Positions 1-64,000 of a stretch of 64,000 bases of DNA are shown here, one piece after another. Source of the DNA: Defluviitalea saccharophila (lineage in GTDB: Bacteria; Bacillota; Clostridia; Lachnospirales; Defluviitaleaceae); NCBI RefSeq assembly GCF_038396635.1, contig NZ_CP121687.1, positions 1,364,001 through 1,428,000 of the forward strand, in the 5' to 3' direction. Under the pieces are notes generated by a model. It saw nothing but the letters and a program-made list of their open reading frames with translations, had not been told where the DNA came from and searched no databases. The position numbers and the translations under genes are program-made. The first letter of the stretch is position 1; each line of letters starts with the position of its first letter.

Positions 1-48
1 AGCAGATACCATAATCATCAACGAAAACGCCGAAAAAATATTATGTTT

Positions 49-1656
49 CTAGTTTTTTAGCAGATTTAGCTTTCTTAAAATACTTGCCACCTTTTCTCCC
101 TTTGGAATCATCTTAAAGTCTTCTTCTTTAAGATATCCTGTTAAAATTAGCATTCCCCCGTAAACCAGAACACCAACACCAACTGCACATAATGTAGAAA
201 TGCTGTTGCCTGTAAATCTGTGTAATAATTTATAAAAATAAAAAGTCGTTGCAGTCATGAATACTGTTGATATGACTGGCTTTAATATTACATAAGAAAA
301 ATCAATTTTATATCCCGAATGTTTCTTTACAGATAAATAGTTCAGTAATGAAAAAATACCATATCCAATGATAGAACCAATAGCTGCTCCATTTACTTTT
401 AAAGGTCCTGCTACCAATGTGTAATTGACGACAGCTTTTCCTATAGACGCAATAAACAGGTTAATTACAGGAATATAGAATTGTCCCATTCCTTGAAGTA
501 CTCCGGTAAATGCCTGTCCCAGCATAATAAAGATTAAGCTGATACTCATTAAAGCCAGGACATCTGCGCCTGCATCAAATTTTCCGTAAATCAAACTCAT
601 TACAGGCTGTGCCAAAACTGCCAAACCTGCTGCAGAAGGCAATCCCAGTAAAATTGCAAATCTTGTTCCAAGTTCTATTTTATCATGTAATTCTTTATTA
701 TTCTTTTTCTCTACAGCTTCAGCAATACTTGGGACAATTCCAACGACCAATGCCATACTGAAAGTCAGAGGAATATTTACAAAAGTTGAAGCTTTTCCGA
801 TTTGACCGAACAAATCTACTGCTTCAAGATTAGTCGCACCTGCATCGATTAATCTTCTTACCACCAGTGCAGAATCTACCCAATTCATTACAGAATTGAT
901 TGCTGCGCCAACTGAAACAGGAAAAGCAATATAAATAATGGTTTTAGATATTGATAAAAATGAAAGCTTTAACTCTTTTTCGTCACTTCGAGATATTTTT
1001 TCTAAAAGACCTTTTCTTTTTCTAAAATATATTGCAGCTAAAATAGCTGTCCCAGCGATACCTCCTGCAGCTGCCCCAAAAGCTGCGCCTCCTGCAGCCA
1101 AAGCAACCCCTTTGCCTGCCTGCATAAAGTAATAGGCTGCTCCTAAACCAAAGATAACTCTGGCAAAGTTTTCTATAATTTGAGAAACTGCTGTAGGGAA
1201 CATGTCCTGCATTCCTTGAAAATATCCTCTAAAAGCCCCCATCATACCAATGAAAATGGGTGCAAGAGCAAGTCCCCATAAAGCATATTTACTTTCAGGC
1301 ACCCAGCCTTGTACTTTAATCAGCCAGTCTGCTCCAAAAAACATTAGTGATGAAGCCAAAAAGCCAATAATAATCAAAAGCAGAAAAGTATATTGAAATA
1401 TCTTGTGTGCTTCTTTATATTTCTTATGAACCAGTTTCTCGGAAACAATTTTTGATACTGTAGATGGAATCCCTACATAGGAAACTGCTATCATCAGTGT
1501 ATATATAGGATAGGGCATTTGATAATATCCCAGTCCGGTATCTCCGATTAAATGGGTCAACGGTATTCTAAAGAAAGCACTTAAAATCTTTGCAATAATT
1601 CCTCCAATAGAAAGAATAATTGCCCCCTTAACAAATTTTTTTGCATGTTCAGACAT
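49..1656 (-). CDS. SpoVB/MurJ-like polysaccharide flippase
   Basis: Polytopic membrane protein of 535 residues from the MOP superfamily (oligosaccharidyl-lipid flippase, stage V sporulation protein B type). About 12-14 hydrophobic segments run the full length, beginning with a segment near residues 10-35 followed by the family-typical stretch with FFRIPLTHLIG. Family members move lipid-linked glycan precursors across the membrane, and SpoVB homologues serve spore cortex synthesis. The start is supported by GGAGG upstream of the ATG. It lies 16 bp after mrnC on the same strand and is probably co-transcribed. Which lipid substrate it moves, cortex or capsule, cannot be read from the sequence. 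Confidence 0.85.
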   Translation of the reverse strand: MSEHAKKFVKGAIILSIGGIIAKILSAFFRIPLTHLIGDTGLGYYQMPYPIYTLMIAVSYVGIPSTVSKIVSEKLVHKKYKEAHKIFQYTFLLLIIIGFLASSLMFFGADWLIKVQGWVPESKYALWGLALAPIFIGMMGAFRGYFQGMQDMFPTAVSQIIENFARVIFGLGAAYYFMQAGKGVALAAGGAAFGAAAGGIAGTAILAAIYFRKRKGLLEKISRSDEKELKLSFLSISKTIIYIAFPVSVGAAINSVMNWVDSALVVRRLIDAGATNLEAVDLFGQIGKASTFVNIPLTFSMALVVGIVPSIAEAVEKKNNKELHDKIELGTRFAILLGLPSAAGLAVLAQPVMSLIYGKFDAGADVLALMSISLIFIMLGQAFTGVLQGMGQFYIPVINLFIASIGKAVVNYTLVAGPLKVNGAAIGSIIGYGIFSLLNYLSVKKHSGYKIDFSYVILKPVISTVFMTATTFYFYKLLHRFTGNSISTLCAVGVGVLVYGGMLILTGYLKEEDFKMIPKGEKVASILRKLNLLKN

Positions 1657-1672
1657 TTAGTAACCTCCAACT

Positions 1673-2122
1673 CTATTCTTCAACCTTTTGTTCTTCTATT
1701 GCCAGATTTATTAAATACCGCAGTCGATCTATTTGTCCATCCAGATATAGATAACCGCAGAGGGCTTCTAAGCCTGTTGCATGTTTATAATCTAATAAAT
1801 CCGCATTTTTAGGAACACTGCTTGATTTTGCATTTCTGCCTCTTTTAAAGATCGCTTCTTCCTCTTCCGTAAGATAGTCTTTAATTCTATTATATATATT
1901 GGCTTGAGCCGAGGCTTTAACATATTCTCTTACTGCTTTATGAAGCTTATTAACAGGGGCATTGCCTCTGGAGACAATCTCCGTCCTTATTAAAAGTTCA
2001 AATACAGCATCTCCAATATATGCCAAAACTAAAGGGGAATACTCCCTTGCTTTGATATTTTTTAGCTCTATAGATTGATGTACATCTTCAAGAAATTTTT
2101 GCATATTCGAGTCGTTTTCCAT
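1673..2122 (-). CDS. mrnC: Mini-ribonuclease III (MrnC)
   Basis: Small RNase III-like endonuclease of 149 residues lacking a dsRNA-binding domain. In Bacillus this family matures 23S rRNA. The RNase III core is visible: LAYIGDAVFELLIR near residue 30 supplies the acidic Gly-Asp-Ala motif, and ATGLEALCGYLYL near residue 115 supplies the second catalytic acidic region. I place the start at the ATG 6 bp inside the longest reading frame because GGAG lies 7 bases upstream; the outer start would be a TTG. It sits 16 bp downstream of cysS, the usual Firmicutes neighbour order cysE-cysS-mrnC. Confidence 0.93.
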   Translation of the reverse strand: MENDSNMQKFLEDVHQSIELKNIKAREYSPLVLAYIGDAVFELLIRTEIVSRGNAPVNKLHKAVREYVKASAQANIYNRIKDYLTEEEEAIFKRGRNAKSSSVPKNADLLDYKHATGLEALCGYLYLDGQIDRLRYLINLAIEEQKVEE

Positions 2123-2138
2123 TTTCAATCTCCATTCA

Positions 2139-3536
2139 TTACAACCTTTTCCATCTTACCCCTTGAGGTGTATCTTCTAAAATAATTCCTTTTTCTTTTA
2201 AAGAATCGCGAATTTGGTCCGCCAACGCCCAATTCTTTGCCTTTCTTGCTTCCTGTCTTTCCTGAATAAGCTTTTCTATTTCTTCATCTAATAAATCACT
2301 TTCTTGATTTTCAAGCAGCCCTAAAATATTGCACAAATCTATTATCTTCTTTTTAACCGCAGAAGTAAAGAGTTTCGAAGAATTACCATTCACATGGGTA
2401 TTAGCAAAACGAACCAATTCAAAAATAACAGATACGGCGTCAGCAGTATTGAAATCGTCTTCCATGGCCTCTTCAAATTTTTTCACAAAAACTTCTAATT
2501 CTCCCGATACTTGAATCTCATCTTTAGTCATTTCTTCTGATGATGCATGGTTAATAATATGATCTAAATTAATCACAGCATTTTTGATTCTTTCCAAACC
2601 GTTTTGCGCCGACTGCATAAGCTCTCTGCTGAAATTAATTGGGCTTCTGTAATGAGCACTTAGCATGAAGAAACGAATCACTTCATAAGGAAACTCCTCT
2701 GCTACTTCTCGTAAGGTGAAAAAGTTTCCTTTAGATTTTGACATTTTCTTATTGTCTACATTGATAAATCCGTTGTGCATCCAATATCTTGCAAAAGGTT
2801 TGCCGTTGGCTGCTTCACTTTGAGCGATTTCATTTTCATGATGAGGGAAAATTAGATCTTCTCCCCCTGCATGGATATCTATCGTATCTCCCAAATATTT
2901 TTTAGCCATAGCAGAGCACTCTATATGCCAGCCGGGGCGTCCGTCACTCCATGGACTTTCCCATGAGGGTTCTCCTGGCTTCTTTGGTTTCCATAGGACA
3001 AAGTCCATAGGATGCTTTTTATCTTCATTGATTTCGATTCTCGCTCCGGCTTCTAAATCTTCCTGATTTTTATTAGATAATTTCCCATAGGTTCTATAAG
3101 CTTGAATATCAAAATATACAGTACCGTTTACTTCATAAGCAAACCCTTTATCCATCAATGTTTGAATCATGCTTATGATTTCCGGCATTTCTTGAGTTAC
3201 TCTCGGATGAACTACAGCTCTTTTTATATTTAAGCCATCTGCATCTTTTAGTGTTTCTGCTATATATTTTTCAACAATTTCCGTTGTTGTTGTATTTTCT
3301 TCATTGGCTTTTTTTATGATCTTATCGTCTACATCCGTAAAGTTTTGAACATAATTTACTTTGTATCCCTTGTATTCAAAATATCTGCGAACGGTATCAA
3401 AAATAATATAAGGTCTCGCATTTCCTATATGAATATAATTGTATACGGTAGGACCGCAAACATACATTTTGATTTCATTAGGGTCTAAAGGAATAAATTC
3501 TTCTTTTTGCTTCGTAAGGGTATTATAAATCTTCAT
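2139..3536 (-). CDS. cysS: Cysteinyl-tRNA synthetase
   Basis: Class I aminoacyl-tRNA synthetase of 465 residues that charges tRNA-Cys in the cytoplasm. The HIGH signature appears as HIGN near residue 37 and the second signature as KKMSKSKGN near residue 265. Zinc-binding residues typical of CysRS are present (CGPTVY near residue 27, HIECSAM near residue 205, HHENE). Length matches the family. The start is the ATG at 3536, which has GGAAG upstream; an in-frame GTG three codons earlier is less likely. It overlaps the end of cysE by about 14 bp, so both genes fall under the upstream cysteine T-box. Confidence 0.97.
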
Positions 3537-4191
3537 GTGTTCCACTTCCTTCCACCATTTTTTCTAATTGAGCCAATCGTTTTTCTAATACTTCGATTTG
3601 ATGTCTTAAATGACACATTTCCATTTGTACTGGGTCCGGCAGTTTTACCTGATCTAAGGTTTTGCATGGATCAACCTTTTGATTATCTCTCTTTACAATT
3701 TTTCCAGGAACCCCTACACAAGTACAATTTTCCGGTATTTCATTTAACACTACAGTACCTGAGCCGATACGAGAATTATCCCCTACTTTAAAAGGTCCTA
3801 ATATTTTAGCTCCTGCACCTATCATTACATTATTTCCTATAGTGGGATGCCTTTTACCTTTATCTTTCCCTGTTCCTCCTAAAGTAACTCCTTGATAAAT
3901 CGTAACATTATCTCCAATTTCACAAGTTTCACCAATGACAACTCCCATCCCATGATCTATAAAAAGCCCTTTGCCTATTTTAGCACCAGGATGAATTTCT
4001 ATGCCTGTGATCCATCTGGATATTTGAGAGATTAGCCTCGCAAAAAAGTAACGTTTATGATTGTATAAATAATGGGCAAATCTATGAAATAGAACAGCAT
4101 GGAAACTGGGATACAAAAAGACTTCTGCAGTCTTCTTAATAGCTGGATCCCTTTCTTTAATGACATTGATTTCTTCTCTAATAAAACCCAT
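3523..4191 (-). CDS. cysE: Serine O-acetyltransferase
   Basis: Makes O-acetylserine from serine and acetyl-CoA, the first committed step of cysteine synthesis. A helical N-terminal part (about 70 residues) precedes left-handed beta-helix hexapeptide repeats, with [16 protein letters not shown] near residue 100 carrying the catalytic histidine. The C-terminal tail (about 60 residues) is predicted to form a coiled coil. The ATG at 4191 is chosen because GGGAGGTGAAC lies just upstream; the open frame extends further but only into the T-box leader. It overlaps cysS and is controlled by the T-box element at its 5' side. Confidence 0.95.
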
Positions 4192-4214
4192 AAAATGTTC
4201 ACCTCCCATTTTAC

Positions 4215-4435
4215 TACAAAAAAAACTCCATCTCCAATCAGAGACGAAGTTTATCCGCGGTTCCACTCTGTTAAAAGCTTTCGCTTTCAGCTCGAAGCAT
4301 GATAACGGTTGCCACCGTAATGGACTACTCTGTTTCATCCACACAGCTCCAGGATGCACTTCATTCTACTGCTCATATAAAATCGCTCTCAGCTTCTGCG
4401 ATTTCTCTCTGTAAAGGCAATAAAACTACTCTTCC
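4215..4435 (-). promoter_or_regulatory. T-box riboswitch, cysteine specifier, before cysE-cysS
   Basis: On the minus strand the conserved T-box GAGTGGAACCGCGG is present at about 4255-4270. It is followed by a terminator hairpin at about 4220-4252 whose arms CTTCGTCTC and GAGATGGAG end in a run of eight T. Further upstream, a stem I region contains a specifier-loop codon TGC followed by A (4356-4358), which reads cysteine and fits the downstream cysE-cysS genes. Uncharged tRNA-Cys would pair with both sites and allow read-through. The 5' limit of the leader is approximate. Confidence 0.9.
4220..4252 (-). terminator. T-box regulated intrinsic terminator
   Basis: The hairpin has arms of about 9 bp followed by a T-run directly after the T-box sequence, 30 bp before the cysE ribosome-binding site. 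It competes with the antiterminator that uses the T-box motif. Confidence 0.85.
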
Positions 4436-4472
4436 TATCATAGCCTTTGATTAATATTGGATTAAAATTATT

Positions 4473-5894
4473 TTATTCATTTTCCTTGATAATGTTATCA
4501 TTTTCCTGAAAATAATTGAGAAAGGTATCCACTACATATTCATCAAATTGGCTTCCTCTATTATTTACTAAAATATTTATTGCTTTATCGATATTCATAC
4601 CTTTTCGATATGGTCTATCCGAGGTCATTGCATCAAATGCATCTGCAACAGATATGATTTTCGCCTCCAGAGAAATCTGGTTTGCTTTAAGTCCCTCAGG
4701 ATAACCCTTTCCATCAATCCTTTCATGATGTTGCTTTACATGAATACTGATGTCTTTAAGGGCAGGAATATCTTTAATAATTTCATATCCTTTTAAAGGA
4801 TGGAGTTTAATGATATTAAATTCATCCTCTGTAAGTCTGGCAGGCTTATTTAATATTTCATCCGGAATCCCTATTTTCCCAATATCGTGAAGTACGGCAG
4901 CAATTCTAACTTTTTCCAATCTATTTTTATCGAAATTCAATTTTTTTGCAATGGCCGTTGAGTACTTTGTAACTCTGTCAACATGTCCTTTTGTATAAGT
5001 GTCTTTTACTTCAATGGCATTAGCAAGCACTTTTACAGTATCAAAAAACATTTGATGTTTATCATTATAAAGTTTGGCATTTTCCAAGGCAATTCCCAGT
5101 ACATTGGCATAACAGTTGAATAAATATTTCTCACTGCCATCAAAATATTCACCCAGTAACACAATAACCGCGTTTACTTCTTTTTTCTTATTGAAGACAG
5201 GAATAATTGCTCCTGCTTTTAATTTGTCAGTGAGTTGATCACAAATCGATTGAGGAACATTTGGATACTTTCTTATATGTGAATAGATTTGCGTTGCTTC
5301 TAAAGAAATATCATAATCCAAATATCCATTTTTAAGGTACTTTTCTAATATAGGATGGAAAATCGAATAAATCTCTGAATCCTTATAATAAGTATCTACT
5401 AATTCCAGACCTTCTTTTTGTGATACAAACACTGCTCCAAAGGAGCTGTTTACAAAGGGTATAATATCTTCCAAAGCCTTCTTCAGAAGTTCATTTTTGT
5501 CAAAATTCGACGTTACATCTTGGCTAAAGTAGAATAAGTTTCTTAATTCTTTTACTCGTCGATTTAATTCACAGTTGATTCTTTCAATTTCTTCTGTATA
5601 AGCTTTAAGTTGGGAATGAGCAGCCTCTAATTCGGTTTGTCTCGAGTATAGCTCAGTATTTTTATATTTTAACTTTTTCGTATAGTATTCTACAATCTCC
5701 AACTCATCTTCTTCAAATTTCATTTCCTGCTTATAGAGAATGGAAAGTATGTGATTGATTTCATTTTTTACTAGCTCTATTTTCCCTGAATATGTACCTT
5801 CTAGCAGTATTCTTTTTTTATTTTTTCGATTTTGCAAATAATCATCAATTGACATCAACTCGTCTAAAAAACTATCTAGTTCGTCTTTCTGCAT
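4473..5894 (-). CDS. HD-GYP domain protein with GAF-like sensor
   Basis: Probable cyclic-di-GMP phosphodiesterase of 473 residues. A helical, coiled-coil-like N-terminus (about residues 1-120) is followed by a GAF-like region (about 125-275) and a C-terminal HD-GYP domain. The HD dyad is in AVLHDIGKIGIP near residue 335 and the GYP motif in HHERIDGKGYPEGL near residue 388. No transmembrane segment is obvious, so it is likely cytoplasmic. It follows a CheY-like regulator by 14 bp, suggesting a two-gene operon in which the stand-alone receiver signals to it. HD-GYP homologues usually cut c-di-GMP, but activity is not proved here. Confidence 0.88.
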   Translation of the reverse strand: MQKDELDSFLDELMSIDDYLQNRKNKKRILLEGTYSGKIELVKNEINHILSILYKQEMKFEEDELEIVEYYTKKLKYKNTELYSRQTELEAAHSQLKAYTEEIERINCELNRRVKELRNLFYFSQDVTSNFDKNELLKKALEDIIPFVNSSFGAVFVSQKEGLELVDTYYKDSEIYSIFHPILEKYLKNGYLDYDISLEATQIYSHIRKYPNVPQSICDQLTDKLKAGAIIPVFNKKKEVNAVIVLLGEYFDGSEKYLFNCYANVLGIALENAKLYNDKHQMFFDTVKVLANAIEVKDTYTKGHVDRVTKYSTAIAKKLNFDKNRLEKVRIAAVLHDIGKIGIPDEILNKPARLTEDEFNIIKLHPLKGYEIIKDIPALKDISIHVKQHHERIDGKGYPEGLKANQISLEAKIISVADAFDAMTSDRPYRKGMNIDKAINILVNNRGSQFDEYVVDTFLNYFQENDNIIKENE

Positions 5895-5908
5895 ATGTCT
5901 GGTCCCCT

Positions 5909-6280
5909 CTAAATTAAGTCTAGATGTCTTTTGCTTTTCATCAGGGCTTCTTCTAACCTCTCTTGGCTAAAGGGTTTAACTATAAAATCCTTGGCACCCG
6001 CCATGATCGCTTGTATTACCATTCTCTTTTGACCCATAGCAGTACACATTAAAATATAAGTATTCGGTAACTCTTTTAAGATCTCCTTAACTGCTTCTAT
6101 TCCGTCCATTGAAGGCATAACGATATCCATTGTAATTACATCAGGCTTAAGCTCTTTTGCTTTTTTTATAGCATCGTGACCGTTGAAAGCTTCACCAACG
6201 ACTGTATGACCCATTTGCTGAAGCATATTCCTTAAAACTGTTCTCACAAATGCCGCGTCATCCACAATCAGTACTGTCAT
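5909..6280 (-). CDS. CheY-like response regulator
   Basis: Single receiver domain of 123 residues without an output domain. The acidic pair is at DDA near residues 7-8, the phospho-acceptor aspartate in TMDIVMPSMDG near residue 52, the Thr/Ser switch in LMCTAMG near residue 80 and the conserved lysine in IVKPF near residue 103. It immediately precedes the HD-GYP gene and probably works with it. The domain resembles CheY-type regulators found with chemotaxis systems, but no other chemotaxis gene lies in this window. Confidence 0.92.
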   Translation of the reverse strand: MTVLIVDDAAFVRTVLRNMLQQMGHTVVGEAFNGHDAIKKAKELKPDVITMDIVMPSMDGIEAVKEILKELPNTYILMCTAMGQKRMVIQAIMAGAKDFIVKPFSQERLEEALMKSKRHLDLI

Positions 6281-6373
6281 ACTAAGCCCTCGCTTTACTA
6301 TAAACTAAAAAATAGATGTGACAATATTTTATCATCATACCAATATCTTTTCAATGGGTAACTGTTTTCATTT

Positions 6374-6841
6374 TCATTGTATTAAACAAATCGCATGGGC
6401 AGAAATACCTTGTCCTTCTCCCGTAAAACCTAATCCCTCTTCCGTTGTTGCCTTGATGTTAATCTGATTGATACTGATATCTAAGGCCTCAGCAATATTT
6501 TTTCTCATTTTATCGATATAAGGAGCCATTTTGGGTTTTTGAGCAATAATCGTCGAATCTATATTTAAAATAGAAAATTTTTCTACAGCTAATACATTCT
6601 TTACTCTCTTTAATAACTCCAAACTGGATATGCCTTTATATTGTTCATCGGTGTCCGGAAAATGTTTCCCAATATCTCCCTTAGCCGCTGCCCCCAATAA
6701 GGCATCCATGATCGCATGCAGAAGTACATCTGCGTCTGAATGGCCCAATAAACCCTTCTCATAGGGAATTTTAACCCCGCCTATAATCAGTTCTCTGTCT
6801 TCTACCAATCTATGCACATCATAACCCATTCCTATTCTCAT
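6374..6841 (-). CDS. ispF: 2-C-methyl-D-erythritol 2,4-cyclodiphosphate synthase
   Basis: The MEP-pathway enzyme that forms the cyclic diphosphate during isoprenoid synthesis. The zinc ligands are in GMGYDVHRL (residues 8 and 10) and the second histidine region is [17 protein letters not shown]. The C-terminal region has [15 protein letters not shown], which lines the active site. At 155 residues the length is normal. A strong AAGGAGG precedes the ATG. It stands alone here, without ispD beside it. Confidence 0.97.
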
Positions 6842-6905
6842 TAAATAACCTCCTTATAATTTACTTTTCCCTTATTTATGTTGAAATAACATATTATATC
6901 ATTAG

Positions 6906-6934
6906 TTGACATTTTATTACAATTATTGTATACT
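6906..6934 (+). promoter_or_regulatory. Sigma-A promoter of the agr-like regulator
   Basis: TTGACA at 6906-6911 and TATACT at 6929-6934 with a 17 bp spacer, about 45 bp upstream of the regulator start. Confidence 0.7.
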
Positions 6935-6980
6935 TTAATAATTACTATCTGTGCTGCTACATATGGAAGGAGAGATTCTT

Positions 6981-7721
6981 TTGAAACCAAAAATTTTAAT
7001 TTATAATGATAGTCAGCTTCAACGACAAAATTTAATAGATTTCCTTACTGAGCTTAATATGCCAATGGAAATATATGAATCCGAAAATGAAGAAGATGTT
7101 TTAAAAAAGATTAAAGAGCAAAAGTTTGATGCTATGATTTCTGATATAATGATAAAAAAAGAACTGACAATCAATCTTATAAAAAAAATTAGAGAAACTT
7201 ATCCCTCTATCTATATAGTATTTGTATCCGCCTATAAAGATTTTATTATGGATGCTGTGGCAGAATGTCACTGTTATGATTATATCTCAAAACCCGTTAA
7301 TAAGGAAAGGTTTCAAGGTACAATGAAATTAATCCTGGAAAGAGTCCTGGAAGAAAACAGCATACATAAAGAGGAATCTAACCAAAAAAATCTTATCGTT
7401 AATTATAATAATCAGTCTTTTATCATTCCAATAGATAAAATCTTATTTATTGAACAATGCGGATATCTTTCCATTATTCATACCCTTGATGGAATCTATC
7501 GTTGTGTTTCTACTTTAATTCGTCTATACAATGAATTAAATGATGATTTTTTCTTAGCTCATAAGAGTTTTCTAGTAAATATTAAAAACGTCAGTCATGT
7601 CTCTTATAATAGAAGAACCTCCGGTGATATCTTTTTTGATCAATATGATAAAACTGCTCTTTTAAGTGTACGTAAAAAATCCGAGTTCAAAAAAGCACTA
7701 TTAAATTATAATAAACAATAG
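6981..7721 (+). CDS. LytTR-family response regulator (AgrA-like)
   Basis: Response regulator of 246 residues with an N-terminal receiver domain (phospho-acceptor Asp near residue 55 in MISDIM, conserved Lys in YISKPV near residue 105) and a C-terminal LytTR DNA-binding domain (about residues 135-240, with IDKILFIEQCGY and the RLYNELNDDFFLAHKSFLVN region). The start is taken as TTG at 6981 because AAGGAG lies 7 bases upstream; an ATG 10 codons earlier in frame has no comparable site. Placed before a GHKL kinase and an AgrD-like peptide gene, it is most likely the AgrA of a quorum-sensing system. Confidence 0.88.
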   Translation: MKPKILIYNDSQLQRQNLIDFLTELNMPMEIYESENEEDVLKKIKEQKFDAMISDIMIKKELTINLIKKIRETYPSIYIVFVSAYKDFIMDAVAECHCYDYISKPVNKERFQGTMKLILERVLEENSIHKEESNQKNLIVNYNNQSFIIPIDKILFIEQCGYLSIIHTLDGIYRCVSTLIRLYNELNDDFFLAHKSFLVNIKNVSHVSYNRRTSGDIFFDQYDKTALLSVRKKSEFKKALLNYNKQ

Positions 7722-7896
7722 TTTATATCTCTTTTCTTTCTTTTTATGATATTATAAAATAAGAAATACAATAAAACAAATTGATTAATGTTTTATAGAC
7801 AACTTTTGTCAAATAACAATAATCATTAATCAAATTTCTATTTTCATTTTTTTAGAAGTCTTTATAATGAAATTTATAAGAGTTAGGAGCGCTAGG

Positions 7897-9198
7897 ATGT
7901 TGATATTCTCTTTACTTCAGTATGTTGAAGGTTTCGCGATGTATTTAATTATCTCTACTTTATCAGGATTAAAAGGTAGAACCTCTTTACTAAAGATTCT
8001 TTATCTGTCTTTACTGCATGGAAGTGTTTATCTGATATTGAATGAGATTTTACCTATCCAGATACAAGGAATTATTTTACTGATCATATCGATTTTAATT
8101 AGCTCTTTAATATTAGAATTAGATTTTGTTTTATCGATATTGACTACCTTAATATCTGTACTAATTATATTGACAGTCGATCTTACTGTAAGTATGACGA
8201 CTTTAGGGATTTTGAATATTCCTATTTCTGATATAGTGAATAATCCATCTATGAGAACCTTATTAACTTTTATTGTTCAACTTACTTTCTTAATTATTGC
8301 TTTTGTAATTTATATGAAAAACATCACTCTTCCAAAGAAATACTTTATTAATAAAAAGATTAGCTTACTGATTTCTTCAATTTTCTTTGCTGTATGCATA
8401 TTTGCTTTCTTAGCATTTATTATAGGTACTTTTGTTGATGATTTTCAGCCTATTGTATATATTGCCCTGGTAATCATTTTTATATCTTTTTCATTGGTTA
8501 TGTATAAGCTCAATCAATACGTTGTTACCATGGCAGTAAAAGAAATGCAATTAGAAGATCAACGTATTTATATTGAATATATTAAAGAACTCATGAATCA
8601 TTTAAAGGCTCAAAGACATGAATTTATCAATCATATCAATGTATTATACGGCCTTGTTCAAATTAAAGATGTGTCACGTTTAGAAACAGCTAAAAGGTAT
8701 ATAGAAACTCTAAATATAACAATCCAAGGAACTTCAGATATCATGGCAACGGATGAGCCTGTTGTTTCAGGGCTTCTTGTTACGAAAACTGCCATAGCCG
8801 AACAAAAAAACATAGAAATGGATATTAACATCACCGATCGAATTACAGATACGCCATTATCTCTTACGGAAGTTTCTACAATACTCAATAATCTTATCAA
8901 TAATGCAATAGAGTTTTCAGAAACACTTCCTGAGAAAAATCGCTACATATGTATCGAAGTTTATGGTGATGAAAATAATGTATACATAGATATATGCAAC
9001 GAAAATAACGGACAAGCTATAACAGATACTGAAATCATCTTTGAAAAGGGCTTTTCGACTAAACCCAATCAAAAAGATTATAGAGGGTTTGGCTTATATA
9101 ATGTAAAAAGCATTATAGAAAAGCATCATGGTTCAATTGCTGTCGAGTCAGACTTACATGAAACTAGTTTTAAAGTCTCACTACCAAAGAAAAAATAA
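7897..9198 (+). CDS. AgrC-like sensor histidine kinase
   Basis: Membrane histidine kinase of 433 residues. About six hydrophobic segments fill the N-terminal half, as in AgrC peptide receptors. The dimerisation box is QRHEFINHINVL near residue 240, and the GHKL ATPase domain follows, with the N box in LNNLINNAIEFSE and GFGLYNVKSI as the G box. The ATG at 7897 is preferred because TTAGGAG precedes it; an upstream ATG at 7867 lacks one. It lies 15 bp before agrD and is the likely receptor for the modified peptide. Confidence 0.88.
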   Translation: MLIFSLLQYVEGFAMYLIISTLSGLKGRTSLLKILYLSLLHGSVYLILNEILPIQIQGIILLIISILISSLILELDFVLSILTTLISVLIILTVDLTVSMTTLGILNIPISDIVNNPSMRTLLTFIVQLTFLIIAFVIYMKNITLPKKYFINKKISLLISSIFFAVCIFAFLAFIIGTFVDDFQPIVYIALVIIFISFSLVMYKLNQYVVTMAVKEMQLEDQRIYIEYIKELMNHLKAQRHEFINHINVLYGLVQIKDVSRLETAKRYIETLNITIQGTSDIMATDEPVVSGLLVTKTAIAEQKNIEMDINITDRITDTPLSLTEVSTILNNLINNAIEFSETLPEKNRYICIEVYGDENNVYIDICNENNGQAITDTEIIFEKGFSTKPNQKDYRGFGLYNVKSIIEKHHGSIAVESDLHETSFKVSLPKKK

Positions 9199-9213
9199 AA
9201 AGGGGGTTTTTGC

Positions 9214-9345
9214 ATGAAAAAGAATATGCAGACACTATTAAAATGGATTGGAAGTGCTTCTCTCATTTTTGCTGTAGTATCTGCAACTCCTGCGTGCTTC
9301 CTACTTTGTTCTCAGCCTAAATGTCCAAAATCATTACAAAAATAA
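9214..9345 (+). CDS. agrD: AgrD-like cyclic lactone autoinducer precursor
   Basis: Peptide gene of 43 codons with a strong AGGGGG site before the ATG. The N-terminal half is an amphipathic/hydrophobic leader (LLKWIGSASLIFAVVS). It is followed by a candidate core CFLLC (residues 28-32) and a tail SQPKCPKSLQK that matches the xQPKxP recognition tail of clostridial AgrD. By analogy AgrB would cut after residue 32 and close a five-residue thiolactone from Cys28. It follows the kinase by 15 bp. Unusual points are the cysteine at the expected ring-closing position and another cysteine in the tail. Confidence 0.85.
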   Translation: MKKNMQTLLKWIGSASLIFAVVSATPACFLLCSQPKCPKSLQK

Positions 9346-9369
9346 CAGGTCTTTGACCTGTTATTTTTG
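9341..9369. terminator. Intrinsic terminator between agrD and agrB
   Basis: A perfect 11 bp stem with a 3-base loop (AATAACAGGTC arms) followed by TTTTGT. The stem begins inside the agrD stop region and can end both convergent transcripts. Confidence 0.85.
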
Positions 9370-9379
9370 TCTACTCTAT

Positions 9380-9949
9380 TCATTGATCCTTTAAAGTTTT
9401 TTCAATGAATAGCATATAAATGATTGTCAATGTCTCAATGAAGATCGCATTCATGCCTATGTATTTCCAAGGGCCAGATATTTTAAATAATATACATAGC
9501 CAAATAATAAATGTCCCTAGAGCTATAGTATGTATCTTTTTTCTTCTCTCCCTGCTAATAATAGGCTGGTTTTTATGTTCTGCGGGAGAAAACTTAAAGA
9601 TAATGCAAAATGAAAAAATGGCTTGAACGAAAAATATAATGTCATTTTGAATATTCAGCCCTGCAAAAACAGAGGTATATATTGCGCTTAGGCTAATTAT
9701 GAAACATTTAAAATAAGAGCTCGCATGATATCCCCCTGCCCATATTCTAAGTGAACTAAAGACAACCATTGCAAACAACCCAGACTTTAGATGCCCTGTT
9801 AAAAATAACAACATACATAAAAAAACTATCTTAACTGTCTCACTTATCAATGCTTGTAAGCCATATTGTATTTGTCTAATTTGTGTGTGACTAAAAAGTT
9901 GTTTCTTATAAATTTGATAGGATATTCCTGCTGCTAGTCTATCAATCAT
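9380..9949 (-). CDS. agrB: AgrB-like peptide-processing membrane protease
   Basis: Integral membrane cysteine endopeptidase of 189 residues that removes the AgrD tail and forms the thiolactone. The catalytic His is in RIWAGGYHA (residue 75) and the catalytic Cys in YFKCF (residue 82); the 7-residue spacing matches staphylococcal AgrB. Several hydrophobic segments surround them. AAGGAGG precedes the ATG. Unlike the usual agrBDCA operon, it is on the opposite strand and converges on agrD across a shared terminator, so its expression must be controlled separately. Confidence 0.92.
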   Translation of the reverse strand: MIDRLAAGISYQIYKKQLFSHTQIRQIQYGLQALISETVKIVFLCMLLFLTGHLKSGLFAMVVFSSLRIWAGGYHASSYFKCFIISLSAIYTSVFAGLNIQNDIIFFVQAIFSFCIIFKFSPAEHKNQPIISRERRKKIHTIALGTFIIWLCILFKISGPWKYIGMNAIFIETLTIIYMLFIEKTLKDQ

Positions 9950-10027
9950 ACGGAACCTCCTTCATAATTTATATTTTTATGTAATAATTTGAATTATATG
10001 TATATTATATATCAAAAAAAATAAAAA

Positions 10028-10055
10028 GACCAGTAAAAATTACTAATTACTGGTC
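10028..10055 (-). terminator. Terminator of the rRNA-tRNA operon
   Basis: Hairpin with GACCAGTAA arms followed on the minus strand by TTTTTATTTTTTTT, just after tRNA-Met, the last gene of the operon. Confidence 0.85.
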
Positions 10056-10067
10056 ATTTATTTTAAA

Positions 10068-10141
10068 TAGCGGAGGACGGAGTCGAACCGCCGACACTAC
10101 GGGTATGAACCGTATGCTCTAGCCATCTGAGCTACTCCGCC
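10068..10141 (-). tRNA. tRNA-Met (CAT)
   Basis: Full cloverleaf with acceptor GGCGGAG/CTCCGCT, T-loop GGTTCGACTCC and anticodon CAT in the loop TTCATAC. The first pair is G-U and the anticodon stem lacks three G-C pairs, so this is an elongator type, not the initiator. CAT could in principle be an Ile lysidine tRNA. CCA is not encoded. Confidence 0.93.
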
Positions 10142-10155
10142 ATATTAAATTGTGA

Positions 10156-10228
10156 TGGGCGCAATAGGGCTCGAACCTATGACCCCCTGCTTGTAAGGCA
10201 GGTGCTCTCCCAGCTGAGCTATGCGCCC
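10156..10228 (-). tRNA. tRNA-Val (TAC)
   Basis: Cloverleaf with acceptor GGGCGCA/TGCGCCC, anticodon loop CTTACAA and T-loop GGTTCGAGCCC. CCA is not encoded (TCA follows the discriminator base). Confidence 0.95.
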
Positions 10229-10247
10229 ACAATAATAATGGCAATAA

Positions 10248-10324
<77 letters not shown>

Positions 10325-10334
10325 GCGAAAAATA

Positions 10335-10410
10335 TGGCAGGGGCAGCAGGACTCGAACCCACGACATTCGGTTTTGGAGACCGACGTTCTACCAACTGAA
10401 CTATGCCCCT
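10335..10410 (-). tRNA. tRNA-Trp (CCA)
   Basis: Cloverleaf with acceptor AGGGGCA/TGCCCCT, anticodon CCA in loop TCTCCAAAA, discriminator G and an encoded 3' CCA. Confidence 0.95.
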
Positions 10411-10416
10411 ATGTAT

Positions 10417-10491
10417 TGGCTCCCCGAGTAGGATTCGAACCTACGACCCTCCGGTTAACAGCCGGATGCTCTACCGCTGAGCTATCGAGGA
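10417..10491 (-). tRNA. tRNA-Asn (GTT)
   Basis: Cloverleaf with acceptor TCCTCGA/TCGGGGA, anticodon loop CTGTTAA, discriminator G and an encoded CCA. It is the first tRNA after the 23S gene. Confidence 0.95.
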
Positions 10492-10837
10492 TTAGTCTTA
10501 CTCACTGCGTTCGTAAGCCTCAGAAGTTTTCTGCGAAAACTTCACATTCTTACTTCACTTAGTAAGTTTATTGTTGAGGATCTGCGCCCTCAAAACCAAA
10601 CACTGACTGCTAAAGTTTTTAGGTCAAGCCCTCGACCTATTAGTACTTATCAGCTGAACATGTTACCATGCTTTCACCTTAAGCCTATCTACCAGGTAGT
10701 CTTCCTGGGGTCTTACTAGCTTACGCTATGGGAAATCTTATCTTGAGGTGGGCTTCACACTTAGATGCCTTCAGCGTTTATCCCTTCCAAACTTGGCTAC
10801 TCTGCTATGCACTTGGTAGTACAACAGATACACCAGC

Positions 10838-10876
<39 letters not shown>

Positions 10877-10900
10877 CTCTCAAATTTCCTGCGCCCACGA

Positions 10901-10980
<80 letters not shown>

Positions 10981-10994
10981 AACCTGCTACAGCT

Positions 10995-11098
<104 letters not shown>

Positions 11099-11255
11099 GA
11101 TGGCAATCCCACTTTCATACCACCGGATCACTAAGTCCTACTTTCGTATCTGCTCCAGCCGTCGCTGTCGCAGTTAAGCAACCTTCTGCCTTTGCACTCT
11201 GCGAATGGTTTCCAACCATTCTGAGGTTACCTTTGAGCGCCTCCGTTACTCTTTC

Positions 11256-11296
<41 letters not shown>

Positions 11297-11538
11297 CCTA
11301 ATCTGGTTCACAGATTCAGGTTAGAAATCCAGTATCACAAGAGAGGTATCCCACCGGTGACTCCACCAAGACTGGCGTCCTGGCTTCTTAGTCTCCCTCC
11401 TATCCTGTACATGTAATACCGAATTCCAGTATCAAGCTGCAGTAAAGCTCCACGGGGTCTTTCCGTCCTGTCGCGGGTAACCGGCATCTTCACCGGTACT
11501 ACAATTTCACCGGGCGCGTTGTCGAGACAGTGCCCAAA

Positions 11539-11633
<95 letters not shown>

Positions 11634-12305
11634 GTTCAAAGCTTCGGATTTCTCCTAACCTCTCCCCTTAACCTTCCAGCACCGGGCAGGCGTCAGCCCC
11701 TATACTTCACCTTTCGGTTTAGCAGAGACCTGTGTTTTTGCTAAACAGTCGCTTGGGCCTATTCTCTGCGGCCTGTATTTCTACAGGCACCCCTTCTCCC
11801 GAAGTTACGGGGTCATTTTGCCGAGTTCCTTAACAACGCTTCTCCCGTCGGCCTTAGGATTCTCTCCTCATCCACCTGTGTCGGTTTACGGTACGGGTAC
11901 TAATAAAACTATAGCGGCTTTTCTCGGCAGTGTGGATTCAACAGCTTCCCTACTTTAATTTCGGTCCTTATAACACTTCACCATCACCTGACGGATTTGC
12001 CTGTCAGGCTTGGCTTTGTGCTTAACCGGGTCTTTCCATTCCCCGGTCTGTCTATCCTCCTGCGTCCCCACAGTTCTGTTTATTAGCAGTACAGGAATTT
12101 CAACCTGTTGTCCATCGGCTACGGCTTTCGCCCTCACCTTAGGTCCCGACTTACCCAGAGCAGATCAGCTTTACTCTGGAAACCTTGGATATTCGGCCAA
12201 GAAGATTCTCACTTCTTTCTCGCTACTCATTCCGGCATTCTCTCTTCCTATAACTCCACTGCTCCTTTCGGTACAGCTTCTACACTATAGGAATGCTCCT
12301 CTACC

Positions 12306-12735
12306 AATTTAGAGATTAGAAGGCAGACGTTAGAGGTTTGAACTATTTACTCCCAGTTCTTCTCTAAGTTGTATATCATCCCACCTAGCATATTATATCG
12401 TTCTGAGTATTCTTTATACTCTTCTTCAGTTATATAACCTAAGTCTTTTACAAAACTTATCAACACTAACATTTCATTTGTTGAGCCTAAAGATATTTTA
12501 AGAAATCTCTTAAAATCTTTTGCTGAACTTTTCTTTCCATAACCTTCTGCTATATTTAATGGTATGGACAATGCAGCCCTTCTCATTTGACTACTTATCT
12601 CATAGGTCTCTTCTTTAGGAAATGTTTGCGTCATTTTGTGTATACTTAATGCTAGTTTATAAGAAAGCTGATATACTTCTAAATCTTTATAAGATTTTAT
12701 CACCCTTCTAACTTCTCCCTTCTAACCTCTAAATT
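12306..12735 (-). other. 23S rRNA intervening sequence (IVS) in helix 45
   Basis: A 430 bp insertion bounded by an 18 bp inverted repeat (12306-12323 and 12718-12735), complementary throughout with a single G-U pair, so it closes a long stem in the rRNA. The rRNA flanks GAAGCTATGG and GGTAGAGGAGC match the two sides of helix 45, around E. coli position 1170, a classic IVS site. The interior is AT-rich, unlike the surrounding rRNA, and holds a gene for an IVS-type four-helix-bundle protein. In other bacteria RNase III removes such inserts, leaving fragmented but functional 23S rRNA. Confidence 0.93.
12347..12703 (-). CDS. Four-helix-bundle IVS protein
   Basis: Protein of 118 residues with the hallmarks of the 23S rRNA intervening-sequence protein family: an N-terminal YKDLEVYQLSYKLAL helix, then RRAALSIPLNIAEGYG and FLKISLGSTNEM, and a C-terminal helix ending in LEKNW. 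The family folds as a four-helix bundle and forms oligomeric rings in known structures, but its function is unknown. It is read in the same direction as the 23S rRNA and lies wholly inside the IVS. The start is GTG, with a GGGAG/AGAAGG purine-rich stretch just upstream, next to the base of the IVS stem. Confidence 0.93.
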   Translation of the reverse strand: MIKSYKDLEVYQLSYKLALSIHKMTQTFPKEETYEISSQMRRAALSIPLNIAEGYGKKSSAKDFKRFLKISLGSTNEMLVLISFVKDLGYITEEEYKEYSERYNMLGGMIYNLEKNWE

Positions 12736-13934
12736 CCATAGCTTCGGTGTCGTGTTTTAGCCCCGGACATTTTCGGCGCAGGATCTCTCGACTAGTGAGC
12801 TATTACGCACTCTTTGAATGTATGGCTGCTTCTAAGCCAACATCCTAGTTGTCTCTGAAATCCCACATCCTTTTCCACTTAACACGTACTTTGGGACCTT
12901 AGCTGATGGTCTGGGCTCTTTCCCTTTTGACCATGAAACTTATCTCTCATAGTCTGACTCCTGACGGTACCTATGCGGCATTCTTAGTTTGATATGCTTC
13001 GGTAAGCTTGTTGGCCCCCTAGGCAATTCAGTGCTTTACCTCCGCTAGGCTCACATCAAGGCTAGCCCTAAAGCTATTTCGAGGAGAACCAGCTATCTCC
13101 GGGTTCGATTGGAATTTCTCCCCTACCCACAGTTCATCCCCACGTTTTTCAACACGTGTGAGTTCGGACCTCCATCACCTTTTACGGTGACTTCATCCTG
13201 ACCATGGGTAGATCACCCGGTTTCGGGTCTACTAATACCAACTATTATCGCCCTTTTAAGACTTGGTTTCCCTTCGGCTTCGTGCCTTTGGCACTTAACC
13301 TTGCTGGCATCAGTAACTCGCCGGACCGTTCTACAAAAAGTACGCGGTCGACCTTTAACGGTCTTCCACTGCTTGTAAACATAGGGTTTCAGGTTCTTTT
13401 TCACTCCCCTCCCGGGGTTCTTTTCACCTTTCCTTCACAGTACTATGCGCTATCGGTCACCAAGGAGTATTTAGCCTTGGGGGGTGGTCCCCCCTGCTTC
13501 CCACAAGGTTTCTCGTGTCTCGTGGTACTCTGGATACTGCCGGCGTTTTTTAGATTTTGTCTACAGGACTTTCACCTTCTTTGGTGTGCTTTTCCAAAAC
13601 ACTTCGACTATCCTTAAAACTACCTTTCGCAGTCCACAACCCCAGATTGCACGCAATCTGGTTTGGGCTCTTTCCCTTTCGCTCGCCACTACTTAGGAAA
13701 TCGATGTTTCTTTCTCCTCCTGCAGGTACTTAGATGTTTCAGTTCCCTGCGTTCCCTCTATTAGACTATGGATTCATCTAATAGTGACTTGGGTTCGCCA
13801 AGTCGGGTTTCCCCATTCGGACATCTCTGGATCAACGGCTGTTTGCGCCTACCCAAAGCTTTTCGCAGCTTACCGCGTCCTTCTTCGGCTCTTGGTGCCA
13901 AGGCATCCACCCTATGCTCTTATTAGCTTGACCT

Positions 13935-14250
13935 AAGTAAAAAATGTTTGCATTTTTTGCTTAGGTCATGAGAACTTTTCGATACACAAGCTCCCTACCC
14001 TTACGTCAAATACAGCAAAGCTGTATTTGCGAAACTATCAATTTTCAAATCCTTACAAGTAAGTTTGAAAATTTCCGTTTCAAAAGTTCGAATGGTAGCC
14101 ATGAGCTTGGCTCTTAAATTCATCATGCCTTTGCAAGAATGTTTACTTTAGCTTCTTTCAGTGTTTAGTTTTCAAGGTGCAGATGTTTGTTACAACAGCT
14201 TTGACATCTTATCATATTTTATGACTGATGTCAAGGTGTTTTTTGTTTCT
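13935..14250 (-). other. tRNA-Ala to 23S spacer with processing stems
   Basis: No protein gene is seen here. Next to the 23S 5' end lies a hairpin with arms GACCTAAG and CTTAGGTC (about 13930-13967). Around 14160-14180 the minus strand carries CCTTGAAAACTAAACACTG, a leader-like sequence also seen in similar form upstream of 16S and complementary to the region after 23S (CAGTGTTTGGTTTTGAGGG). This is probably the RNase III processing stem of pre-23S. A promoter-like sequence lies at 14206-14234. Confidence 0.6.
14206..14234 (-). promoter_or_regulatory. Promoter-like sequence upstream of 23S
   Basis: TTGACA at 14229-14234 and TAAGAT at 14206-14211 with a 17 bp spacer, between tRNA-Ala and 23S on the rRNA strand. 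The match is nearly as good as that of the two promoters upstream of 16S, so 23S and the tRNA cluster might also be transcribed independently. Confidence 0.55.
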
Positions 14251-14326
14251 TGGTGGAGACGACGAGATTCGAACTCGTGACCCCCTGCTTGCAAGGCAGG
14301 TGCTCTCCCAACTGAGCTACGCCCCC
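14251..14326 (-). tRNA. tRNA-Ala (TGC)
   Basis: Cloverleaf with acceptor GGGGGCG/CGTCTCC (two G-U pairs), anticodon loop CTTGCAA, T-loop GAGTTCGAATCTC and an encoded CCA. It lies between 5S and 23S. Confidence 0.95.
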
Positions 14327-14340
14327 ATGGTGAAGTTTGA

Positions 14341-14458
14341 CGCCAGAAGTTCGAGGTAAGATAAAAACTTACCATTTCTTCTGTTTTAACTTCTATATTT
14401 ATATTCAAGAGGTAATCAAGATTTTTCCAACCTCTAACCTCTATCTTCTAATTTCAAT
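14341..14458. repeat. IVS-like remnant between 5S and tRNA-Ala
   Basis: An AT-rich spacer whose ends form an imperfect inverted repeat: AGAAGTTCGAGGTAAGA at the left and, on the other strand, AGAAGATAGAGGTTAGA at the right (14 of 17 identical). The right end shares TAGAGGTTAGA-type sequence with the ends of the 23S IVS. There is no gene inside. This may be a decayed or non-coding relative of the IVS element. Confidence 0.4.
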
Positions 14459-14575
14459 TCTGGCAGCCACCTACTCTCCCAGGCAGTCTCCCGCCAAGTA
14501 CCATCGGCCGTCTATGGCTTAACCATCATGTTCGGTATGGGTATGGGTGTTTCCCATAGACGCATCGCCACCAGA
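14459..14575 (-). rRNA. 5S ribosomal RNA
   Basis: A 117 nt gene starting TCTGGTGGCGA and ending GTGGCTGCCAGA, with the terminal stem closed by TCTGG/CCAGA and the conserved CATACCGAACATG in loop C. It lies between 16S and tRNA-Ala, not after 23S as in the standard operon. Confidence 0.95.
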
Positions 14576-14678
14576 AATTTTATAGAGTTTATGTACAGTT
14601 TTGAAACAAAACTGTTAAATAACAAAGATTTTAGTCTTTGTTATCAATCTCTCAAGACTAAACAGCACAGACTCATTT

Positions 14679-16207
<1,529 letters not shown>

Positions 16208-16345
16208 ATAATCCTTGCCAGTTTACTGGCTATCTTTTAATTCTTCAATCAATGGAATTGATTGGGTTGTTTTTTGGTTTGTGCTGTTTAGTTTTCAAAG
16301 ATCGATGCTTTGTCGCAAAATCACTTCATTTTGACGACAAAATGT

Positions 16346-16374
16346 ATCATATCATATTTTGCACACGCTGTCAA
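16346..16374 (-). promoter_or_regulatory. rRNA promoter P2
   Basis: TTGACA at 16369-16374 and TATGAT at 16346-16351 with a 17 bp spacer, about 140 bp before 16S. Confidence 0.8.
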
Positions 16375-16440
16375 CCTGTTTATTTCTTCCTTTTTATTCC
16401 ATTTGTACATTATGCTTCCTATGACGGCTGACAGAAATTT

Positions 16441-16469
16441 ATTATATACAAAACCTCTCATTATGTCAA
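16441..16469 (-). promoter_or_regulatory. rRNA promoter P1
   Basis: Consensus TTGACA at 16464-16469 and TATAAT at 16441-16446 with a 17 bp spacer. Together with P2 it gives tandem promoters typical of rRNA operons. The rest of the 16208-16623 gap holds the 16S leader (with TTTGAAAACTAAACAGCAC) and, near 16579, a TATAAT on the plus strand for the next gene. Confidence 0.85.
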
Positions 16470-16623
16470 CACTTTTTTACTCGATAAATTTGTATGTATT
16501 TCGACAAAATTTTGAATTCTCCCAATACTTTCTAATGATTATATTCAATTTATATTTCTTATTCAAATAAACTTATGTTATAATAGAGTCAGTTGAAAAC
16601 ATGTTTTAAAAGGAGTGGCTTAT

Positions 16624-17037
16624 ATGTCTGATCTTCGTGATACCATAACAGATGAATTCCAATATACAGTAGAAAATCTTTTAGTAAGAAATAAAAGTAT
16701 ACTTGATCAGCTTACAAAATACCAAGATTCCTGTGCTCGTGTCAATCGAACCATTGTTAAAGCAGTTACCCATTGTGGCTGTATTCAAATTAATAGTCAG
16801 AAACAAAAATATCCGGAAGATGATTCTGATTTATCCTTAGAAGATTTAAAGCTTTTAATGGATGATCATTTAGATGGGAAGTTGTGTGATAACTGCCGTG
16901 ATTTTATAGAAAAAGAGATGGGAAGGAATTTATTTTATTTGGCATCCCTATGCAATACCCTTGATTTGAATATATACGATATTCTGATTAAAGAACTGGA
17001 TCGTATACAGATGTTAGGTAAATTTACTCTAAGATAA
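16624..17037 (+). CDS. Conserved clostridial protein of unknown function
   Basis: A soluble, acidic protein of 137 residues. It has a conserved-looking core with ARVNRTIVKAVTHCGC near residue 45 and LCDNCRDFIEKEMGRN near residue 90; the cysteine pairs could bind metal. It has the style of proteins commonly seen next to radA in Clostridia, but I cannot name a function. The ATG at 16624 is chosen because AAAGGAG lies 9 bases upstream. Transcribed away from the rRNA operon and toward radA, with a shared terminator between them. Confidence 0.75.
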   Translation: MSDLRDTITDEFQYTVENLLVRNKSILDQLTKYQDSCARVNRTIVKAVTHCGCIQINSQKQKYPEDDSDLSLEDLKLLMDDHLDGKLCDNCRDFIEKEMGRNLFYLASLCNTLDLNIYDILIKELDRIQMLGKFTLR

Positions 17038-17104
17038 AATAGATACTTAGAATTCAATGGCTGATAAAAACTACTCTCTGTAAATAATATTTATAAACAC
17101 ATAA

Positions 17105-17134
17105 ATTTCGGGCGAACAATGTTCGCCCGTATTT
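17105..17134. terminator. Bidirectional terminator before radA end
   Basis: Perfect 9 bp stem (CGGGCGAAC arms, 3-base loop) with TATTTATTTT on the plus side and A/T-rich sequence on the other. It lies between the converging 137-residue protein gene and radA. Confidence 0.8.
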
Positions 17135-18494
17135 ATTTTAATATAATTTGTAGCGCTTCATTAACATTCTCCACGCCGTAAATTTTAATCCCGTCAATTG
17201 GTTTTAGCCCTTTCAAATTGGCTTTTGGAATCACGCAGGATTTAAATCCCATCTTTGAACATTCTATGATTCTTTTTTCTGCCATGCTGATTCCTCTTAC
17301 TTCTCCTGTTAATCCCACTTCTCCAAAAACAACCATATGAGGATCAATGACTTGGTCTTTAAAACTGGATGCAATTGCTGCAATAATTCCAAGATCCAAA
17401 GCAGGCTCGGTAATCTTTATACCCCCTGCCAAATTAACATAACTGTCATAGCTTATGAGTTGCATTCCTACCCTTTTTTCCAGTACTGCCATCAGCAATA
17501 CTACCCTGTTATAATCAATCCCAGTGGCAGTTCTTCTAGGCATTCCAAAGTTTGTGAAGCTGACCAGTGCCTGCACTTCAACCAGCATAGGTCTTGTCCC
17601 CTCCATACTGCAAGTGACGATGGAGCCTGGAACATTAAGAGGTCTCCCTGCCAGCATTAATTCTGAGGGATTCTGTACTTCCATAAGACCCTTATCCTGC
17701 ATTTCAAAGACACCTATCTCGTTAGTAGAGCCAAAACGGTTTTTGACTGCTCTTAATATACGATAGGTGGCATGTCTTTCTCCTTCAAAATAAAGCACTG
17801 TATCGACCATGTGCTCTAAAACCCTTGGGCCTGCAAGGGAACCTTCTTTCGTTACATGGCCTACAATAACAATAGATATATTCTGTCCTTTGGAAATTCT
17901 CATCAAGCTTGAAGTGGCTTCCCTAACTTGACTCACACTTCCCGGAGCTGATGCAACTTCTTCCTTGAAGACTGTTTGTATGGAGTCAATGATGACTAAA
18001 TCCGGGGAAGCATTTTTTATTACGCCTTCAATTATATCGATGTTGGTTTCTGATATAAGAAGTAAATTCTTCGTCTTAACCCCTAATCTATCGGCTCTCA
18101 TTTTAATTTGTCTTACGGATTCTTCTCCAGAAGCATAGAGTATTTTATAATCTGCGTTGCCTATATCCTCGCACATCTGCAAAAGCAGAGTAGATTTTCC
18201 GATGCCGGGGTCTCCTCCTACCAAGATCAGGCTTCCTTTTACGATTCCTCCCCCCAGCACCCTGTCTAATTCATTAGATCCTGTCCGGATTCTTTCTTCC
18301 TCATCCGTTCCTATGTTTTCTAAAAAAACAGGGGTATAGTTCTTATCTGAGGTCGGAATTGCATTTTGTTTTCTTGATGTAACCATCTCTTCAACAAATG
18401 TGCTCCAGCCATTGCAGCCGGGACATTTACCCATCCATTTGGGGGACTCATAGCCACATTCCTGACATACATATATATTTTTTGTTTTTGCCAT
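17133..18494 (-). CDS. radA: DNA repair protein RadA
   Basis: Helicase-like ATPase of 453 residues that helps process recombination intermediates. Domains in order: a four-cysteine zinc finger (CQECGYESPKWMGKCPGC, residues 9-26), a RecA-like ATPase with Walker A GGDPGIGKST near residue 90 and the RadA-specific KNRFG motif near residue 250, and a C-terminal Lon-like domain. The start is placed at MAKTKN with GGAAG upstream; an ATG five codons earlier in frame is less likely. It lies downstream of the 137-residue protein gene at 18551. Confidence 0.96.
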   Translation of the reverse strand: MAKTKNIYVCQECGYESPKWMGKCPGCNGWSTFVEEMVTSRKQNAIPTSDKNYTPVFLENIGTDEEERIRTGSNELDRVLGGGIVKGSLILVGGDPGIGKSTLLLQMCEDIGNADYKILYASGEESVRQIKMRADRLGVKTKNLLLISETNIDIIEGVIKNASPDLVIIDSIQTVFKEEVASAPGSVSQVREATSSLMRISKGQNISIVIVGHVTKEGSLAGPRVLEHMVDTVLYFEGERHATYRILRAVKNRFGSTNEIGVFEMQDKGLMEVQNPSELMLAGRPLNVPGSIVTCSMEGTRPMLVEVQALVSFTNFGMPRRTATGIDYNRVVLLMAVLEKRVGMQLISYDSYVNLAGGIKITEPALDLGIIAAIASSFKDQVIDPHMVVFGEVGLTGEVRGISMAEKRIIECSKMGFKSCVIPKANLKGLKPIDGIKIYGVENVNEALQIILK

Positions 18495-18510
18495 ACTATC
18501 TTCCTTTTTC

Positions 18511-18545
18511 ATTAAAGTAAAGCACATCTATAAATAGATGTGCTT
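18511..18545 (-). terminator. Hairpin between the 18551 gene and radA
   Basis: AAAGCACATCTAT arms with a short loop and only a weak T-run (ACTTTAAT). It may slow or partly end transcription before radA. Confidence 0.5.
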
Positions 18546-18550
18546 TAGGA

Positions 18551-18964
18551 TTATCCAATCTTTTCAATTTTAACTTTTTGTGGTCCATTGCTGAAATTAA
18601 CACTGAATGTTACTTTCCCTGCCAAGTTGGATTTAACTTTCCCAACATGAACATTGTCGATAAATATTTTATATTCCTTTTCAGGTTCCAATTCCATAGT
18701 GATTTGTGCATCGCGCTCTCCTTCTACAGAATAAGAAATATTTTTCTCATCCATATCAAAATGATGCACAGTTGTCCCGGGAACTGATTCATATAGCAGT
18801 ATGCCATTCTTCTCTAATTTAGTTATTTCTTTATATGTCTTAACTTTGTATAGGTTACCGTCTACTTCAAAGTCAAGAACTTTCTTTTTCGTCTCCATCA
18901 GATGATTCCCAAAACTTAATGTCTCATTCGCTTCTACGCGAATTAATTCTTCAATGACTGCCAC
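18551..18964 (-). CDS. Conserved hypothetical protein (beta-rich)
   Basis: A soluble protein of 137 residues with no signal peptide. The N-terminal half contains LYKVKTYKEITKLEKNG and VPGTTVHHF, and the C-terminal half looks like beta-sandwich sequence (EPEKEYKIFIDNVHVG). Similar Lachnospiraceae proteins are often labelled endosialidase, but I see no glycosidase motif and do not accept that name. The start is GTG with GGGGG upstream. It stands between clpC and radA on the same strand. Confidence 0.7.
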   Translation of the reverse strand: MAVIEELIRVEANETLSFGNHLMETKKKVLDFEVDGNLYKVKTYKEITKLEKNGILLYESVPGTTVHHFDMDEKNISYSVEGERDAQITMELEPEKEYKIFIDNVHVGKVKSNLAGKVTFSVNFSNGPQKVKIEKIG

Positions 18965-19060
18965 ATCATTAACCCCCTAGACTAATTTTAATTACTCTAA
19001 TTATACTCTATTTTGTTTCCGAATTCCATTAAAAAAAATCATTTTTTGATAAATAAATTG

Positions 19061-21502
19061 CTATTTATTAAAAATCAGCACATCATTTTCTAGTTCTATT
19101 CTTACATGGTCTCCTTCTTTAATGTTGCCCTCCAGTATTTCCTCTGCCAGCCTGTCTTCGATTTTGGATTGGATAGCTCTTCTAAGAGGTCTTGCACCAT
19201 ATGCCTGGTCAAATCCTTCTTTGGCAAGGTACTCTTTGGCAGCATCTGAAAGTTCTATTGTAATACCCATGTTTTCTTGAATGCGTTTTGCCAATTGACT
19301 AACCATGATGGATACAATTTCTTTAATATCATCTTGTGTAAGAGGATGAAATACTATCATCTCATCAATTCTGTTAATAAATTCAGGTCTGAATAATCGT
19401 TTTACTTCATCCATTACGTTCTTCTTCATATCTTCATAGTTCTTTGCTTCATTATCTGTAGAAGTAAAGCCTAATCGTTTTGGTGCAATAATATTTCTTG
19501 CTCCAATATTGGATGTCATAATGACAACGGTGTTTTTAAAGTCTATTCTTCTTCCCTGGGAATCTGTAATGTGACCGTCATCCAATACCTGAAGAAGTAT
19601 ATTAAACACATCCGGATGAGCTTTTTCAATTTCATCAAACAGAATAACAGAATAAGGTTTCCTTCTTACTTTTTCACTTAATTGTCCGCCTTCATCATAA
19701 CCTACATATCCTGGTGGAGAACCAATCAGTTTGGATACGCTGTGTTTTTCCATGTATTCAGACATATCAATGCGTATCATGGCATTCTCGTCTCCAAACA
19801 GTGCCTCTGCCAAAGCTTTCGTCAGCTCTGTTTTACCTACACCGGTTGGCCCTAAAAATAAGAAGGAACCAATTGGTCTTCTCGGATCTTTTAATCCTAC
19901 TCTTCCTCTTCTTATTGCTTTTGATACAGCTTCCACTGCTTGCTTTTGACCAATCACTCTCTTATGAAGGATTTCCTCCATATTTTTTAACCTTTCGCTC
20001 TCTTCCTCAGCCAGCCGTTTTACAGGGATTCCTGTCCAGCTGGCTACAATATCTGCAATTTCCTCTTCAGTAACCACTTGTGTAGATTTGGTATGCTTCG
20101 TTTTCCATTCATTCTTTTCTTGTTCCAACTGCTGTCTGATTTCGTTTTGCTTTTTCTTAATCTCTCCAGCCTTTTCAAATTCTTCTGTTTTAATTGCAGA
20201 TTCTTTTTCCTTTTCCAATTCTTCAAGCTTCTGCTCTAATTCTTTTACATTGGGCGGAGCTGTAAAGGTACGAAGTCTTACTCTTGAAGCAGCCTCATCC
20301 ACTAAGTCAATGGCTTTGTCCGGTAAAAATCTATCCGTAATATATCTATTAGATAGTTTTACAGCGGCTACAATAGATTCATCAGTAATATGCACCTGAT
20401 GGTGGGCCTCGTATTTGTCTCGTAATCCTTTTAAGATTTCAATAGCTTCTTCTTCCGTCGGCTGTTCAACCTTAATCGGTTGGAAACGGCGCTCTAAAGC
20501 TGCATCTTTTTCAATGTGTTTTCTATATTCATCTAAAGTCGTGGCGCCGATCACCTGGATTTCGCCCCGTGCCAGGGAAGGCTTTAAAATATTGGAAGCA
20601 TCTATAGCGCCTTCGGCAGCTCCTGCCCCAATGATAGTATGGAGCTCATCAATAAATAATATAACATTCCCTGCAGCACGAATTTCATCCAATGCCTTTT
20701 TGATTCTGTCTTCAAATTCTCCTCTATATTTAGAACCTGCCACCATAGCAGACAAATCAAGAGAAACCACTCGTTTATCTTTTAAGATTTCAGGAATGTT
20801 TCCTTCTACAATTTTCTGAGCTAATCCTTCTGCAATAGCCGTTTTACCTACACCAGGCTCTCCAACCAGACAAGGATTATTCTTGGTTCTTCTGCTTAGT
20901 ACCTGAATAACTCTTTCGATTTCTTTATCTCTGCCGATAATTGGGTCAAACTTCTGCTCGCTGGCCATCACTGTTAAGTCCCGGCTAAATTGATCCAGGG
21001 TAGGCGTATCGGTTTTTCCGGGCTTTCTATTTTGCTTGCCCATAGGTGTTCCATCCTGGCCTTTATCCCCTTCACCCAGCATACTCATAATATCTTCGTA
21101 TATTTTTTGAGGACTGACATCCAAACTTATGAGTAATTTTACTGCAATGGAATCCGACTCCCTAAGAAGGGCGAGAAGCAAATGTTCAGTTCCAATGTAG
21201 CCTGTTCCCATCTTTAATGCTTCTCTAAGACTATTTTCTATAACTCTTTTCGCTCTGGGAGTGAAATCCTGGGGTTCTGAAACAGCTATTTCACTGGTTC
21301 CAATGACAGTTTTTAATTTTTCTTCTATATCATGTTCTGAAACCCCTTGGTTCTTTAATGCTCTTGCTGCAACACTGTCGCCACCTCTAATAAGTCCTAA
21401 GAGCAAATGCTCTGTTCCCACATAACCATGGCCTAATTCTGCTGCAACTTGCTGAGAAGCTTGAAGGGCTTCTTGTGCACGCTTTGTAAATTTCCCCATC
21501 AT
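19061..21502 (-). CDS. clpC: ClpC AAA+ unfoldase of the Clp protease
   Basis: Unfolds proteins, including arginine-phosphorylated ones, for ClpP. Domains in order over 813 residues: two N-terminal Clp repeats (about 1-145), the first AAA module with Walker A GEPGVGKTA near residue 217, a middle domain with a UVR-like stretch (about 415-475), and the second AAA module with GPTGVGKTE near residue 552. The ClpP loop family tripeptide is not certain by eye. It follows mcsB by about 30 bp, the last gene of an mcsA-mcsB-clpC operon. Confidence 0.97.
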   Translation of the reverse strand: MMGKFTKRAQEALQASQQVAAELGHGYVGTEHLLLGLIRGGDSVAARALKNQGVSEHDIEEKLKTVIGTSEIAVSEPQDFTPRAKRVIENSLREALKMGTGYIGTEHLLLALLRESDSIAVKLLISLDVSPQKIYEDIMSMLGEGDKGQDGTPMGKQNRKPGKTDTPTLDQFSRDLTVMASEQKFDPIIGRDKEIERVIQVLSRRTKNNPCLVGEPGVGKTAIAEGLAQKIVEGNIPEILKDKRVVSLDLSAMVAGSKYRGEFEDRIKKALDEIRAAGNVILFIDELHTIIGAGAAEGAIDASNILKPSLARGEIQVIGATTLDEYRKHIEKDAALERRFQPIKVEQPTEEEAIEILKGLRDKYEAHHQVHITDESIVAAVKLSNRYITDRFLPDKAIDLVDEAASRVRLRTFTAPPNVKELEQKLEELEKEKESAIKTEEFEKAGEIKKKQNEIRQQLEQEKNEWKTKHTKSTQVVTEEEIADIVASWTGIPVKRLAEEESERLKNMEEILHKRVIGQKQAVEAVSKAIRRGRVGLKDPRRPIGSFLFLGPTGVGKTELTKALAEALFGDENAMIRIDMSEYMEKHSVSKLIGSPPGYVGYDEGGQLSEKVRRKPYSVILFDEIEKAHPDVFNILLQVLDDGHITDSQGRRIDFKNTVVIMTSNIGARNIIAPKRLGFTSTDNEAKNYEDMKKNVMDEVKRLFRPEFINRIDEMIVFHPLTQDDIKEIVSIMVSQLAKRIQENMGITIELSDAAKEYLAKEGFDQAYGARPLRRAIQSKIEDRLAEEILEGNIKEGDHVRIELENDVLIFNK

Positions 21503-21534
21503 ATAAGCATTCCTCCTTTTTGTATCTGTATATA

Positions 21535-22563
21535 TTATCTCTCGAATTGGCTTCTTACAAATTCGGCTCTTTGCATATCTCTGTCCTGACTGCTTAAATC
21601 GGTTCCAACTCTTTTTTGTAAAATAGCGGGTTGTACATACATGATAAATTCATAAAAACTGATCATAGGTCTTGCTTCGCCTAAAATACCCATGTCAAAT
21701 CCCATTTTAATATCCGATAAAAGCGTCATAGCTTCTTTAGTAGTCAACATTCTGGCATACCTTAAGGTACCGTAGGATCTATAGATTTTATCTCTAAGCA
21801 CTTCCTTCTTTTCTTTAAGAATTTGTTCTCGGATTTGTTTTTCCTGTTCGGCAATCTGGAGAGCGATATTATTTAAATTCTCTATGATTTCTTTTTCAGA
21901 TTGCCCTAATGTGATTTGATTGGAGATTTGATAAAGGCTGCCCTCCGCTTGGGTGCCTTCTCCGTATAATCCCCTAACGGTGATGCCTAGCTTTCCTATA
22001 GCATAGAGAATATTCTGCAGTTGCCCTGACCACTCAAGGGCGGGAAGATGCATCATATAAGATGCTCTCATGCCTGTCCCAACATTGGTAGGACAGGAAG
22101 TTAGATAACCAAGCTTTTCATTAAAAGCATATTCTATAGACTCTTCCAGTACATTATCAATTTTGTCTGCTAAGTCCCATGCTTTTGACATATTCATGCC
22201 TAAAGCAACGGATTGAATTCTAATATGATCTTCTTCATTGATCATTATACTAATAGATTCATCATTTTTTAGCAGCACGCCACAAGGAATCGTCTTCTTA
22301 ACCAATTCAGGGCTAATGACATGGCTTTCCATCAATGCTCTTTTGTCTATAGGATTTCTTCCAAATACGGGTATGTATTCAAATTCTTTAGATAAAATCG
22401 TATTGCCTTCTAAAAGAATCCTCTTTGTTTCTTCAATCATCTTCTCGGCACCGGACGAGGACAAACGTACTGAAAAAGGATATTTTTTATAATTTCTTGC
22501 CAATCTAATACGACTGGAAACGATAATGTCGGTATCTAAATTTTCTTCATACCACTTTTTCAT
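21535..22563 (-). CDS. mcsB: Protein arginine kinase McsB
   Basis: ATP:guanido phosphotransferase fold of 342 residues that phosphorylates arginines on proteins and so marks them for ClpCP. Visible features are VSSRIRLARNY near residue 15, the conserved cysteine region SCPTNVGTGMRA near residue 157 and TVRGLYGEG near residue 195. Its start overlaps the mcsA stop by 4 bp (ATGA), implying translational coupling with its activator. Confidence 0.96.
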   Translation of the reverse strand: MKKWYEENLDTDIIVSSRIRLARNYKKYPFSVRLSSSGAEKMIEETKRILLEGNTILSKEFEYIPVFGRNPIDKRALMESHVISPELVKKTIPCGVLLKNDESISIMINEEDHIRIQSVALGMNMSKAWDLADKIDNVLEESIEYAFNEKLGYLTSCPTNVGTGMRASYMMHLPALEWSGQLQNILYAIGKLGITVRGLYGEGTQAEGSLYQISNQITLGQSEKEIIENLNNIALQIAEQEKQIREQILKEKKEVLRDKIYRSYGTLRYARMLTTKEAMTLLSDIKMGFDMGILGEARPMISFYEFIMYVQPAILQKRVGTDLSSQDRDMQRAEFVRSQFER

Positions 22564-23078
22564 CTGTTTTCTCCCCCCTCTAATGCACGAATTCTATCTC
22601 GAAGGGCCGCAGCTTTTTCGTATTCTTCCATTTCTATTGCTTTTTTAAGGTCTTTTCTTAGCATCTCCAATTCTCTTTTTATCTTTAGCTCCCCTGCTGC
22701 TCTATTTGGTAATTTGCCTGTGTGTGCATTATTGCCATGAAGCTTTTTAATGATAGGATTGAGTTGCTGATAAAAAGCAGAATAGCAATCTGCACAGCCA
22801 AATCGTCCAATCTTTCTGAATTCATCGTAAGTCATTTTACAGTTGGGACATTGAAGAACTTCTTTTTGATCTATATAGCCTTTAAATTTTTCCGTATTGC
22901 CAAATGGCATATCCAATAATCCAGTTAAAAAGTTTTGGAAGGATATTGGCGTATGAAAGTGTATGGATTCTGTTTCTTTTGCACATTGCTCGCATAAATA
23001 CATTTCTATCTTCTCACCGTTATTAATATGGGTAACATGTATGGATGCCGGATTATTACCACAACGTTCACACAGCAT
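22560..23078 (-). CDS. mcsA: McsA, activator of McsB
   Basis: Zinc-binding adaptor of 172 residues. Four CXXC motifs occur in two pairs (CERC...CEQC in residues 3-31 and CPNC...CADC in about 77-97), and a UVR domain closes the C-terminus (MEEYEKAAALRDRIR). It stimulates McsB kinase activity. A GGGGG site precedes the ATG. In most Firmicutes ctsR stands directly upstream; here zinc-ribbon proteins do, and no ctsR is in the window. Confidence 0.94.
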   Translation of the reverse strand: MLCERCGNNPASIHVTHINNGEKIEMYLCEQCAKETESIHFHTPISFQNFLTGLLDMPFGNTEKFKGYIDQKEVLQCPNCKMTYDEFRKIGRFGCADCYSAFYQQLNPIIKKLHGNNAHTGKLPNRAAGELKIKRELEMLRKDLKKAIEMEEYEKAAALRDRIRALEGGENR

Positions 23079-23156
23079 AATGATCCCCCTTTATTTTTGA
23101 TTCAATCCTTCTTTTAAACATCCCACAAATACTCTTCAATTATACAAAAACTTTGA

Positions 23157-23190
23157 TAAAACAAAGACCTTTATATAAAGGCCTCTGTTT
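23157..23190 (-). terminator. Terminator after the zinc-ribbon gene
   Basis: Stem AGAGGCCTTT / AAAGGTCTTT followed by G and TTTT on the minus strand, between the 23191 gene and mcsA. It suggests that mcsA starts from its own promoter; TATAAT is present about 55 bp before the mcsA start. Confidence 0.75.
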
Positions 23191-23643
23191 TTAGAATATA
23201 TGACCGCAGGAAATGCACTGTTTTGCCTCCGGGTTGTTGCCTATTTGACACTCTGGACAAAACTTTAATAACAAAAATCCGTCTTTTCCTGCCTCTGGCT
23301 TCGGAATATTTTCGGGTATATGTGTTTCCTTTGTTCCATGATCTTCTTGAATTGTGTGATTCTCATCTCTAAGATTGTTCATTTCATGTTCTAATTGATC
23401 TACTACCTTTATTTGTTCTTTTATTTGAGTGCATAAATTTTCTATTTCATTAACATCGTTTGTTTCTTGATTATGAATTTGATACGCTATTCTCCCCAGC
23501 TCTTCATAGAGTAGGCTGAGTTTATTTTTCTCTTTTGAGTAATCCCTGTTGAGTTTTAAAAAATCTATACCGTCCTTTGCTTTCTTGCCAATAAAGGCGG
23601 TTGTAACCTCTACTTTTTCTAAGAGTTCTTGTAAACGGCTCAT
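23191..23643 (-). CDS. Coiled-coil protein with C-terminal zinc ribbon
   Basis: A soluble protein of 150 residues. The central part (about 30-95) is heptad-rich coiled coil, and the C-terminus has a zinc ribbon with CPECQIGNNPEAKQCISCG. It shares layout with the upstream 23659 gene, so the pair probably arose by duplication. Function unknown. AAGGAG precedes the ATG and the gap to the neighbour is 15 bp, so they form an operon. Confidence 0.75.
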   Translation of the reverse strand: MSRLQELLEKVEVTTAFIGKKAKDGIDFLKLNRDYSKEKNKLSLLYEELGRIAYQIHNQETNDVNEIENLCTQIKEQIKVVDQLEHEMNNLRDENHTIQEDHGTKETHIPENIPKPEAGKDGFLLLKFCPECQIGNNPEAKQCISCGHIF

Positions 23644-23658
23644 TTTTATTTCTCCTTT

Positions 23659-24186
23659 TTAAAAAAGTGCTCTGCCACAGGATAAACAGAATTTATCATC
23701 CATCCCATTTTCCGCTTTGCAGGTGGGACAAATTTTCGTTTCGTTTTTTGGCTTAGAAGCATCATTATTTTCGACTTCTATGGGTTTCTCTGAGGATTGT
23801 GCCACTTCTTCTTTCTCTTTAGCAGGAACATTACTCATAGAGGCACCACATTTAGGGCAAAACTTTGCTCCTTTCTCTACCTCTTTTCCACATTCCGTAC
23901 AAACCCTTACCTTCTTTACCTCTTCCATTTTCTTCTGCAGTTCTTCGATTCTTTCTTCTACTTCTTTAATTTCTAAATATTTTTCATCAAAGAATTTGCC
24001 TAAAGAACCACCATATTGATATATTTCATGAACTTTTTTTCCTATTTCGTAATAGAGCTTATTCAAATGATCCTGCTCTTTCCCAAGGTCTACATTGATT
24101 TTTGCAGTATTATAAATTTCTCCTGTACTATCCTTTACAGTCCTTACCGCTTTTGCAAGTTTGCTTCTCCAATCCTCAAATGGCAT
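23659..24186 (-). CDS. Coiled-coil protein with two zinc ribbons
   Basis: A protein of 175 residues with a helical N-terminal half, including a coiled coil at about 70-90, and two zinc ribbons (CTECGKEVEKGAKFCPKCG near residue 95 and CPTCKAENGMDDKFCLSCG at the C-terminus). No membrane segment is seen. The start is the ATG at 24186, with AGAGGTG upstream; a GTG three codons earlier lies in the ribosome-binding site. First gene of a pair with 23191. Function unknown. Confidence 0.75.
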   Translation of the reverse strand: MPFEDWRSKLAKAVRTVKDSTGEIYNTAKINVDLGKEQDHLNKLYYEIGKKVHEIYQYGGSLGKFFDEKYLEIKEVEERIEELQKKMEEVKKVRVCTECGKEVEKGAKFCPKCGASMSNVPAKEKEEVAQSSEKPIEVENNDASKPKNETKICPTCKAENGMDDKFCLSCGRALF

Positions 24187-24205
24187 ATTTCTCACCTCTT
24201 ATTAT

Positions 24206-24237
24206 TATTTTACCATATTGAAAAATATTGGTAAATA
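24206..24237 (-). promoter_or_regulatory. Promoter inside a palindrome before the zinc-ribbon pair
   Basis: TTTACC (24230-24235) and TAAAAT (24207-24212), 17 bp apart, lie inside an imperfect inverted repeat with arms TATTTACCAATATT and AATATGGTAAAATA. The geometry is that of an operator covering both promoter boxes. Confidence 0.5.
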
Positions 24238-24378
24238 GGTGACGGTTTAACATTTCATTATCATTTGATATCTATTATTATTTATTATTATATACCTTAT
24301 ATCGTAATAACGCAATATGCTGTTAACCATTTTTTATGGTGATTAGTCAATTCTATTATACTACTTATAATGAAAAAT

Positions 24379-24416
24379 GCAAAAACCGTACCACTATATA
24401 ATAGTAATACGGCTTT
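24379..24416 (-). terminator. Terminator after the CotF-like gene
   Basis: Hairpin with arms AAAAGCCGTA and TACGGTTTTT plus a long internal match, downstream of the coat protein gene. Confidence 0.8.
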
Positions 24417-24435
24417 TTAAGCATAAAGTATGATT

Positions 24436-24915
24436 TTATTGAGGATTATACATACCGTGCTGATACATATAGTTAAAAATTCCTTCACCGTGCTCTTGTT
24501 CTTCTTTTTGAATATGATTTAGAACCTGACGAATATTTGGATCTCTGAATTCAAAAATGGCTGTATTATAAGCACCGGATACATATTTTTCAGTCATAAG
24601 CATATGGGTACAAAGGGTTGCGTCTTCTTGATTATAATTTTGAGACTGGGAATTATTTTGCATATTGGATTGTTGTTTGTTTTGTCCCGATTGCTGTCCT
24701 TGGCTGGAAGACATTTGGGGAACTTGTCCGTTTAGAATTTGATTAATCGTATTAAGATGTTCTTGCTCTTTGGACGCATAATTGGTAAACAACTGTTTTA
24801 ATTCTGGACAATGGGCACGACTTGCATACTCCTGATATTCCTTTATGCACACTTCTTCGTGACTTTTTTGGTCTTCTAAAAGCATTCTTTCCTTTTGAGT
24901 TAATTGAACTGTCAA
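24436..24915 (-). CDS. CotF-like spore coat protein (ferritin-like fold)
   Basis: Coat F domain protein of 159 residues. Two helical halves carry ferritin-like E/H patterns (KSHEEVCIKEYQEYA, SKEQEHLNTINQIL; then LMTEKYVSGAYNTAIFEF and KEEQEHGEGIFNYMYQHGMY). They are separated by a Gln/Asn/Ser-rich linker at about residues 66-100. Family members are found in spore coats of Bacillus and Clostridia. The start codon is TTG with GGAGGTG seven bases upstream. Monocistronic, with its own terminator. Confidence 0.85.
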   Translation of the reverse strand: MTVQLTQKERMLLEDQKSHEEVCIKEYQEYASRAHCPELKQLFTNYASKEQEHLNTINQILNGQVPQMSSSQGQQSGQNKQQSNMQNNSQSQNYNQEDATLCTHMLMTEKYVSGAYNTAIFEFRDPNIRQVLNHIQKEEQEHGEGIFNYMYQHGMYNPQ

Positions 24916-25031
24916 ATTAACACACCTCCGATTAATTGATTGTTCCGATTTATTTTATCCATATTGTTGAATATTATGTAATAAAAGAACAATCTCTAGA
25001 AGGAAAAACTTTTCCAAATATTCACAAGTAC

Positions 25032-25077
25032 AAGCTCCTTTTGAATACTATACAATATAAATTTCAAAAGGAGGCTT
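25032..25077 (+). promoter_or_regulatory. Inverted repeat spanning the SD of the binding-protein gene
   Basis: Arms AAGCTCCTTTTGAA (25032-25045) and TTCAAAAGGAGGCTT (25063-25077). The right arm contains the ribosome-binding site. TACAAT at 25051-25056 lies in the loop and may be a -10 box. If it is, the repeat is an operator; if transcription starts further upstream, it can hide the ribosome-binding site. Confidence 0.5.
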
Positions 25078-25080
25078 AGT

Positions 25081-26085
25081 ATGCGTAAATTAAAAATGAG
25101 TATTGCACTGATACTTGTTTTGGGACTCATTGGAGCTTGCCTTTCCGGATGCAGCGAAAAACAATTGCAAACCATAAGGCTTAACGAAGTAGTACATTCC
25201 GCATTTTATGCACCTCAATACGTAGCAATAGAAAAAGGATTCTTTGAAGAAGAAGGTCTTAAAATTGAGTTAACTTCGGGATGGGGTGCAGACAAATCAA
25301 TGACAGCACTGATTGCAGGAGATGCCGATATTGGAATGATGGGTACAGAAGCAGCAATCTACGTTTATAACCAAGGCAAAGACAATTATGGTGTTGTTTT
25401 TGCCCAACAAACTCAAAGAGCCGGAAACTTCCTTGTAGGAAGAGAAGAAGATCCTGATTTTAAATGGACAGACTTAAAAGGAAAAACAGTTATTGGTGGT
25501 CGTCCCGGCGGAATGCCTCAAATGGTATTTGAGTATATTTTAAAGAAAAACGGTCTAAAACCGTTTGAGGATGTAAACATCATAACGAATTTACAATTCA
25601 CTGCAACCGCTGGAGCATTTGTAGGCGGTATGGGAGACTATACGATCGAATTTGAACCCACTGCCTCTACCATTGAAGCACAAAATAACGGTCATGTAGT
25701 AGCTTCATTAGGAACCGCCAGCGGAATGGTGCCTTACACAGTTTTTATGGCTTCTAAAAAATTTATAGAAGAAAATCCTGAAACAATACAAAAATTCACA
25801 AATGCATTCTATAAAGGGCAAATTTGGGTCAAAGAACATACAGCTGAAGAAATCGCTGAGGTAATTCATCCTCAATTTAAAGAAACAGATATAGAACTTC
25901 TGACAAAAATCATTAAACGATACAAGGATCAAGATACATGGTGCGAAACCCCAGTGATGAAGGAAGAATCTCTTACACTCCTTCAAGATATTTTAGAAAG
26001 CTCCGGTGAGTTAGATAAAAGAGTTCCTTTTGAAGAAATCGTAAACAATGAATTCGGTGAAAAAGCAGTTCAACAACTGCAATAA
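25081..26085 (+). CDS. ABC transporter substrate-binding lipoprotein (NMT1/SsuA type)
   Basis: Lipoprotein of 334 residues with signal peptide and lipobox LSGC (Cys near residue 23). The mature part is an NMT1-like periplasmic-binding fold: SAFYAPQYVAIEKGFFEEEGL, then GDADIGMMGTEAA and KTVIGGRPGGMPQ. Such proteins bind sulfonates, nitrate-like ions or pyrimidine/thiamine precursors; the ligand is not identifiable here. No permease or ATPase adjoins it. The matching SsuC/SsuB-type pair lies about 5.5 kb away on the other strand and may be its partner. Confidence 0.85.
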   Translation: MRKLKMSIALILVLGLIGACLSGCSEKQLQTIRLNEVVHSAFYAPQYVAIEKGFFEEEGLKIELTSGWGADKSMTALIAGDADIGMMGTEAAIYVYNQGKDNYGVVFAQQTQRAGNFLVGREEDPDFKWTDLKGKTVIGGRPGGMPQMVFEYILKKNGLKPFEDVNIITNLQFTATAGAFVGGMGDYTIEFEPTASTIEAQNNGHVVASLGTASGMVPYTVFMASKKFIEENPETIQKFTNAFYKGQIWVKEHTAEEIAEVIHPQFKETDIELLTKIIKRYKDQDTWCETPVMKEESLTLLQDILESSGELDKRVPFEEIVNNEFGEKAVQQLQ

Positions 26086-26130
26086 TAAATAAAAGGTTAG
26101 CCTATATGCCCATAAAAAAGCATGGTACAT

Positions 26131-26919
26131 TTACGCCATGCTTTTTTCTAATGGAAGCCATTCCAGTACTTTTTGAATTTGCCTGTCCCAATACCCCCAC
26201 TCATGGGTTCCCGGTCCTTCATCATAGGTGATATCCAGTCCATGTTCTTTTGCTTTCTTTAAGAAATTTTGATTCTCCTGATATAAAAAGTCTTCTGTTC
26301 CACAGCACTGATACAGCTTAGGCTTTACTTCGGATTGGTCCAGCTTTTCTATTAATTTAAATAAATCATTTTCACTTCCCCTAAGGGAGTTAATATCTCC
26401 AAAAATATTATGAAATTCTCTTAGTGATAAAGGTCCATCAGAAAGATGCTCCGTATTGATATCCAATGCGCCTGATAAACTTGCGGCGGCACTAAATTGA
26501 TGAGGCTTGCTTAAAGCTAATTTAAACGCTCCATATCCACCCATGGATAATCCTGCAACGAAGTTATCTTCTCTTCTATCGGATAAATGAAAGAAAGAAC
26601 GGGCAATCTCAGGCAGTTCTTCACTAATAAATGTCCAATAATTATATCCGTTCACCATGTCCGTATAAAAGCTTCTATGTACTTCCGGCATAACAACAGC
26701 CAGACCTAAATTGGCAACGTATCTTTCAATAGATGTTCTTCTTAGCCATATGGTATGATCATCGGATAGCCCATGCAGCAAATATAGGGTAGGATGTTTA
26801 TCTTTTTGCACAGCATTCTGCATACCTATTTGATTTTTGGTTCGCTGAGGAAGAATAACATACATTGATGTTGAAAGCTTCAATACTTCAGAAAAAAAGT
26901 TACAATGAATAAGCGCCAT
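26131..26919 (-). CDS. Esterase D/acetylesterase-family alpha/beta hydrolase
   Basis: Serine esterase of 262 residues. The nucleophile elbow is [14 protein letters not shown] (Ser near residue 118), an oxyanion-type motif [12 protein letters not shown] lies near residue 50, and a C-terminal THEWGYWD supplies the catalytic His. It resembles tributyrin esterase/EstA-type enzymes that deacetylate small esters or carbohydrates. The ATG at 26919 is chosen because GGGAG precedes it. No signal peptide, so probably cytoplasmic. Carbohydrate deacetylation would fit the xylan locus elsewhere, but that is inference. Confidence 0.85.
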
Positions 26920-26987
26920 ATAACCACTCCCAGTTATTTTATTTGATTTTGATGATATCTCTTTTATAGGAATTTTGCAAGATAACA

Positions 26988-27112
26988 CGCGCAGTCGGCA
27001 AAGCCGACAAAATACAATACGCGCGAGTGTGCATCCTGACTTTAGTATTTTTAATTACATAGGAAATTCGGAGAAATTTCCTATGTAATTAAAATAGCGC
27101 TGTTAAGCGCTA
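26988..27112. repeat. Intergenic inverted-repeat cluster
   Basis: Three nested hairpins: GTCGGC-AAA-GCCGAC flanked by ACACGCGC/GCGCGAGTGT; a perfect 20 bp arm inverted repeat (27049-27068 with 27075-27094, 6-base loop); and AGCGCT-GTTA-AGCGCT. No gene is inside. The TATGTAATTAAAA part recurs near 33300 beside another hairpin, which suggests a small repeat family. It may also end transcription of the flavodiiron gene. Confidence 0.6.
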
Positions 27113-27115
27113 CTC

Positions 27116-28306
27116 TTATTTAAAGGCATTTGCAAATTGACTGCCAAATTTCTCGCATTTTTTAATACCTTCTTCATCCGGTGTCCATGATAGTTTCAGT
27201 CCTTCATTTACGACCTCAAAACCACCGGCCTTTAGTCCTTCAGAAATCATCTTTACAGACTGTCCGCTCCAACCATAACTTCCAAAGGCTGCCGCTTTTT
27301 TATTCTTAAACCCTAAGCCTCGTATTTCCTCTAATATCCCTGCGATGGAAGATAAAATTCCGTTATTGATTGTAGAGGAGCCCACAAGTATTCCCTTGGA
27401 TTTAAATACTTCCGTAATAACATCATTTTTATCCGTACGGGCAACATTAAATAATTTGACTACGACCTCTTTGTCCTGAGCAAGAATTCCTGTCTTTATG
27501 GCTTCTGCCATTTTTCTTGTATTGTCCCACATACTATCGTATAAAATCGTTATCTGATTTTCTTGATAATTATCTGCCCATTTTAAATATTGTTCTATGA
27601 TTTGTGCAGGATTATCCCTCCATATGACTCCATGACTTGTGCAAATCATATTAAGGGGTAGGTTAAAACTTAGAACTTCATTAATTTTATCCTTAACGAA
27701 AGAACTAAATGGAGTTAATATATTTGCATAATATTTTATTGCTTCCTGATAAAGTTCACATTGATCCACCAAATCATTATATACTTGTTCTGTAGCATAA
27801 TGTTGTCCAAAAGCATCATTACTAAATAAAATATTATCCCCTGTAAGATAGCAAAACATGGTATCCGGCCAATGCAGCATTCTTGCTTCTATAAATATAA
27901 GCTCTTTGCTGCCCAGACTCAGCTTATCCCCTGTTTTTACGATATTAAAATTCCAATCCTTGTGGTACTGACCTTTAAGTGAATTTACTGCATTTTTCGT
28001 ACAGTAAATAGGCTTATCGGGAATTTCTTGCATAAGTCTTACTAATGCTCCGCTGTGATCTACTTCCCCATGGTTAACTATAATATAATCAATTTGATTC
28101 AAATCAATTTCTTTTTTTAGGTTTTCTACAAATTCTTCATCATACAGACTCCAAACCGTATCAATCAGTGCTACCTTTTCATCTCTTACAAGATAAGAGT
28201 TGTATGAAGAGCCTCTATGGGTTGAATATTCTTCTCCATGGAAGGTACGAAGCTCCCAATCTCGTTTTCCTACCCATGTCACACTATCCGTAATTTTAAA
28301 AGACAT
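27116..28306 (-). CDS. Flavodiiron protein (A-type flavoprotein)
   Basis: Reduces O2 to water and/or NO to N2O in anaerobes. The N-terminal metallo-beta-lactamase-like domain holds the di-iron ligands (HGEVDHSG near residue 80; further histidines in MLHWPDT and SHGVIW), and the C-terminal half is flavodoxin-like with YDSMWDNTRKMAE. At 396 residues it has no extra C-terminal electron-transfer domain. The start is the ATG at 28306 with TAGGAG upstream. It would protect an anaerobe during oxygen or nitrosative stress. Confidence 0.95.
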   Translation of the reverse strand: MSFKITDSVTWVGKRDWELRTFHGEEYSTHRGSSYNSYLVRDEKVALIDTVWSLYDEEFVENLKKEIDLNQIDYIIVNHGEVDHSGALVRLMQEIPDKPIYCTKNAVNSLKGQYHKDWNFNIVKTGDKLSLGSKELIFIEARMLHWPDTMFCYLTGDNILFSNDAFGQHYATEQVYNDLVDQCELYQEAIKYYANILTPFSSFVKDKINEVLSFNLPLNMICTSHGVIWRDNPAQIIEQYLKWADNYQENQITILYDSMWDNTRKMAEAIKTGILAQDKEVVVKLFNVARTDKNDVITEVFKSKGILVGSSTINNGILSSIAGILEEIRGLGFKNKKAAAFGSYGWSGQSVKMISEGLKAGGFEVVNEGLKLSWTPDEEGIKKCEKFGSQFANAFK

Positions 28307-28468
28307 ATAATCACTCCTACTGAACATTTTATTAAAAATATTTCCTTTCATCCTGCGTATTATTCACTTTTACGATATCAACTAAGATATAACTTTTTTG
28401 CTTTTTAAAACAAATATAAAAGGACAGTACTTATAATTCATACTATCCTTTGTATTCTTACTTTCATT

Positions 28469-28666
28469 TTAGTTCTGGTGAACTGTTCTCCCTGTTTCCG
28501 ATAAATCGTCTAAAGAAACAGTTCGTGAATGATGAGAACCAATAAATCTAACCACTGCTGTTTGATTTCTATCATTAATGTCTTCAATCCATACAGGTTC
28601 GTTTTGATATAATACTTCCAGTTGTTCCGGAGAATTTAATATTTCAGCTGCACGTTGAGGTTTCAT
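28469..28666 (-). CDS. sspH: H-type small acid-soluble spore protein
   Basis: A 65-residue protein with the SspH family layout: an N-terminal KPQRAAEILNSPEQLEVLY helix/strand, PVWIEDIND, and a C-terminal SRTVSLDDLSE close to the family tail. Homologues are made in the forespore and packed in spores. AGGAG precedes the ATG. Marks the organism as a spore former. Confidence 0.85.
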   Translation of the reverse strand: MKPQRAAEILNSPEQLEVLYQNEPVWIEDINDRNQTAVVRFIGSHHSRTVSLDDLSETGRTVHQN

Positions 28667-28737
28667 TTTGACACTCCTTCTTACGACTTTTTATTTTATT
28701 ATGATTGAAAATTTTAATTCTTATACATATTTGTTTA

Positions 28738-28766
28738 TTGACATGGATATTAAAACAGTATACAAT
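28738..28766 (+). promoter_or_regulatory. Sigma-A promoter of DAHP synthase gene
   Basis: TTGACA at 28738-28743 and TACAAT at 28761-28766 with a 17 bp spacer. No T-box or other leader element is seen before the gene. Confidence 0.75.
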
Positions 28767-28810
28767 GTTTGAAATTTATTATTTACATTATTGTAGAAAG
28801 GAGCTTGAAA

Positions 28811-29839
28811 ATGAGCTTTAAATACCTTAGAAAAATTCCCTCCACCGAAGAAATTATCAATGAAATTCCTTTCTCCAATGATTTAGCTTTGATTAAACAA
28901 AAAAGAGATGAGCAAATTAAAGCTGTAATAGAGAAAAAATCAGATCAGTTTCTTCTAATCATCGGTCCCTGTTCAGCCCATGATGAAGATGCGGTCTGCG
29001 ATTATATCAGTCGGCTTGCCAAGGTACAGGAAAAAGTAAAGGAAAAAATAATTATTATCCCCAGGATATACACGAACAAGCCCAGAACAACAGGAGAAGG
29101 CTATAAAGGAATGCTTCATCAGCCTGATCCGACAGAAAAGCCAAATATTTTGGAAGGTTTAAAAGCAATTAGAAGAATGCATATTCGTGCCATCAGCGAA
29201 TCCCATCTTACACCTGCGGATGAAATGTTATATCCTGAAAATTATACGTATCTTGAAGATGTATTAAGCTATGTTGCTATAGGCGCTCGTTCCGTAGAAG
29301 ATCAACAGCATCGTTTAACCGTCAGTGGCATGAATGTTCCTGTGGGAATGAAGAATCCAACCAGCGGAGATATTTCCGTGATGCTCAATTCTATTCAAGC
29401 CGCTCAGCATGGTCATACATTTCTTTATCAGGGATGGGAAGTAAAAACCACTGGAAATCCTCTTGCCCATGCTATTTTAAGAGGTGCTGTCAACCATTAT
29501 GGTACAAATATTCCTAACTATCACTATGAGGATATGATGAACTTAGCAAACGAATATGAAGAACGGGGCTTACTCAATCCGACTATTATCGTAGATACTA
29601 ATCATGCAAATTCCATGAAAAAATATAAAGAACAGCCTCGTATTGTAAAAGAAATATTGTACAGCCGAAAACACTCTACTACTTTAAAAGATATGGTAAG
29701 AGGACTGATGATTGAAAGCTATATCGTTGAGGGAAATCAAAGACCGGATGAAAAGGTTTATGGTAAATCTATAACAGACCCCTGTCTTGGATGGGAAGAT
29801 TCAGAACAACTGATTTATTATATTGCAGAAAATGTATAA
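28811..29839 (+). CDS. 3-deoxy-7-phosphoheptulonate synthase (type I)
   Basis: First enzyme of the shikimate pathway, joining PEP and erythrose 4-phosphate. It is the AroF/G/H type I form: LIIGPCSAHDEDA near residue 53, RIYTNKPRTTGEGYKG, GMKNPTSGD and DTNHANSMKKY carry substrate and metal ligands. At 342 residues it has no fused chorismate mutase. AAAGGAG precedes the ATG at 28811; longer in-frame starts lie before the ribosome-binding site. Monocistronic with a strong promoter and terminator. Confidence 0.95.
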   Translation: MSFKYLRKIPSTEEIINEIPFSNDLALIKQKRDEQIKAVIEKKSDQFLLIIGPCSAHDEDAVCDYISRLAKVQEKVKEKIIIIPRIYTNKPRTTGEGYKGMLHQPDPTEKPNILEGLKAIRRMHIRAISESHLTPADEMLYPENYTYLEDVLSYVAIGARSVEDQQHRLTVSGMNVPVGMKNPTSGDISVMLNSIQAAQHGHTFLYQGWEVKTTGNPLAHAILRGAVNHYGTNIPNYHYEDMMNLANEYEERGLLNPTIIVDTNHANSMKKYKEQPRIVKEILYSRKHSTTLKDMVRGLMIESYIVEGNQRPDEKVYGKSITDPCLGWEDSEQLIYYIAENV

Positions 29840-29842
29840 GAT

Positions 29843-29882
29843 AAAAAGCCAATACTATCTAAAAAGATGTATTGGCTTTTTC
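29843..29882 (+). terminator. Terminator after DAHP synthase
   Basis: AAAAAGCCAATAC / GTATTGGCTTTTT hairpin ending in a T-run. Also useful for the converging pspC-like gene. Confidence 0.85.
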
Positions 29883-29886
29883 TAAA

Positions 29887-30102
29887 TTAATTATGATTAC
29901 CGTTATAATAGTCTTCATAAGGTTCATCGGGGATGATTAAAGCACAAACGATATATGCTAAAACACCACTGCCACCGAATAAAACAAATAAAATCCATAA
30001 AAGACGTATTAAAGTTGAATCCATGTTAAAGTATTGAGCCAAGCCTCCGCATACCCCGCTAATTTTTCTGTCAGTTCTAGATTTATAAAGTTTCTTTTGC
30101 AT
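29887..30102 (-). CDS. PspC-domain membrane protein
   Basis: A 71-residue single-domain PspC protein: KLYKSRTDRKISGVCGGLAQYF followed by a membrane segment (LLWILFVLFGGSGVLAYIVCALI). Family members respond to envelope stress. The ATG at 30102 is chosen with GGGAG upstream. Confidence 0.88.
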   Translation of the reverse strand: MQKKLYKSRTDRKISGVCGGLAQYFNMDSTLIRLLWILFVLFGGSGVLAYIVCALIIPDEPYEDYYNGNHN

Positions 30103-30277
30103 ATTAAACACTCCCATTTTATATTTTATTATTTGACTAATTTATATAAATATACGTTTAAGACAAAATTAAGTTTATTGCTCCAATATATTTTTTATCC
30201 TTTTACTTTTTACTTTTTATTTTTTATCTTTTCATATATAATATGTTTTTAAAGACTATTTAGAAAGAGTAAAGGAC

Positions 30278-31639
30278 ATGAAAGCTATAAAAATTGACAA
30301 AAGATTTTACAAGACACTATTTTCACTGGCATTGCCTATTGCCATGCAAAACTTCATATCTTCTTCTTTAAATATGGTGGATACCCTTATGATTGGGAAA
30401 TTGGGTGAAGCACCTATTGCAGCAGTTGCCCAGGCGAATAAAATATTTTTCTTGTTTACCTTGATGCTTTTTGGAATCAATAGCGGAGGTTCCAGCTTTA
30501 CGGCTCAATTTTGGAGCAAGAAGGATGTAAAGGGCATCAGAAAAGTATTAGGAATATGCCTGATCTCAGGAGGAATTGCCGCCATTATATTTTCCATAGG
30601 CGCCATATTCTTTCCAAATCAATTAATGTTTATTTTTGCAAAAGACGCTGAGGTCATTGGACTGGGAAGCGACTATCTAAGAATTGTTGCCCTAAGCTAT
30701 TTAGTTACTGCTGTTACTTTTTCGTATTCTATTTTGCTGAGAAGTACAGGAGAAGCAGTTATTCCAATGGTCATCAGTATGATTTCCCTTGGAGTAAATA
30801 CTTTGTTAAACTGGATTTTTATCTTTGGGCATTTCAGTTTTAGTCCTATGGGCGTTAAAGGGGCCGCCATTGCTACAGTGATCGCCCGATTTATTGAAGG
30901 CGGATTATTTATATGGATTATATATAGCAAACAATCCTCCCTTGCGGCATCCCTTAAAGAAATGTTAGATCTCTCTTTTCAATTTGTTCAAAGATTTTAT
31001 AGAACGACCATCTTTGTTATCTTAAATGAATTTATTTGGGCATTGGGTACTACCATGTATTCCATAGCTTACGGGAGAATGGGCAAAGAAGCTGTCGTAT
31101 CCGTTAGTATATCCAGTAATGTAGAGCAAATCGCTATGGTGATTTTCTTTGGGTTAAGCAGCGCCTGTGCCGTAATGCTTGGAAATGAAATCGGTGCTGA
31201 AAATGAAGAAAGAGCCTTCGCCTATGCAAAACGATTTGCAGTGCTGGGGCCTGCCTTAGGGATTTTCATAGGAATATTCGTTATCCTAGTGGCACCGCTT
31301 ATTTTATCCATTTTCAATGTGTCGAGAGAAGTATATCTGGATTCTACGAAAATTATCACAATATTTGCCTGTTTCATTCCTTTTAAGGTATTTAACCTGT
31401 TTACGATTGTCGGAATCCTGCGCAGCGGCGGGGATACAACCTTTGGCTTTCTACTGGATGCCGGCGGAGTATGGCTTATAGGTGTTCCATTTGCCTTCAT
31501 TGGAGGATTGATATGGAAGCTGCCTATTTATTGGGTATTTGCACTGGTATGTTCTGAAGAATTGGTTAAAGCAGTCTTTGGTATTTATCGATTGTTCTCA
31601 AAAAAATGGATTCACAATTTAGTGAATCAGATGGAATAA
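30278..31639 (+). CDS. MATE-family multidrug/sodium antiporter
   Basis: Twelve-helix MatE transporter of 453 residues, with two homologous halves (LALPIAMQNFISSSLNMVDTLMIG near residue 15 and the second MatE repeat from about 230). It exports cationic compounds using Na+ or H+ gradients. AAAGG precedes the ATG. No regulator is adjacent and the substrate is unknown. Confidence 0.9.
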   Translation: MKAIKIDKRFYKTLFSLALPIAMQNFISSSLNMVDTLMIGKLGEAPIAAVAQANKIFFLFTLMLFGINSGGSSFTAQFWSKKDVKGIRKVLGICLISGGIAAIIFSIGAIFFPNQLMFIFAKDAEVIGLGSDYLRIVALSYLVTAVTFSYSILLRSTGEAVIPMVISMISLGVNTLLNWIFIFGHFSFSPMGVKGAAIATVIARFIEGGLFIWIIYSKQSSLAASLKEMLDLSFQFVQRFYRTTIFVILNEFIWALGTTMYSIAYGRMGKEAVVSVSISSNVEQIAMVIFFGLSSACAVMLGNEIGAENEERAFAYAKRFAVLGPALGIFIGIFVILVAPLILSIFNVSREVYLDSTKIITIFACFIPFKVFNLFTIVGILRSGGDTTFGFLLDAGGVWLIGVPFAFIGGLIWKLPIYWVFALVCSEELVKAVFGIYRLFSKKWIHNLVNQME

Positions 31640-31642
31640 ATA

Positions 31643-32455
31643 TTATTCTCTCCATTTTAAGAATCGCTTTTCTAAAATCATAACGCATTTATATAATAAT
31701 GCTGCAAGTACCCCTAGAATAACGATGCTTAACATTACCCAATCTAGTTTAAAAATTTGGCTTCCATAAATAATAAGATATCCCAAGCCTGCTTGAGCTA
31801 CTAAGAATTCTCCGACCATAACACCCACAAGGGATAATCCTACATTCACTTTTAATGCATTGATCATCGTAGGAACATTGGCAGGAAGCATTACTTTGGT
31901 TAATATATCTCTTTTGCTTCCTCCAAAGGTTTCTATCAATTTTATTTTATCCTGATCCACTTCTAAAAAGCCGTTTAATACCGTCAATGTGGTTACAACG
32001 ATGGACATTAATATGGCTGTAAAAAGTATAGACTTCATATTATTTCCCATCCAGACAATCAGAATAGGTGCCAATGCGGTTTTTGGAAGACTGTTAATAA
32101 TAACAAGATAAGGGTCTGCTACCTTTAATATAAAATGGTTCCACCACAGTAAAATGGCAATGGCAGTACCAAGAAAGGTGCTTAAAAGAAATCCTATGGC
32201 CGTTTCAGCCAAACTGATTCCCGTATGAACAAACAGGCTTCCGTCCAATATCATTTCCCAAGCGGTCGAAACTATCTTAGTGGGCTGACTAAAGATAAAC
32301 GGATCAATCCATCTAAGTCGTGCCGCTACTTCCCAAAAGAGAATCAAACTTAACAAAATAATAATTTGCGTAATTCTAATAGCAATCTCTGTCTTTTTTA
32401 CCTGGCAGAGATATTTTTGATGCTCATCTGAAATAAATTGTTTATTATTCTTCAT
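31643..32455 (-). CDS. ABC transporter permease (SsuC/TauC type)
   Basis: Six-helix permease of 270 residues from the nitrate/sulfonate/taurine class, with the EAA-like loop (IKLIETFGGSKRDILTKVMLPANVPTM near residue 175). It overlaps the 3' end of the ATPase gene by 11 bp, so the two are co-translated. A substrate-binding lipoprotein of the matching family is at 25081 on the other strand. Confidence 0.9.
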   Translation of the reverse strand: MKNNKQFISDEHQKYLCQVKKTEIAIRITQIIILLSLILFWEVAARLRWIDPFIFSQPTKIVSTAWEMILDGSLFVHTGISLAETAIGFLLSTFLGTAIAILLWWNHFILKVADPYLVIINSLPKTALAPILIVWMGNNMKSILFTAILMSIVVTTLTVLNGFLEVDQDKIKLIETFGGSKRDILTKVMLPANVPTMINALKVNVGLSLVGVMVGEFLVAQAGLGYLIIYGSQIFKLDWVMLSIVILGVLAALLYKCVMILEKRFLKWRE

Positions 32456-33215
32456 CGGACTTCAACTCCTTCCACAAGAGGTTAAAGTATTCTCTAAACT
32501 CAGGAGCCTCCCTGGATCTAAGAGGAGTCCTGTCTTCAACGGATAACTTAATATCATGGATTGCTTTAATTTTAGCCGGTCTTTGAGTTAATACAACTAC
32601 CTTATCCGCCATGCTGATGGCCTCTGAAATGTCGTGACTAACAAGAATCGCCGTTTTGTTTTCTTTTTTGATAATGCTTCCTATTTCATCTGCCACAGAT
32701 AATCTTGTTTGGTAGTCCAATGCTGAAAAAGGCTCGTCAAGAAGGAGAATATCCGGTTTTACTGCCAGGGTTCTGATTAAAGCTGCCCTTTGCCTCATCC
32801 CACCGGATAATTCGGAAGGAAAATGATTTTTAAATTCTCCTAATCCATAGATATCTAACAGGTGATTGGCATAAGCTTTATTTTCCTCAGTTAATTTATT
32901 TTGGATTTCAAGACCTAAATATACATTTCTAAGAATGGTACGCCATTCGAAGAGATGATCTTTTTGAAGCATATAGCCGACTTTTGAAGTAACTTCTTTT
33001 ACGTTTTTTCCAAAAACGAGGATTTCTCCTGAGGAGGGCTCAATAAGTCCTGCAATAAGAGAAAGGATCGTGGATTTCCCACATCCACTGGGACCTATAA
33101 TACTTATAAACTCGCCTTCATTGATAGAAAGGCTAAGATGATCCAATGCCTTTGTTTCTCCCGAAGGACTATGATAATTTTTTACAACTGATTTGAGCTC
33201 AACAATTTGTGACAT
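32445..33215 (-). CDS. ABC transporter ATPase (SsuB/TauB type)
   Basis: ATPase of 256 residues with Walker A GPSGCGKST near residue 38, signature LSGGMRQRAALIR near residue 130, Walker B LLLDEPFSALD and the H-loop SHDISEA. Drives the permease encoded immediately downstream. AAGGAGG precedes the ATG. Confidence 0.93.
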   Translation of the reverse strand: MSQIVELKSVVKNYHSPSGETKALDHLSLSINEGEFISIIGPSGCGKSTILSLIAGLIEPSSGEILVFGKNVKEVTSKVGYMLQKDHLFEWRTILRNVYLGLEIQNKLTEENKAYANHLLDIYGLGEFKNHFPSELSGGMRQRAALIRTLAVKPDILLLDEPFSALDYQTRLSVADEIGSIIKKENKTAILVSHDISEAISMADKVVVLTQRPAKIKAIHDIKLSVEDRTPLRSREAPEFREYFNLLWKELKSDEE

Positions 33216-33309
33216 CCAGTCGACCTCCTTAATTTAAGCCGTTTCAATAATTAATATATTAAAATAACCGAGGAAATGTGACAAATTTTGGATATTCCCT
33301 ATGTAATTA

Positions 33310-33362
33310 AAAAAGAGTTATTTCTATATACCAGTAAAGCATACAGAATAACTCTTTTTATA
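33310..33362. terminator. Terminator after the amidohydrolase gene
   Basis: Arms AAAGAGTTATT and AATAACTCTTT with a loop of about 25 bases, T-runs on both sides. Preceded at 33295 by a copy of the TATGTAATTAAAA piece seen at 27082. Confidence 0.7.
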
Positions 33363-33369
33363 AAAACTT

Positions 33370-34164
33370 TCATGACTGTAACCCTAATGCCTTTATTGCA
33401 TTCTTTCCTAAGATTCTATCTTTTTCTTCATCCCTTAAAGGAAGAGATTTGATAAATTCAACCTCTCTCCTCTGGTTTCCCCAAGGGGAATCCGTACCAA
33501 ATAATATCTTATCTGTTCCATGATTTTTAATCATATTTGTCATAAAAACTGAATCTAACGCATGGGAAGTATAAGATGTATCAAAATAAATATCTTCCCC
33601 TACAAGATACTTTTCTACTTCATTCCATAAATCGTATCCTCCCATATGGGCAGCAATAATCTCAGCACCCTTAAAGGTTCTCAGTACATTTCTTAACCCC
33701 TTAGGAGTACAGTGACAAGGTTCGGGAAGTCCAATATCGATTCCTGCATGAAACAGGGCTATCATATTGTTGCTGAATACTTCCTCATAGATTGGAAAAA
33801 GCTTAGGATCATCCACGAAAAATTCCTGATAATCCGGGTGAAATTTTATTCCCTTAATTCCACAGGAAGCCAGATATCTTATCTCCTTTTTCCAATCGGG
33901 ATATTCCGGATGAATTGTTCCAAAAGATAGAATTCTTTTATCTTGAATAGAAACTGCCCAGCGATTAATCACTTCAGTTTGTTTTGGCTTTGTTGCTATG
34001 GGTTGAATGATGCTGATATCTATATGGCTTTCGTCCATGGATCTTATCAAGTCCGAAACTGTCCCGTCAGTATATGCGGGAATTCCTCCCTTTTTCGTCA
34101 AAACAGCAATTGCTTTTTTAGCAATAGCATCATCAAAGCAATGGGTATGTATATCAATAATCAT
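33370..34164 (-). CDS. Amidohydrolase-family metal-dependent hydrolase
   Basis: TIM-barrel amidohydrolase-2 type enzyme of 264 residues. Metal-ligand motifs are DIHTHCF (residues 4-10), GIKFHPDYQEF near residue 125, the HAG and AAHMGG stretches near 160 and 190, and FGTDSPWG near residue 232. The substrate cannot be told; relatives include decarboxylases and lactonases. AAGGAG precedes the ATG. It stands alone upstream of the ABC ATPase gene, with a terminator between. Confidence 0.83.
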   Translation of the reverse strand: MIIDIHTHCFDDAIAKKAIAVLTKKGGIPAYTDGTVSDLIRSMDESHIDISIIQPIATKPKQTEVINRWAVSIQDKRILSFGTIHPEYPDWKKEIRYLASCGIKGIKFHPDYQEFFVDDPKLFPIYEEVFSNNMIALFHAGIDIGLPEPCHCTPKGLRNVLRTFKGAEIIAAHMGGYDLWNEVEKYLVGEDIYFDTSYTSHALDSVFMTNMIKNHGTDKILFGTDSPWGNQRREVEFIKSLPLRDEEKDRILGKNAIKALGLQS

Positions 34165-34249
34165 ATGTCTTATCTCCTTGCAAACTAAAAATTATATCAT
34201 CACATCTCTTTTATTGATATTGGTTCTATATACATGTTAAAGTACACGA

Positions 34250-34400
34250 TTCGTTCATGACTCACAGCATTTATTTTTCACATAACAAATGCACTTATAA
34301 AATTAATCTACCAAAAAGGAGATTTATTCACAAGTGCATACTCATTAATTATCTTTTTTCTACAAGACATAAGCCCTCCACGAGGGAGGGCTTTTGTTTG
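34250..34400 (+). ncRNA. Candidate small RNA with intrinsic terminator
   Basis: The plus strand of this gene-free stretch has a long imperfect stem (ATGCACTT...AAGTGCAT with inner AATCT...AGATT enclosing AAAAAGGAG) and then a strong terminator. No plus-strand protein gene precedes the terminator, so it would end an untranslated transcript. No clear promoter was found. Confidence 0.25.
34371..34400 (+). terminator. Intrinsic terminator facing ndoA
   Basis: Stem AAGCCCTCC / GGAGGGCTT with a short loop, followed on the plus strand by TTGTTTGTT. The T-run is on the plus strand only. Confidence 0.75.
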
Positions 34401-34409
34401 TTCTATGTA

Positions 34410-34760
34410 TTACAATCCGAAACTTATGGCTAAACCTTTATCCACTTTTTTCATAAGTTCTTTGTCCAGATGGCATATCTTTTCTTTTAGCCTTTTTTTA
34501 TCAATCGTTCTTATTTGTTCTAACAAAACTACAGAATCCTTTACCAACTCATAAGAGGCCGCGTCCACCTCAATATGAGTTGGTAATTTAGCCTTATTGA
34601 TCTGAGATGTAATGGCAGCACATATAACAGTAGGACTATATTTATTGCCTATATCGTTTTGTACAATGAGTACTGGTCGTACACCTCCTTGTTCTGATCC
34701 GACAACAGGGCTTAAGTCAGCATAAAATACATCTCCTCGTTTAACAACCACATCACTCAC
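34410..34760 (-). CDS. ndoA: NdoA/MazF endoribonuclease toxin
   Basis: mRNA interferase of 116 residues cutting single-stranded RNA, as EndoA/MazF does at UACAU in Bacillus. Family motifs are [29 protein letters not shown] at the N-terminus (conserved Arg near residue 25) and VICAAITSQ with the catalytic Thr/Ser region near residue 50. It overlaps the antitoxin gene by 8 bp. The alr-ndoAI-ndoA order matches Bacillus. Confidence 0.95.
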
Positions 34761-34968
34761 ACTCCGCTATTTGTTCAAAAAACTGCTCAACCTCTCTTTC
34801 AGCTTCGAAACAGAATTCTGACAACTTTAAATTAATCTCAGCCATTTCCTGATATCCTCTAATCATATTGTCCCGTATCTGTTTCTTGGGATTGCGAGAT
34901 GTTTTTTCCACCCATTCATCCATATTAGAGGCATTTTTAATATTTAGAACCTTACTTTTCCTAGCCAC
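34753..34968 (-). CDS. ndoAI: NdoAI/MazE-type antitoxin (ribbon-helix-helix)
   Basis: A 71-residue antitoxin with a short N-terminal DNA-binding strand region and a C-terminal acidic helix ([23 protein letters not shown]) that would wrap the toxin. The start is GTG with GGGAG upstream. The overlap with ndoA implies coupled translation. The family assignment rests mainly on its place between alr and ndoA. Confidence 0.85.
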
Positions 34969-35088
34969 TGCAAATCACTCCCTAATCCAGAGTTTCTATT
35001 TTCACTCAATCGGAAGATCTTTATTTGCACTAAAAGACAAAATGCTATTGTCTATATTCAACTCATATTTTTACCAATGAAAGAGTTT

Positions 35089-36312
35089 TTATGCAAAATT
35101 TTCATCCCTGCAAAATATATTTTGTACATTGATATTTTCATCCAGCTCGTTCACATAGTTCATCTTCTTAATAATCTCTTCATGTTCCTTATAAACTCTA
35201 GGAATTCTCTTCCCTACCATACAGATAACTTCGTAATTGATTGTACCGATGTGATTTGCAATTTCTTCTGCTCCAATCGTTTTCTCGCCCTGTGTACCCA
35301 TTAAAACCACTTCATCCCCTACCCCTACATCAGGAATATCCGTTACATCCACCATAAATTGATCCATGCAAATATTCCCTATAATCGGGGCATATCGTCC
35401 TTTTATTAATACTCTTCCTTTAGACGACAACTGTCTTGAATATCCGTCTGCATAGCCTACTGGAATTGTTGCAACCTTAGTTTTTCTCCTGGTTATGAAT
35501 TTACGACTGTAACTTATCGGAACATTTTCTTCTACTTCTTTTATAAATACTACCTGGGACTTTAATGTCATCGCAGGTTTTAAGTGGACAATTTCTTTTT
35601 TTACTTCCTCAGAAGGATATAAGCCATATAAAATAATTCCGGGACGAATTAAATTCATATGCATATTTTTATAACTTATAAATCCAGCACTATTAGAGCA
35701 GTGTTTGATCGGAATGTAAATATCTTCTTTTTCCAGCTGGTTTATAAAGGAAGTAAAACGGCTAAACTGCAACTCTGTAAAAGAAGGATCTTTTTCATCT
35801 GCAGAAGAAAAATGAGTAAAAATCCCTTCAATTTGAAGATTAGGCAATCTGCTTATTTCTTTAATTAAACAAACCGAATCCTGATTAGGCTGTAACCCTA
35901 TTCTGCCCATTCCCGTATCAATTTTTATATGAATAGCAGCGGTTTTATTTTGTCTTACAGCCGCATCAGAAAGAGCTTTTGCCATGTCGTAGGAAAATAC
36001 CGTCTGAATAAAATCATAGAATACAATTTCTTCTGCCTGTTCCAGTGAGGTATATCCCAAAATGAGTATTGGCACGTCAATATTATTTTTTCTTAACTGC
36101 TTGCCCTCATCTAAAATAGCAACAGCCAGCCTTTGTACGCCGTTTTCTATAAGTACCCTGGATACCTCAAGCGCTCCATGACCGTAGGCATCTGCTTTTA
36201 CAACGGCCATAACCTTTGTATCCTCTGAAATTTGGTTCTTAATCTGCTGTATGTTATATGCAATCGCATCTAAGTTAATTTCTGCAATCACACGGTAGTA
36301 TTCTTGCGTCAT
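35089..36312 (-). CDS. alr: Alanine racemase
   Basis: PLP enzyme of 407 residues that makes D-alanine for peptidoglycan. The PLP lysine is in VVKADAYGHGA near residue 39, GMGRIGLQP lies near residue 136, and the catalytic Tyr region VGYADGYSR is near residue 265. About 20 extra C-terminal residues follow the usual end. AGGGAGG precedes the ATG. It stands between the gerS-like lipoprotein gene and ndoAI on the same strand. In spore formers it can also limit D-Ala signalling in germination. Confidence 0.96.
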   Translation of the reverse strand: MTQEYYRVIAEINLDAIAYNIQQIKNQISEDTKVMAVVKADAYGHGALEVSRVLIENGVQRLAVAILDEGKQLRKNNIDVPILILGYTSLEQAEEIVFYDFIQTVFSYDMAKALSDAAVRQNKTAAIHIKIDTGMGRIGLQPNQDSVCLIKEISRLPNLQIEGIFTHFSSADEKDPSFTELQFSRFTSFINQLEKEDIYIPIKHCSNSAGFISYKNMHMNLIRPGIILYGLYPSEEVKKEIVHLKPAMTLKSQVVFIKEVEENVPISYSRKFITRRKTKVATIPVGYADGYSRQLSSKGRVLIKGRYAPIIGNICMDQFMVDVTDIPDVGVGDEVVLMGTQGEKTIGAEEIANHIGTINYEVICMVGKRIPRVYKEHEEIIKKMNYVNELDENINVQNIFCRDENFA

Positions 36313-36336
36313 TTGTGTGCCTCCCTAAAAAACTCT

Positions 36337-36990
36337 TCACTCTTTCTTCTCTGATGGCTTCAGTTGAAAGATGGTATCATCTAAATTAACATTATACTTA
36401 AAGTCTCCATATTTAACAATAATTCTTTCTTTCCCTTCGGTGTCATATATTACCAACTGCGCCGGATTCAAAGTCTTGTTTGAAACCCATAATTTCTCTG
36501 TCGCAAGGTATTTCCCGCCTTCAGGTATAACTGCTTCTAATACTGTATATTCTTCATTATTATTATTAAAAACTTCTAATGTTACATCTTCGGATTGAAG
36601 ATAATTTTTTAAAAATGTTCCCAGAAAGATCTCATAGGTATTTTTGGATTCAGGTATTTCATTGACTGCTTCTCCAAGAATTCGGGGATTGTATTGCATC
36701 ACTTTCTTGCCATCGAATACAGTGACCAGTCCCTTTACCTGCTCTGGGGCAGTAATTTCAATCCTATATTCTCCGCTCATCTTATAATATTGTTTTGTCC
36801 TGTATGTATTTTTGCCTTTATTTGAAACATAGGTTAAATCCGCAATGCACGCATAACTTTCCATCGTCGTTAGTTTTTCCTGAATTTTTTCCATGGGTGA
36901 TTTTGATTTTTCTTTCGTTGAACAAGCAGAAAAAATAATGCAAATCACAATAAAGATGGATACAAAAAATACAGCACCCGATTTTTTCAC
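36337..36990 (-). CDS. GerS-like lipoprotein (LolA-type fold)
   Basis: Secreted lipoprotein of 217 residues with lipobox FSAC (Cys near residue 23). The mature domain looks LolA-like (YRTKQYYKMSGEYRIEI, VTVFDGKKVMQYNP, ATEKLWVSNKTLNPAQL). In Clostridioides difficile a protein of this type, GerS, supports cortex-lytic activity in germination and is co-transcribed with an alanine racemase gene. The same pairing here supports a GerS-like role. The start is GTG with GGGGG upstream. Confidence 0.72.
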   Translation of the reverse strand: MKKSGAVFFVSIFIVICIIFSACSTKEKSKSPMEKIQEKLTTMESYACIADLTYVSNKGKNTYRTKQYYKMSGEYRIEITAPEQVKGLVTVFDGKKVMQYNPRILGEAVNEIPESKNTYEIFLGTFLKNYLQSEDVTLEVFNNNNEEYTVLEAVIPEGGKYLATEKLWVSNKTLNPAQLVIYDTEGKERIIVKYGDFKYNVNLDDTIFQLKPSEKKE

Positions 36991-37104
36991 TAAATCCCCC
37001 CTAGATTGGATACAAAATGGCTTTTGGTATAACCCTATACCCCTTCTAGGAATATTATACTCTCCAAAAAACCGATATATGACGGAAACCTGGGCGCCTT
37101 ATCC

Positions 37105-38661
37105 TTAATTTGATTGATAATAGAGTTTTATTGCTTTTGGTACATAATTGCAAATGTCTCCTGCCAGCATTCCATGCTGTCCCAATTCAGCCGCTGCCAA
37201 ATCGCCAGCTTTTCCATGAAGGAATGTGCCGAGTACGGCTGCTTTATAAGGATTTAAGTTTTGCCCTATAAGACCTGCTATGATCCCCGTTAATACATCT
37301 CCTGAACCTGCTGTTGCCATACCAGGATTTCCGGTCATATTGATATAGATTTGTCCGTCCGGATCTCCTACTATAGTCTTTGCATCCTTCAATACCAGAA
37401 TAACATTCCATTTATGACAGAATTCTCTTACCGTATCAATGGGATTGGCTAAAACTTCTTCCGTACTCTTATTCATCAATCTTCCCATTTCTCCGGGATG
37501 AGGCGTCAATACCACAGGTACTTTTAGATTTCTTAACATATCTATCTTCTTAGCAATGGCATTGATTCCATCTGCATCTATGACTAAAGGAATTCTTGCA
37601 TGTTTAATAAGACGCTCCATAAATTCTATGATTTGAGGACCTTGACCTATTCCCGGTCCTGCTGCAATCACTGTAGCTTTGTCAAGACACGGTTTAATAT
37701 CGTCAAAGCTTTCCCTGCATAATTTCCCGTCTTCTTCACGAATAGGTATAGTGATGACTTCAGTTAATTTTTCCTCTAAAACATCGTTTATACTCTTAGG
37801 AACCCCTAAACTTACCAATCCTGCACCGATTTTAAATGCTCCTTTGCAAGTTAGAGCTGCTGCTCCTGTCATTCCTTTAGAACCGGCAATAACCTGAACT
37901 CTGCCATAGGTTCCCTTATTACTTCTTGGAAATCTCGGGGGAATAAAGCTACTCACTTCTTCTTCCCTTAAAACATTCATTTTAAGCTGTGCAAAGTCTA
38001 TGACTTCTTTGGGAATGCCTATGTCTGCAATGACCAATTCTCCAATATATTCTGTTCCAGGATATAAATAAAGTCCGCTCTTTGGCAATGCTAAAGTAAC
38101 CGTTTTATGTGCTTTTACTGCATTTCCTAGAATTGCTCCTGTTTCAGAATCAATTCCGGAAGGAATATCAATGGAAAGGATGTATTCTCCATAAAAATTA
38201 ATCAAATTAACTAAATCATTAAAAATTCCGCTTACTGGTTTGGATAGCCCTGTTCCAAATATTGCATCTACAATCAAATCGCTTTTTTCAATTAAATTGA
38301 CTATATGATCATCAATAAAAGATTCGTTATTTAAAATAATTTTTGGAATTTGTAGCTTATCGACAATATTAAAGTTGGTTCGTGAATCTTCCTTTAACAA
38401 AAGAGGGTCCCCTATGAATATAACGGTTACATCCATGCCGCTGTTGTGAAGATGCCTTGCTACTCCCAATCCGTCTCCGCCGTTGTTGCCCTGGCCGCAA
38501 AAAATGACTACATTGGGCTTACTGATGTTTTGTAAATCCTTTTTGATTTCTTTAACGACAGATAATACTGCATTTTCCATTAATACAATGCCCGGAATCC
38601 CTATTTTCTGAATAGCAGCTTCATCGATTTGCCTCATTTCTTTCCCATTACATACTTTCAT
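37105..38661 (-). CDS. nnr: Bifunctional NAD(P)H-hydrate epimerase/dehydratase
   Basis: Repairs hydrated NADH/NADPH. The N-terminal epimerase half (about residues 1-215) shows the CGQGNNGGDGLGVARHL loop. The C-terminal ribokinase-like dehydratase half (about 225-518) shows VIAAGPGIGQG, LTPHPGEM and NPGMATAGSGDVLTG. The fusion of 518 residues matches the usual bacterial form. It overlaps the acpS stop by 4 bp (ATGA). Confidence 0.95.
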   Translation of the reverse strand: MKVCNGKEMRQIDEAAIQKIGIPGIVLMENAVLSVVKEIKKDLQNISKPNVVIFCGQGNNGGDGLGVARHLHNSGMDVTVIFIGDPLLLKEDSRTNFNIVDKLQIPKIILNNESFIDDHIVNLIEKSDLIVDAIFGTGLSKPVSGIFNDLVNLINFYGEYILSIDIPSGIDSETGAILGNAVKAHKTVTLALPKSGLYLYPGTEYIGELVIADIGIPKEVIDFAQLKMNVLREEEVSSFIPPRFPRSNKGTYGRVQVIAGSKGMTGAAALTCKGAFKIGAGLVSLGVPKSINDVLEEKLTEVITIPIREEDGKLCRESFDDIKPCLDKATVIAAGPGIGQGPQIIEFMERLIKHARIPLVIDADGINAIAKKIDMLRNLKVPVVLTPHPGEMGRLMNKSTEEVLANPIDTVREFCHKWNVILVLKDAKTIVGDPDGQIYINMTGNPGMATAGSGDVLTGIIAGLIGQNLNPYKAAVLGTFLHGKAGDLAAAELGQHGMLAGDICNYVPKAIKLYYQSN

Positions 38662-39041
38662 AAATTCTCCTCCTTTTGTACAATGGCATATGCCACAGCA
38701 TATTCTTTACAATGAGATAGTGTAATAAGGATTTGCGAAATATTAAGCTCATCTGCCAGCTTTTTCGCATTTCCGTATGTAATTACATAAGGCTTTCCCT
38801 TGCCGTCCCTAAGTATTTCTATGTCACATAGCCCGAAAGTTCTAAAACCTGTTCCCAAAGCTTTTGCCACCGCTTCTTTGGCAGCAAAAGTGGCTGCTAT
38901 GGTCTGTATATTATATTTTCTTTCTTCGAAAAGCTTTTGTTCTGGCTTTGTAAAACACTTTTGTAGAAATCGCTCATTTCTCTTAACGGCTTCTTCTATT
39001 CTTTTTATTTCAATGATATCCGTCCCTATCCCTAGAATCAC
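38658..39041 (-). CDS. acpS: Holo-[acyl-carrier-protein] synthase
   Basis: Transfers 4'-phosphopantetheine from CoA to acyl carrier protein. It is 127 residues with the family motifs GIGTDIIEIKRI (Mg-binding Asp near residue 8) and AATFAAKEAVAKALGTG (Glu near residue 58). The start is taken as GTG at 39041, which gives the standard N-terminus and has GGTGA upstream; the longer reading frame reaches back into the previous gene. It is followed by nnr with overlap, a common bacterial pair. Confidence 0.95.
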   Translation of the reverse strand: MILGIGTDIIEIKRIEEAVKRNERFLQKCFTKPEQKLFEERKYNIQTIAATFAAKEAVAKALGTGFRTFGLCDIEILRDGKGKPYVITYGNAKKLADELNISQILITLSHCKEYAVAYAIVQKEENL

Positions 39042-39045
39042 TTTC

Positions 39046-39663
39046 TCACCGCCAATAATTTTTATCCAGATAATCAATAAAATCCGCGCCCACCAAATCA
39101 TGCAGATAAGCATAAATTTGGGCTGCTTTTTCTTCCCGTATCGTCTTTTCCTCCAGCTTATGTTTTAAAATCTCCCTCGTTCTTTCAATCCACACATTTA
39201 ATTCGTCTAAAACTTTTTGGTGTTCTTTCATTTCTTGATAGCAAATTTTAACGCTCTCTTCTAACAGCCTTCCGTTAACTTCTTGTATTTTATCAGGAAT
39301 AGTATCCAGTCGATTTTGTATTTGCTCTAACTTTTCATTAATCTCTAAAATATATTTTTGATTTCTTTCCATTTCTTTTCTAGCTGCTTCATTTTGATTC
39401 GTAAAGGCTTCTGTGGTAAGCTCAAGTATGCCGTCCATTAACTTCTTCTTTAACTTTAAGTACTCTTTTAAATCATTATTAAGCTGTCCCTGCTGCTTAA
39501 GTAAACTATTTAACTCTTCTTCCAACTGAAGGATCGCTTTCGTTTTCTTTTCGGGAGGAAAAATATTATGCCAAACCTTATCTAAGATCAAAATCGGAAC
39601 ACGACTTTGCCGAAGCAATTCTAAATCTAAGTCTGTCTTCTTTTTATTCCACGGAAAATTCAT
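39046..39663 (-). CDS. Coiled-coil protein of unknown function
   Basis: A soluble protein of 205 residues with long helices and heptad repeats from about residue 40 to 165 and a C-terminal globular-looking tail (AAQIYAYLHDLVGADFIDYLDKNYW). No signal or membrane segment. It overlaps the acetyltransferase gene by 20 bp and ends 5 bp before acpS, so it is part of the same operon. I do not recognise a family. Confidence 0.75.
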   Translation of the reverse strand: MNFPWNKKKTDLDLELLRQSRVPILILDKVWHNIFPPEKKTKAILQLEEELNSLLKQQGQLNNDLKEYLKLKKKLMDGILELTTEAFTNQNEAARKEMERNQKYILEINEKLEQIQNRLDTIPDKIQEVNGRLLEESVKICYQEMKEHQKVLDELNVWIERTREILKHKLEEKTIREEKAAQIYAYLHDLVGADFIDYLDKNYWR

Positions 39664-40144
39664 TTTCTTCTCCCCCTCCTATTAGATATCTCCTATGAAT
39701 TGAAATAATCTTAAACCCTATACTCTCCCAAAACTTCTGGCCAATTTCATTATCGCAATCAACATTTATATCGATATAATCAACTTCCTTATGCTTAAAC
39801 GCTTCTATAATACGATGGACAAGCTGAGTCGCCAATCCTCTGTTTCTATATTCAGGCATAATATATATTTCCTCTATATTCCCCTCATTTCTTATATCGT
39901 ATAAGGGAGGGATTTTCCGTATACTTCCTCTAATATAGCCTACAATTTTTGTATCCACTTCTGCAACATAAATAAATACTTGTTTGCTTTCCAGTATCCA
40001 TTCCAATTCTTTTTCTTTAAGTTGCTTCCAGTCCTTAGAAATAGGAAAAATATTCTTTTTGCTCCTGTGAAAGTAAATCAATTCATTCCATAAAATACTT
40101 AAAATATCTATATCCTTTTTGTCAGCTTTTCTTATATTGATCAT
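39644..40144 (-). CDS. GNAT-family N-acetyltransferase
   Basis: Acetyl-CoA-dependent transferase of 166 residues. The acetyl-CoA site (motif A) is IEEIYIMPEYRNRGLATQLVHRI near residue 90, and motif B follows (INVDCDNEIGQKFWESIGFK). Target unknown. The ATG at 40144 is chosen because AGAGGA lies 5 bases upstream. First gene of the operon running into the coiled-coil protein, acpS and nnr. Confidence 0.85.
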   Translation of the reverse strand: MINIRKADKKDIDILSILWNELIYFHRSKKNIFPISKDWKQLKEKELEWILESKQVFIYVAEVDTKIVGYIRGSIRKIPPLYDIRNEGNIEEIYIMPEYRNRGLATQLVHRIIEAFKHKEVDYIDINVDCDNEIGQKFWESIGFKIISIHRRYLIGGGEENEFSVE

Positions 40145-40207
40145 GTTAATCCTCTGCTTCATAATCGTTTTATTTTATTTTATCACTGAACTAAGACAAA
40201 TAAAATA

Positions 40208-40237
40208 AAAACTCCGATATAAAACGGAGTTTTTATA
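40208..40237 (-). terminator. Terminator after the SLH protein gene
   Basis: Arms AAAACTCCG and CGGAGTTTT around an 8-base loop. T-rich sequence follows on both strands. Confidence 0.75.
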
Positions 40238-40253
40238 AACCTATTTTATTTGA

Positions 40254-41960
40254 TTATCCGCCCATTAAATGTAGTAATTTATAAATTACCGCGGCTGCTT
40301 CCGCTCTGGTAACCTGCTTAGAAGGTTTAAAGGTACGGTCTGGATAACCGCTTAAGATTGAATAACGAAGCGCAATGCTTAATTCTTTTTTATGCTTAAT
40401 GTCTTTTGCATCTGAAAAGTTAATGTTTTGGTTTGCAGGAGCCGTATATCCTAAATACTTTAGGAGATTTCCTGCCATCGCCGACATTTCATCCCTCGTC
40501 ACGAAATCATCGTATTTTAATTTAGAATAATTGGTGCCATAATCGGCTTCAGTAATGAGCTTCAATTTTTTTGCTGCTTCTAAATAGCCTTGTTTTACAA
40601 ACCAATGGTTTTCATTGTTTTGTTTCGTTACTTTGTAATTTATGCTTCTAATCAGCATGGCCATAAATTCTGCCTTTGTAACCTTATTCTCAGGCTTAAA
40701 TGAACCATCATCATAGCCTTTAGCAATATTATGATCTACTACTGTTTGAATAGATTCCCTTGCCCAATGATTATTAGGTACATCTGTCATCAAATAAAGT
40801 GGCTTCTTGGGCTTGTCTTCAAATTTGAATTTTATAGGCTCCGTAGAAAACATAAACCCTTTGGGGTTTTTAATGAAAAGTCTAAAATAATATTCTCCCC
40901 TATACTGGTCGTCCAATATTAAACTGTTCGTATTTTTATTGCTGCTCATGGCACTGCCAATATAAGCTTTCATTGGTTCTCCCGTTACAACGGTTTTAAC
41001 AGGCCTTGGAAAATGATTGTCTTCAACAGGATAAGAAACTAAAGTATATTCATAGTTTTTCCCATCGGATATAGGATTCCAGGACACTTCATATTGCGAA
41101 TATCCCGGCATAATCTCTCCTACTTTTTTAATCGTTAATACAGGCTTTGACGGAAGAGAGGGTTCTACAGTCGTGTAGCCTGCTAACCCCAACCAATATA
41201 AATAAAGTCCGGATACATCCGCCGCCAGTGGAAGGGATAAATTCTCTTGAGGCAGGAGATTAAAGCTGTCTGTGGAATAATAATAATCTTTTATATTTTG
41301 CTCGACTCTTTCCTTGACATCTTTATAATCCGTAGATTTTTTTGCTGTCGGAGAGCCAAACAATTGAACATAGTCTTCTGCTGCGATCTCTGCCACGTCC
41401 CATTTGTGAATATAACCCGTATCATTTACTGAATAGTATTCTACTTCTTTATACTTCGTTAGTCCTCTGATTTGAGCGTACTTTGTTTGTTCCCATTGAT
41501 TGAAATGTTTATTTTCTTTAGTCAATAAATAATATAATGTAAAATGATGGCCATATTCATGGGATAATACCCATGCAAATTGGGATACATCTTTGTATTG
41601 ATTGCCATTAAATATTTCTATATAGCGACCTTTCTTATATACATATTTCCCTTCGTTACTGATCTCATAGTCTTCATAATAATTTCCTGCTACACCATCG
41701 GGAGAATCAGGATAGATATATATATTCGATAAATATGTAATTTCTTCTCCGTGGAAATTTTTTAAAAGCTCATCGTAAACACTTTTTAATTTTTCCTGAG
41801 AGGTCCAATTCTTCGAAAAGCTGATGATCTTAATTCCTTTATCTCCTTCATAGGTACCAAGAGGGGTTCCATATTCTTTTCTCGCCATTGCTTCAGCATT
41901 GCTGCTGAATAAAATAAATATAAGAATAAAAAAACTAGCCGTATAAATACCTTTTTTCAT
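40254..41960 (-). CDS. SLH-anchored putative zinc metalloprotease
   Basis: Secreted protein of 568 residues. Signal peptide at 1-24 (ends NAEA). The N-terminal domain holds HEYGH (residues 134-138), a zincin motif, with candidate third ligands at E191 or E195 (WDVAEIAAEDY), the spacing of a gluzincin. A Fn3-like region lies at about 275-385. Three S-layer homology repeats close the protein (about 392-435, 450-500, 515-565), which bind wall polymers. It should be displayed at the cell surface. I do not recognise the catalytic family, and substrate is unknown. Confidence 0.75.
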   Translation of the reverse strand: MKKGIYTASFFILIFILFSSNAEAMARKEYGTPLGTYEGDKGIKIISFSKNWTSQEKLKSVYDELLKNFHGEEITYLSNIYIYPDSPDGVAGNYYEDYEISNEGKYVYKKGRYIEIFNGNQYKDVSQFAWVLSHEYGHHFTLYYLLTKENKHFNQWEQTKYAQIRGLTKYKEVEYYSVNDTGYIHKWDVAEIAAEDYVQLFGSPTAKKSTDYKDVKERVEQNIKDYYYSTDSFNLLPQENLSLPLAADVSGLYLYWLGLAGYTTVEPSLPSKPVLTIKKVGEIMPGYSQYEVSWNPISDGKNYEYTLVSYPVEDNHFPRPVKTVVTGEPMKAYIGSAMSSNKNTNSLILDDQYRGEYYFRLFIKNPKGFMFSTEPIKFKFEDKPKKPLYLMTDVPNNHWARESIQTVVDHNIAKGYDDGSFKPENKVTKAEFMAMLIRSINYKVTKQNNENHWFVKQGYLEAAKKLKLITEADYGTNYSKLKYDDFVTRDEMSAMAGNLLKYLGYTAPANQNINFSDAKDIKHKKELSIALRYSILSGYPDRTFKPSKQVTRAEAAAVIYKLLHLMGG

Positions 41961-42131
41961 ATTTTCCCTCCTTGTACTTCTTGCTATATAGTTCTTTATT
42001 ATATAGAAGAATTATTGAATTACTGTTACAGGGACATTAAATATCATTAACTTTTGATTTCAGTCATATAAATTTCCATAGTATTAAAGTCGATAATGTA
42101 AATAGAATATAATTTAGGAGGATCATATTTT

Positions 42132-42623
42132 ATGGCAAAATATAATTTCTCATCCAATAATATCAGATGGTCGCTGTATATCATCTTATTTTCTTCAGCA
42201 TTGGTTTTATCCGCTATATTCATTACCATTAGAATTATGTCTTCCTCATCACCCTTTGCGAAAAAGGATCAGGGCGTTTCAGTAAAGAAAGTGTACGCAT
42301 CCATTCCCTCTTCCGATGGAGAATCTCATAGTATAGCAGCAGACTTTTATATCACTGCTTCTAAAAAAGATCTAACTGAAGCGGAGTTAAAGGAACTTCA
42401 AGCCGCTATATTAGAAATTATCCCAACTCTTGATTATGAGAAAATAACTAATGAAGGCGGAACGGATTATCTAACGAACAGCATAAAAAAGGACCTCAAT
42501 TCCCGTTCATCCGAAGAATGGATAAAAGAAGTTTATGTCTCAAATCTCCTTCTGGATGTAGGGATCAGTCCTTCAAAAAACGAACGCGGCAATGTAATTG
42601 AAGAAATGTTTAAAGATTATTAA
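42132..42623 (+). CDS. FliL-like membrane protein
   Basis: A 163-residue protein with one N-terminal membrane helix (WSLYIILFSSALVLSAIFITI) and an extracytoplasmic domain. The layout and the ADFYITASKK...LKELQAAILEII pattern resemble FliL, the flagellar basal-body protein, but no flagellar gene is near and similarity is moderate. GGAGG precedes the ATG. Its 3' end overlaps the DUF445 gene on the other strand by 14 bp. Confidence 0.55.
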   Translation: MAKYNFSSNNIRWSLYIILFSSALVLSAIFITIRIMSSSSPFAKKDQGVSVKKVYASIPSSDGESHSIAADFYITASKKDLTEAELKELQAAILEIIPTLDYEKITNEGGTDYLTNSIKKDLNSRSSEEWIKEVYVSNLLLDVGISPSKNERGNVIEEMFKDY

Positions 42624-44112
42624 TCAACACCGGTAAAAATCCTATGATGAAACCTAAAAAACCTCCTAACCAAGTGATCGCTTTTAGCTCTCTATTTACA
42701 ACGGATAAAATGATCTGCTCAGTGTAATCCGTTTCAAAATTCATTATTTGTTGTTCAACAATATGAGGAATATTGAGTAAGGTAACAATATCATTGGACT
42801 TACTTATTATAATTTGTTTGTAATATTGTATAATAATCTCTTGTACCTTTTCCTCTGCTGTTTTTTCGAGTCCTTTCATCCAGCGGGAAACGGATGTATC
42901 TAAGAATCTTTTTATTTCCTTTGAAATAAAAAGATTTATTTTTTTAGATACTTCTTCTTTTTGAATAAGGTCTCCCAGATATGCTTTAATCCACTTGCGC
43001 ATATCCTGGATAATATTTGGTTGAATTGTATTGATTAAACTAAGTACTGTAATATTCTCTTTTCTGCTTATATATTCTTTTATTATTGTTTTAAGCTTTG
43101 CTATATTGTCTTCTTTTGTAAAATAAAAAATGACTTTACTAAGTATATCTTGTATTTTGCTATCATGATCAGCCAGTTGGATTTTATCTGCCCATTCTTT
43201 TATAGGCTTTTCCATGGCATAATCTATAAAGCTGTCTATTTGCTTTAAAATCTCTTCTCTTTTTTCTTCCTTCTCCACACTCTCTTGTATATAGCGAATG
43301 GTTTTTTCATATATTTTATCTCCATCAACAAACATAAGCGCCAGTTTTCCTACATTTGCTTGTATAAGCTCAAGTAGGATTTGCTTTAACTTTTGCTGGA
43401 TAGACGGCTTGGTCATATAATCTATGAGAAGAGATGCCATACTGGGGAAGTGATTTCTAATAAGTTCTTTTATAGTGAGCACCCATGTATCCGGGATGAT
43501 CTGAGACAAGGTACGCTCTTCGTTTTGAAGCCTGTCTTTAAATCCTATAATTTCTCCTGCAATCCATTCCCTTACGGCATGCCTTTGCAAAAAATCCGCC
43601 TGAATAATGTTTTCTAGAGGAATGTCTTCTATTTTTCTATTTATAATGTTTTCAATATGACTCATTAAAAAGGAAGTAATATCGTCTAATATCTCTTCGT
43701 CATTAATCTTACTTAAAATAAAATCCGTTAATTTTTCTTCTATAAAATCTATGGTTTTATCCTTATACTCTCCTAAAACTTTCGTAAGAATCGTATCTAT
43801 GCTTTCTTCATTCTGCCTCAGATAAAAAAATGCATTGGCTGTCATATGATTTATACTTTCAAGAACTTTTTCATCCACTAATGCTTTTACCAGGGCTTCT
43901 TCGGAAAGCAAATGCTCCCCTACGGTTTCACCGACTTTTTTTGCTATTCTGTTCTTTTCTTTGGGTATTAGACCGGGCGTAAAAGGAATCTTGATTCCAA
44001 AAAGCCTTTTTTCTTCATGGGGACGAAAAAGCATTTTAATCGCAAGCCAGTTTGTAAAATACCCTATTACACTTCCTGCAATAGGGCTAATAATAAATTC
44101 AGATATATTCAT
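42610..44112 (-). CDS. DUF445 family membrane protein
   Basis: A protein of about 500 residues with membrane segments near the N-terminus (FIISPIAGSVIGYFTNWLAI) and at the C-terminus (ITWLGGFLGFIIGFLPVLIN), and a long helical middle. These are hallmarks of DUF445 proteins (YheB-like), whose function is unknown. The start is uncertain: I use ATG at 44112; a TTG seven codons upstream abuts the rex stop. It follows rex directly and is probably co-transcribed. Confidence 0.8.
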   Translation of the reverse strand: MNISEFIISPIAGSVIGYFTNWLAIKMLFRPHEEKRLFGIKIPFTPGLIPKEKNRIAKKVGETVGEHLLSEEALVKALVDEKVLESINHMTANAFFYLRQNEESIDTILTKVLGEYKDKTIDFIEEKLTDFILSKINDEEILDDITSFLMSHIENIINRKIEDIPLENIIQADFLQRHAVREWIAGEIIGFKDRLQNEERTLSQIIPDTWVLTIKELIRNHFPSMASLLIDYMTKPSIQQKLKQILLELIQANVGKLALMFVDGDKIYEKTIRYIQESVEKEEKREEILKQIDSFIDYAMEKPIKEWADKIQLADHDSKIQDILSKVIFYFTKEDNIAKLKTIIKEYISRKENITVLSLINTIQPNIIQDMRKWIKAYLGDLIQKEEVSKKINLFISKEIKRFLDTSVSRWMKGLEKTAEEKVQEIIIQYYKQIIISKSNDIVTLLNIPHIVEQQIMNFETDYTEQIILSVVNRELKAITWLGGFLGFIIGFLPVLINNL

Positions 44113-44133
44113 GTTGTCTTCACGCACTTCCAA

Positions 44134-44808
44134 TCATTTGTGATGTTTTTTCATTTCTAATTCTTTTTCTTTTTTAATCATTTTGCGGTTAATCTTATAG
44201 GACATGGTCATTAAACTGTCGGATAAATGAACGTCCTCAACCACCACATCTGGAGAAACATCCAAATCCACTGCAGAGAAATTCCATAAGCCTTTGATTC
44301 CCCACCTAGCCAGGTCCTCTGCAACCTTTCTAACTTTGGATTTAGGCATAGTCAAAAAAGCAACATCGATTTTATTCTCTTTTACAAAGGCTTCCATTTC
44401 ATCAATATCTTTAACTTCTATCCCTCTGATCGTCATACCTATTAATCTTGGATTAACATCAAATAAGCCTTTAAGAATAAATCCTCTTTTTTCGAATTTG
44501 GTATAGTTGGCTAATGCCTGACCTAAATTTCCCACACCAACAATAATAAACTTATATGTATTATTAAGGCCTAATATTTTTCCAATCTCATTATATAGAT
44601 ATTCTACATTATACCCGTATCCCTGCTGTCCAAATCCTCCAAAATTGTTTAAATCTTGACGAATTTGAGACGCTGTTACTCCCATTCGTTCGCTGAGTTC
44701 TTTGGAAGAAATACGAGTGATATCGTTTTCAAGAAGCTCTCCCAAGTACCGATAATATCTCGGTAACCGTTTAACTACGGCAATCGAAATTCTTCTGCTT
44801 GTATCCAA
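44134..44808 (-). CDS. rex: Redox-sensing repressor Rex
   Basis: Senses the NADH/NAD+ ratio and represses fermentation and respiration genes. N-terminal winged helix (about 1-80, RLPRYYRYLGELLENDITRISSKEL), then a Rossmann domain with IVGVGNLGQALAN near residue 90 and NFSAVDLDV near residue 160. 224 residues, slightly longer than usual by a Lys-rich tail. The start is TTG with AGGAGC upstream. No clear Rex palindrome was found in the 143 bp upstream. Confidence 0.96.
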   Translation of the reverse strand: MDTSRRISIAVVKRLPRYYRYLGELLENDITRISSKELSERMGVTASQIRQDLNNFGGFGQQGYGYNVEYLYNEIGKILGLNNTYKFIIVGVGNLGQALANYTKFEKRGFILKGLFDVNPRLIGMTIRGIEVKDIDEMEAFVKENKIDVAFLTMPKSKVRKVAEDLARWGIKGLWNFSAVDLDVSPDVVVEDVHLSDSLMTMSYKINRKMIKKEKELEMKKHHK

Positions 44809-44951
44809 TTTATTCTAGCTCCTTTCTCTAAAACTATGTTTAAAGTATAACATTGATACAAAAATAATGTCAATCACGCCTTTCTTTTTGGTGGATTTTT
44901 TGATATCATTGTCTATAGTATGCTTATGATTGAATGTAATGAGGTGACCAT

Positions 44952-46868
44952 ATGATTTTAGCGTGCAAAGATATCACCAAGTCCTTTGGAACGGATATAA
45001 TTCTTAAAAATATTACCTTTCAAATAGAAGAAAAAGAAAAAGTGGCTCTTGTTGGAGTAAATGGTGCGGGTAAATCCACCTTATTTAAAATTTTAGCCGG
45101 AGAACTTTCTTATGATCACGGAGAGATTTTTAAATCTAAAGATACCTCTATAGGATATCTTTCTCAAAACATGGAAATCAATACAAATAATAATATTCTA
45201 GACGAAATGATGACTGTTTTTTCAGAGCTTATCGAGATAGAGTCTTCTATTCGTTTTCTTGAAGAAGAAATGAGCGCCCATAAAGGTGAAAATCTCTCTC
45301 AGCTTATGCACCAATATTCTCTGCTCCAGCACGAATTCGAGCAGAAAAACGGTTATGGTTTTAAAAGCCAAATAAAAGGCGTACTAAAGGGTTTAGGCTT
45401 TAACGAGAGTGAATTTAGTCAGCCTATTAACGTACTCTCAGGAGGACAGAAAACCCGCGTTGCCCTGGCAAAACTGCTCTTATCCAATCCTTCGGTTTTA
45501 CTGCTGGATGAGCCTACCAATCATTTGGATATCAGTGCGATTGAATGGTTGGAGGATTTCTTAAAAAGCTATTCCGATTCCGTTATCATCATCTCCCATG
45601 ACAGATATTTTCTGGACCGCATCGTTTCTAAAGTCATTGAAATAGAAAATAACAAATCCTCTGTATATAATGGGAACTATTCTTTTTATGCAAAATACAA
45701 GCAGATCAATCGTGAAATACAAATGAATCAATATCTGGCACAGCAGAAAGAAATAAAACGTCAGGAAGAAGTTATTCAAACCCTTCGCTCCTTTAATCGC
45801 GAAAAATCTATAAAAAGAGCCAGAAGCCGCGAAAAAGCCCTGGAAAAAATAGAACGCATCGAGCGTCCGGAAGCACTTCCTTCTTCCATGAAACTTTCTT
45901 TGGAGCCAAAAATACAAAGCGGCAATGATGTTCTTCATGTTGAGAACTTATCCAAAGCATTTGGCAGCCGCAAACTCTTTGAGAATGTTTCCTTTGACTT
46001 AAAAAAAGGCGAAAAAGTTGCCCTTATCGGTCCCAATGGGGTAGGCAAAACTACTCTTTTTCGTATATTATTAGATCAAGTTGCTCCGGATAACGGATTC
46101 TTTCGTCTTGGTACCAATGTAAAAATAAGTTACTATGATCAAGAGCATCAAAATATATCTTATAATAAAACTATTATTGACGAAATATCCGACACTTATC
46201 CAACTTTAACCCTTGGCGAAATAAGAAATGTACTGGCTGCATTCTTGTTTACAGGGGATGATGTTTTTAAAGAAATCTCCAGCCTAAGCGGCGGTGAAAA
46301 GGGAAGAGTTTCTTTAGCCAAAATCATGCTTTCGGAAGGAAATTTTCTGCTCTTAGACGAGCCGACAAACCACTTGGATCTTTTATCGAAGGAAGTATTG
46401 GAAGACGCTATAAATAATTATCAGGGAACCGTTCTATACATTTCCCATGACCGTTATTTTATCAATCGAACAGCGGACAAGGTTTTAGAACTTACCCCCT
46501 ACGGAATCAAAGAATATCTCGGCAACTACGATTACTATATTGAAAAAAGAAGTCAAATAAAGCTTGATAATACGGAAAAAGAAATTACCCCTGCTGAAAA
46601 AGTCTCTTCTTCAAAAGAGGAATGGCTTAAAAGGAAAGAAGAGCAGGCACAGCAAAGAAGACTTCAGGCTCAAATAGAAAACATCGAAAAGCAAATTCAT
46701 GAAATAGAAAATCAAATAGAAGAAGTGAATCAACAATTATGCTTGGAAGAAGTCTATACAAACCCTGAAAAATCTCAAGAAATGCTAGATAAGAAAAATC
46801 AGCTTGAAGAAGAGTTAGAACGCCTTTACGAACAGTGGGAAGAACTGCAAGCTTTGCAAGGGGTGTAG
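44952..46868 (+). CDS. ABC-F family ATPase (YdiF/Uup type)
   Basis: Cytoplasmic ABC-F protein of 638 residues with two ATPase domains and no membrane domain. Walker A GVNGAGKST near residue 35 and GPNGVGKTT near residue 357; signatures LSGGQKTRVAL and LSGGEKGRVSL; SHDRYF follows each. The inter-domain linker is highly charged (KSIKRARSREKALEK) and a coiled coil ends the protein. Such proteins act on ribosomes, some giving antibiotic resistance; which role applies is not visible. GAGGTGA precedes the ATG. Divergent from rex. Confidence 0.93.
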   Translation: MILACKDITKSFGTDIILKNITFQIEEKEKVALVGVNGAGKSTLFKILAGELSYDHGEIFKSKDTSIGYLSQNMEINTNNNILDEMMTVFSELIEIESSIRFLEEEMSAHKGENLSQLMHQYSLLQHEFEQKNGYGFKSQIKGVLKGLGFNESEFSQPINVLSGGQKTRVALAKLLLSNPSVLLLDEPTNHLDISAIEWLEDFLKSYSDSVIIISHDRYFLDRIVSKVIEIENNKSSVYNGNYSFYAKYKQINREIQMNQYLAQQKEIKRQEEVIQTLRSFNREKSIKRARSREKALEKIERIERPEALPSSMKLSLEPKIQSGNDVLHVENLSKAFGSRKLFENVSFDLKKGEKVALIGPNGVGKTTLFRILLDQVAPDNGFFRLGTNVKISYYDQEHQNISYNKTIIDEISDTYPTLTLGEIRNVLAAFLFTGDDVFKEISSLSGGEKGRVSLAKIMLSEGNFLLLDEPTNHLDLLSKEVLEDAINNYQGTVLYISHDRYFINRTADKVLELTPYGIKEYLGNYDYYIEKRSQIKLDNTEKEITPAEKVSSSKEEWLKRKEEQAQQRRLQAQIENIEKQIHEIENQIEEVNQQLCLEEVYTNPEKSQEMLDKKNQLEEELERLYEQWEELQALQGV

Positions 46869-46889
46869 ATTATTTTCTCTAATAAAAGA

Positions 46890-46920
46890 TTAAAACGAGC
46901 CAAAGGCTCGTTTTATTTAT
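46890..46920. terminator. Bidirectional terminator between ABC-F and yesN-like genes
   Basis: Perfect 10 bp stem AAAACGAGCC / GGCTCGTTTT with a 3-base loop. T-rich sequence follows on both strands. Confidence 0.88.
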
Positions 46921-47653
46921 TTTTGTATTGTTTCATAAAATCAGAGTAGGTTTGATTCGTATATTTTTTAAAGCACTTGCCGAAGTAATTAGGATCGGGA
47001 ATTCCAACCATTTTGGCTGTCATATACATAAGCATCCCTTGCTTTGCATAAGTGATGGCTTGTTCCATTCGGCATTCTGTAAGGTAATCGATTAAGTTTT
47101 TTCCGGTTTCTGCTTTAAATAATCGACTTAAATAACTTGCATTGAATCCGAAAGTTTGTGCAATGGATGTCAGGTTTAAATCCGGTTGAGTGTAATTCTT
47201 GCTAATATATTCTTCAATTTTTCGGATGGTATCATTTCCTTGGATAATGACTTCTTTATCTTCTTTCTTCGGCTGTTCTGCATCCAGCTTTTTAATGATT
47301 TTTTCCAAAGTTGCTTTGATATCCGCTCGAACAATAGGTTTTAATAAATACTCGCATACACCGATACCTATACATTCTCTGGCATATTCAAAATCACTGA
47401 ATGCAGTTAAAATGACTATTTTTAAATCCGGATATCGCTGAATGGCTAATTTTGAAAATTCTATTCCATCCATAAAAGGCATTTTAATATCTACAAATGC
47501 AATATCAGGTTTAATTTCATCAATAATATTGATGGCTTCAATGCCGCTTGCCGCTTCTCCAGCTATTTCTAAGCCCAGCTCTCCCCATTGGATCGCATTT
47601 TTCAATAGATTTCTAAGGGATTTTTCATCGTCTATAATCATTACCTTATACAT
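46913..47653 (-). CDS. YesN-like response regulator with AraC output
   Basis: A 246-residue regulator: receiver domain (acidic pair IDDE, phospho-acceptor DIKMPFMDG near residue 55, Lys in LLKPI near 105) and a C-terminal AraC-type double helix-turn-helix (LNLTSIAQTFGFNASYLSRLFK, then PDPNYFGKCFKKY). Pairs with the YesM-like kinase 11 bp upstream. In Firmicutes these pairs usually activate adjacent oligosaccharide importers, here probably the xylosidase locus. Confidence 0.94.
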   Translation of the reverse strand: MYKVMIIDDEKSLRNLLKNAIQWGELGLEIAGEAASGIEAINIIDEIKPDIAFVDIKMPFMDGIEFSKLAIQRYPDLKIVILTAFSDFEYARECIGIGVCEYLLKPIVRADIKATLEKIIKKLDAEQPKKEDKEVIIQGNDTIRKIEEYISKNYTQPDLNLTSIAQTFGFNASYLSRLFKAETGKNLIDYLTECRMEQAITYAKQGMLMYMTAKMVGIPDPNYFGKCFKKYTNQTYSDFMKQYKNK

Positions 47654-47664
47654 CTAAAGACCCC

Positions 47665-49437
47665 CTATAATGGGATTTTAATATCCACTTCACAATATTC
47701 CCCTTCTTCGCTCCTGATCTCAAAAACATCCTCCATGTCATAGTAATATCGGATGCGTTCAATAGTACCTTTTAATCCAAAGCTTTTATTATTATTCTCA
47801 TTCATCAGAGACTCTATTTGCTCTGAATTCATTCCAACCCCACTGTCATAGACAACGATATGCACCCGCTGATCTTTTTCATAAACGGATACTTTAATAA
47901 TACCTTTTTCTCCTTTTAACCTTACGCCATGGTACAAACTGTTTTCTACTAAGGGCTGTAAAATTAACTTCGGTATTTTTATATCCAGTAAGTCCTCTTG
48001 TAAATCGTATTCATCCTCAAATACGTCTTCATATCTTAGCTTTTGAAGCTTTAAATAATCTCTTACAATTGCCACTTCTTCTCTGATAGTAATTTCTTTG
48101 CTGCCTTTGCTTAAAAATCTTCTATAGAAGTTCCCCAGGGTTTCGATGGCATCGTAAACTTCATCCGCAGAGTTTTGCAGTGCGAGGTCGGCTATAGTAC
48201 CTAAGGTATTGTATAAAAAGTGGGGATTGATTTGCTCCCGGAGCACTTCTAATTCTGCTTTTTGCATTGCCTTTTCTTTTTCCAGCAATTCATCTATCAA
48301 ACGATTAAGCTCAATCAATTTATTATTATTAATATTTTTTAAATATCCTACTCCAAGATTGGACAAACGCAGATTTCCCCTTCTATTCCACCCAAATTTT
48401 AAGAGATCCATGTATTGAACTAATTTCTCAATTGGATTAGTAATATATACTGAAATAAATATTCCGACAATAATCAAACATACAATCGTTAAGAAAATAA
48501 TAATGGTGATCACCATAATTGCCTGAGAAGAAAGATATTTTATAAAAGACAAATACTCCATTTTTGCAATGGTAAATGGCGTATCGGGCACATGAAAATA
48601 GGATAATATTTTTGTGCTAAAAAGTCCTTCCAGGGAGACTTGTTCAAATCTCTTTTGATTGATCTCCATATCTTGAAACTCTTCTACGCCTTCTTCTCCT
48701 ATTAGAATATTTCCCTGATCATCATAATAGCAGAAATGCCTGTCTTTACTTGCCATGTCTTTAAAAGAATTTCTAAGGATATCCGTAGTTAAATTAATTG
48801 CGATTAAACCAATCGGTTTCTGGGTATCTAGATCATTAATAAGGCGAATAAAGGATATAATCGGTTCGCCGGATTTTGTTCTAAAGGCTCCGTTCCCATT
48901 TACTCTTATAACATATAAACCAGATTTTTCAATAATTTCTTCCTGCCATTCCGGATCATGAATGATGTTCGTATTGATATAAGTTACTTCTTTCCCGATA
49001 TTAATATAATTTTTGTCCAATCGAAATACATAAATAGAAGAGACATAATTAAAAGTATTACTGATGTCATACATGGTCATCATTGTATTTTGTATAAGTC
49101 TCGTGTTATTGCCGGCATCATCTTTTAAATAATTGACCACCGCACTATTGGTCATAATAAGTTGGCTCATGGTGCTGACAGCACCAAATTCAGTATTTAG
49201 GTTGTTCCCAATAGAAACCATAGATTGATAGCTATTCTCTTTCATATAATCAATCATATTTCTTTTTATAAAAAAAGAATAAATTAAGAAGAAAATAGTG
49301 ATATATGAAATACTCAACATTATAAATAGAAATCTTACTTTTTCTTTCAGTGTTTTTGAATAAAACCAAACGTTTATTTTTTCTATTAAATGTTTCATGG
49401 TTTCTACTGAGACCTTTCTAAAATTATTTTTATACAT
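47665..49437 (-). CDS. YesM-like sensor histidine kinase
   Basis: A 590-residue membrane kinase. A membrane segment lies near residues 35-55, an extracytoplasmic sensor follows to about 290, and a second membrane segment precedes a HAMP region. The His_kinase domain has EQINPHFLYNTLG near residue 405 and a GHKL ATPase with LVENSLYHGV and DSGVGM. The start is uncertain: ATG at 49437 or ATG at 49398, neither with a good ribosome-binding site. The likely ligand is an extracellular sugar oligomer or its binding protein. Confidence 0.9.
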   Translation of the reverse strand: MYKNNFRKVSVETMKHLIEKINVWFYSKTLKEKVRFLFIMLSISYITIFFLIYSFFIKRNMIDYMKENSYQSMVSIGNNLNTEFGAVSTMSQLIMTNSAVVNYLKDDAGNNTRLIQNTMMTMYDISNTFNYVSSIYVFRLDKNYINIGKEVTYINTNIIHDPEWQEEIIEKSGLYVIRVNGNGAFRTKSGEPIISFIRLINDLDTQKPIGLIAINLTTDILRNSFKDMASKDRHFCYYDDQGNILIGEEGVEEFQDMEINQKRFEQVSLEGLFSTKILSYFHVPDTPFTIAKMEYLSFIKYLSSQAIMVITIIIFLTIVCLIIVGIFISVYITNPIEKLVQYMDLLKFGWNRRGNLRLSNLGVGYLKNINNNKLIELNRLIDELLEKEKAMQKAELEVLREQINPHFLYNTLGTIADLALQNSADEVYDAIETLGNFYRRFLSKGSKEITIREEVAIVRDYLKLQKLRYEDVFEDEYDLQEDLLDIKIPKLILQPLVENSLYHGVRLKGEKGIIKVSVYEKDQRVHIVVYDSGVGMNSEQIESLMNENNNKSFGLKGTIERIRYYYDMEDVFEIRSEEGEYCEVDIKIPL

Positions 49438-49522
49438 TCTTATTTCAGGTCAGTCTATAGAAATGGTACTGATATTAAATGATTATAAAGCAAATGACTA
49501 TACGATTCAAGGAAACACTTTA

Positions 49523-51640
49523 TTATGCATTTTGAAGTATAACAGGAACAGTAACAGGTTCTTTTTTAGTTAACTCAAAGCTTCTTTCATCTGCTCCTGA
49601 AACACCTATATAGAAAGTAAATTTATTACTGTCCAGGATTCTTTCTCCTTCATCATTGACAACTTTTAGTGCCTCAAAAGGAATGGTCATACGGATTACT
49701 GTTTCTTCCCCCGGATTCAGGAAAATTCTCTTAAATCCGCACAAACTGGTATTTCTCACCGCATATTTAGACTCTTCATCTTTAATATAAACTTGTATAA
49801 CATCCTCAGTAGCAACTTTACCTCTATTCTTTACTAATACCTTTATTTTTATATCTTGATCGAATTGTACGGCTTCTTCTAAGGCTGCAACTGTACAAAT
49901 CACATCTCCATAGGTTAAACCGTATCCAAAGGGATATAAAGGTTTTTCTTCAAGATATCTATAGGTTCGATTTTTCATGGAATAATCCGTAAAATCCGGT
50001 AAATTATCAAGGGATGCATAAAAGGTTATAGGCAATTTTCCTGATGGTGATGTTTTTCCAAATAATATATCCGCTATTGCCTTTCCTCCTCTTGCCCCCG
50101 GATACCAGGCCATTAAAATGCCATTACAGTGCTCCTGAGCATAACTTAGATTGATGGCACTTCCTGCAATAAGGCAGAGAATGACTGGCTTTCCTACTGC
50201 TACGATCTTCTCTAAAAGCTTTCTTTGGACTTCTGGCAATTCTAAATCTTTTTTATCCCCCGAGCCTACATTATTGCCTTCGTCTAACTCTTCTCCTTCT
50301 ATGGTTTCATCCAGCCCAAGGCATAAAATCACCACATCGCTGTGTTCAGCTACAGTTACTGCCTCCATCAATCTGTCATGGGCATATGCCAAAGGTTCTG
50401 TTCTGTCTTTTACCAGTTCGCAGCCCTTTGAGTAAAGAACCCTTACCTCATCTCCTGCTTCATCTTGTATCCCTTCCAATAATGTAATGTATCTGGAGGA
50501 CGTGCCATAGTAATTTCCTTTTAGGGCAAGTCTGCTGTTGGCATTCGGTCCGATGACACCGATTGTCTTGACTTTACTTTTATCGATTGGCAGAATTCCG
50601 TCATTTTTTAGGAGTACTGCACTCTTTCTTGCCGCTTCAATGGCTAGTTCTATATGTTCTTTGCATTCTACCACTTCATAAGGAATAGTATCGTATTCAC
50701 TGCCTTCAAATAAACCTAACTTAAATCGAGTTGTGAACAATCTTTCTGCCGCCCTTGTGATATGTTCTTCTGTAATAAGTCCTTCCTGCAGAGCTTGAAG
50801 AAGAACAAGATACATATTTCCACAGTTTAAGTCACAGCCTGCATCGATGGCTAAAGCTGCTGATTCCTGGGGTGTACTGGTTACCATATGATGCATATGA
50901 AAATCTTTAATTGCCCAGCAATCCGATACCACATGACCGTCAAAGCCCCATTTGTTCCTTAAGATATCCCTTAGAAGAAAATAGCTTCCACAGCAAGGTT
51001 CTCCATTGGTTCTATTATAAGCCCCCATGACAGACTCTACTTTTCCTTCTTTTACACAGGCTTCAAAAGCCGGAAGATAGGTTTCCCATAAATCCTTCGG
51101 GGTGACTTCAGCATTAAATTCATGGCGTAAATCCTCAGGACCACTGTGTACCGCAAAATGCTTTGCACAGGCTGCAGCTTTTAAAATTTCTCCTTCTCCT
51201 TGCAGTCCTTTTATAAAAGCAACCCCTAATCTTGCAGATAGAAAAGGATCTTCTCCATAGGTTTCGTGGCCTCTTCCCCAACGGGGATCGCGAAAAATAT
51301 TGACATTAGGGGACCAAAAGGTTAATCCTTTATAAATATCTCGATCTTCATGTTTTGAACTTTCGTTGTACTTTGCCCTACCTTCTTCTGCGATGGTGTC
51401 AGCAACCTTCGTTAAAAATTCTTCATCAAATATAGCTGCAAGGCCTATTGCCTGCGGAAAGCTGGTGGCTGTACCTGCCCTGGCTACTCCATGGAGGGCT
51501 TCATTCCACCAGTTATATGCTGGAATCCCCAATCTTTTTATCGCTGGAGAATTATATGTCAATTGACTTGCTTTCTCTTCCAGAGTCATTTGAGCTACAA
51601 GTTCTTTTGCTTTCTTTTTGCATAATTCATGTGAATTCAT
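49523..51640 (-). CDS. GH3 beta-xylosidase/beta-glucosidase
   Basis: Glycoside hydrolase family 3 enzyme of 705 residues. The N-terminal region has YNWWNEALHGVARAGTATSF near residue 45, typical of the xylan 1,4-beta-xylosidase branch. The catalytic Asp lies in HVVSDCWAIKD near residue 240. A (beta/alpha) sandwich and a C-terminal fibronectin-like domain follow (from about 590). No signal peptide, so it would cut imported oligomers in the cytoplasm. It follows two sugar permease genes, 12 bp after the second. Substrate specificity (xylo- or gluco-oligomers) is inferred. Confidence 0.9.
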   Translation of the reverse strand: MNSHELCKKKAKELVAQMTLEEKASQLTYNSPAIKRLGIPAYNWWNEALHGVARAGTATSFPQAIGLAAIFDEEFLTKVADTIAEEGRAKYNESSKHEDRDIYKGLTFWSPNVNIFRDPRWGRGHETYGEDPFLSARLGVAFIKGLQGEGEILKAAACAKHFAVHSGPEDLRHEFNAEVTPKDLWETYLPAFEACVKEGKVESVMGAYNRTNGEPCCGSYFLLRDILRNKWGFDGHVVSDCWAIKDFHMHHMVTSTPQESAALAIDAGCDLNCGNMYLVLLQALQEGLITEEHITRAAERLFTTRFKLGLFEGSEYDTIPYEVVECKEHIELAIEAARKSAVLLKNDGILPIDKSKVKTIGVIGPNANSRLALKGNYYGTSSRYITLLEGIQDEAGDEVRVLYSKGCELVKDRTEPLAYAHDRLMEAVTVAEHSDVVILCLGLDETIEGEELDEGNNVGSGDKKDLELPEVQRKLLEKIVAVGKPVILCLIAGSAINLSYAQEHCNGILMAWYPGARGGKAIADILFGKTSPSGKLPITFYASLDNLPDFTDYSMKNRTYRYLEEKPLYPFGYGLTYGDVICTVAALEEAVQFDQDIKIKVLVKNRGKVATEDVIQVYIKDEESKYAVRNTSLCGFKRIFLNPGEETVIRMTIPFEALKVVNDEGERILDSNKFTFYIGVSGADERSFELTKKEPVTVPVILQNA

Positions 51641-51652
51641 TGTTTTCCTCCT

Positions 51653-52492
51653 TTAACCTTTAATTGCTCCTGCCATTAAACTTTGTTGTATTTTTTTACT
51701 CATAAAGCTGTAGGCTATCAATGTGGGGAAGGTTGCAATAACCAATGCTGCCCCAATTGGACCCCAATCGGTGGTATAAGAACCGGACAGAGTCTGAATT
51801 CCTACAGATAACGTTCTAAACTTTGAGTCGCTAATAAAGATAACTGCAAACATCAGCTCGTTCCATGCCTGCAAGAAGGTAAAAATAGCAATAGTGGACA
51901 AAGCAGGTTTCATAAGGGGCAATATAATTCTAAAGAAGATTCCAAAGACGCCGGCACCATCAATACATGCCGCTTCTTCCAGCTCTTTCGGGATATTTTG
52001 AATAAATCCACTGCAAATCATAATTGCCATCGCCAGTGCGAAAGCTGTATAAGGTATAATCAATGCCTGATAGGAATTGGTCATTTTTAGATTTCGTAAA
52101 ATAATAAAAATCGGTAAAATGGCTGCATGAATAGGAACAGTAAGCCCTAGCATAAAAATGCTGTTGACTAAGTTTCTTCCTCTCCATACCAGTCTATTTA
52201 AGGCATAACTGGCCATAAGCGCCAATACGGTCGTTAAGACAATCGTAAGTCCTGTAACGATAATACTGTTTAAAAAATATAAACCCATATTTCCTGTCGT
52301 TAAAGCTGCTTCATAATTAGACCATAACCACTGACGGGGAAGTCCGATCACGTTTTCACCAAAAATTTCTCTATTGTCTTTTAGGGAGAAAGTAAACATC
52401 CAGTACAAAGGGAAAAGATTAATAAGTGCCCATACCGCTAAAATGGTATAGGTTATTGTATTTTTTAATTTTGTTTTCAAAGAATTTTCCAT
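51653..52492 (-). CDS. Sugar ABC transporter permease (MalG type)
   Basis: Six-helix permease of 279 residues with the EAA loop KELEEAACIDGAGVFGIFFRI near residue 175. Works with the MalF-type partner, which ends 1 bp upstream. No ATPase gene is in the cluster; a shared MsmK-type ATPase elsewhere is expected. Confidence 0.93.
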   Translation of the reverse strand: MENSLKTKLKNTITYTILAVWALINLFPLYWMFTFSLKDNREIFGENVIGLPRQWLWSNYEAALTTGNMGLYFLNSIIVTGLTIVLTTVLALMASYALNRLVWRGRNLVNSIFMLGLTVPIHAAILPIFIILRNLKMTNSYQALIIPYTAFALAMAIMICSGFIQNIPKELEEAACIDGAGVFGIFFRIILPLMKPALSTIAIFTFLQAWNELMFAVIFISDSKFRTLSVGIQTLSGSYTTDWGPIGAALVIATFPTLIAYSFMSKKIQQSLMAGAIKG

Positions 52493-53374
52493 CTAGTCCA
52501 CCTCTGTTTTGAAGAATTTCTGAATCGTTATGGCAAAGAAGAAGCAAAGGAAAATAATAAACATTGCAATGGCACTGCCAAATCCATATAAATTACGTTC
52601 AAAAATCATAGATACCATCAATGTACTGGGTACCTCACTGGCATGGGCAGGTCCGCCGTTGGTTAAAACATATATTAAGTCAAACGCTTTTAAAGAACCG
52701 GTAACCGCAAAGATGACACAAATTTTTATAACCGGCTTAAGAATCGGAATAATAATATACCGTGAAATCTGCCATTCTGTTGCACCGTCAATCTTTGCTG
52801 CTTCTCTGAACTCAGGAGAAATTGATTTGATTCCTGCATACATAAGCAGCATATGATACCCCACATATTGCCATAAAATCGGAATAAATACGGCAAACAA
52901 TGCAGTTTTTTGGTCTCCTAACCAGGGCTTGGCTAAATGATCCAGGCCTATTGCTTTTAATGCCATGTTCACAATTCCATAGTCAGGATTATAAATCTTC
53001 ATCCATAATTGTCCGATTACAACCGTTGAAATTAAAACAGGGATAAAAAATACAGAAACAAAAAATCTTTCACCTTTTACTCCTTTAGACAGAAGTAAAG
53101 CTAATCCCAAGGATATGGGCAGCTGTATAAAAACTGATAAAAATGCAAGCATCAAAGCATTTCCTATGGTTTTAGGAAAACCCGCTGACTTGCTTGTGAA
53201 TAAGTCAATATAGTTTTTGAGCCCTACAAATACTCCATTGTTAATCCCATCCCATTTTAAAACACTGTAATAGGATGACATAAAGATTGGTAATATGATG
53301 ATGGCCGTAAACAATAGGGCTGCAGGAAAAATAAATAATAGAATGGCTAATTTATTTTTTCTTACGGAATCCAT
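52493..53374 (-). CDS. Sugar ABC transporter permease (MalF/UgpA type)
   Basis: Permease of 293 residues with an N-terminal MalF-like helix region and the EAA loop FREAAKIDGATEWQISRYI near residue 195. AGGAGG precedes the ATG. It lies 96 bp after the binding-protein gene, separated by a hairpin. Confidence 0.93.
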   Translation of the reverse strand: MDSVRKNKLAILLFIFPAALLFTAIIILPIFMSSYYSVLKWDGINNGVFVGLKNYIDLFTSKSAGFPKTIGNALMLAFLSVFIQLPISLGLALLLSKGVKGERFFVSVFFIPVLISTVVIGQLWMKIYNPDYGIVNMALKAIGLDHLAKPWLGDQKTALFAVFIPILWQYVGYHMLLMYAGIKSISPEFREAAKIDGATEWQISRYIIIPILKPVIKICVIFAVTGSLKAFDLIYVLTNGGPAHASEVPSTLMVSMIFERNLYGFGSAIAMFIIFLCFFFAITIQKFFKTEVD

Positions 53375-53400
53375 TTTCTGCCTCCTTTAAATGCCTTATT

Positions 53401-53462
53401 TAAAAAGAAACCTTTCTAAACAAATACTGAAGAACTATGCATTTGCTAGAAAGGTTTTTTAT
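53401..53462 (-). terminator. Attenuator hairpin between binding protein and permeases
   Basis: Arms AACCTTTCTAGCAAATG and TATTTGTTTAGAAAGGTT on the minus strand, followed by TCTTTTT. Such a hairpin would keep the binding protein in excess over the permeases by partial termination or by protecting the upstream mRNA. Confidence 0.7.
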
Positions 53463-53470
53463 TTTACCTA

Positions 53471-54763
53471 TTATTGCTCAAGTTGATTCGCCATTGCTGC
53501 AGCAAAGTCTTCCGGAGAGATATTTCCCATATAAAGTTCTTGTAATAATGCCAAATATTCTCCTGCGTCTTCTGCTTCCATTAAAGTATCATACCAAATT
53601 GTAAAGGATGTTGCTTCAGATGCAAATCCAGCGATCTTCTTAGTAATCGGATTCACTGAACTATCATCATAATCTACTTTCCAAGCAGCTACCCCTGCAC
53701 CATCAAGGTAAGCATATTTTGAAATACTTCTTGCAAGTTCGAAAGCTGCCTTAGCTGCTATATCTGGATTTGGAGTAGATGCATTTACCATAAAGGAATC
53801 GGTTGCTCCTCCCATAAAGTCTGTTGCTTTTCCATTGCCGCCTACTGCTGGGAATGGGAATACATCAAAGTCTTCTGGATTTTCTGGATCTGTTTGAAGA
53901 GAACCTGCCATCCAGCTTCCTGTAATGAACATTGCAACGTCACCGTTGTAGAACATCGCACTGGCTTCGTCGTTGGATAAACCTGCAGAACCTTCTGAAT
54001 ATGCTCCCATATCGATTAATTCTCTAAGTTTTGCAGAAGCTGCGATAAAGTCAGGATCGTTATAGGTTTGTCCTGATTTTGTAAGGGCTGCTGCTACTTT
54101 TTCAGGACCTGCAGACTTTAATACCAGATTGTCATGCGTCATAGCGATTACCCATGCATCTTTTGCACTAATACCAATTGGAGTAATGCCCTTTTCTTTG
54201 AATGTCTTGCAAGCTGCAATAAATTCATCCCAATTGGTTGGAACTTTCACGCCGTTTTCTTCAAACATCTTTTTATTATAGAAAATTGCGGATAATGGTG
54301 TTGTATAAGTAGAACCATATAATTTTCCGTCAAATTTCACATTGGTAAGCGCTGCTTCTGGTAATTCATCTTTATACTCTGTAAAATAGTCATCAAGTGC
54401 TAATACCTTGCCTGACTCTACGAAAGGCTTAGAAAATCCTCCGCCCCAAGTATAGAAAATATCAGGAAGTTCGTTAGCAGCAACTGCTGATTTGATTTTT
54501 GTCTTATAGGATTGATTTTCAAAGGTTTCATGTACAATTTTTACGCCTGGATTTGCTGCTTCAAAATCTGCAATCGCTTTGGTATAGGCTGGATGAAACG
54601 CATCGCTTTCAGTAGCAATACTCCAAAGAGTTAATGTAACTTCCCCATTTGAACCATTGGATGTTTCATTGGTTTGAGTATTCTCTGTCTTTGTGCCGCA
54701 TCCAACAGCAAGGGACGCAACCATCATCATGCACAATAATAAGCTCAAAATTTTCTTTTTCAT
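53471..54763 (-). CDS. Sugar-binding lipoprotein (ABC importer)
   Basis: Extracellular solute-binding protein family 1, 430 residues, with lipobox LAVGC (Cys near residue 22). The mature part has VTLTLWSIATESD and VKIVHETFENQSYKTKI, LPDIFYTWGGG and IFYNKKMFEENGVKVPTNWDEF, all typical of carbohydrate-binding members. First gene of the importer-xylosidase operon. ATG at 54763 has GGGGG upstream; a GTG two codons earlier is less likely. Confidence 0.93.
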   Translation of the reverse strand: MKKKILSLLLCMMMVASLAVGCGTKTENTQTNETSNGSNGEVTLTLWSIATESDAFHPAYTKAIADFEAANPGVKIVHETFENQSYKTKIKSAVAANELPDIFYTWGGGFSKPFVESGKVLALDDYFTEYKDELPEAALTNVKFDGKLYGSTYTTPLSAIFYNKKMFEENGVKVPTNWDEFIAACKTFKEKGITPIGISAKDAWVIAMTHDNLVLKSAGPEKVAAALTKSGQTYNDPDFIAASAKLRELIDMGAYSEGSAGLSNDEASAMFYNGDVAMFITGSWMAGSLQTDPENPEDFDVFPFPAVGGNGKATDFMGGATDSFMVNASTPNPDIAAKAAFELARSISKYAYLDGAGVAAWKVDYDDSSVNPITKKIAGFASEATSFTIWYDTLMEAEDAGEYLALLQELYMGNISPEDFAAAMANQLEQ

Positions 54764-54919
54764 AATCACTTTCCCCCTACGAATTGATTTATGATTTGAT
54801 TATACTCGTTAATAATGTACATTCGAACGGATTATTTTTACTTGGATATGTAATATTTTTACCCACAAACTATAATAACCTCTATTTATTTATCATTCCT
54901 TTAGTAAAATTCTTACTAA

Positions 54920-54966
54920 AAAAATTCCTTTTAGAATAGAAGATTATACTTCTTATCTAAAAGGAT
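54920..54966 (-). terminator. Terminator after the DUF2680-like gene
   Basis: Long stem (CCTTTTAGA-TAAGAAG with CTTCTAT-TCTAAAAGG) followed by AATTTTTTT. Confidence 0.85.
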
Positions 54967-54982
54967 ATTTTAACATAAAACG

Positions 54983-55423
54983 TTATCTGTTTTCTTTTTC
55001 TCTATTTTTATGTCTTTGTAAGATCTGTTCTTTTATCTTATCTGCCTGTTCTTGAGTAATGATGTTTTCTTTCACTAATTCCTCAAAGTAATTTTTTCTT
55101 TCTAATTTCTTTTTCTCAAAATAAGAGCTGCGTTCTTCTTTTGTCATTTTTCTGACTTGATCCATCTCTTTCTTTCGTTTTGCTTCATATTTCTTATTGA
55201 ATGCTTTCCATTGCTCTGCTTGTTCTCGTGAGATAATGCCCTGCTCTACCCATTTTTCTACATCGCATCTATAAAATTTTCTACGAGGTTTTTTTACGGA
55301 TTCTGATTCTGTTTTTATGGATTGAGTAGTTGGATTGATGCAATTGGTTTCTACAGCAAATACACTAATGCTTGAAGAAAGAAGTAAACCTGCTGCTACG
55401 GTGATGGTAAAGAGTTTGTTCAA
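54983..55423 (-). CDS. Secreted DUF2680-like protein
   Basis: Exported protein of 146 residues: signal peptide (LFTITVAAGLLLSSSISVFAVE) and a very charged, helical mature part. Two related repeats, WVEQGIISREQAEQWKAF and LVKENIITQEQADKIKEQI, follow the DUF2680 pattern. Function unknown. The start is likely TTG at 55423, since AAAGGAG lies 8 bases upstream; a GTG nearer sits in the ribosome-binding site. The strand and terminator suggest a single-gene unit. Confidence 0.7.
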   Translation of the reverse strand: MNKLFTITVAAGLLLSSSISVFAVETNCINPTTQSIKTESESVKKPRRKFYRCDVEKWVEQGIISREQAEQWKAFNKKYEAKRKKEMDQVRKMTKEERSSYFEKKKLERKNYFEELVKENIITQEQADKIKEQILQRHKNREKENR

Positions 55424-55567
55424 TCTAATCACTCCTTTCTTCTGTTAATGTATTGCGTATATAGTATGTCCAATAATTATTACAGCTTTATTACAATCTG
55501 CAGAATGCATTTTTTACATTGGGAAAATTTTTAAATGATTAAACACGAAAATGTATCTGAGCACAAC

Positions 55568-55597
55568 AAAAAGGCTGAACTCTGTCAGCCTTTTTGT
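55568..55597 (-). terminator. Terminator at the end of the citrate operon
   Basis: Arms AAAAAGGCTGA and TCAGCCTTTTT. The stop codon of the gntR-type gene lies in the stem. Confidence 0.85.
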
Positions 55598-56256
55598 AGA
55601 TATTTCATCATATTTTCCTTTACATTTTTAACATGAAGATTGGTAAGTCTTTCTGCTTCTTCAGGATTTCTGTTTTTGATTGCCTCTAAGATGGCTTTAT
55701 GCTCCTCTGTTGACTTTTGTGCACGGCCAGGAGTTGCAATAGATTGCATCCTTACTTTTTGGGCATAATGATGAAAATCGGATAGTATATGTTTTAAGGG
55801 CTTACTGTTAGAAGCTTCATAGATGACTTCATGAAATCGCGAATCCAGCTCATGTAAATGCTCCATATTGTTTTTTCCCGTATAAAACTCTGTCAATTCT
55901 ATGATTTCTTCTAACTCCTTTAACTGTTCATCCGTTATTTTTGAAGCTGCCCATCTGGCCGCTAAGCCTTCAATTAAAGAACGTATTTCATAAATATCTA
56001 TAATATCCTGCTTACTGACCCCAGAAACCACTGTTCCTTTATTAGGAATAGAAGTGACAAGTCCTTCCAACTCTAATTGTTTGAGGGCTTCCCTGACAGG
56101 AGTACGACTAACTCCTAAATGCTGTGAAATTGCCACTTCTGTTAGTGGTTCTCCGGCTTCATATTTGCCTTCTAATATGTCTTCTCTTATTCTGTGAAAG
56201 ACCAGACCTCGCAGTGAGGATTTATCACTCACTTCTTTCTGAAGATCAAAACTCAC
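55585..56256 (-). CDS. GntR-family transcriptional regulator (FadR subfamily)
   Basis: Regulator of 223 residues: N-terminal winged helix (about 12-80, GEPLTEVAISQHLGVSRTPVREALKQLELEGLV) and a C-terminal FCD helical ligand-binding domain (DIYEIRSLIEGLAARWAAS, LDSRFHEVIYEAS). The FCD family often binds organic acids, so citrate or a related acid would fit. The start is GTG with GGAGG upstream. It is 87 bp after the isocitrate dehydrogenase gene and likely controls the operon through the palindrome at 60909. Confidence 0.9.
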   Translation of the reverse strand: MSFDLQKEVSDKSSLRGLVFHRIREDILEGKYEAGEPLTEVAISQHLGVSRTPVREALKQLELEGLVTSIPNKGTVVSGVSKQDIIDIYEIRSLIEGLAARWAASKITDEQLKELEEIIELTEFYTGKNNMEHLHELDSRFHEVIYEASNSKPLKHILSDFHHYAQKVRMQSIATPGRAQKSTEEHKAILEAIKNRNPEEAERLTNLHVKNVKENMMKYLQKG

Positions 56257-56343
56257 GGTAATCCTCCTTTATCCGCTTACAACCTCTTGCTTTAAAATTC
56301 TCAGTATCTTTGAAATGGATAATATTATTAAAGGAGGAATGTA

Positions 56344-57504
56344 TTATAAAGATTGAATGGTTTCCATTACATAATCTGCAAATTCCTGATTGGTAGCCCC
56401 TGTATCTCTTCCTGTGATTACTAATTTTTTCTCTGTACGGGTACAAATGTCCATAGCTTTATCCAGTTTCTTAGATTCTTCTATGTATCCGATATGGGAA
56501 AGAAGCATGGAAGCTGCACGGATGATGCTGCTTGGATCTGCGTATTTTGCTCTTCCTTCTTCCACCATTCTGGGTGCTGAGCCGTGGATTGCTTCAAACA
56601 TAGCATATCTTTTTCCGATATTCGCACTTCCTGCTGTTCCAACTCCTCCTTGGAATTCTGCAGCTTCGTCAGTCAAAATATCTCCGTAAAGATTTGGAAG
56701 TACAATAACCTGGAACTGCGTTCTTCTTTTCTCATCCACTAGCTTTGCTGTCATAATATCGATATACCAATCATCCACTTCGATTTCAGGATAATCTTTA
56801 GCAACTTCTTTACAGATATTAAGGAACTTTCCGTCCGTTGTTTTTACAACGTTAGCCTTCGTTACAATGGTTACTTTTTTCTTTCCATTAGCTCTTGCAT
56901 AATCAAAAGCCGCTTTTGCAATTCTTTCGATCCCTTGGGTTGTCATTACTTTAAAGTCAAAGGCAATATCTTCATTGATGTGGAAACCTTTAGAGCCAAG
57001 AACATAAGCACCTTCTGTATTTTCTCTGAAGAAAGTCCAGTCAATACCCTGTTCCGGTACTCTTACAGGACGTACATTGGCAAAAAGGTCTAATTCTTTT
57101 CGCATTGCCACATTGGCACTTTCAATATTGGGCCATGGATCTCCGGCTCTTGGTGTCGTTGTAGGCCCTTTTAAGATTACATGACATTCTTTTAATTCTT
57201 CTAAAACATCATCAGGAATTGCCTTATTCACTTTTGCTCTATTTTCAATGGTTAAACCGTCTATTACTTTAAAACGAACTTTTCCTTTTTCTACTTCATC
57301 TTTAAGAAGAAACTCTAAGATTCTTTGAGCCTGAGCTGTAATAGCAGGACCAATGCCGTCTCCTCCAACGATACCTATAATAATTTCATCCAGTTCGCTG
57401 TAGTTGATAAAGTCTCCCTGACTTTTCATCATCTCAACTCGTTTAAGTTGTTCTTCAACGAGTTTCCCAAACTTCTCTTTTGCTTCTTGAATCATGTTAT
57501 CCAT
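56344..57504 (-). CDS. Isocitrate dehydrogenase
   Basis: Isocitrate/isopropylmalate dehydrogenase family, 386 residues. GIVGGDGIGPAITAQAQ near residue 48 is the nucleotide/substrate loop, with KGPTTTPRAGDPW, VTIVTKANVVKTTDG and the metal-binding Asp region NLYGDILTDEAAEFQGG. Together with the aconitase it converts citrate to 2-oxoglutarate. Cofactor (NAD or NADP) cannot be told reliably. It follows the aconitase gene by 16 bp. The context excludes isopropylmalate dehydrogenase as the better call. Confidence 0.88.
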   Translation of the reverse strand: MDNMIQEAKEKFGKLVEEQLKRVEMMKSQGDFINYSELDEIIIGIVGGDGIGPAITAQAQRILEFLLKDEVEKGKVRFKVIDGLTIENRAKVNKAIPDDVLEELKECHVILKGPTTTPRAGDPWPNIESANVAMRKELDLFANVRPVRVPEQGIDWTFFRENTEGAYVLGSKGFHINEDIAFDFKVMTTQGIERIAKAAFDYARANGKKKVTIVTKANVVKTTDGKFLNICKEVAKDYPEIEVDDWYIDIMTAKLVDEKRRTQFQVIVLPNLYGDILTDEAAEFQGGVGTAGSANIGKRYAMFEAIHGSAPRMVEEGRAKYADPSSIIRAASMLLSHIGYIEESKKLDKAMDICTRTEKKLVITGRDTGATNQEFADYVMETIQSL

Positions 57505-57520
57505 TTATGACACTCCCCTT

Positions 57521-59458
57521 TTACTTACCTTCACCAGCGTTTTGATGCTTAATAAGGTTAATTTTTCCTCCCAAAAGAAGCATTTGTCTTTCTCTTTCTG
57601 AAACCTCCAAGGACATTTCATACTCGGTATTTTGAGTTTTGTTTTTAACAATAACCGTATCGCCTTTAACTTGTTCTATGGCATTTTCTATTACAAGCTC
57701 ATCAAACTCTTGTATTTTATCATAATCTTCCGGTTTCTTAAAGGTTAAAGTTAAAATCCCTGAGTTAATTAAGTTTGCCTTATGAATACGAGCAAAGCTC
57801 TTTACAAGCACTGCTTTAACCCCTAGATATAATGGTGCTAAGGCTGCATGCTCTCTTGAAGAACCCTGACCGTAGTTTTCTCCTCCTACAATAAACCCGC
57901 CATTGTTTTCTTTGGCTCTTGCAGGGAATTCCGGATTACATGGTGTTAAGCAGTATTCTGCCAAATAAGGAATATTGGATCTAAAGGGCAAAAGCTTCGC
58001 GTTAGAAGGCATAATATGGTCTGTTGTAATATTGTCTTCAACTTTTATTAATACTTTTCCTGTTACTTCTTCTCTTAACTCGGTATTGATTGGGAATGGT
58101 TTAATATTTGGTCCTTGAATCACTTCTACTGTAGATGGATCTTCTGCCGGAGGGATAATCATATTATCGTCTATGGTAAACTCCTCTGGCATTTCTACAT
58201 CAATATTTCCTTCAAAACTTCTTGGATCTGTAAGCTTTCCTGTAATGGCACTCACAGCTGCTGTTTCAGGGCTTACAAGGTATACCCCTGCAGATACAGT
58301 ACCGCAGCGACCTTTAAAGTTTCTATTAAAGGTACGAAGGGATACAGCGTTGGTAGCTGGCGCCTGCCCCATACCAATACAAGGACCGCAGCCTGATTCT
58401 AAGATTCTTGCCCCTGCAGCAATTAAATCTGCCAATGCCCCGTTAGCAGCAAGCATGGTTAATACTTGTTTTGAACCCGGTGCAATAACTAAGCTTACAT
58501 CTGGATGAACACTTTTTCCTTTTAATATTTTAGCAACTTTCATTAAATCCATATAAGAACTGTTGGTACAGCTTCCAATTGCTACTTGATCTACTTTAAT
58601 ACCTTCAAGTTCTTTAACATCCTTAACATTGTCAGGACTGTGAGGCGCAGCGGTTAAAGGTTCAATATCTGATAGATTAATTTCAATCACTTCATCATAT
58701 TCTGCATCTTCATCGGGCTTTAATTCTACCCATACATCTTCTCTTTTTTGTGCTTTTAAGAAAGCTTTTGTTACTTCATCGCTGGGGAATATGGAAGTAG
58801 TTGCACCCAGTTCCGCTCCCATGTTCGTAATGGTTGCTCTTTCTGGTACTGTAAGATTTTTGATTCCATCCCCTGTGTATTCTAATACTTTTCCTACACC
58901 GCCTTTTACCGTCAGTTTTCTTAATACTTCTAAAATAATATCTTTGGCAGTTACAAAAGGCTTAAGGGAACCTGTCAATTTTACATTAATGACTTTAGGC
59001 ATTGTAATATAATATGTTCCTCCACCCATAGCAACGGCAACATCCAGTCCTCCTGCTCCAATAGCAATCATACCGATTCCACCGCCAGTTGGAGTATGAC
59101 TGTCTGAACCAAGAAGGGTTTCTCCCGGTACTCCAAATCGCTCTAAGTGTACTTGGTGACAGATACCATTACCAGGTCTTGAAAAATAAATGCCATGTTT
59201 ATGTGCTACGGTTTGGATATATTTATGATCATCAGCATTTTCAAATCCTTGCTGAAGCATATTATGATCTATATAAGCTACAGAACGCTCGGTTTTAACC
59301 TTATCAATTCCCATAGCTTGGAATTGAAGATATGCTATAGTACCTGTAGAATCCTGTGTAAGAGTTTGGTCAATGCGAATACCGATTTCTTCTCCCGGTA
59401 TCATTTGACCCTCTACTAAATGTGCTTTAAGTATTTTTTGAGTTAAATTTAATCCCAT
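57521..59458 (-). CDS. Aconitate hydratase
   Basis: Interconverts citrate and isocitrate with a 4Fe-4S cluster. Cluster cysteines lie in GSCTNSSYMD near residue 297 and ESGCGPCIGMGQ near residue 359. DSHTPTGGGIGM near residue 120 and the C-terminal swivel-domain motif GENYGQGSSREHAAL complete the pattern. 645 residues, the length of the clostridial mitochondrial-type aconitases. 15 bp downstream of the citrate synthase gene. Confidence 0.95.
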   Translation of the reverse strand: MGLNLTQKILKAHLVEGQMIPGEEIGIRIDQTLTQDSTGTIAYLQFQAMGIDKVKTERSVAYIDHNMLQQGFENADDHKYIQTVAHKHGIYFSRPGNGICHQVHLERFGVPGETLLGSDSHTPTGGGIGMIAIGAGGLDVAVAMGGGTYYITMPKVINVKLTGSLKPFVTAKDIILEVLRKLTVKGGVGKVLEYTGDGIKNLTVPERATITNMGAELGATTSIFPSDEVTKAFLKAQKREDVWVELKPDEDAEYDEVIEINLSDIEPLTAAPHSPDNVKDVKELEGIKVDQVAIGSCTNSSYMDLMKVAKILKGKSVHPDVSLVIAPGSKQVLTMLAANGALADLIAAGARILESGCGPCIGMGQAPATNAVSLRTFNRNFKGRCGTVSAGVYLVSPETAAVSAITGKLTDPRSFEGNIDVEMPEEFTIDDNMIIPPAEDPSTVEVIQGPNIKPFPINTELREEVTGKVLIKVEDNITTDHIMPSNAKLLPFRSNIPYLAEYCLTPCNPEFPARAKENNGGFIVGGENYGQGSSREHAALAPLYLGVKAVLVKSFARIHKANLINSGILTLTFKKPEDYDKIQEFDELVIENAIEQVKGDTVIVKNKTQNTEYEMSLEVSERERQMLLLGGKINLIKHQNAGEGK

Positions 59459-59473
59459 ATTGCTTTTCTCCTT

Positions 59474-60853
59474 CTATCCTAATGTTCTATTTAATTCTTT
59501 CACTACCTTTAAGGTAACTTCCTCTAGCTCCTCATCAGTAATAACCGTTACTCTTCCTTCGTCGTATTGGCTATCTACCCATTCTTTAACCTTTACTGCA
59601 ATTTCGTCTTTTTTATTTAATGCTTTGTCTCCTCTTAAACCAAAGTAAGCATTAATCCAATGGGCTACCCCAGCAAGACCGGAGGTATTGGATATCGCTA
59701 CCCGGCAAGGACGATTTAATAGTTTCTCTGTATCAAAGATATTATAAATTTCTTCATTTTTCAAGAGTCCGTCTGCATGAATTCCTGCTCTGGTTACATT
59801 GAAATTCTTTCCAACAAATGGGGTCATAGGTGGTATTTTATACCCTATTTCTTTTTCAAAGTATTCCGCTATCTCAGTAATAACTGTTGTATCCATTCCA
59901 TCGGTAGTACCTCGAAGCTGTGCATATTCAATCACCATTGCTTCAAGTGGACAATTTCCAGTTCTTTCACCGATTCCCAGGAGTGAACAGTTAACCCCTG
60001 ATGCTCCATAGAGCCATGCAGTTGATGCATTATTCACAGCACGATAAAAGTCATTATGTCCATGCCATTCGATCAATTCAGAAGGAACTCGGGCATAATG
60101 TAATAGTCCGTAAATAATGCCTGGAACACTTCTTGGAAGGGTTGCACCAGGGAAGCTAATTCCATATCCCATGGTATCACAGGCACGGATTTTAACTGGA
60201 ATACCCGTTTCTTTACTGAGTTTCATCAGTTCATACACAAAGGGAACAACAAATCCATAAAAATCTGCTCTGGTAATGTCTTCTAAGTGGCATCTTGGTC
60301 TTACACCAGTCTCCATACACTCTTTGACAATGGCCAAATAATGATCAATTGCTTGCTTTCTTGTCATATGCATTTTATAGAAAATATGATAATCGGAACA
60401 GCTCACCAGAATTCCCGTTTCTTTTAAACCTATTTCTTTTACCATTTCAAAATCTTTTTTGGAAGCTCGAATCCAGCTGGTTACTTCGGGGAATTCATAT
60501 CCTCTTTCTAAACATTTATATACCGCATCACGATCTTTTTTACTGTATAAGAAAAATTCACTTTGTCTGATAATACCTTTGGGCCCGGATAATTTGTGAA
60601 GCAAATCATAAAGATGAACGATTTGTTCTGTGGTATAAGGCTGTCTTGATTGCTGTCCGTCACGGAATGTCGTATCTGTAATCCAAATTTCTTTAGGCAT
60701 ATTGATTGGCACATGACGATGATTGAATGCTATCTTAGGAATTTCTTCGTAATTAAACAAATTTCTATATAAATTGGGTTCTGAAACATCCTGAAGCGGA
60801 AAAACAAACTCAGTTCTTTCTAATAAATGCGTCTTTTTATTAAACTCTAACAT
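59474..60853 (-). CDS. Re-type citrate synthase (isopropylmalate synthase fold)
   Basis: A 459-residue DRE-TIM metallolyase with TDTTFRDGQQSRQP near residue 57 and a metal-binding IEWHGHNDFYRAVNN. Its position directly before aconitase and isocitrate dehydrogenase, with no other citrate synthase nearby, fits the oxygen-sensitive Re-citrate synthase of Clostridium kluyveri rather than homocitrate or isopropylmalate synthase. Functional proof is lacking. GGGGG precedes the ATG. First gene of a four-gene unit with a consensus promoter. Confidence 0.82.
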   Translation of the reverse strand: MLEFNKKTHLLERTEFVFPLQDVSEPNLYRNLFNYEEIPKIAFNHRHVPINMPKEIWITDTTFRDGQQSRQPYTTEQIVHLYDLLHKLSGPKGIIRQSEFFLYSKKDRDAVYKCLERGYEFPEVTSWIRASKKDFEMVKEIGLKETGILVSCSDYHIFYKMHMTRKQAIDHYLAIVKECMETGVRPRCHLEDITRADFYGFVVPFVYELMKLSKETGIPVKIRACDTMGYGISFPGATLPRSVPGIIYGLLHYARVPSELIEWHGHNDFYRAVNNASTAWLYGASGVNCSLLGIGERTGNCPLEAMVIEYAQLRGTTDGMDTTVITEIAEYFEKEIGYKIPPMTPFVGKNFNVTRAGIHADGLLKNEEIYNIFDTEKLLNRPCRVAISNTSGLAGVAHWINAYFGLRGDKALNKKDEIAVKVKEWVDSQYDEGRVTVITDEELEEVTLKVVKELNRTLG

Positions 60854-60908
60854 ATATTTCCCCCTTAACGATTCCTATACTTCTCAGCTTAAAACAATCT
60901 TATGTATG

Positions 60909-60937
60909 ATTGTATACAATTATACTTTATTTGTCAA
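60909..60937 (-). promoter_or_regulatory. Promoter and GntR-type operator of the citrate operon
   Basis: TTGACA at 60932-60937 and TACAAT at 60909-60914 with a 17 bp spacer. A perfect palindrome ATTGTATACAAT (60909-60920) covers the -10 box. TTGTATACAA is known as an operator of FadR-type GntR regulators, so the gene 55585 product is the natural candidate. The rest of the gap to 61162 shows no gene or hairpin I can support. Confidence 0.75.
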
Positions 60938-61162
60938 TAATATTCTTAAAATTGTATCCTGTGCTTTTTTTGTTGCATCGTCCTCCATTTCTCTAAAGCA
61001 GACGACCTATTTAATATTGCAAGTTGTCTCTTTTGTTCGCTGAAAATTAGTGTTTAAGGGGTTTTAATAAATTCCTCTCCCATTGATTTATAAATTTAAA
61101 TATATGCCCTGCTGCCAAAATGCATGAAACAAAATTATTTCCTTCAAATCGGAGTTTCTTTT

Positions 61163-61405
61163 CTATAATATTTCTTTTTCAACGGCAATTCTTTTATCCT
61201 TGCCGCATTGAGGACAGTAGAATAAATGAACACATTCACTGGAAGGGCGTCCGTCTATTTTTCCAGTAATAGATATTGGCAGGTAGGGACTATAATTATC
61301 ATAATAATCCGATACAAGCCCTCCATCTTTCATCTTTTCTCCACAGTTCATACATGAAACTTCCATATTCTTAAGTCCATTACATAGTGGACAAACTAAA
61401 TCCAT
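61163..61405 (-). CDS. Small zinc-ribbon protein
   Basis: An 80-residue protein with three cysteine pairs (CPLC near residue 5, CMNC near residue 18, CPQCG near residue 68), suggesting two bound metal sites. No recognised family. AGGAG precedes the ATG and it follows the PrpE-like gene by 17 bp, so they are probably one operon. Confidence 0.65.
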   Translation of the reverse strand: MDLVCPLCNGLKNMEVSCMNCGEKMKDGGLVSDYYDNYSPYLPISITGKIDGRPSSECVHLFYCPQCGKDKRIAVEKEIL

Positions 61406-61422
61406 CAGAATACTCCTTTCTT

Positions 61423-62232
61423 TTATTCTTCAATTCTATTAGACCTTAATAACTCTTCAGATTTTCTTGCCATCCTTTGTAATCTTTCTTCATCTTTGGG
61501 CTGCTTTGAATCCACGGTTACAATCTCTTTCTCGGGATAACGAAGGGCTCCTAACTTTCCTCCAAATACACAGCCTAAATCAATATCTAAAGTATTGTTG
61601 ATCCACATTGGTTCGCATACCGGTGTATGACCATAAACAATCATAGCTTTCCCTCTATATTCCTTTGCCCAGTCTCTTCTTACAGGATGACCTTCTTCGT
61701 CCTTTTCTCCTGTTATATCTCCATAGAGGCAAAACTTTTCTACCCTTCTATCTTCCCTTCCAATAAGAGATTCTTTAATTCCTGCATGGGCGACTACTAG
61801 CCTTCCTTCGTCTAAGATCCAATAATAGGATTGTTTTTCATAAAAGTTGATATACCTGTTCCTAAAAGCTTCTTGCTCTCCTTTTGAAAGATTTTCATAT
61901 TCTTCTACCGTATTTTCAAGGCCGTGAGAAATTTGAACTTTTCTTCCTAATAAATATCTATAAAATTTATTGCAATGATTTCCATAAACATATAATCCGA
62001 GACCTTTTTCAACCATATTCATAATCAAATGGATGGTTTTTAAATTATTCGGTCCTCTATCATTTAAATCTCCTATAGATACGATTTTTCTTCCTTTTGG
62101 GTGAATGTATAAGCCGTTTTCTTCACGATAACCTAGTTTGGTGATTAGCTGAATAAGTTCCTCATAGCATCCATGAATGTCTCCAATAATATCAAAGGGA
62201 CCTTTTTCTTTGATATGAAGTTTTGCTCTCAT
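61423..62232 (-). CDS. PrpE-like metallophosphoesterase
   Basis: Calcineurin-like phosphatase of 269 residues. Motifs in order: GDIHGCYEEL near residue 17, GDLNDRGPN near residue 53, YGNHCNK near residue 79, and YGHTPV near residue 200. It resembles PrpE/Ap4A hydrolases, which cut dinucleoside polyphosphates. The last two motifs are slightly unusual (an Asn replaces the usual Val in GDLVDRGP). GGAGG precedes the ATG. Substrate inferred from family. Confidence 0.82.
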   Translation of the reverse strand: MRAKLHIKEKGPFDIIGDIHGCYEELIQLITKLGYREENGLYIHPKGRKIVSIGDLNDRGPNNLKTIHLIMNMVEKGLGLYVYGNHCNKFYRYLLGRKVQISHGLENTVEEYENLSKGEQEAFRNRYINFYEKQSYYWILDEGRLVVAHAGIKESLIGREDRRVEKFCLYGDITGEKDEEGHPVRRDWAKEYRGKAMIVYGHTPVCEPMWINNTLDIDLGCVFGGKLGALRYPEKEIVTVDSKQPKDEERLQRMARKSEELLRSNRIEE

Positions 62233-62408
62233 AGTTTCCCTCCGTTTCTTATACTGTATATTTATAGATTTTACATTATCTCTTCAAAAAATCCATTTTT
62301 CTATATAAAAACAAATACTATAGATAGGCTTTTATTACAAGAAATCTATTCAAAAATATATAATTATTAAAATTTTACACCACTGTTTAACATAAATTCT
62401 TAATAAAT
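62233..62408. other. AT-rich gene-free flank of the DnaA-box cluster
   Basis: Nothing codes here and no strong hairpin or promoter was recognised. It is the AT-rich region between the PrpE-like gene and the DnaA boxes. Confidence 0.5.
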
Positions 62409-62541
62409 TGTGGATTGTTTTTTGTTTTATCCACACTATCCACAAAGTTATGCACAGTTCTAAGCATTATTTTTCAGGACTTGTACCATTTTTCCACATA
62501 CTCCACAATCCATATGTGTATATGAATTTAATTGTGGATAG
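62409..62541. promoter_or_regulatory. DnaA-box cluster (possible replication origin element)
   Basis: In 133 bp there are eight DnaA-box-like 9-mers against the consensus TTATNCACA. Perfect: 62427-62435 (TTATCCACA) and 62448-62456 (TTATGCACA). One mismatch: 62436-62444 (CTATCCACA), 62490-62498 (TTTTCCACA), 62515-62523 (ATATACACA on minus) and 62533-62541 (CTATCCACA on minus). Two mismatches: 62409-62417 (minus) and 62499-62507. Two pairs abut exactly with 9 bp spacing. AT-rich sequence surrounds the cluster. No dnaA or dnaN lies in the window. Confidence 0.7.
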
Positions 62542-62647
62542 ATGGTATGCTTGGTATACATAATTTTTATTTCATTATGTTATAAAACCTAAACCTACCT
62601 CATAAATTTATAGAAGAAGGTATTCAATAACCGTAAGGAGGATCAAT

Positions 62648-62848
62648 ATGAATCATTTAAATCAGAATTCCTATGGACTCCATGATATTCCTGAACCCTT
62701 CAGAGGACAGAATAATACTTTTGGCAATACGACTGTAAATAACCAAGCTGAAACTCAGTCGGCAACTGTAAGTGGTACCAGTCGATTTGCTTTAGAAGAT
62801 TTTCTTTTAATTTTACTTCTATTTTTACTGCTAACAGATCAGAAATAA
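62648..62848 (+). CDS. Small protein with C-terminal hydrophobic tail
   Basis: A 66-residue protein. The first 45 residues are polar, Asn/Gln-rich, and the tail (FALEDFLLILLLFLLLTDQK) is a Leu-rich membrane helix ending in a charged cap. AAGGAGG precedes the ATG and a terminator follows. Similar small proteins occur in spore coats, but I cannot assign a family. Confidence 0.7.
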   Translation: MNHLNQNSYGLHDIPEPFRGQNNTFGNTTVNNQAETQSATVSGTSRFALEDFLLILLLFLLLTDQK

Positions 62849-62856
62849 TTTCTTTC

Positions 62857-62883
62857 AAAAAAGCCCTCAAAGGGTTTTTTTGT
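62857..62883 (+). terminator. Terminator after the 66-residue protein gene
   Basis: AAAAAAGCCCT / AGGGTTTTTT stem, short loop, then T-run. Confidence 0.8.
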
Positions 62884-62979
62884 TGTGTAACACTTAATGT
62901 GACAAGGTCATATTATATAACATACGAATGAAAACCCCTCTTACTTATTACTCAACATACTGTGAAAGGAGGTGCAATA

Positions 62980-63135
62980 ATGTCAGGCAAAGGCTTTGGA
63001 ACAAATAATATCATCTTCTTATTCTTCTTCTTATTATTATTTAACGAAGGATTCGGTTCTAAATTTGACAACTCTCTATTCTTCTTCTTATTAATCTTCT
63101 TAATTTTATTCGGTGGATATGGATTTGCTTACTAA
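62980..63135 (+). CDS. Small hydrophobic protein, spore-type
   Basis: A 51-residue protein too short for usual gene callers. AAAGGAGGTG precedes the ATG at 62980. Phe/Leu-rich segments (residues 11-21 and 33-44) are separated by FNEGFGSKFDNS and the end is GGYGFAY. The glycine/tyrosine tail resembles YjcZ-like sporulation proteins, but similarity is only in style. A hairpin follows. Confidence 0.65.
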   Translation: MSGKGFGTNNIIFLFFFLLLFNEGFGSKFDNSLFFFLLIFLILFGGYGFAY

Positions 63136-63160
63136 AAAAGCAGCGACTTCATCGCACTTG

Positions 63161-63199
63161 TGAAATAAGAAAGTTTAGTCCCTTTCTTTCTTATTTCAA
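63161..63199 (+). terminator. Hairpin after the small hydrophobic gene
   Basis: Arms TGAAATAAGAAAG and CTTTCTTATTTCA around a loop of about 12 bases. Confidence 0.65.
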
Positions 63200-63212
63200 A
63201 ATATATAAAAGA

Positions 63213-63247
63213 CAAAAACCAGAGAACACTCCTCTGGTTTTTGTTTT
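63213..63247. terminator. Terminator after the subtilase gene
   Basis: Stem CAAAAACCAGAG / CTCTGGTTTTTG with a 7-base loop, T-rich on the plus strand. On the minus strand it lies just after the subtilase stop. Confidence 0.8.
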
Positions 63248-63268
63248 TTAGGGACAAAATTTCTATCT

Positions 63269-64000
63269 TTAATACCTTCTTCTGTATATCCCCTCTTCTC
63301 CAATGAGTTTTTGAACGTCAATTAGCCCCCATCCTTGCTGTTCCTGAGGAAACTTAAGATCATTCGTACAGCTCTTAAGACGAAGCTTAATGTCATTAGG
63401 GGTTACATAGGGATGTCTCTCCAGAAAAAGCGCCAATGCTCCTGATACCATGGGTGTTGCCATAGATGTTCCACTTTTCTTTACATAATAAGTCGTTAAT
63501 GGGGTTGTGGGGTCTTTTTCATCCTTAGGAATATATTTTGTATCTGAAGCACAGGACATAATATCGGATCCTGGTGCTACCACATCGGGCTTTTTAATGC
63601 AGGCTCTGGTAGGTCCTCTGCCGGAATAGTCCGATATGGTATCTCCATGAATATTTACAGTCTTTTGATCATCCGATGCCCCGACTGTAATAATTTTTCT
63701 GCTGACTCCGGGAGATGTAATACTTTGCATTCTCGGTCCGTCGTTCCCTGCTGCTACAAGAGTAACAATCCCTGCATCCCATGCTGCATTAACTGCCTTC
63801 ACCAAAGGATCATTTTCTCCTTCTCTGTCAGGACTTCCTATGGACAAATTCGCCACTCTTATGTTGTATCTGTCCTTATTGTCAATCATCCATTGAATCC
63901 CTGCCAGTACATTAGATGTACTGCCGCTGCCTTTTTCATCTAATATTTTAATGCCTATTAGATTGCAGGATGGAGCAATACCTTTATATTGCCCATTCGA
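63269..64000 (-). CDS. Subtilisin-like serine protease (partial, 5' end outside)
   Basis: C-terminal 243 residues of a peptidase S8 protein. The reading frame stays open to the window edge, where GIAPSCNLIGIKILDEKGSGS is the usual stretch before the Asn region. AAGNDGP (oxyanion Asn) and GTSMATPMVSGALAL (nucleophile Ser) are present; the Asp and His parts lie beyond the edge. Clostridia use such proteases (CspB/SleB-type activators or general extracellular proteases), but with the N-terminus missing the role cannot be set. Confidence 0.92.
   Translation of the reverse strand, partial: SNGQYKGIAPSCNLIGIKILDEKGSGSTSNVLAGIQWMIDNKDRYNIRVANLSIGSPDREGENDPLVKAVNAAWDAGIVTLVAAGNDGPRMQSITSPGVSRKIITVGASDDQKTVNIHGDTISDYSGRGPTRACIKKPDVVAPGSDIMSCASDTKYIPKDEKDPTTPLTTYYVKKSGTSMATPMVSGALALFLERHPYVTPNDIKLRLKSCTNDLKFPQEQQGWGLIDVQKLIGEEGIYRRRY

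Follow-up and report, generated by a model that had tools for sequence, protein, structure and literature searches.

The locus considered here lies at positions 6981–9949 of a 64,000-nucleotide stretch of Defluviitalea saccharophila DNA (hereafter, the window, meaning that whole stretch), which belongs to a genome of 3.01 Mb. The genes agrA, agrC and agrD are read rightward (plus strand) and agrB is read leftward (minus strand, 9380–9949), the two sides converging on a single hairpin at 9336–9370. The genes and their strands agree with the preliminary description, in which the order A-C-D was rightward and AgrB convergent. The features are as follows (positions are those of the window).

6906–6934, plus strand: agrA promoter candidate, TTGACA-17-TATACT, 11 of 12 consensus matches
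6981–7721, plus strand: agrA, LytTR response regulator, TTG start (PF00072, 58.6 bits; PF04397, 57.5 bits)
7805–7835, plus strand: candidate AgrA box, a direct repeat with copies of 10 bp and a period of 21 bp, from the cross-species repeat test
7841–7868, plus strand: agrC-agrD promoter candidate, TTTTCA-16-TATAAT, 10 of 12 matches, TATAAT aligned in 6/6 loci
7897–9198 (longest ORF from 7867), plus strand: agrC, sensor kinase (PF14501, 63.9 bits; PF14689, 39.3 bits)
9214–9345, plus strand: agrD, propeptide of 43 amino acids (TIGR04223, 38.7 bits, cut-off 19)
9336–9370, either strand: hairpin between agrD and agrB, probable terminator for both genes
9380–9949, minus strand: agrB, propeptide peptidase with His75 and Cys82 (PF04647, 113.1 bits, cut-off 23)
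10010–10066, minus strand: terminator-like hairpin separating agrB from the tRNA cluster (−16.0 kcal/mol, z = −5.3)

In the Pfam search, the Response_reg and LytTR domains of the agrA product and the HATPase_c_5 and SPOB_a domains of the agrC product all scored above the cut-off. The earlier assignment of AgrB with His75 and Cys82, which we take to be its catalytic positions, held good: besides the PF04647 score, both residues were invariant in an alignment of five sequences. Thus, with the AgrA, AgrC, AgrD and AgrB families all present, the locus is by gene content a complete agr-type system. The start of agrC is probably 7897 and not 7867, because ATG 7867 overlaps the TATAAT element and a ribosome site, GTTAGGAG (GTAAGGAG in L047), is located directly before 7897.

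The ring of the AgrD peptide is predicted to be Cys-Phe-Leu-Leu-Cys (CFLLC), of five residues, followed by SQPKCPKSLQK; its position follows the AgrD alignment behind the analogy with Listeria. The same positions in four relatives read CFLLA, CFLFA, CFIFL and CFIIC. The analogue behind the prediction is the CFMFV thiolactone of Listeria (PMC4916163).

Conservation of the layout and comparison with other agr loci

The layout with agrC and agrD converging on agrB was found in six of the eight genomes of the same family with matches listed (G000, G062, G001, G002, G003 and G005); among the matches listed, G004 and G006 had another layout only, and G003 had both. Relatives carrying the same locus include Defluviitalea phaphyphila Alg1 and MAGs of Candidatus Epulonipiscium sp. 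The comparison of gene order with relatives, named as a check in the preliminary description, thus revealed the convergent agrB layout in six loci of the family. In the window and five relatives (6/6 loci), ispF adjoins agrA. The dN/dS values for agrA, agrC, agrD and agrB ranged from 0.06 to 0.28 across 16 comparisons to four genomes, of which one belongs to the same species, G005 being left out (agrA, 0.06–0.27 and agrB, 0.08–0.17, in four comparisons each); these values indicate purifying selection on all four genes in the four relatives compared. In G005, the alignments of agrA and agrC extend over more than one frame, and for this reason the system there may be broken by decay or may be badly assembled.

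The survey of the order covered 295 genomes, with 131 AgrD places and at least 150 AgrB places. An AgrB was listed within 5 kb for at least 119 of the AgrDs, and 12 were without one among the matches listed. Each AgrD was paired with the nearest listed AgrB, so that the same AgrB could enter two pairs, as happened at G099, and close relatives were counted separately. Among the 119 pairs listed, 53 were same-strand with B then D, 46 were same-strand with D then B, 9 were convergent and 11 were divergent, that is, 99 pairs shared a strand and 20 did not. The nine convergent pairs among the matches listed comprised six in the family of the window and three in the genus g45. Since B and D are on opposite strands in 20 of the 119 listed pairs, the opposite-strand arrangement is a recurrent minority and is not unique to the family of the window. 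The same figures run counter to the initial view of a single agrBDCA operon as the standard form, D-then-B being nearly as frequent as B-then-D. For clostridia, systems in which agrBD and agrCA form two distinct operons have been described (PMC12312760). No description of agrB and agrD on opposite strands was recognised in the literature consulted, which was mostly non-subscription and only partly accessible, and absence from print is not claimed.

With the agrBDCA locus of S. aureus, the window locus shares the same four protein families and the predicted chemistry. The genes of S. aureus are reported to be carried in the order BDCA on one polycistronic message (PMC3673130), and feedback therefore raises all four genes; in the window, agrB lies on the opposite strand and a separate promoter candidate precedes agrA; the locus does not have the staphylococcal one-strand layout. 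The agr2 locus of C. difficile (agrACDB), for which a single transcript was suggested by the authors (PMC3754575), has the same order A-C-D-B, whereas agrB of the window is on the opposite strand. In Clostridium acetobutylicum, as cited in PMC3754575, agrBD and agrCA are separate units; transcription is split there as well, although B stays with D, whereas in the window D goes with C. An AgrD without agrB in its operon is described for system 2 of C. autoethanogenum (PMC8748961) and for C. thermocellum Clo1313_2818 (PMC5322536), where no adjoining agrB is reported, whereas agrB of the window is adjacent but convergent.

Phylogeny of AgrB and the strand of agrD

The AgrB tree was constructed from 29 of 36 rows, without L021, L026, L027, L028, L029, L030 and L033; the nearly identical loci L048 (G062) and L050 (G130) did not enter it, and the midpoint root served for drawing only. 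The AgrB clade of the window (support 99/97) joined six same-strand rows, L010, L011, L012, L013, L023 and L034 (support 98/97). All six loci of this nearest clade (L099–L104) read A>C> <D<B in the direction of agrA, with agrD of L102 and L103 placed by listed matches and the agrA ORF of L103 being short; for four of these loci, the kinase was checked by Pfam. The same loci provided the six best matches to AgrC and AgrA of the window among 20 loci compared, some of which were short and may be without the whole system. A joint clade of the two convergent groups, namely, the family of the window and g45, was rejected (p-AU = 0.0005, for a grouping chosen with knowledge of the first tree), and the convergent lineage of g45 is independent of that of the window.

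The loci L099–L104 have the same gene order as the window and differ in that agrD is on the agrB strand, which suggests that agrD, not agrB, was probably the gene that changed strand, in place, from the A>C> <D<B state. The state with D and B on the same strand was taken as the older one because it prevails among the listed pairs of the survey. The preliminary description had agrB as the displaced gene; the reverse is probable, as agrB of the nearest clade is also convergent to agrA and agrC and it is the strand of agrD that differs.

Candidate regulatory sites and hairpins

The copies of the candidate AgrA box, TTTGTCAAAT and TTAATCAAAT, are 21 bp apart, a period of the kind used by LytTR regulators, and are located between agrA and agrC. 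Averaged over five species, this pair ranked first of 5439 window pairs and none of 300 column shuffles was as good; the repeat, itself first picked by eye, served as the anchor of the stretches, and L048 was left out. In the window sequence alone, the copies matched at 9 of 12 positions, no better than shuffles (fraction 0.587). In the genome pattern search (11-bp spacer), the site upstream of agrC was the only match with 0 mismatches in the window's own genome; with two or fewer mismatches, the pattern was found at 10 places vs. 4 for the reversed control. Four other box-like sites inspected in three genomes were all inside ORFs. A scan with the box matrix revealed no box ahead of agrB at five of the six loci and, in the window, none upstream of agrA. 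The agrB upstream region of G002 contained a weak match (score 10.9, shuffle fraction 0.015). It should be noted that the matrix was trained on the sites that it scores and is circular for a positive result, the five-species repeat test being the better one.

A site with the same 21-bp period, with critical G residues at −51 and −72, is reported for RgaR of C. difficile (PMC10602386). In S. aureus, the LytTR regulator acts on direct repeats that precede its own operon (PMC4227749); in the window locus, the direct repeat is a candidate for a site of this kind. AgrA may regulate its circuit through the 21-bp-period repeat upstream of agrC.

Direct repeats were also found in other layouts. In four of the six A>C> <D<B loci, repeats with a period of 21 bp were located upstream of agrB, i.e., on the agrBD transcript and not upstream of agrC as in the window (shuffle fraction ≤ 0.007); the fractions for L103 and L104 were 0.357 and 0.050, respectively. 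These repeats were at differing distances (−93 to −142), that of L101 was a different motif, and none was found upstream of agrA (0/4). In the two g45 loci tested, a direct repeat with a period of 22 bp was found upstream of agrD (12/12 and 11/12), with no significant repeat upstream of agrB. The candidate box therefore sits on the agrD-carrying transcript in three layouts. Since six further opposite-strand loci (L052, L053, L054, L057, L058 and L059) gave no significant repeat, the pattern applies to three lineages and does not amount to a rule.

Within positions 6700–10600, 24 promoter-like sites were observed vs. 21.3 in shuffles (sd 4.3), so that such sites are not in excess. The agrA promoter candidate had the top score among the 24 and was aligned in 6/6 loci, with single-base differences in three.

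The hairpin at 9336–9370 has 16 pairs and a folding energy of −20.1 kcal/mol on the plus strand (z = −9.5) and −20.7 kcal/mol on the minus strand (z = −7.3); its core, AACAGGT..ACCTGTT, is retained in 6/6 loci, in which the surroundings differ. In the consensus scan, it was recognised as a terminator on the minus strand only, the plus-strand call being missing because the U-run falls inside the stem on that strand. Of the terminator that agrB and agrD were earlier said to share, the hairpin itself is real, whereas the consensus call covers one direction; the use of the hairpin as a terminator by both genes is likely.

Proposed circuit and alternative explanations

The reading to which we give a probability of about two in three is that of a complete agr system with an agrC-agrD transcript, a separate convergent agrB unit, feedback on agrC-agrD driven by the candidate box, and a probable flip of agrD. 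AgrB would cut and cyclise AgrD into a five-residue thiolactone with the predicted ring CFLLC, the cyclic peptide would activate AgrC, and AgrC would phosphorylate AgrA. AgrA would then bind the repeat of 21-bp period that precedes agrC, thereby raising agrC and agrD together. AgrA, with its near-consensus promoter, and AgrB, for which no box was found, would remain outside the loop, so that feedback would raise the receptor and the propeptide and not AgrA or AgrB. As stated at the outset of the study, agrB must be transcribed apart from agrD, a point that the opposite strands bear out. The accompanying proposal that feedback no longer raises AgrB along with AgrD is supported, the sole AgrA-type repeat having been found on the agrC-agrD side; with the repeat in that position, feedback is not expected to raise the two together.

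The layout could also be a neutral rearrangement devoid of regulatory meaning, the order of agr genes drifting freely, and the variety of orders and strands among the listed pairs of the survey speaks in favour of this. We nevertheless regard this as unlikely, since the layout is retained across three genera together with the hairpin and the repeat, and three different layouts have the repeat on the transcript carrying agrD.

Somewhat less probable is that agrB is still co-regulated with agrD through readthrough from the rRNA and tRNA genes, a weak AgrA site or post-transcriptional coupling, in which case the split would be of no consequence for the circuit. The start of agrB is 117 bp beyond a tRNA cluster, itself located after a complete rRNA operon, all on the agrB strand, and in five of the six loci agrB is preceded by tRNA-Met or by its 3′ part; the weak box-like match in G002 points in the same direction. 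However, the terminator-like hairpin at 10010–10066, which has a T-run, separates the tRNAs from agrB, and a similar stem with a T-run precedes agrB in four of five relatives (as judged by eye), although the consensus scan gave no terminator call for the hairpin of the window; because of this hairpin, readthrough into agrB was ranked as a rival. That no box was found before agrB at five of the six loci also argues against co-regulation. Among the promoter-like sites listed by the consensus scan, none with at least 9 of 12 matches was on the agrB strand between the tRNAs and the agrB start. An A+T-rich stretch, ATATACAT, is retained upstream of agrB in 6/6 loci, and transcription of agrB from a dedicated weak promoter is the preferred reading.

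Three other AgrBs are encoded in the window's own genome, each with a nearby same-strand AgrD-like ORF (two of these ORFs are below the AgrD cut-off), and they could also process AgrD of the window; for C. autoethanogenum, a single AgrB is believed to act on two AgrDs (PMC8748961). By PF04647, G005 (98% complete, all 10 candidates scored) and G002 (78% complete, all 8 scored) each have a single AgrB, and one was found among the 10 of 13 candidates scored in G062; therefore, in G005 and G002, it is the only AgrB known to be available to AgrD. That another AgrB matures AgrD, agrB of this locus being a bystander or serving another propeptide, is the least probable explanation, in view of the adjacency of agrB and agrD in 6/6 loci, the purifying selection in the four relatives tested and the single AgrB of the two genomes, of which G002 is however incomplete and G005 has agrA and agrC that look broken.

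Returning to the circuit with agrB outside the loop, a broader proposal may be put forward tentatively, at somewhat less than even odds: in agr systems of the order, the AgrA box would track the propeptide gene, the partner of which is swappable, and a flip of agrD in place would have converted feedback on enzyme and signal into feedback on receptor and signal, leaving AgrB constitutive. If so, signal output would be capped by a fixed amount of AgrB while sensitivity rises, and the circuit would be unlike that of S. aureus. Positive feedback on the genes that make the signal is central to explanations of agr switches. A family in which the enzyme lies outside the loop, set against relatives of the same gene order in which it is seemingly inside, would offer a natural comparison of wiring, threshold and bistability.

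agr loci of the related genomes

In the agr locus of genome G005 (L047, 3453–5669), a relative with the same layout as the window, agrB and agrD were each aligned unbroken, whereas the alignment of agrA and agrC required more than one reading frame. In the near-identical locus of genome G062 (L048, 1–222), the tRNA-Met present at the other loci was absent from the 222 bases upstream of agrB, up to the contig end.

Additional AgrB genes of the same genome

Three additional AgrB genes were found in the genome to which the window belongs (L060, L061 and L062), each accompanied by a nearby AgrD-like ORF in the same orientation. Two of these three ORFs were below the AgrD family cut-off, and the one near L062 seems to carry Ser where the ring Cys is expected.

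rRNA operon and other features of the window

The following features were identified in the window:

4237–4450, minus strand, T-box leader (114 bits)
10067–16208, minus strand, rRNA operon in the order 16S, 5S, tRNA-Ala, 23S, then five tRNAs
12347–12703, minus strand, ORF of 118 aa within, and co-directional with, the 23S gene

The 5S gene of the rRNA operon was located between 16S and 23S, and not after 23S. The 23S match was approximately 390 bases longer than the model, and the product of the 118-aa ORF within this gene presumably resembles the proteins with a four-helix bundle known from intervening sequences in 23S genes.
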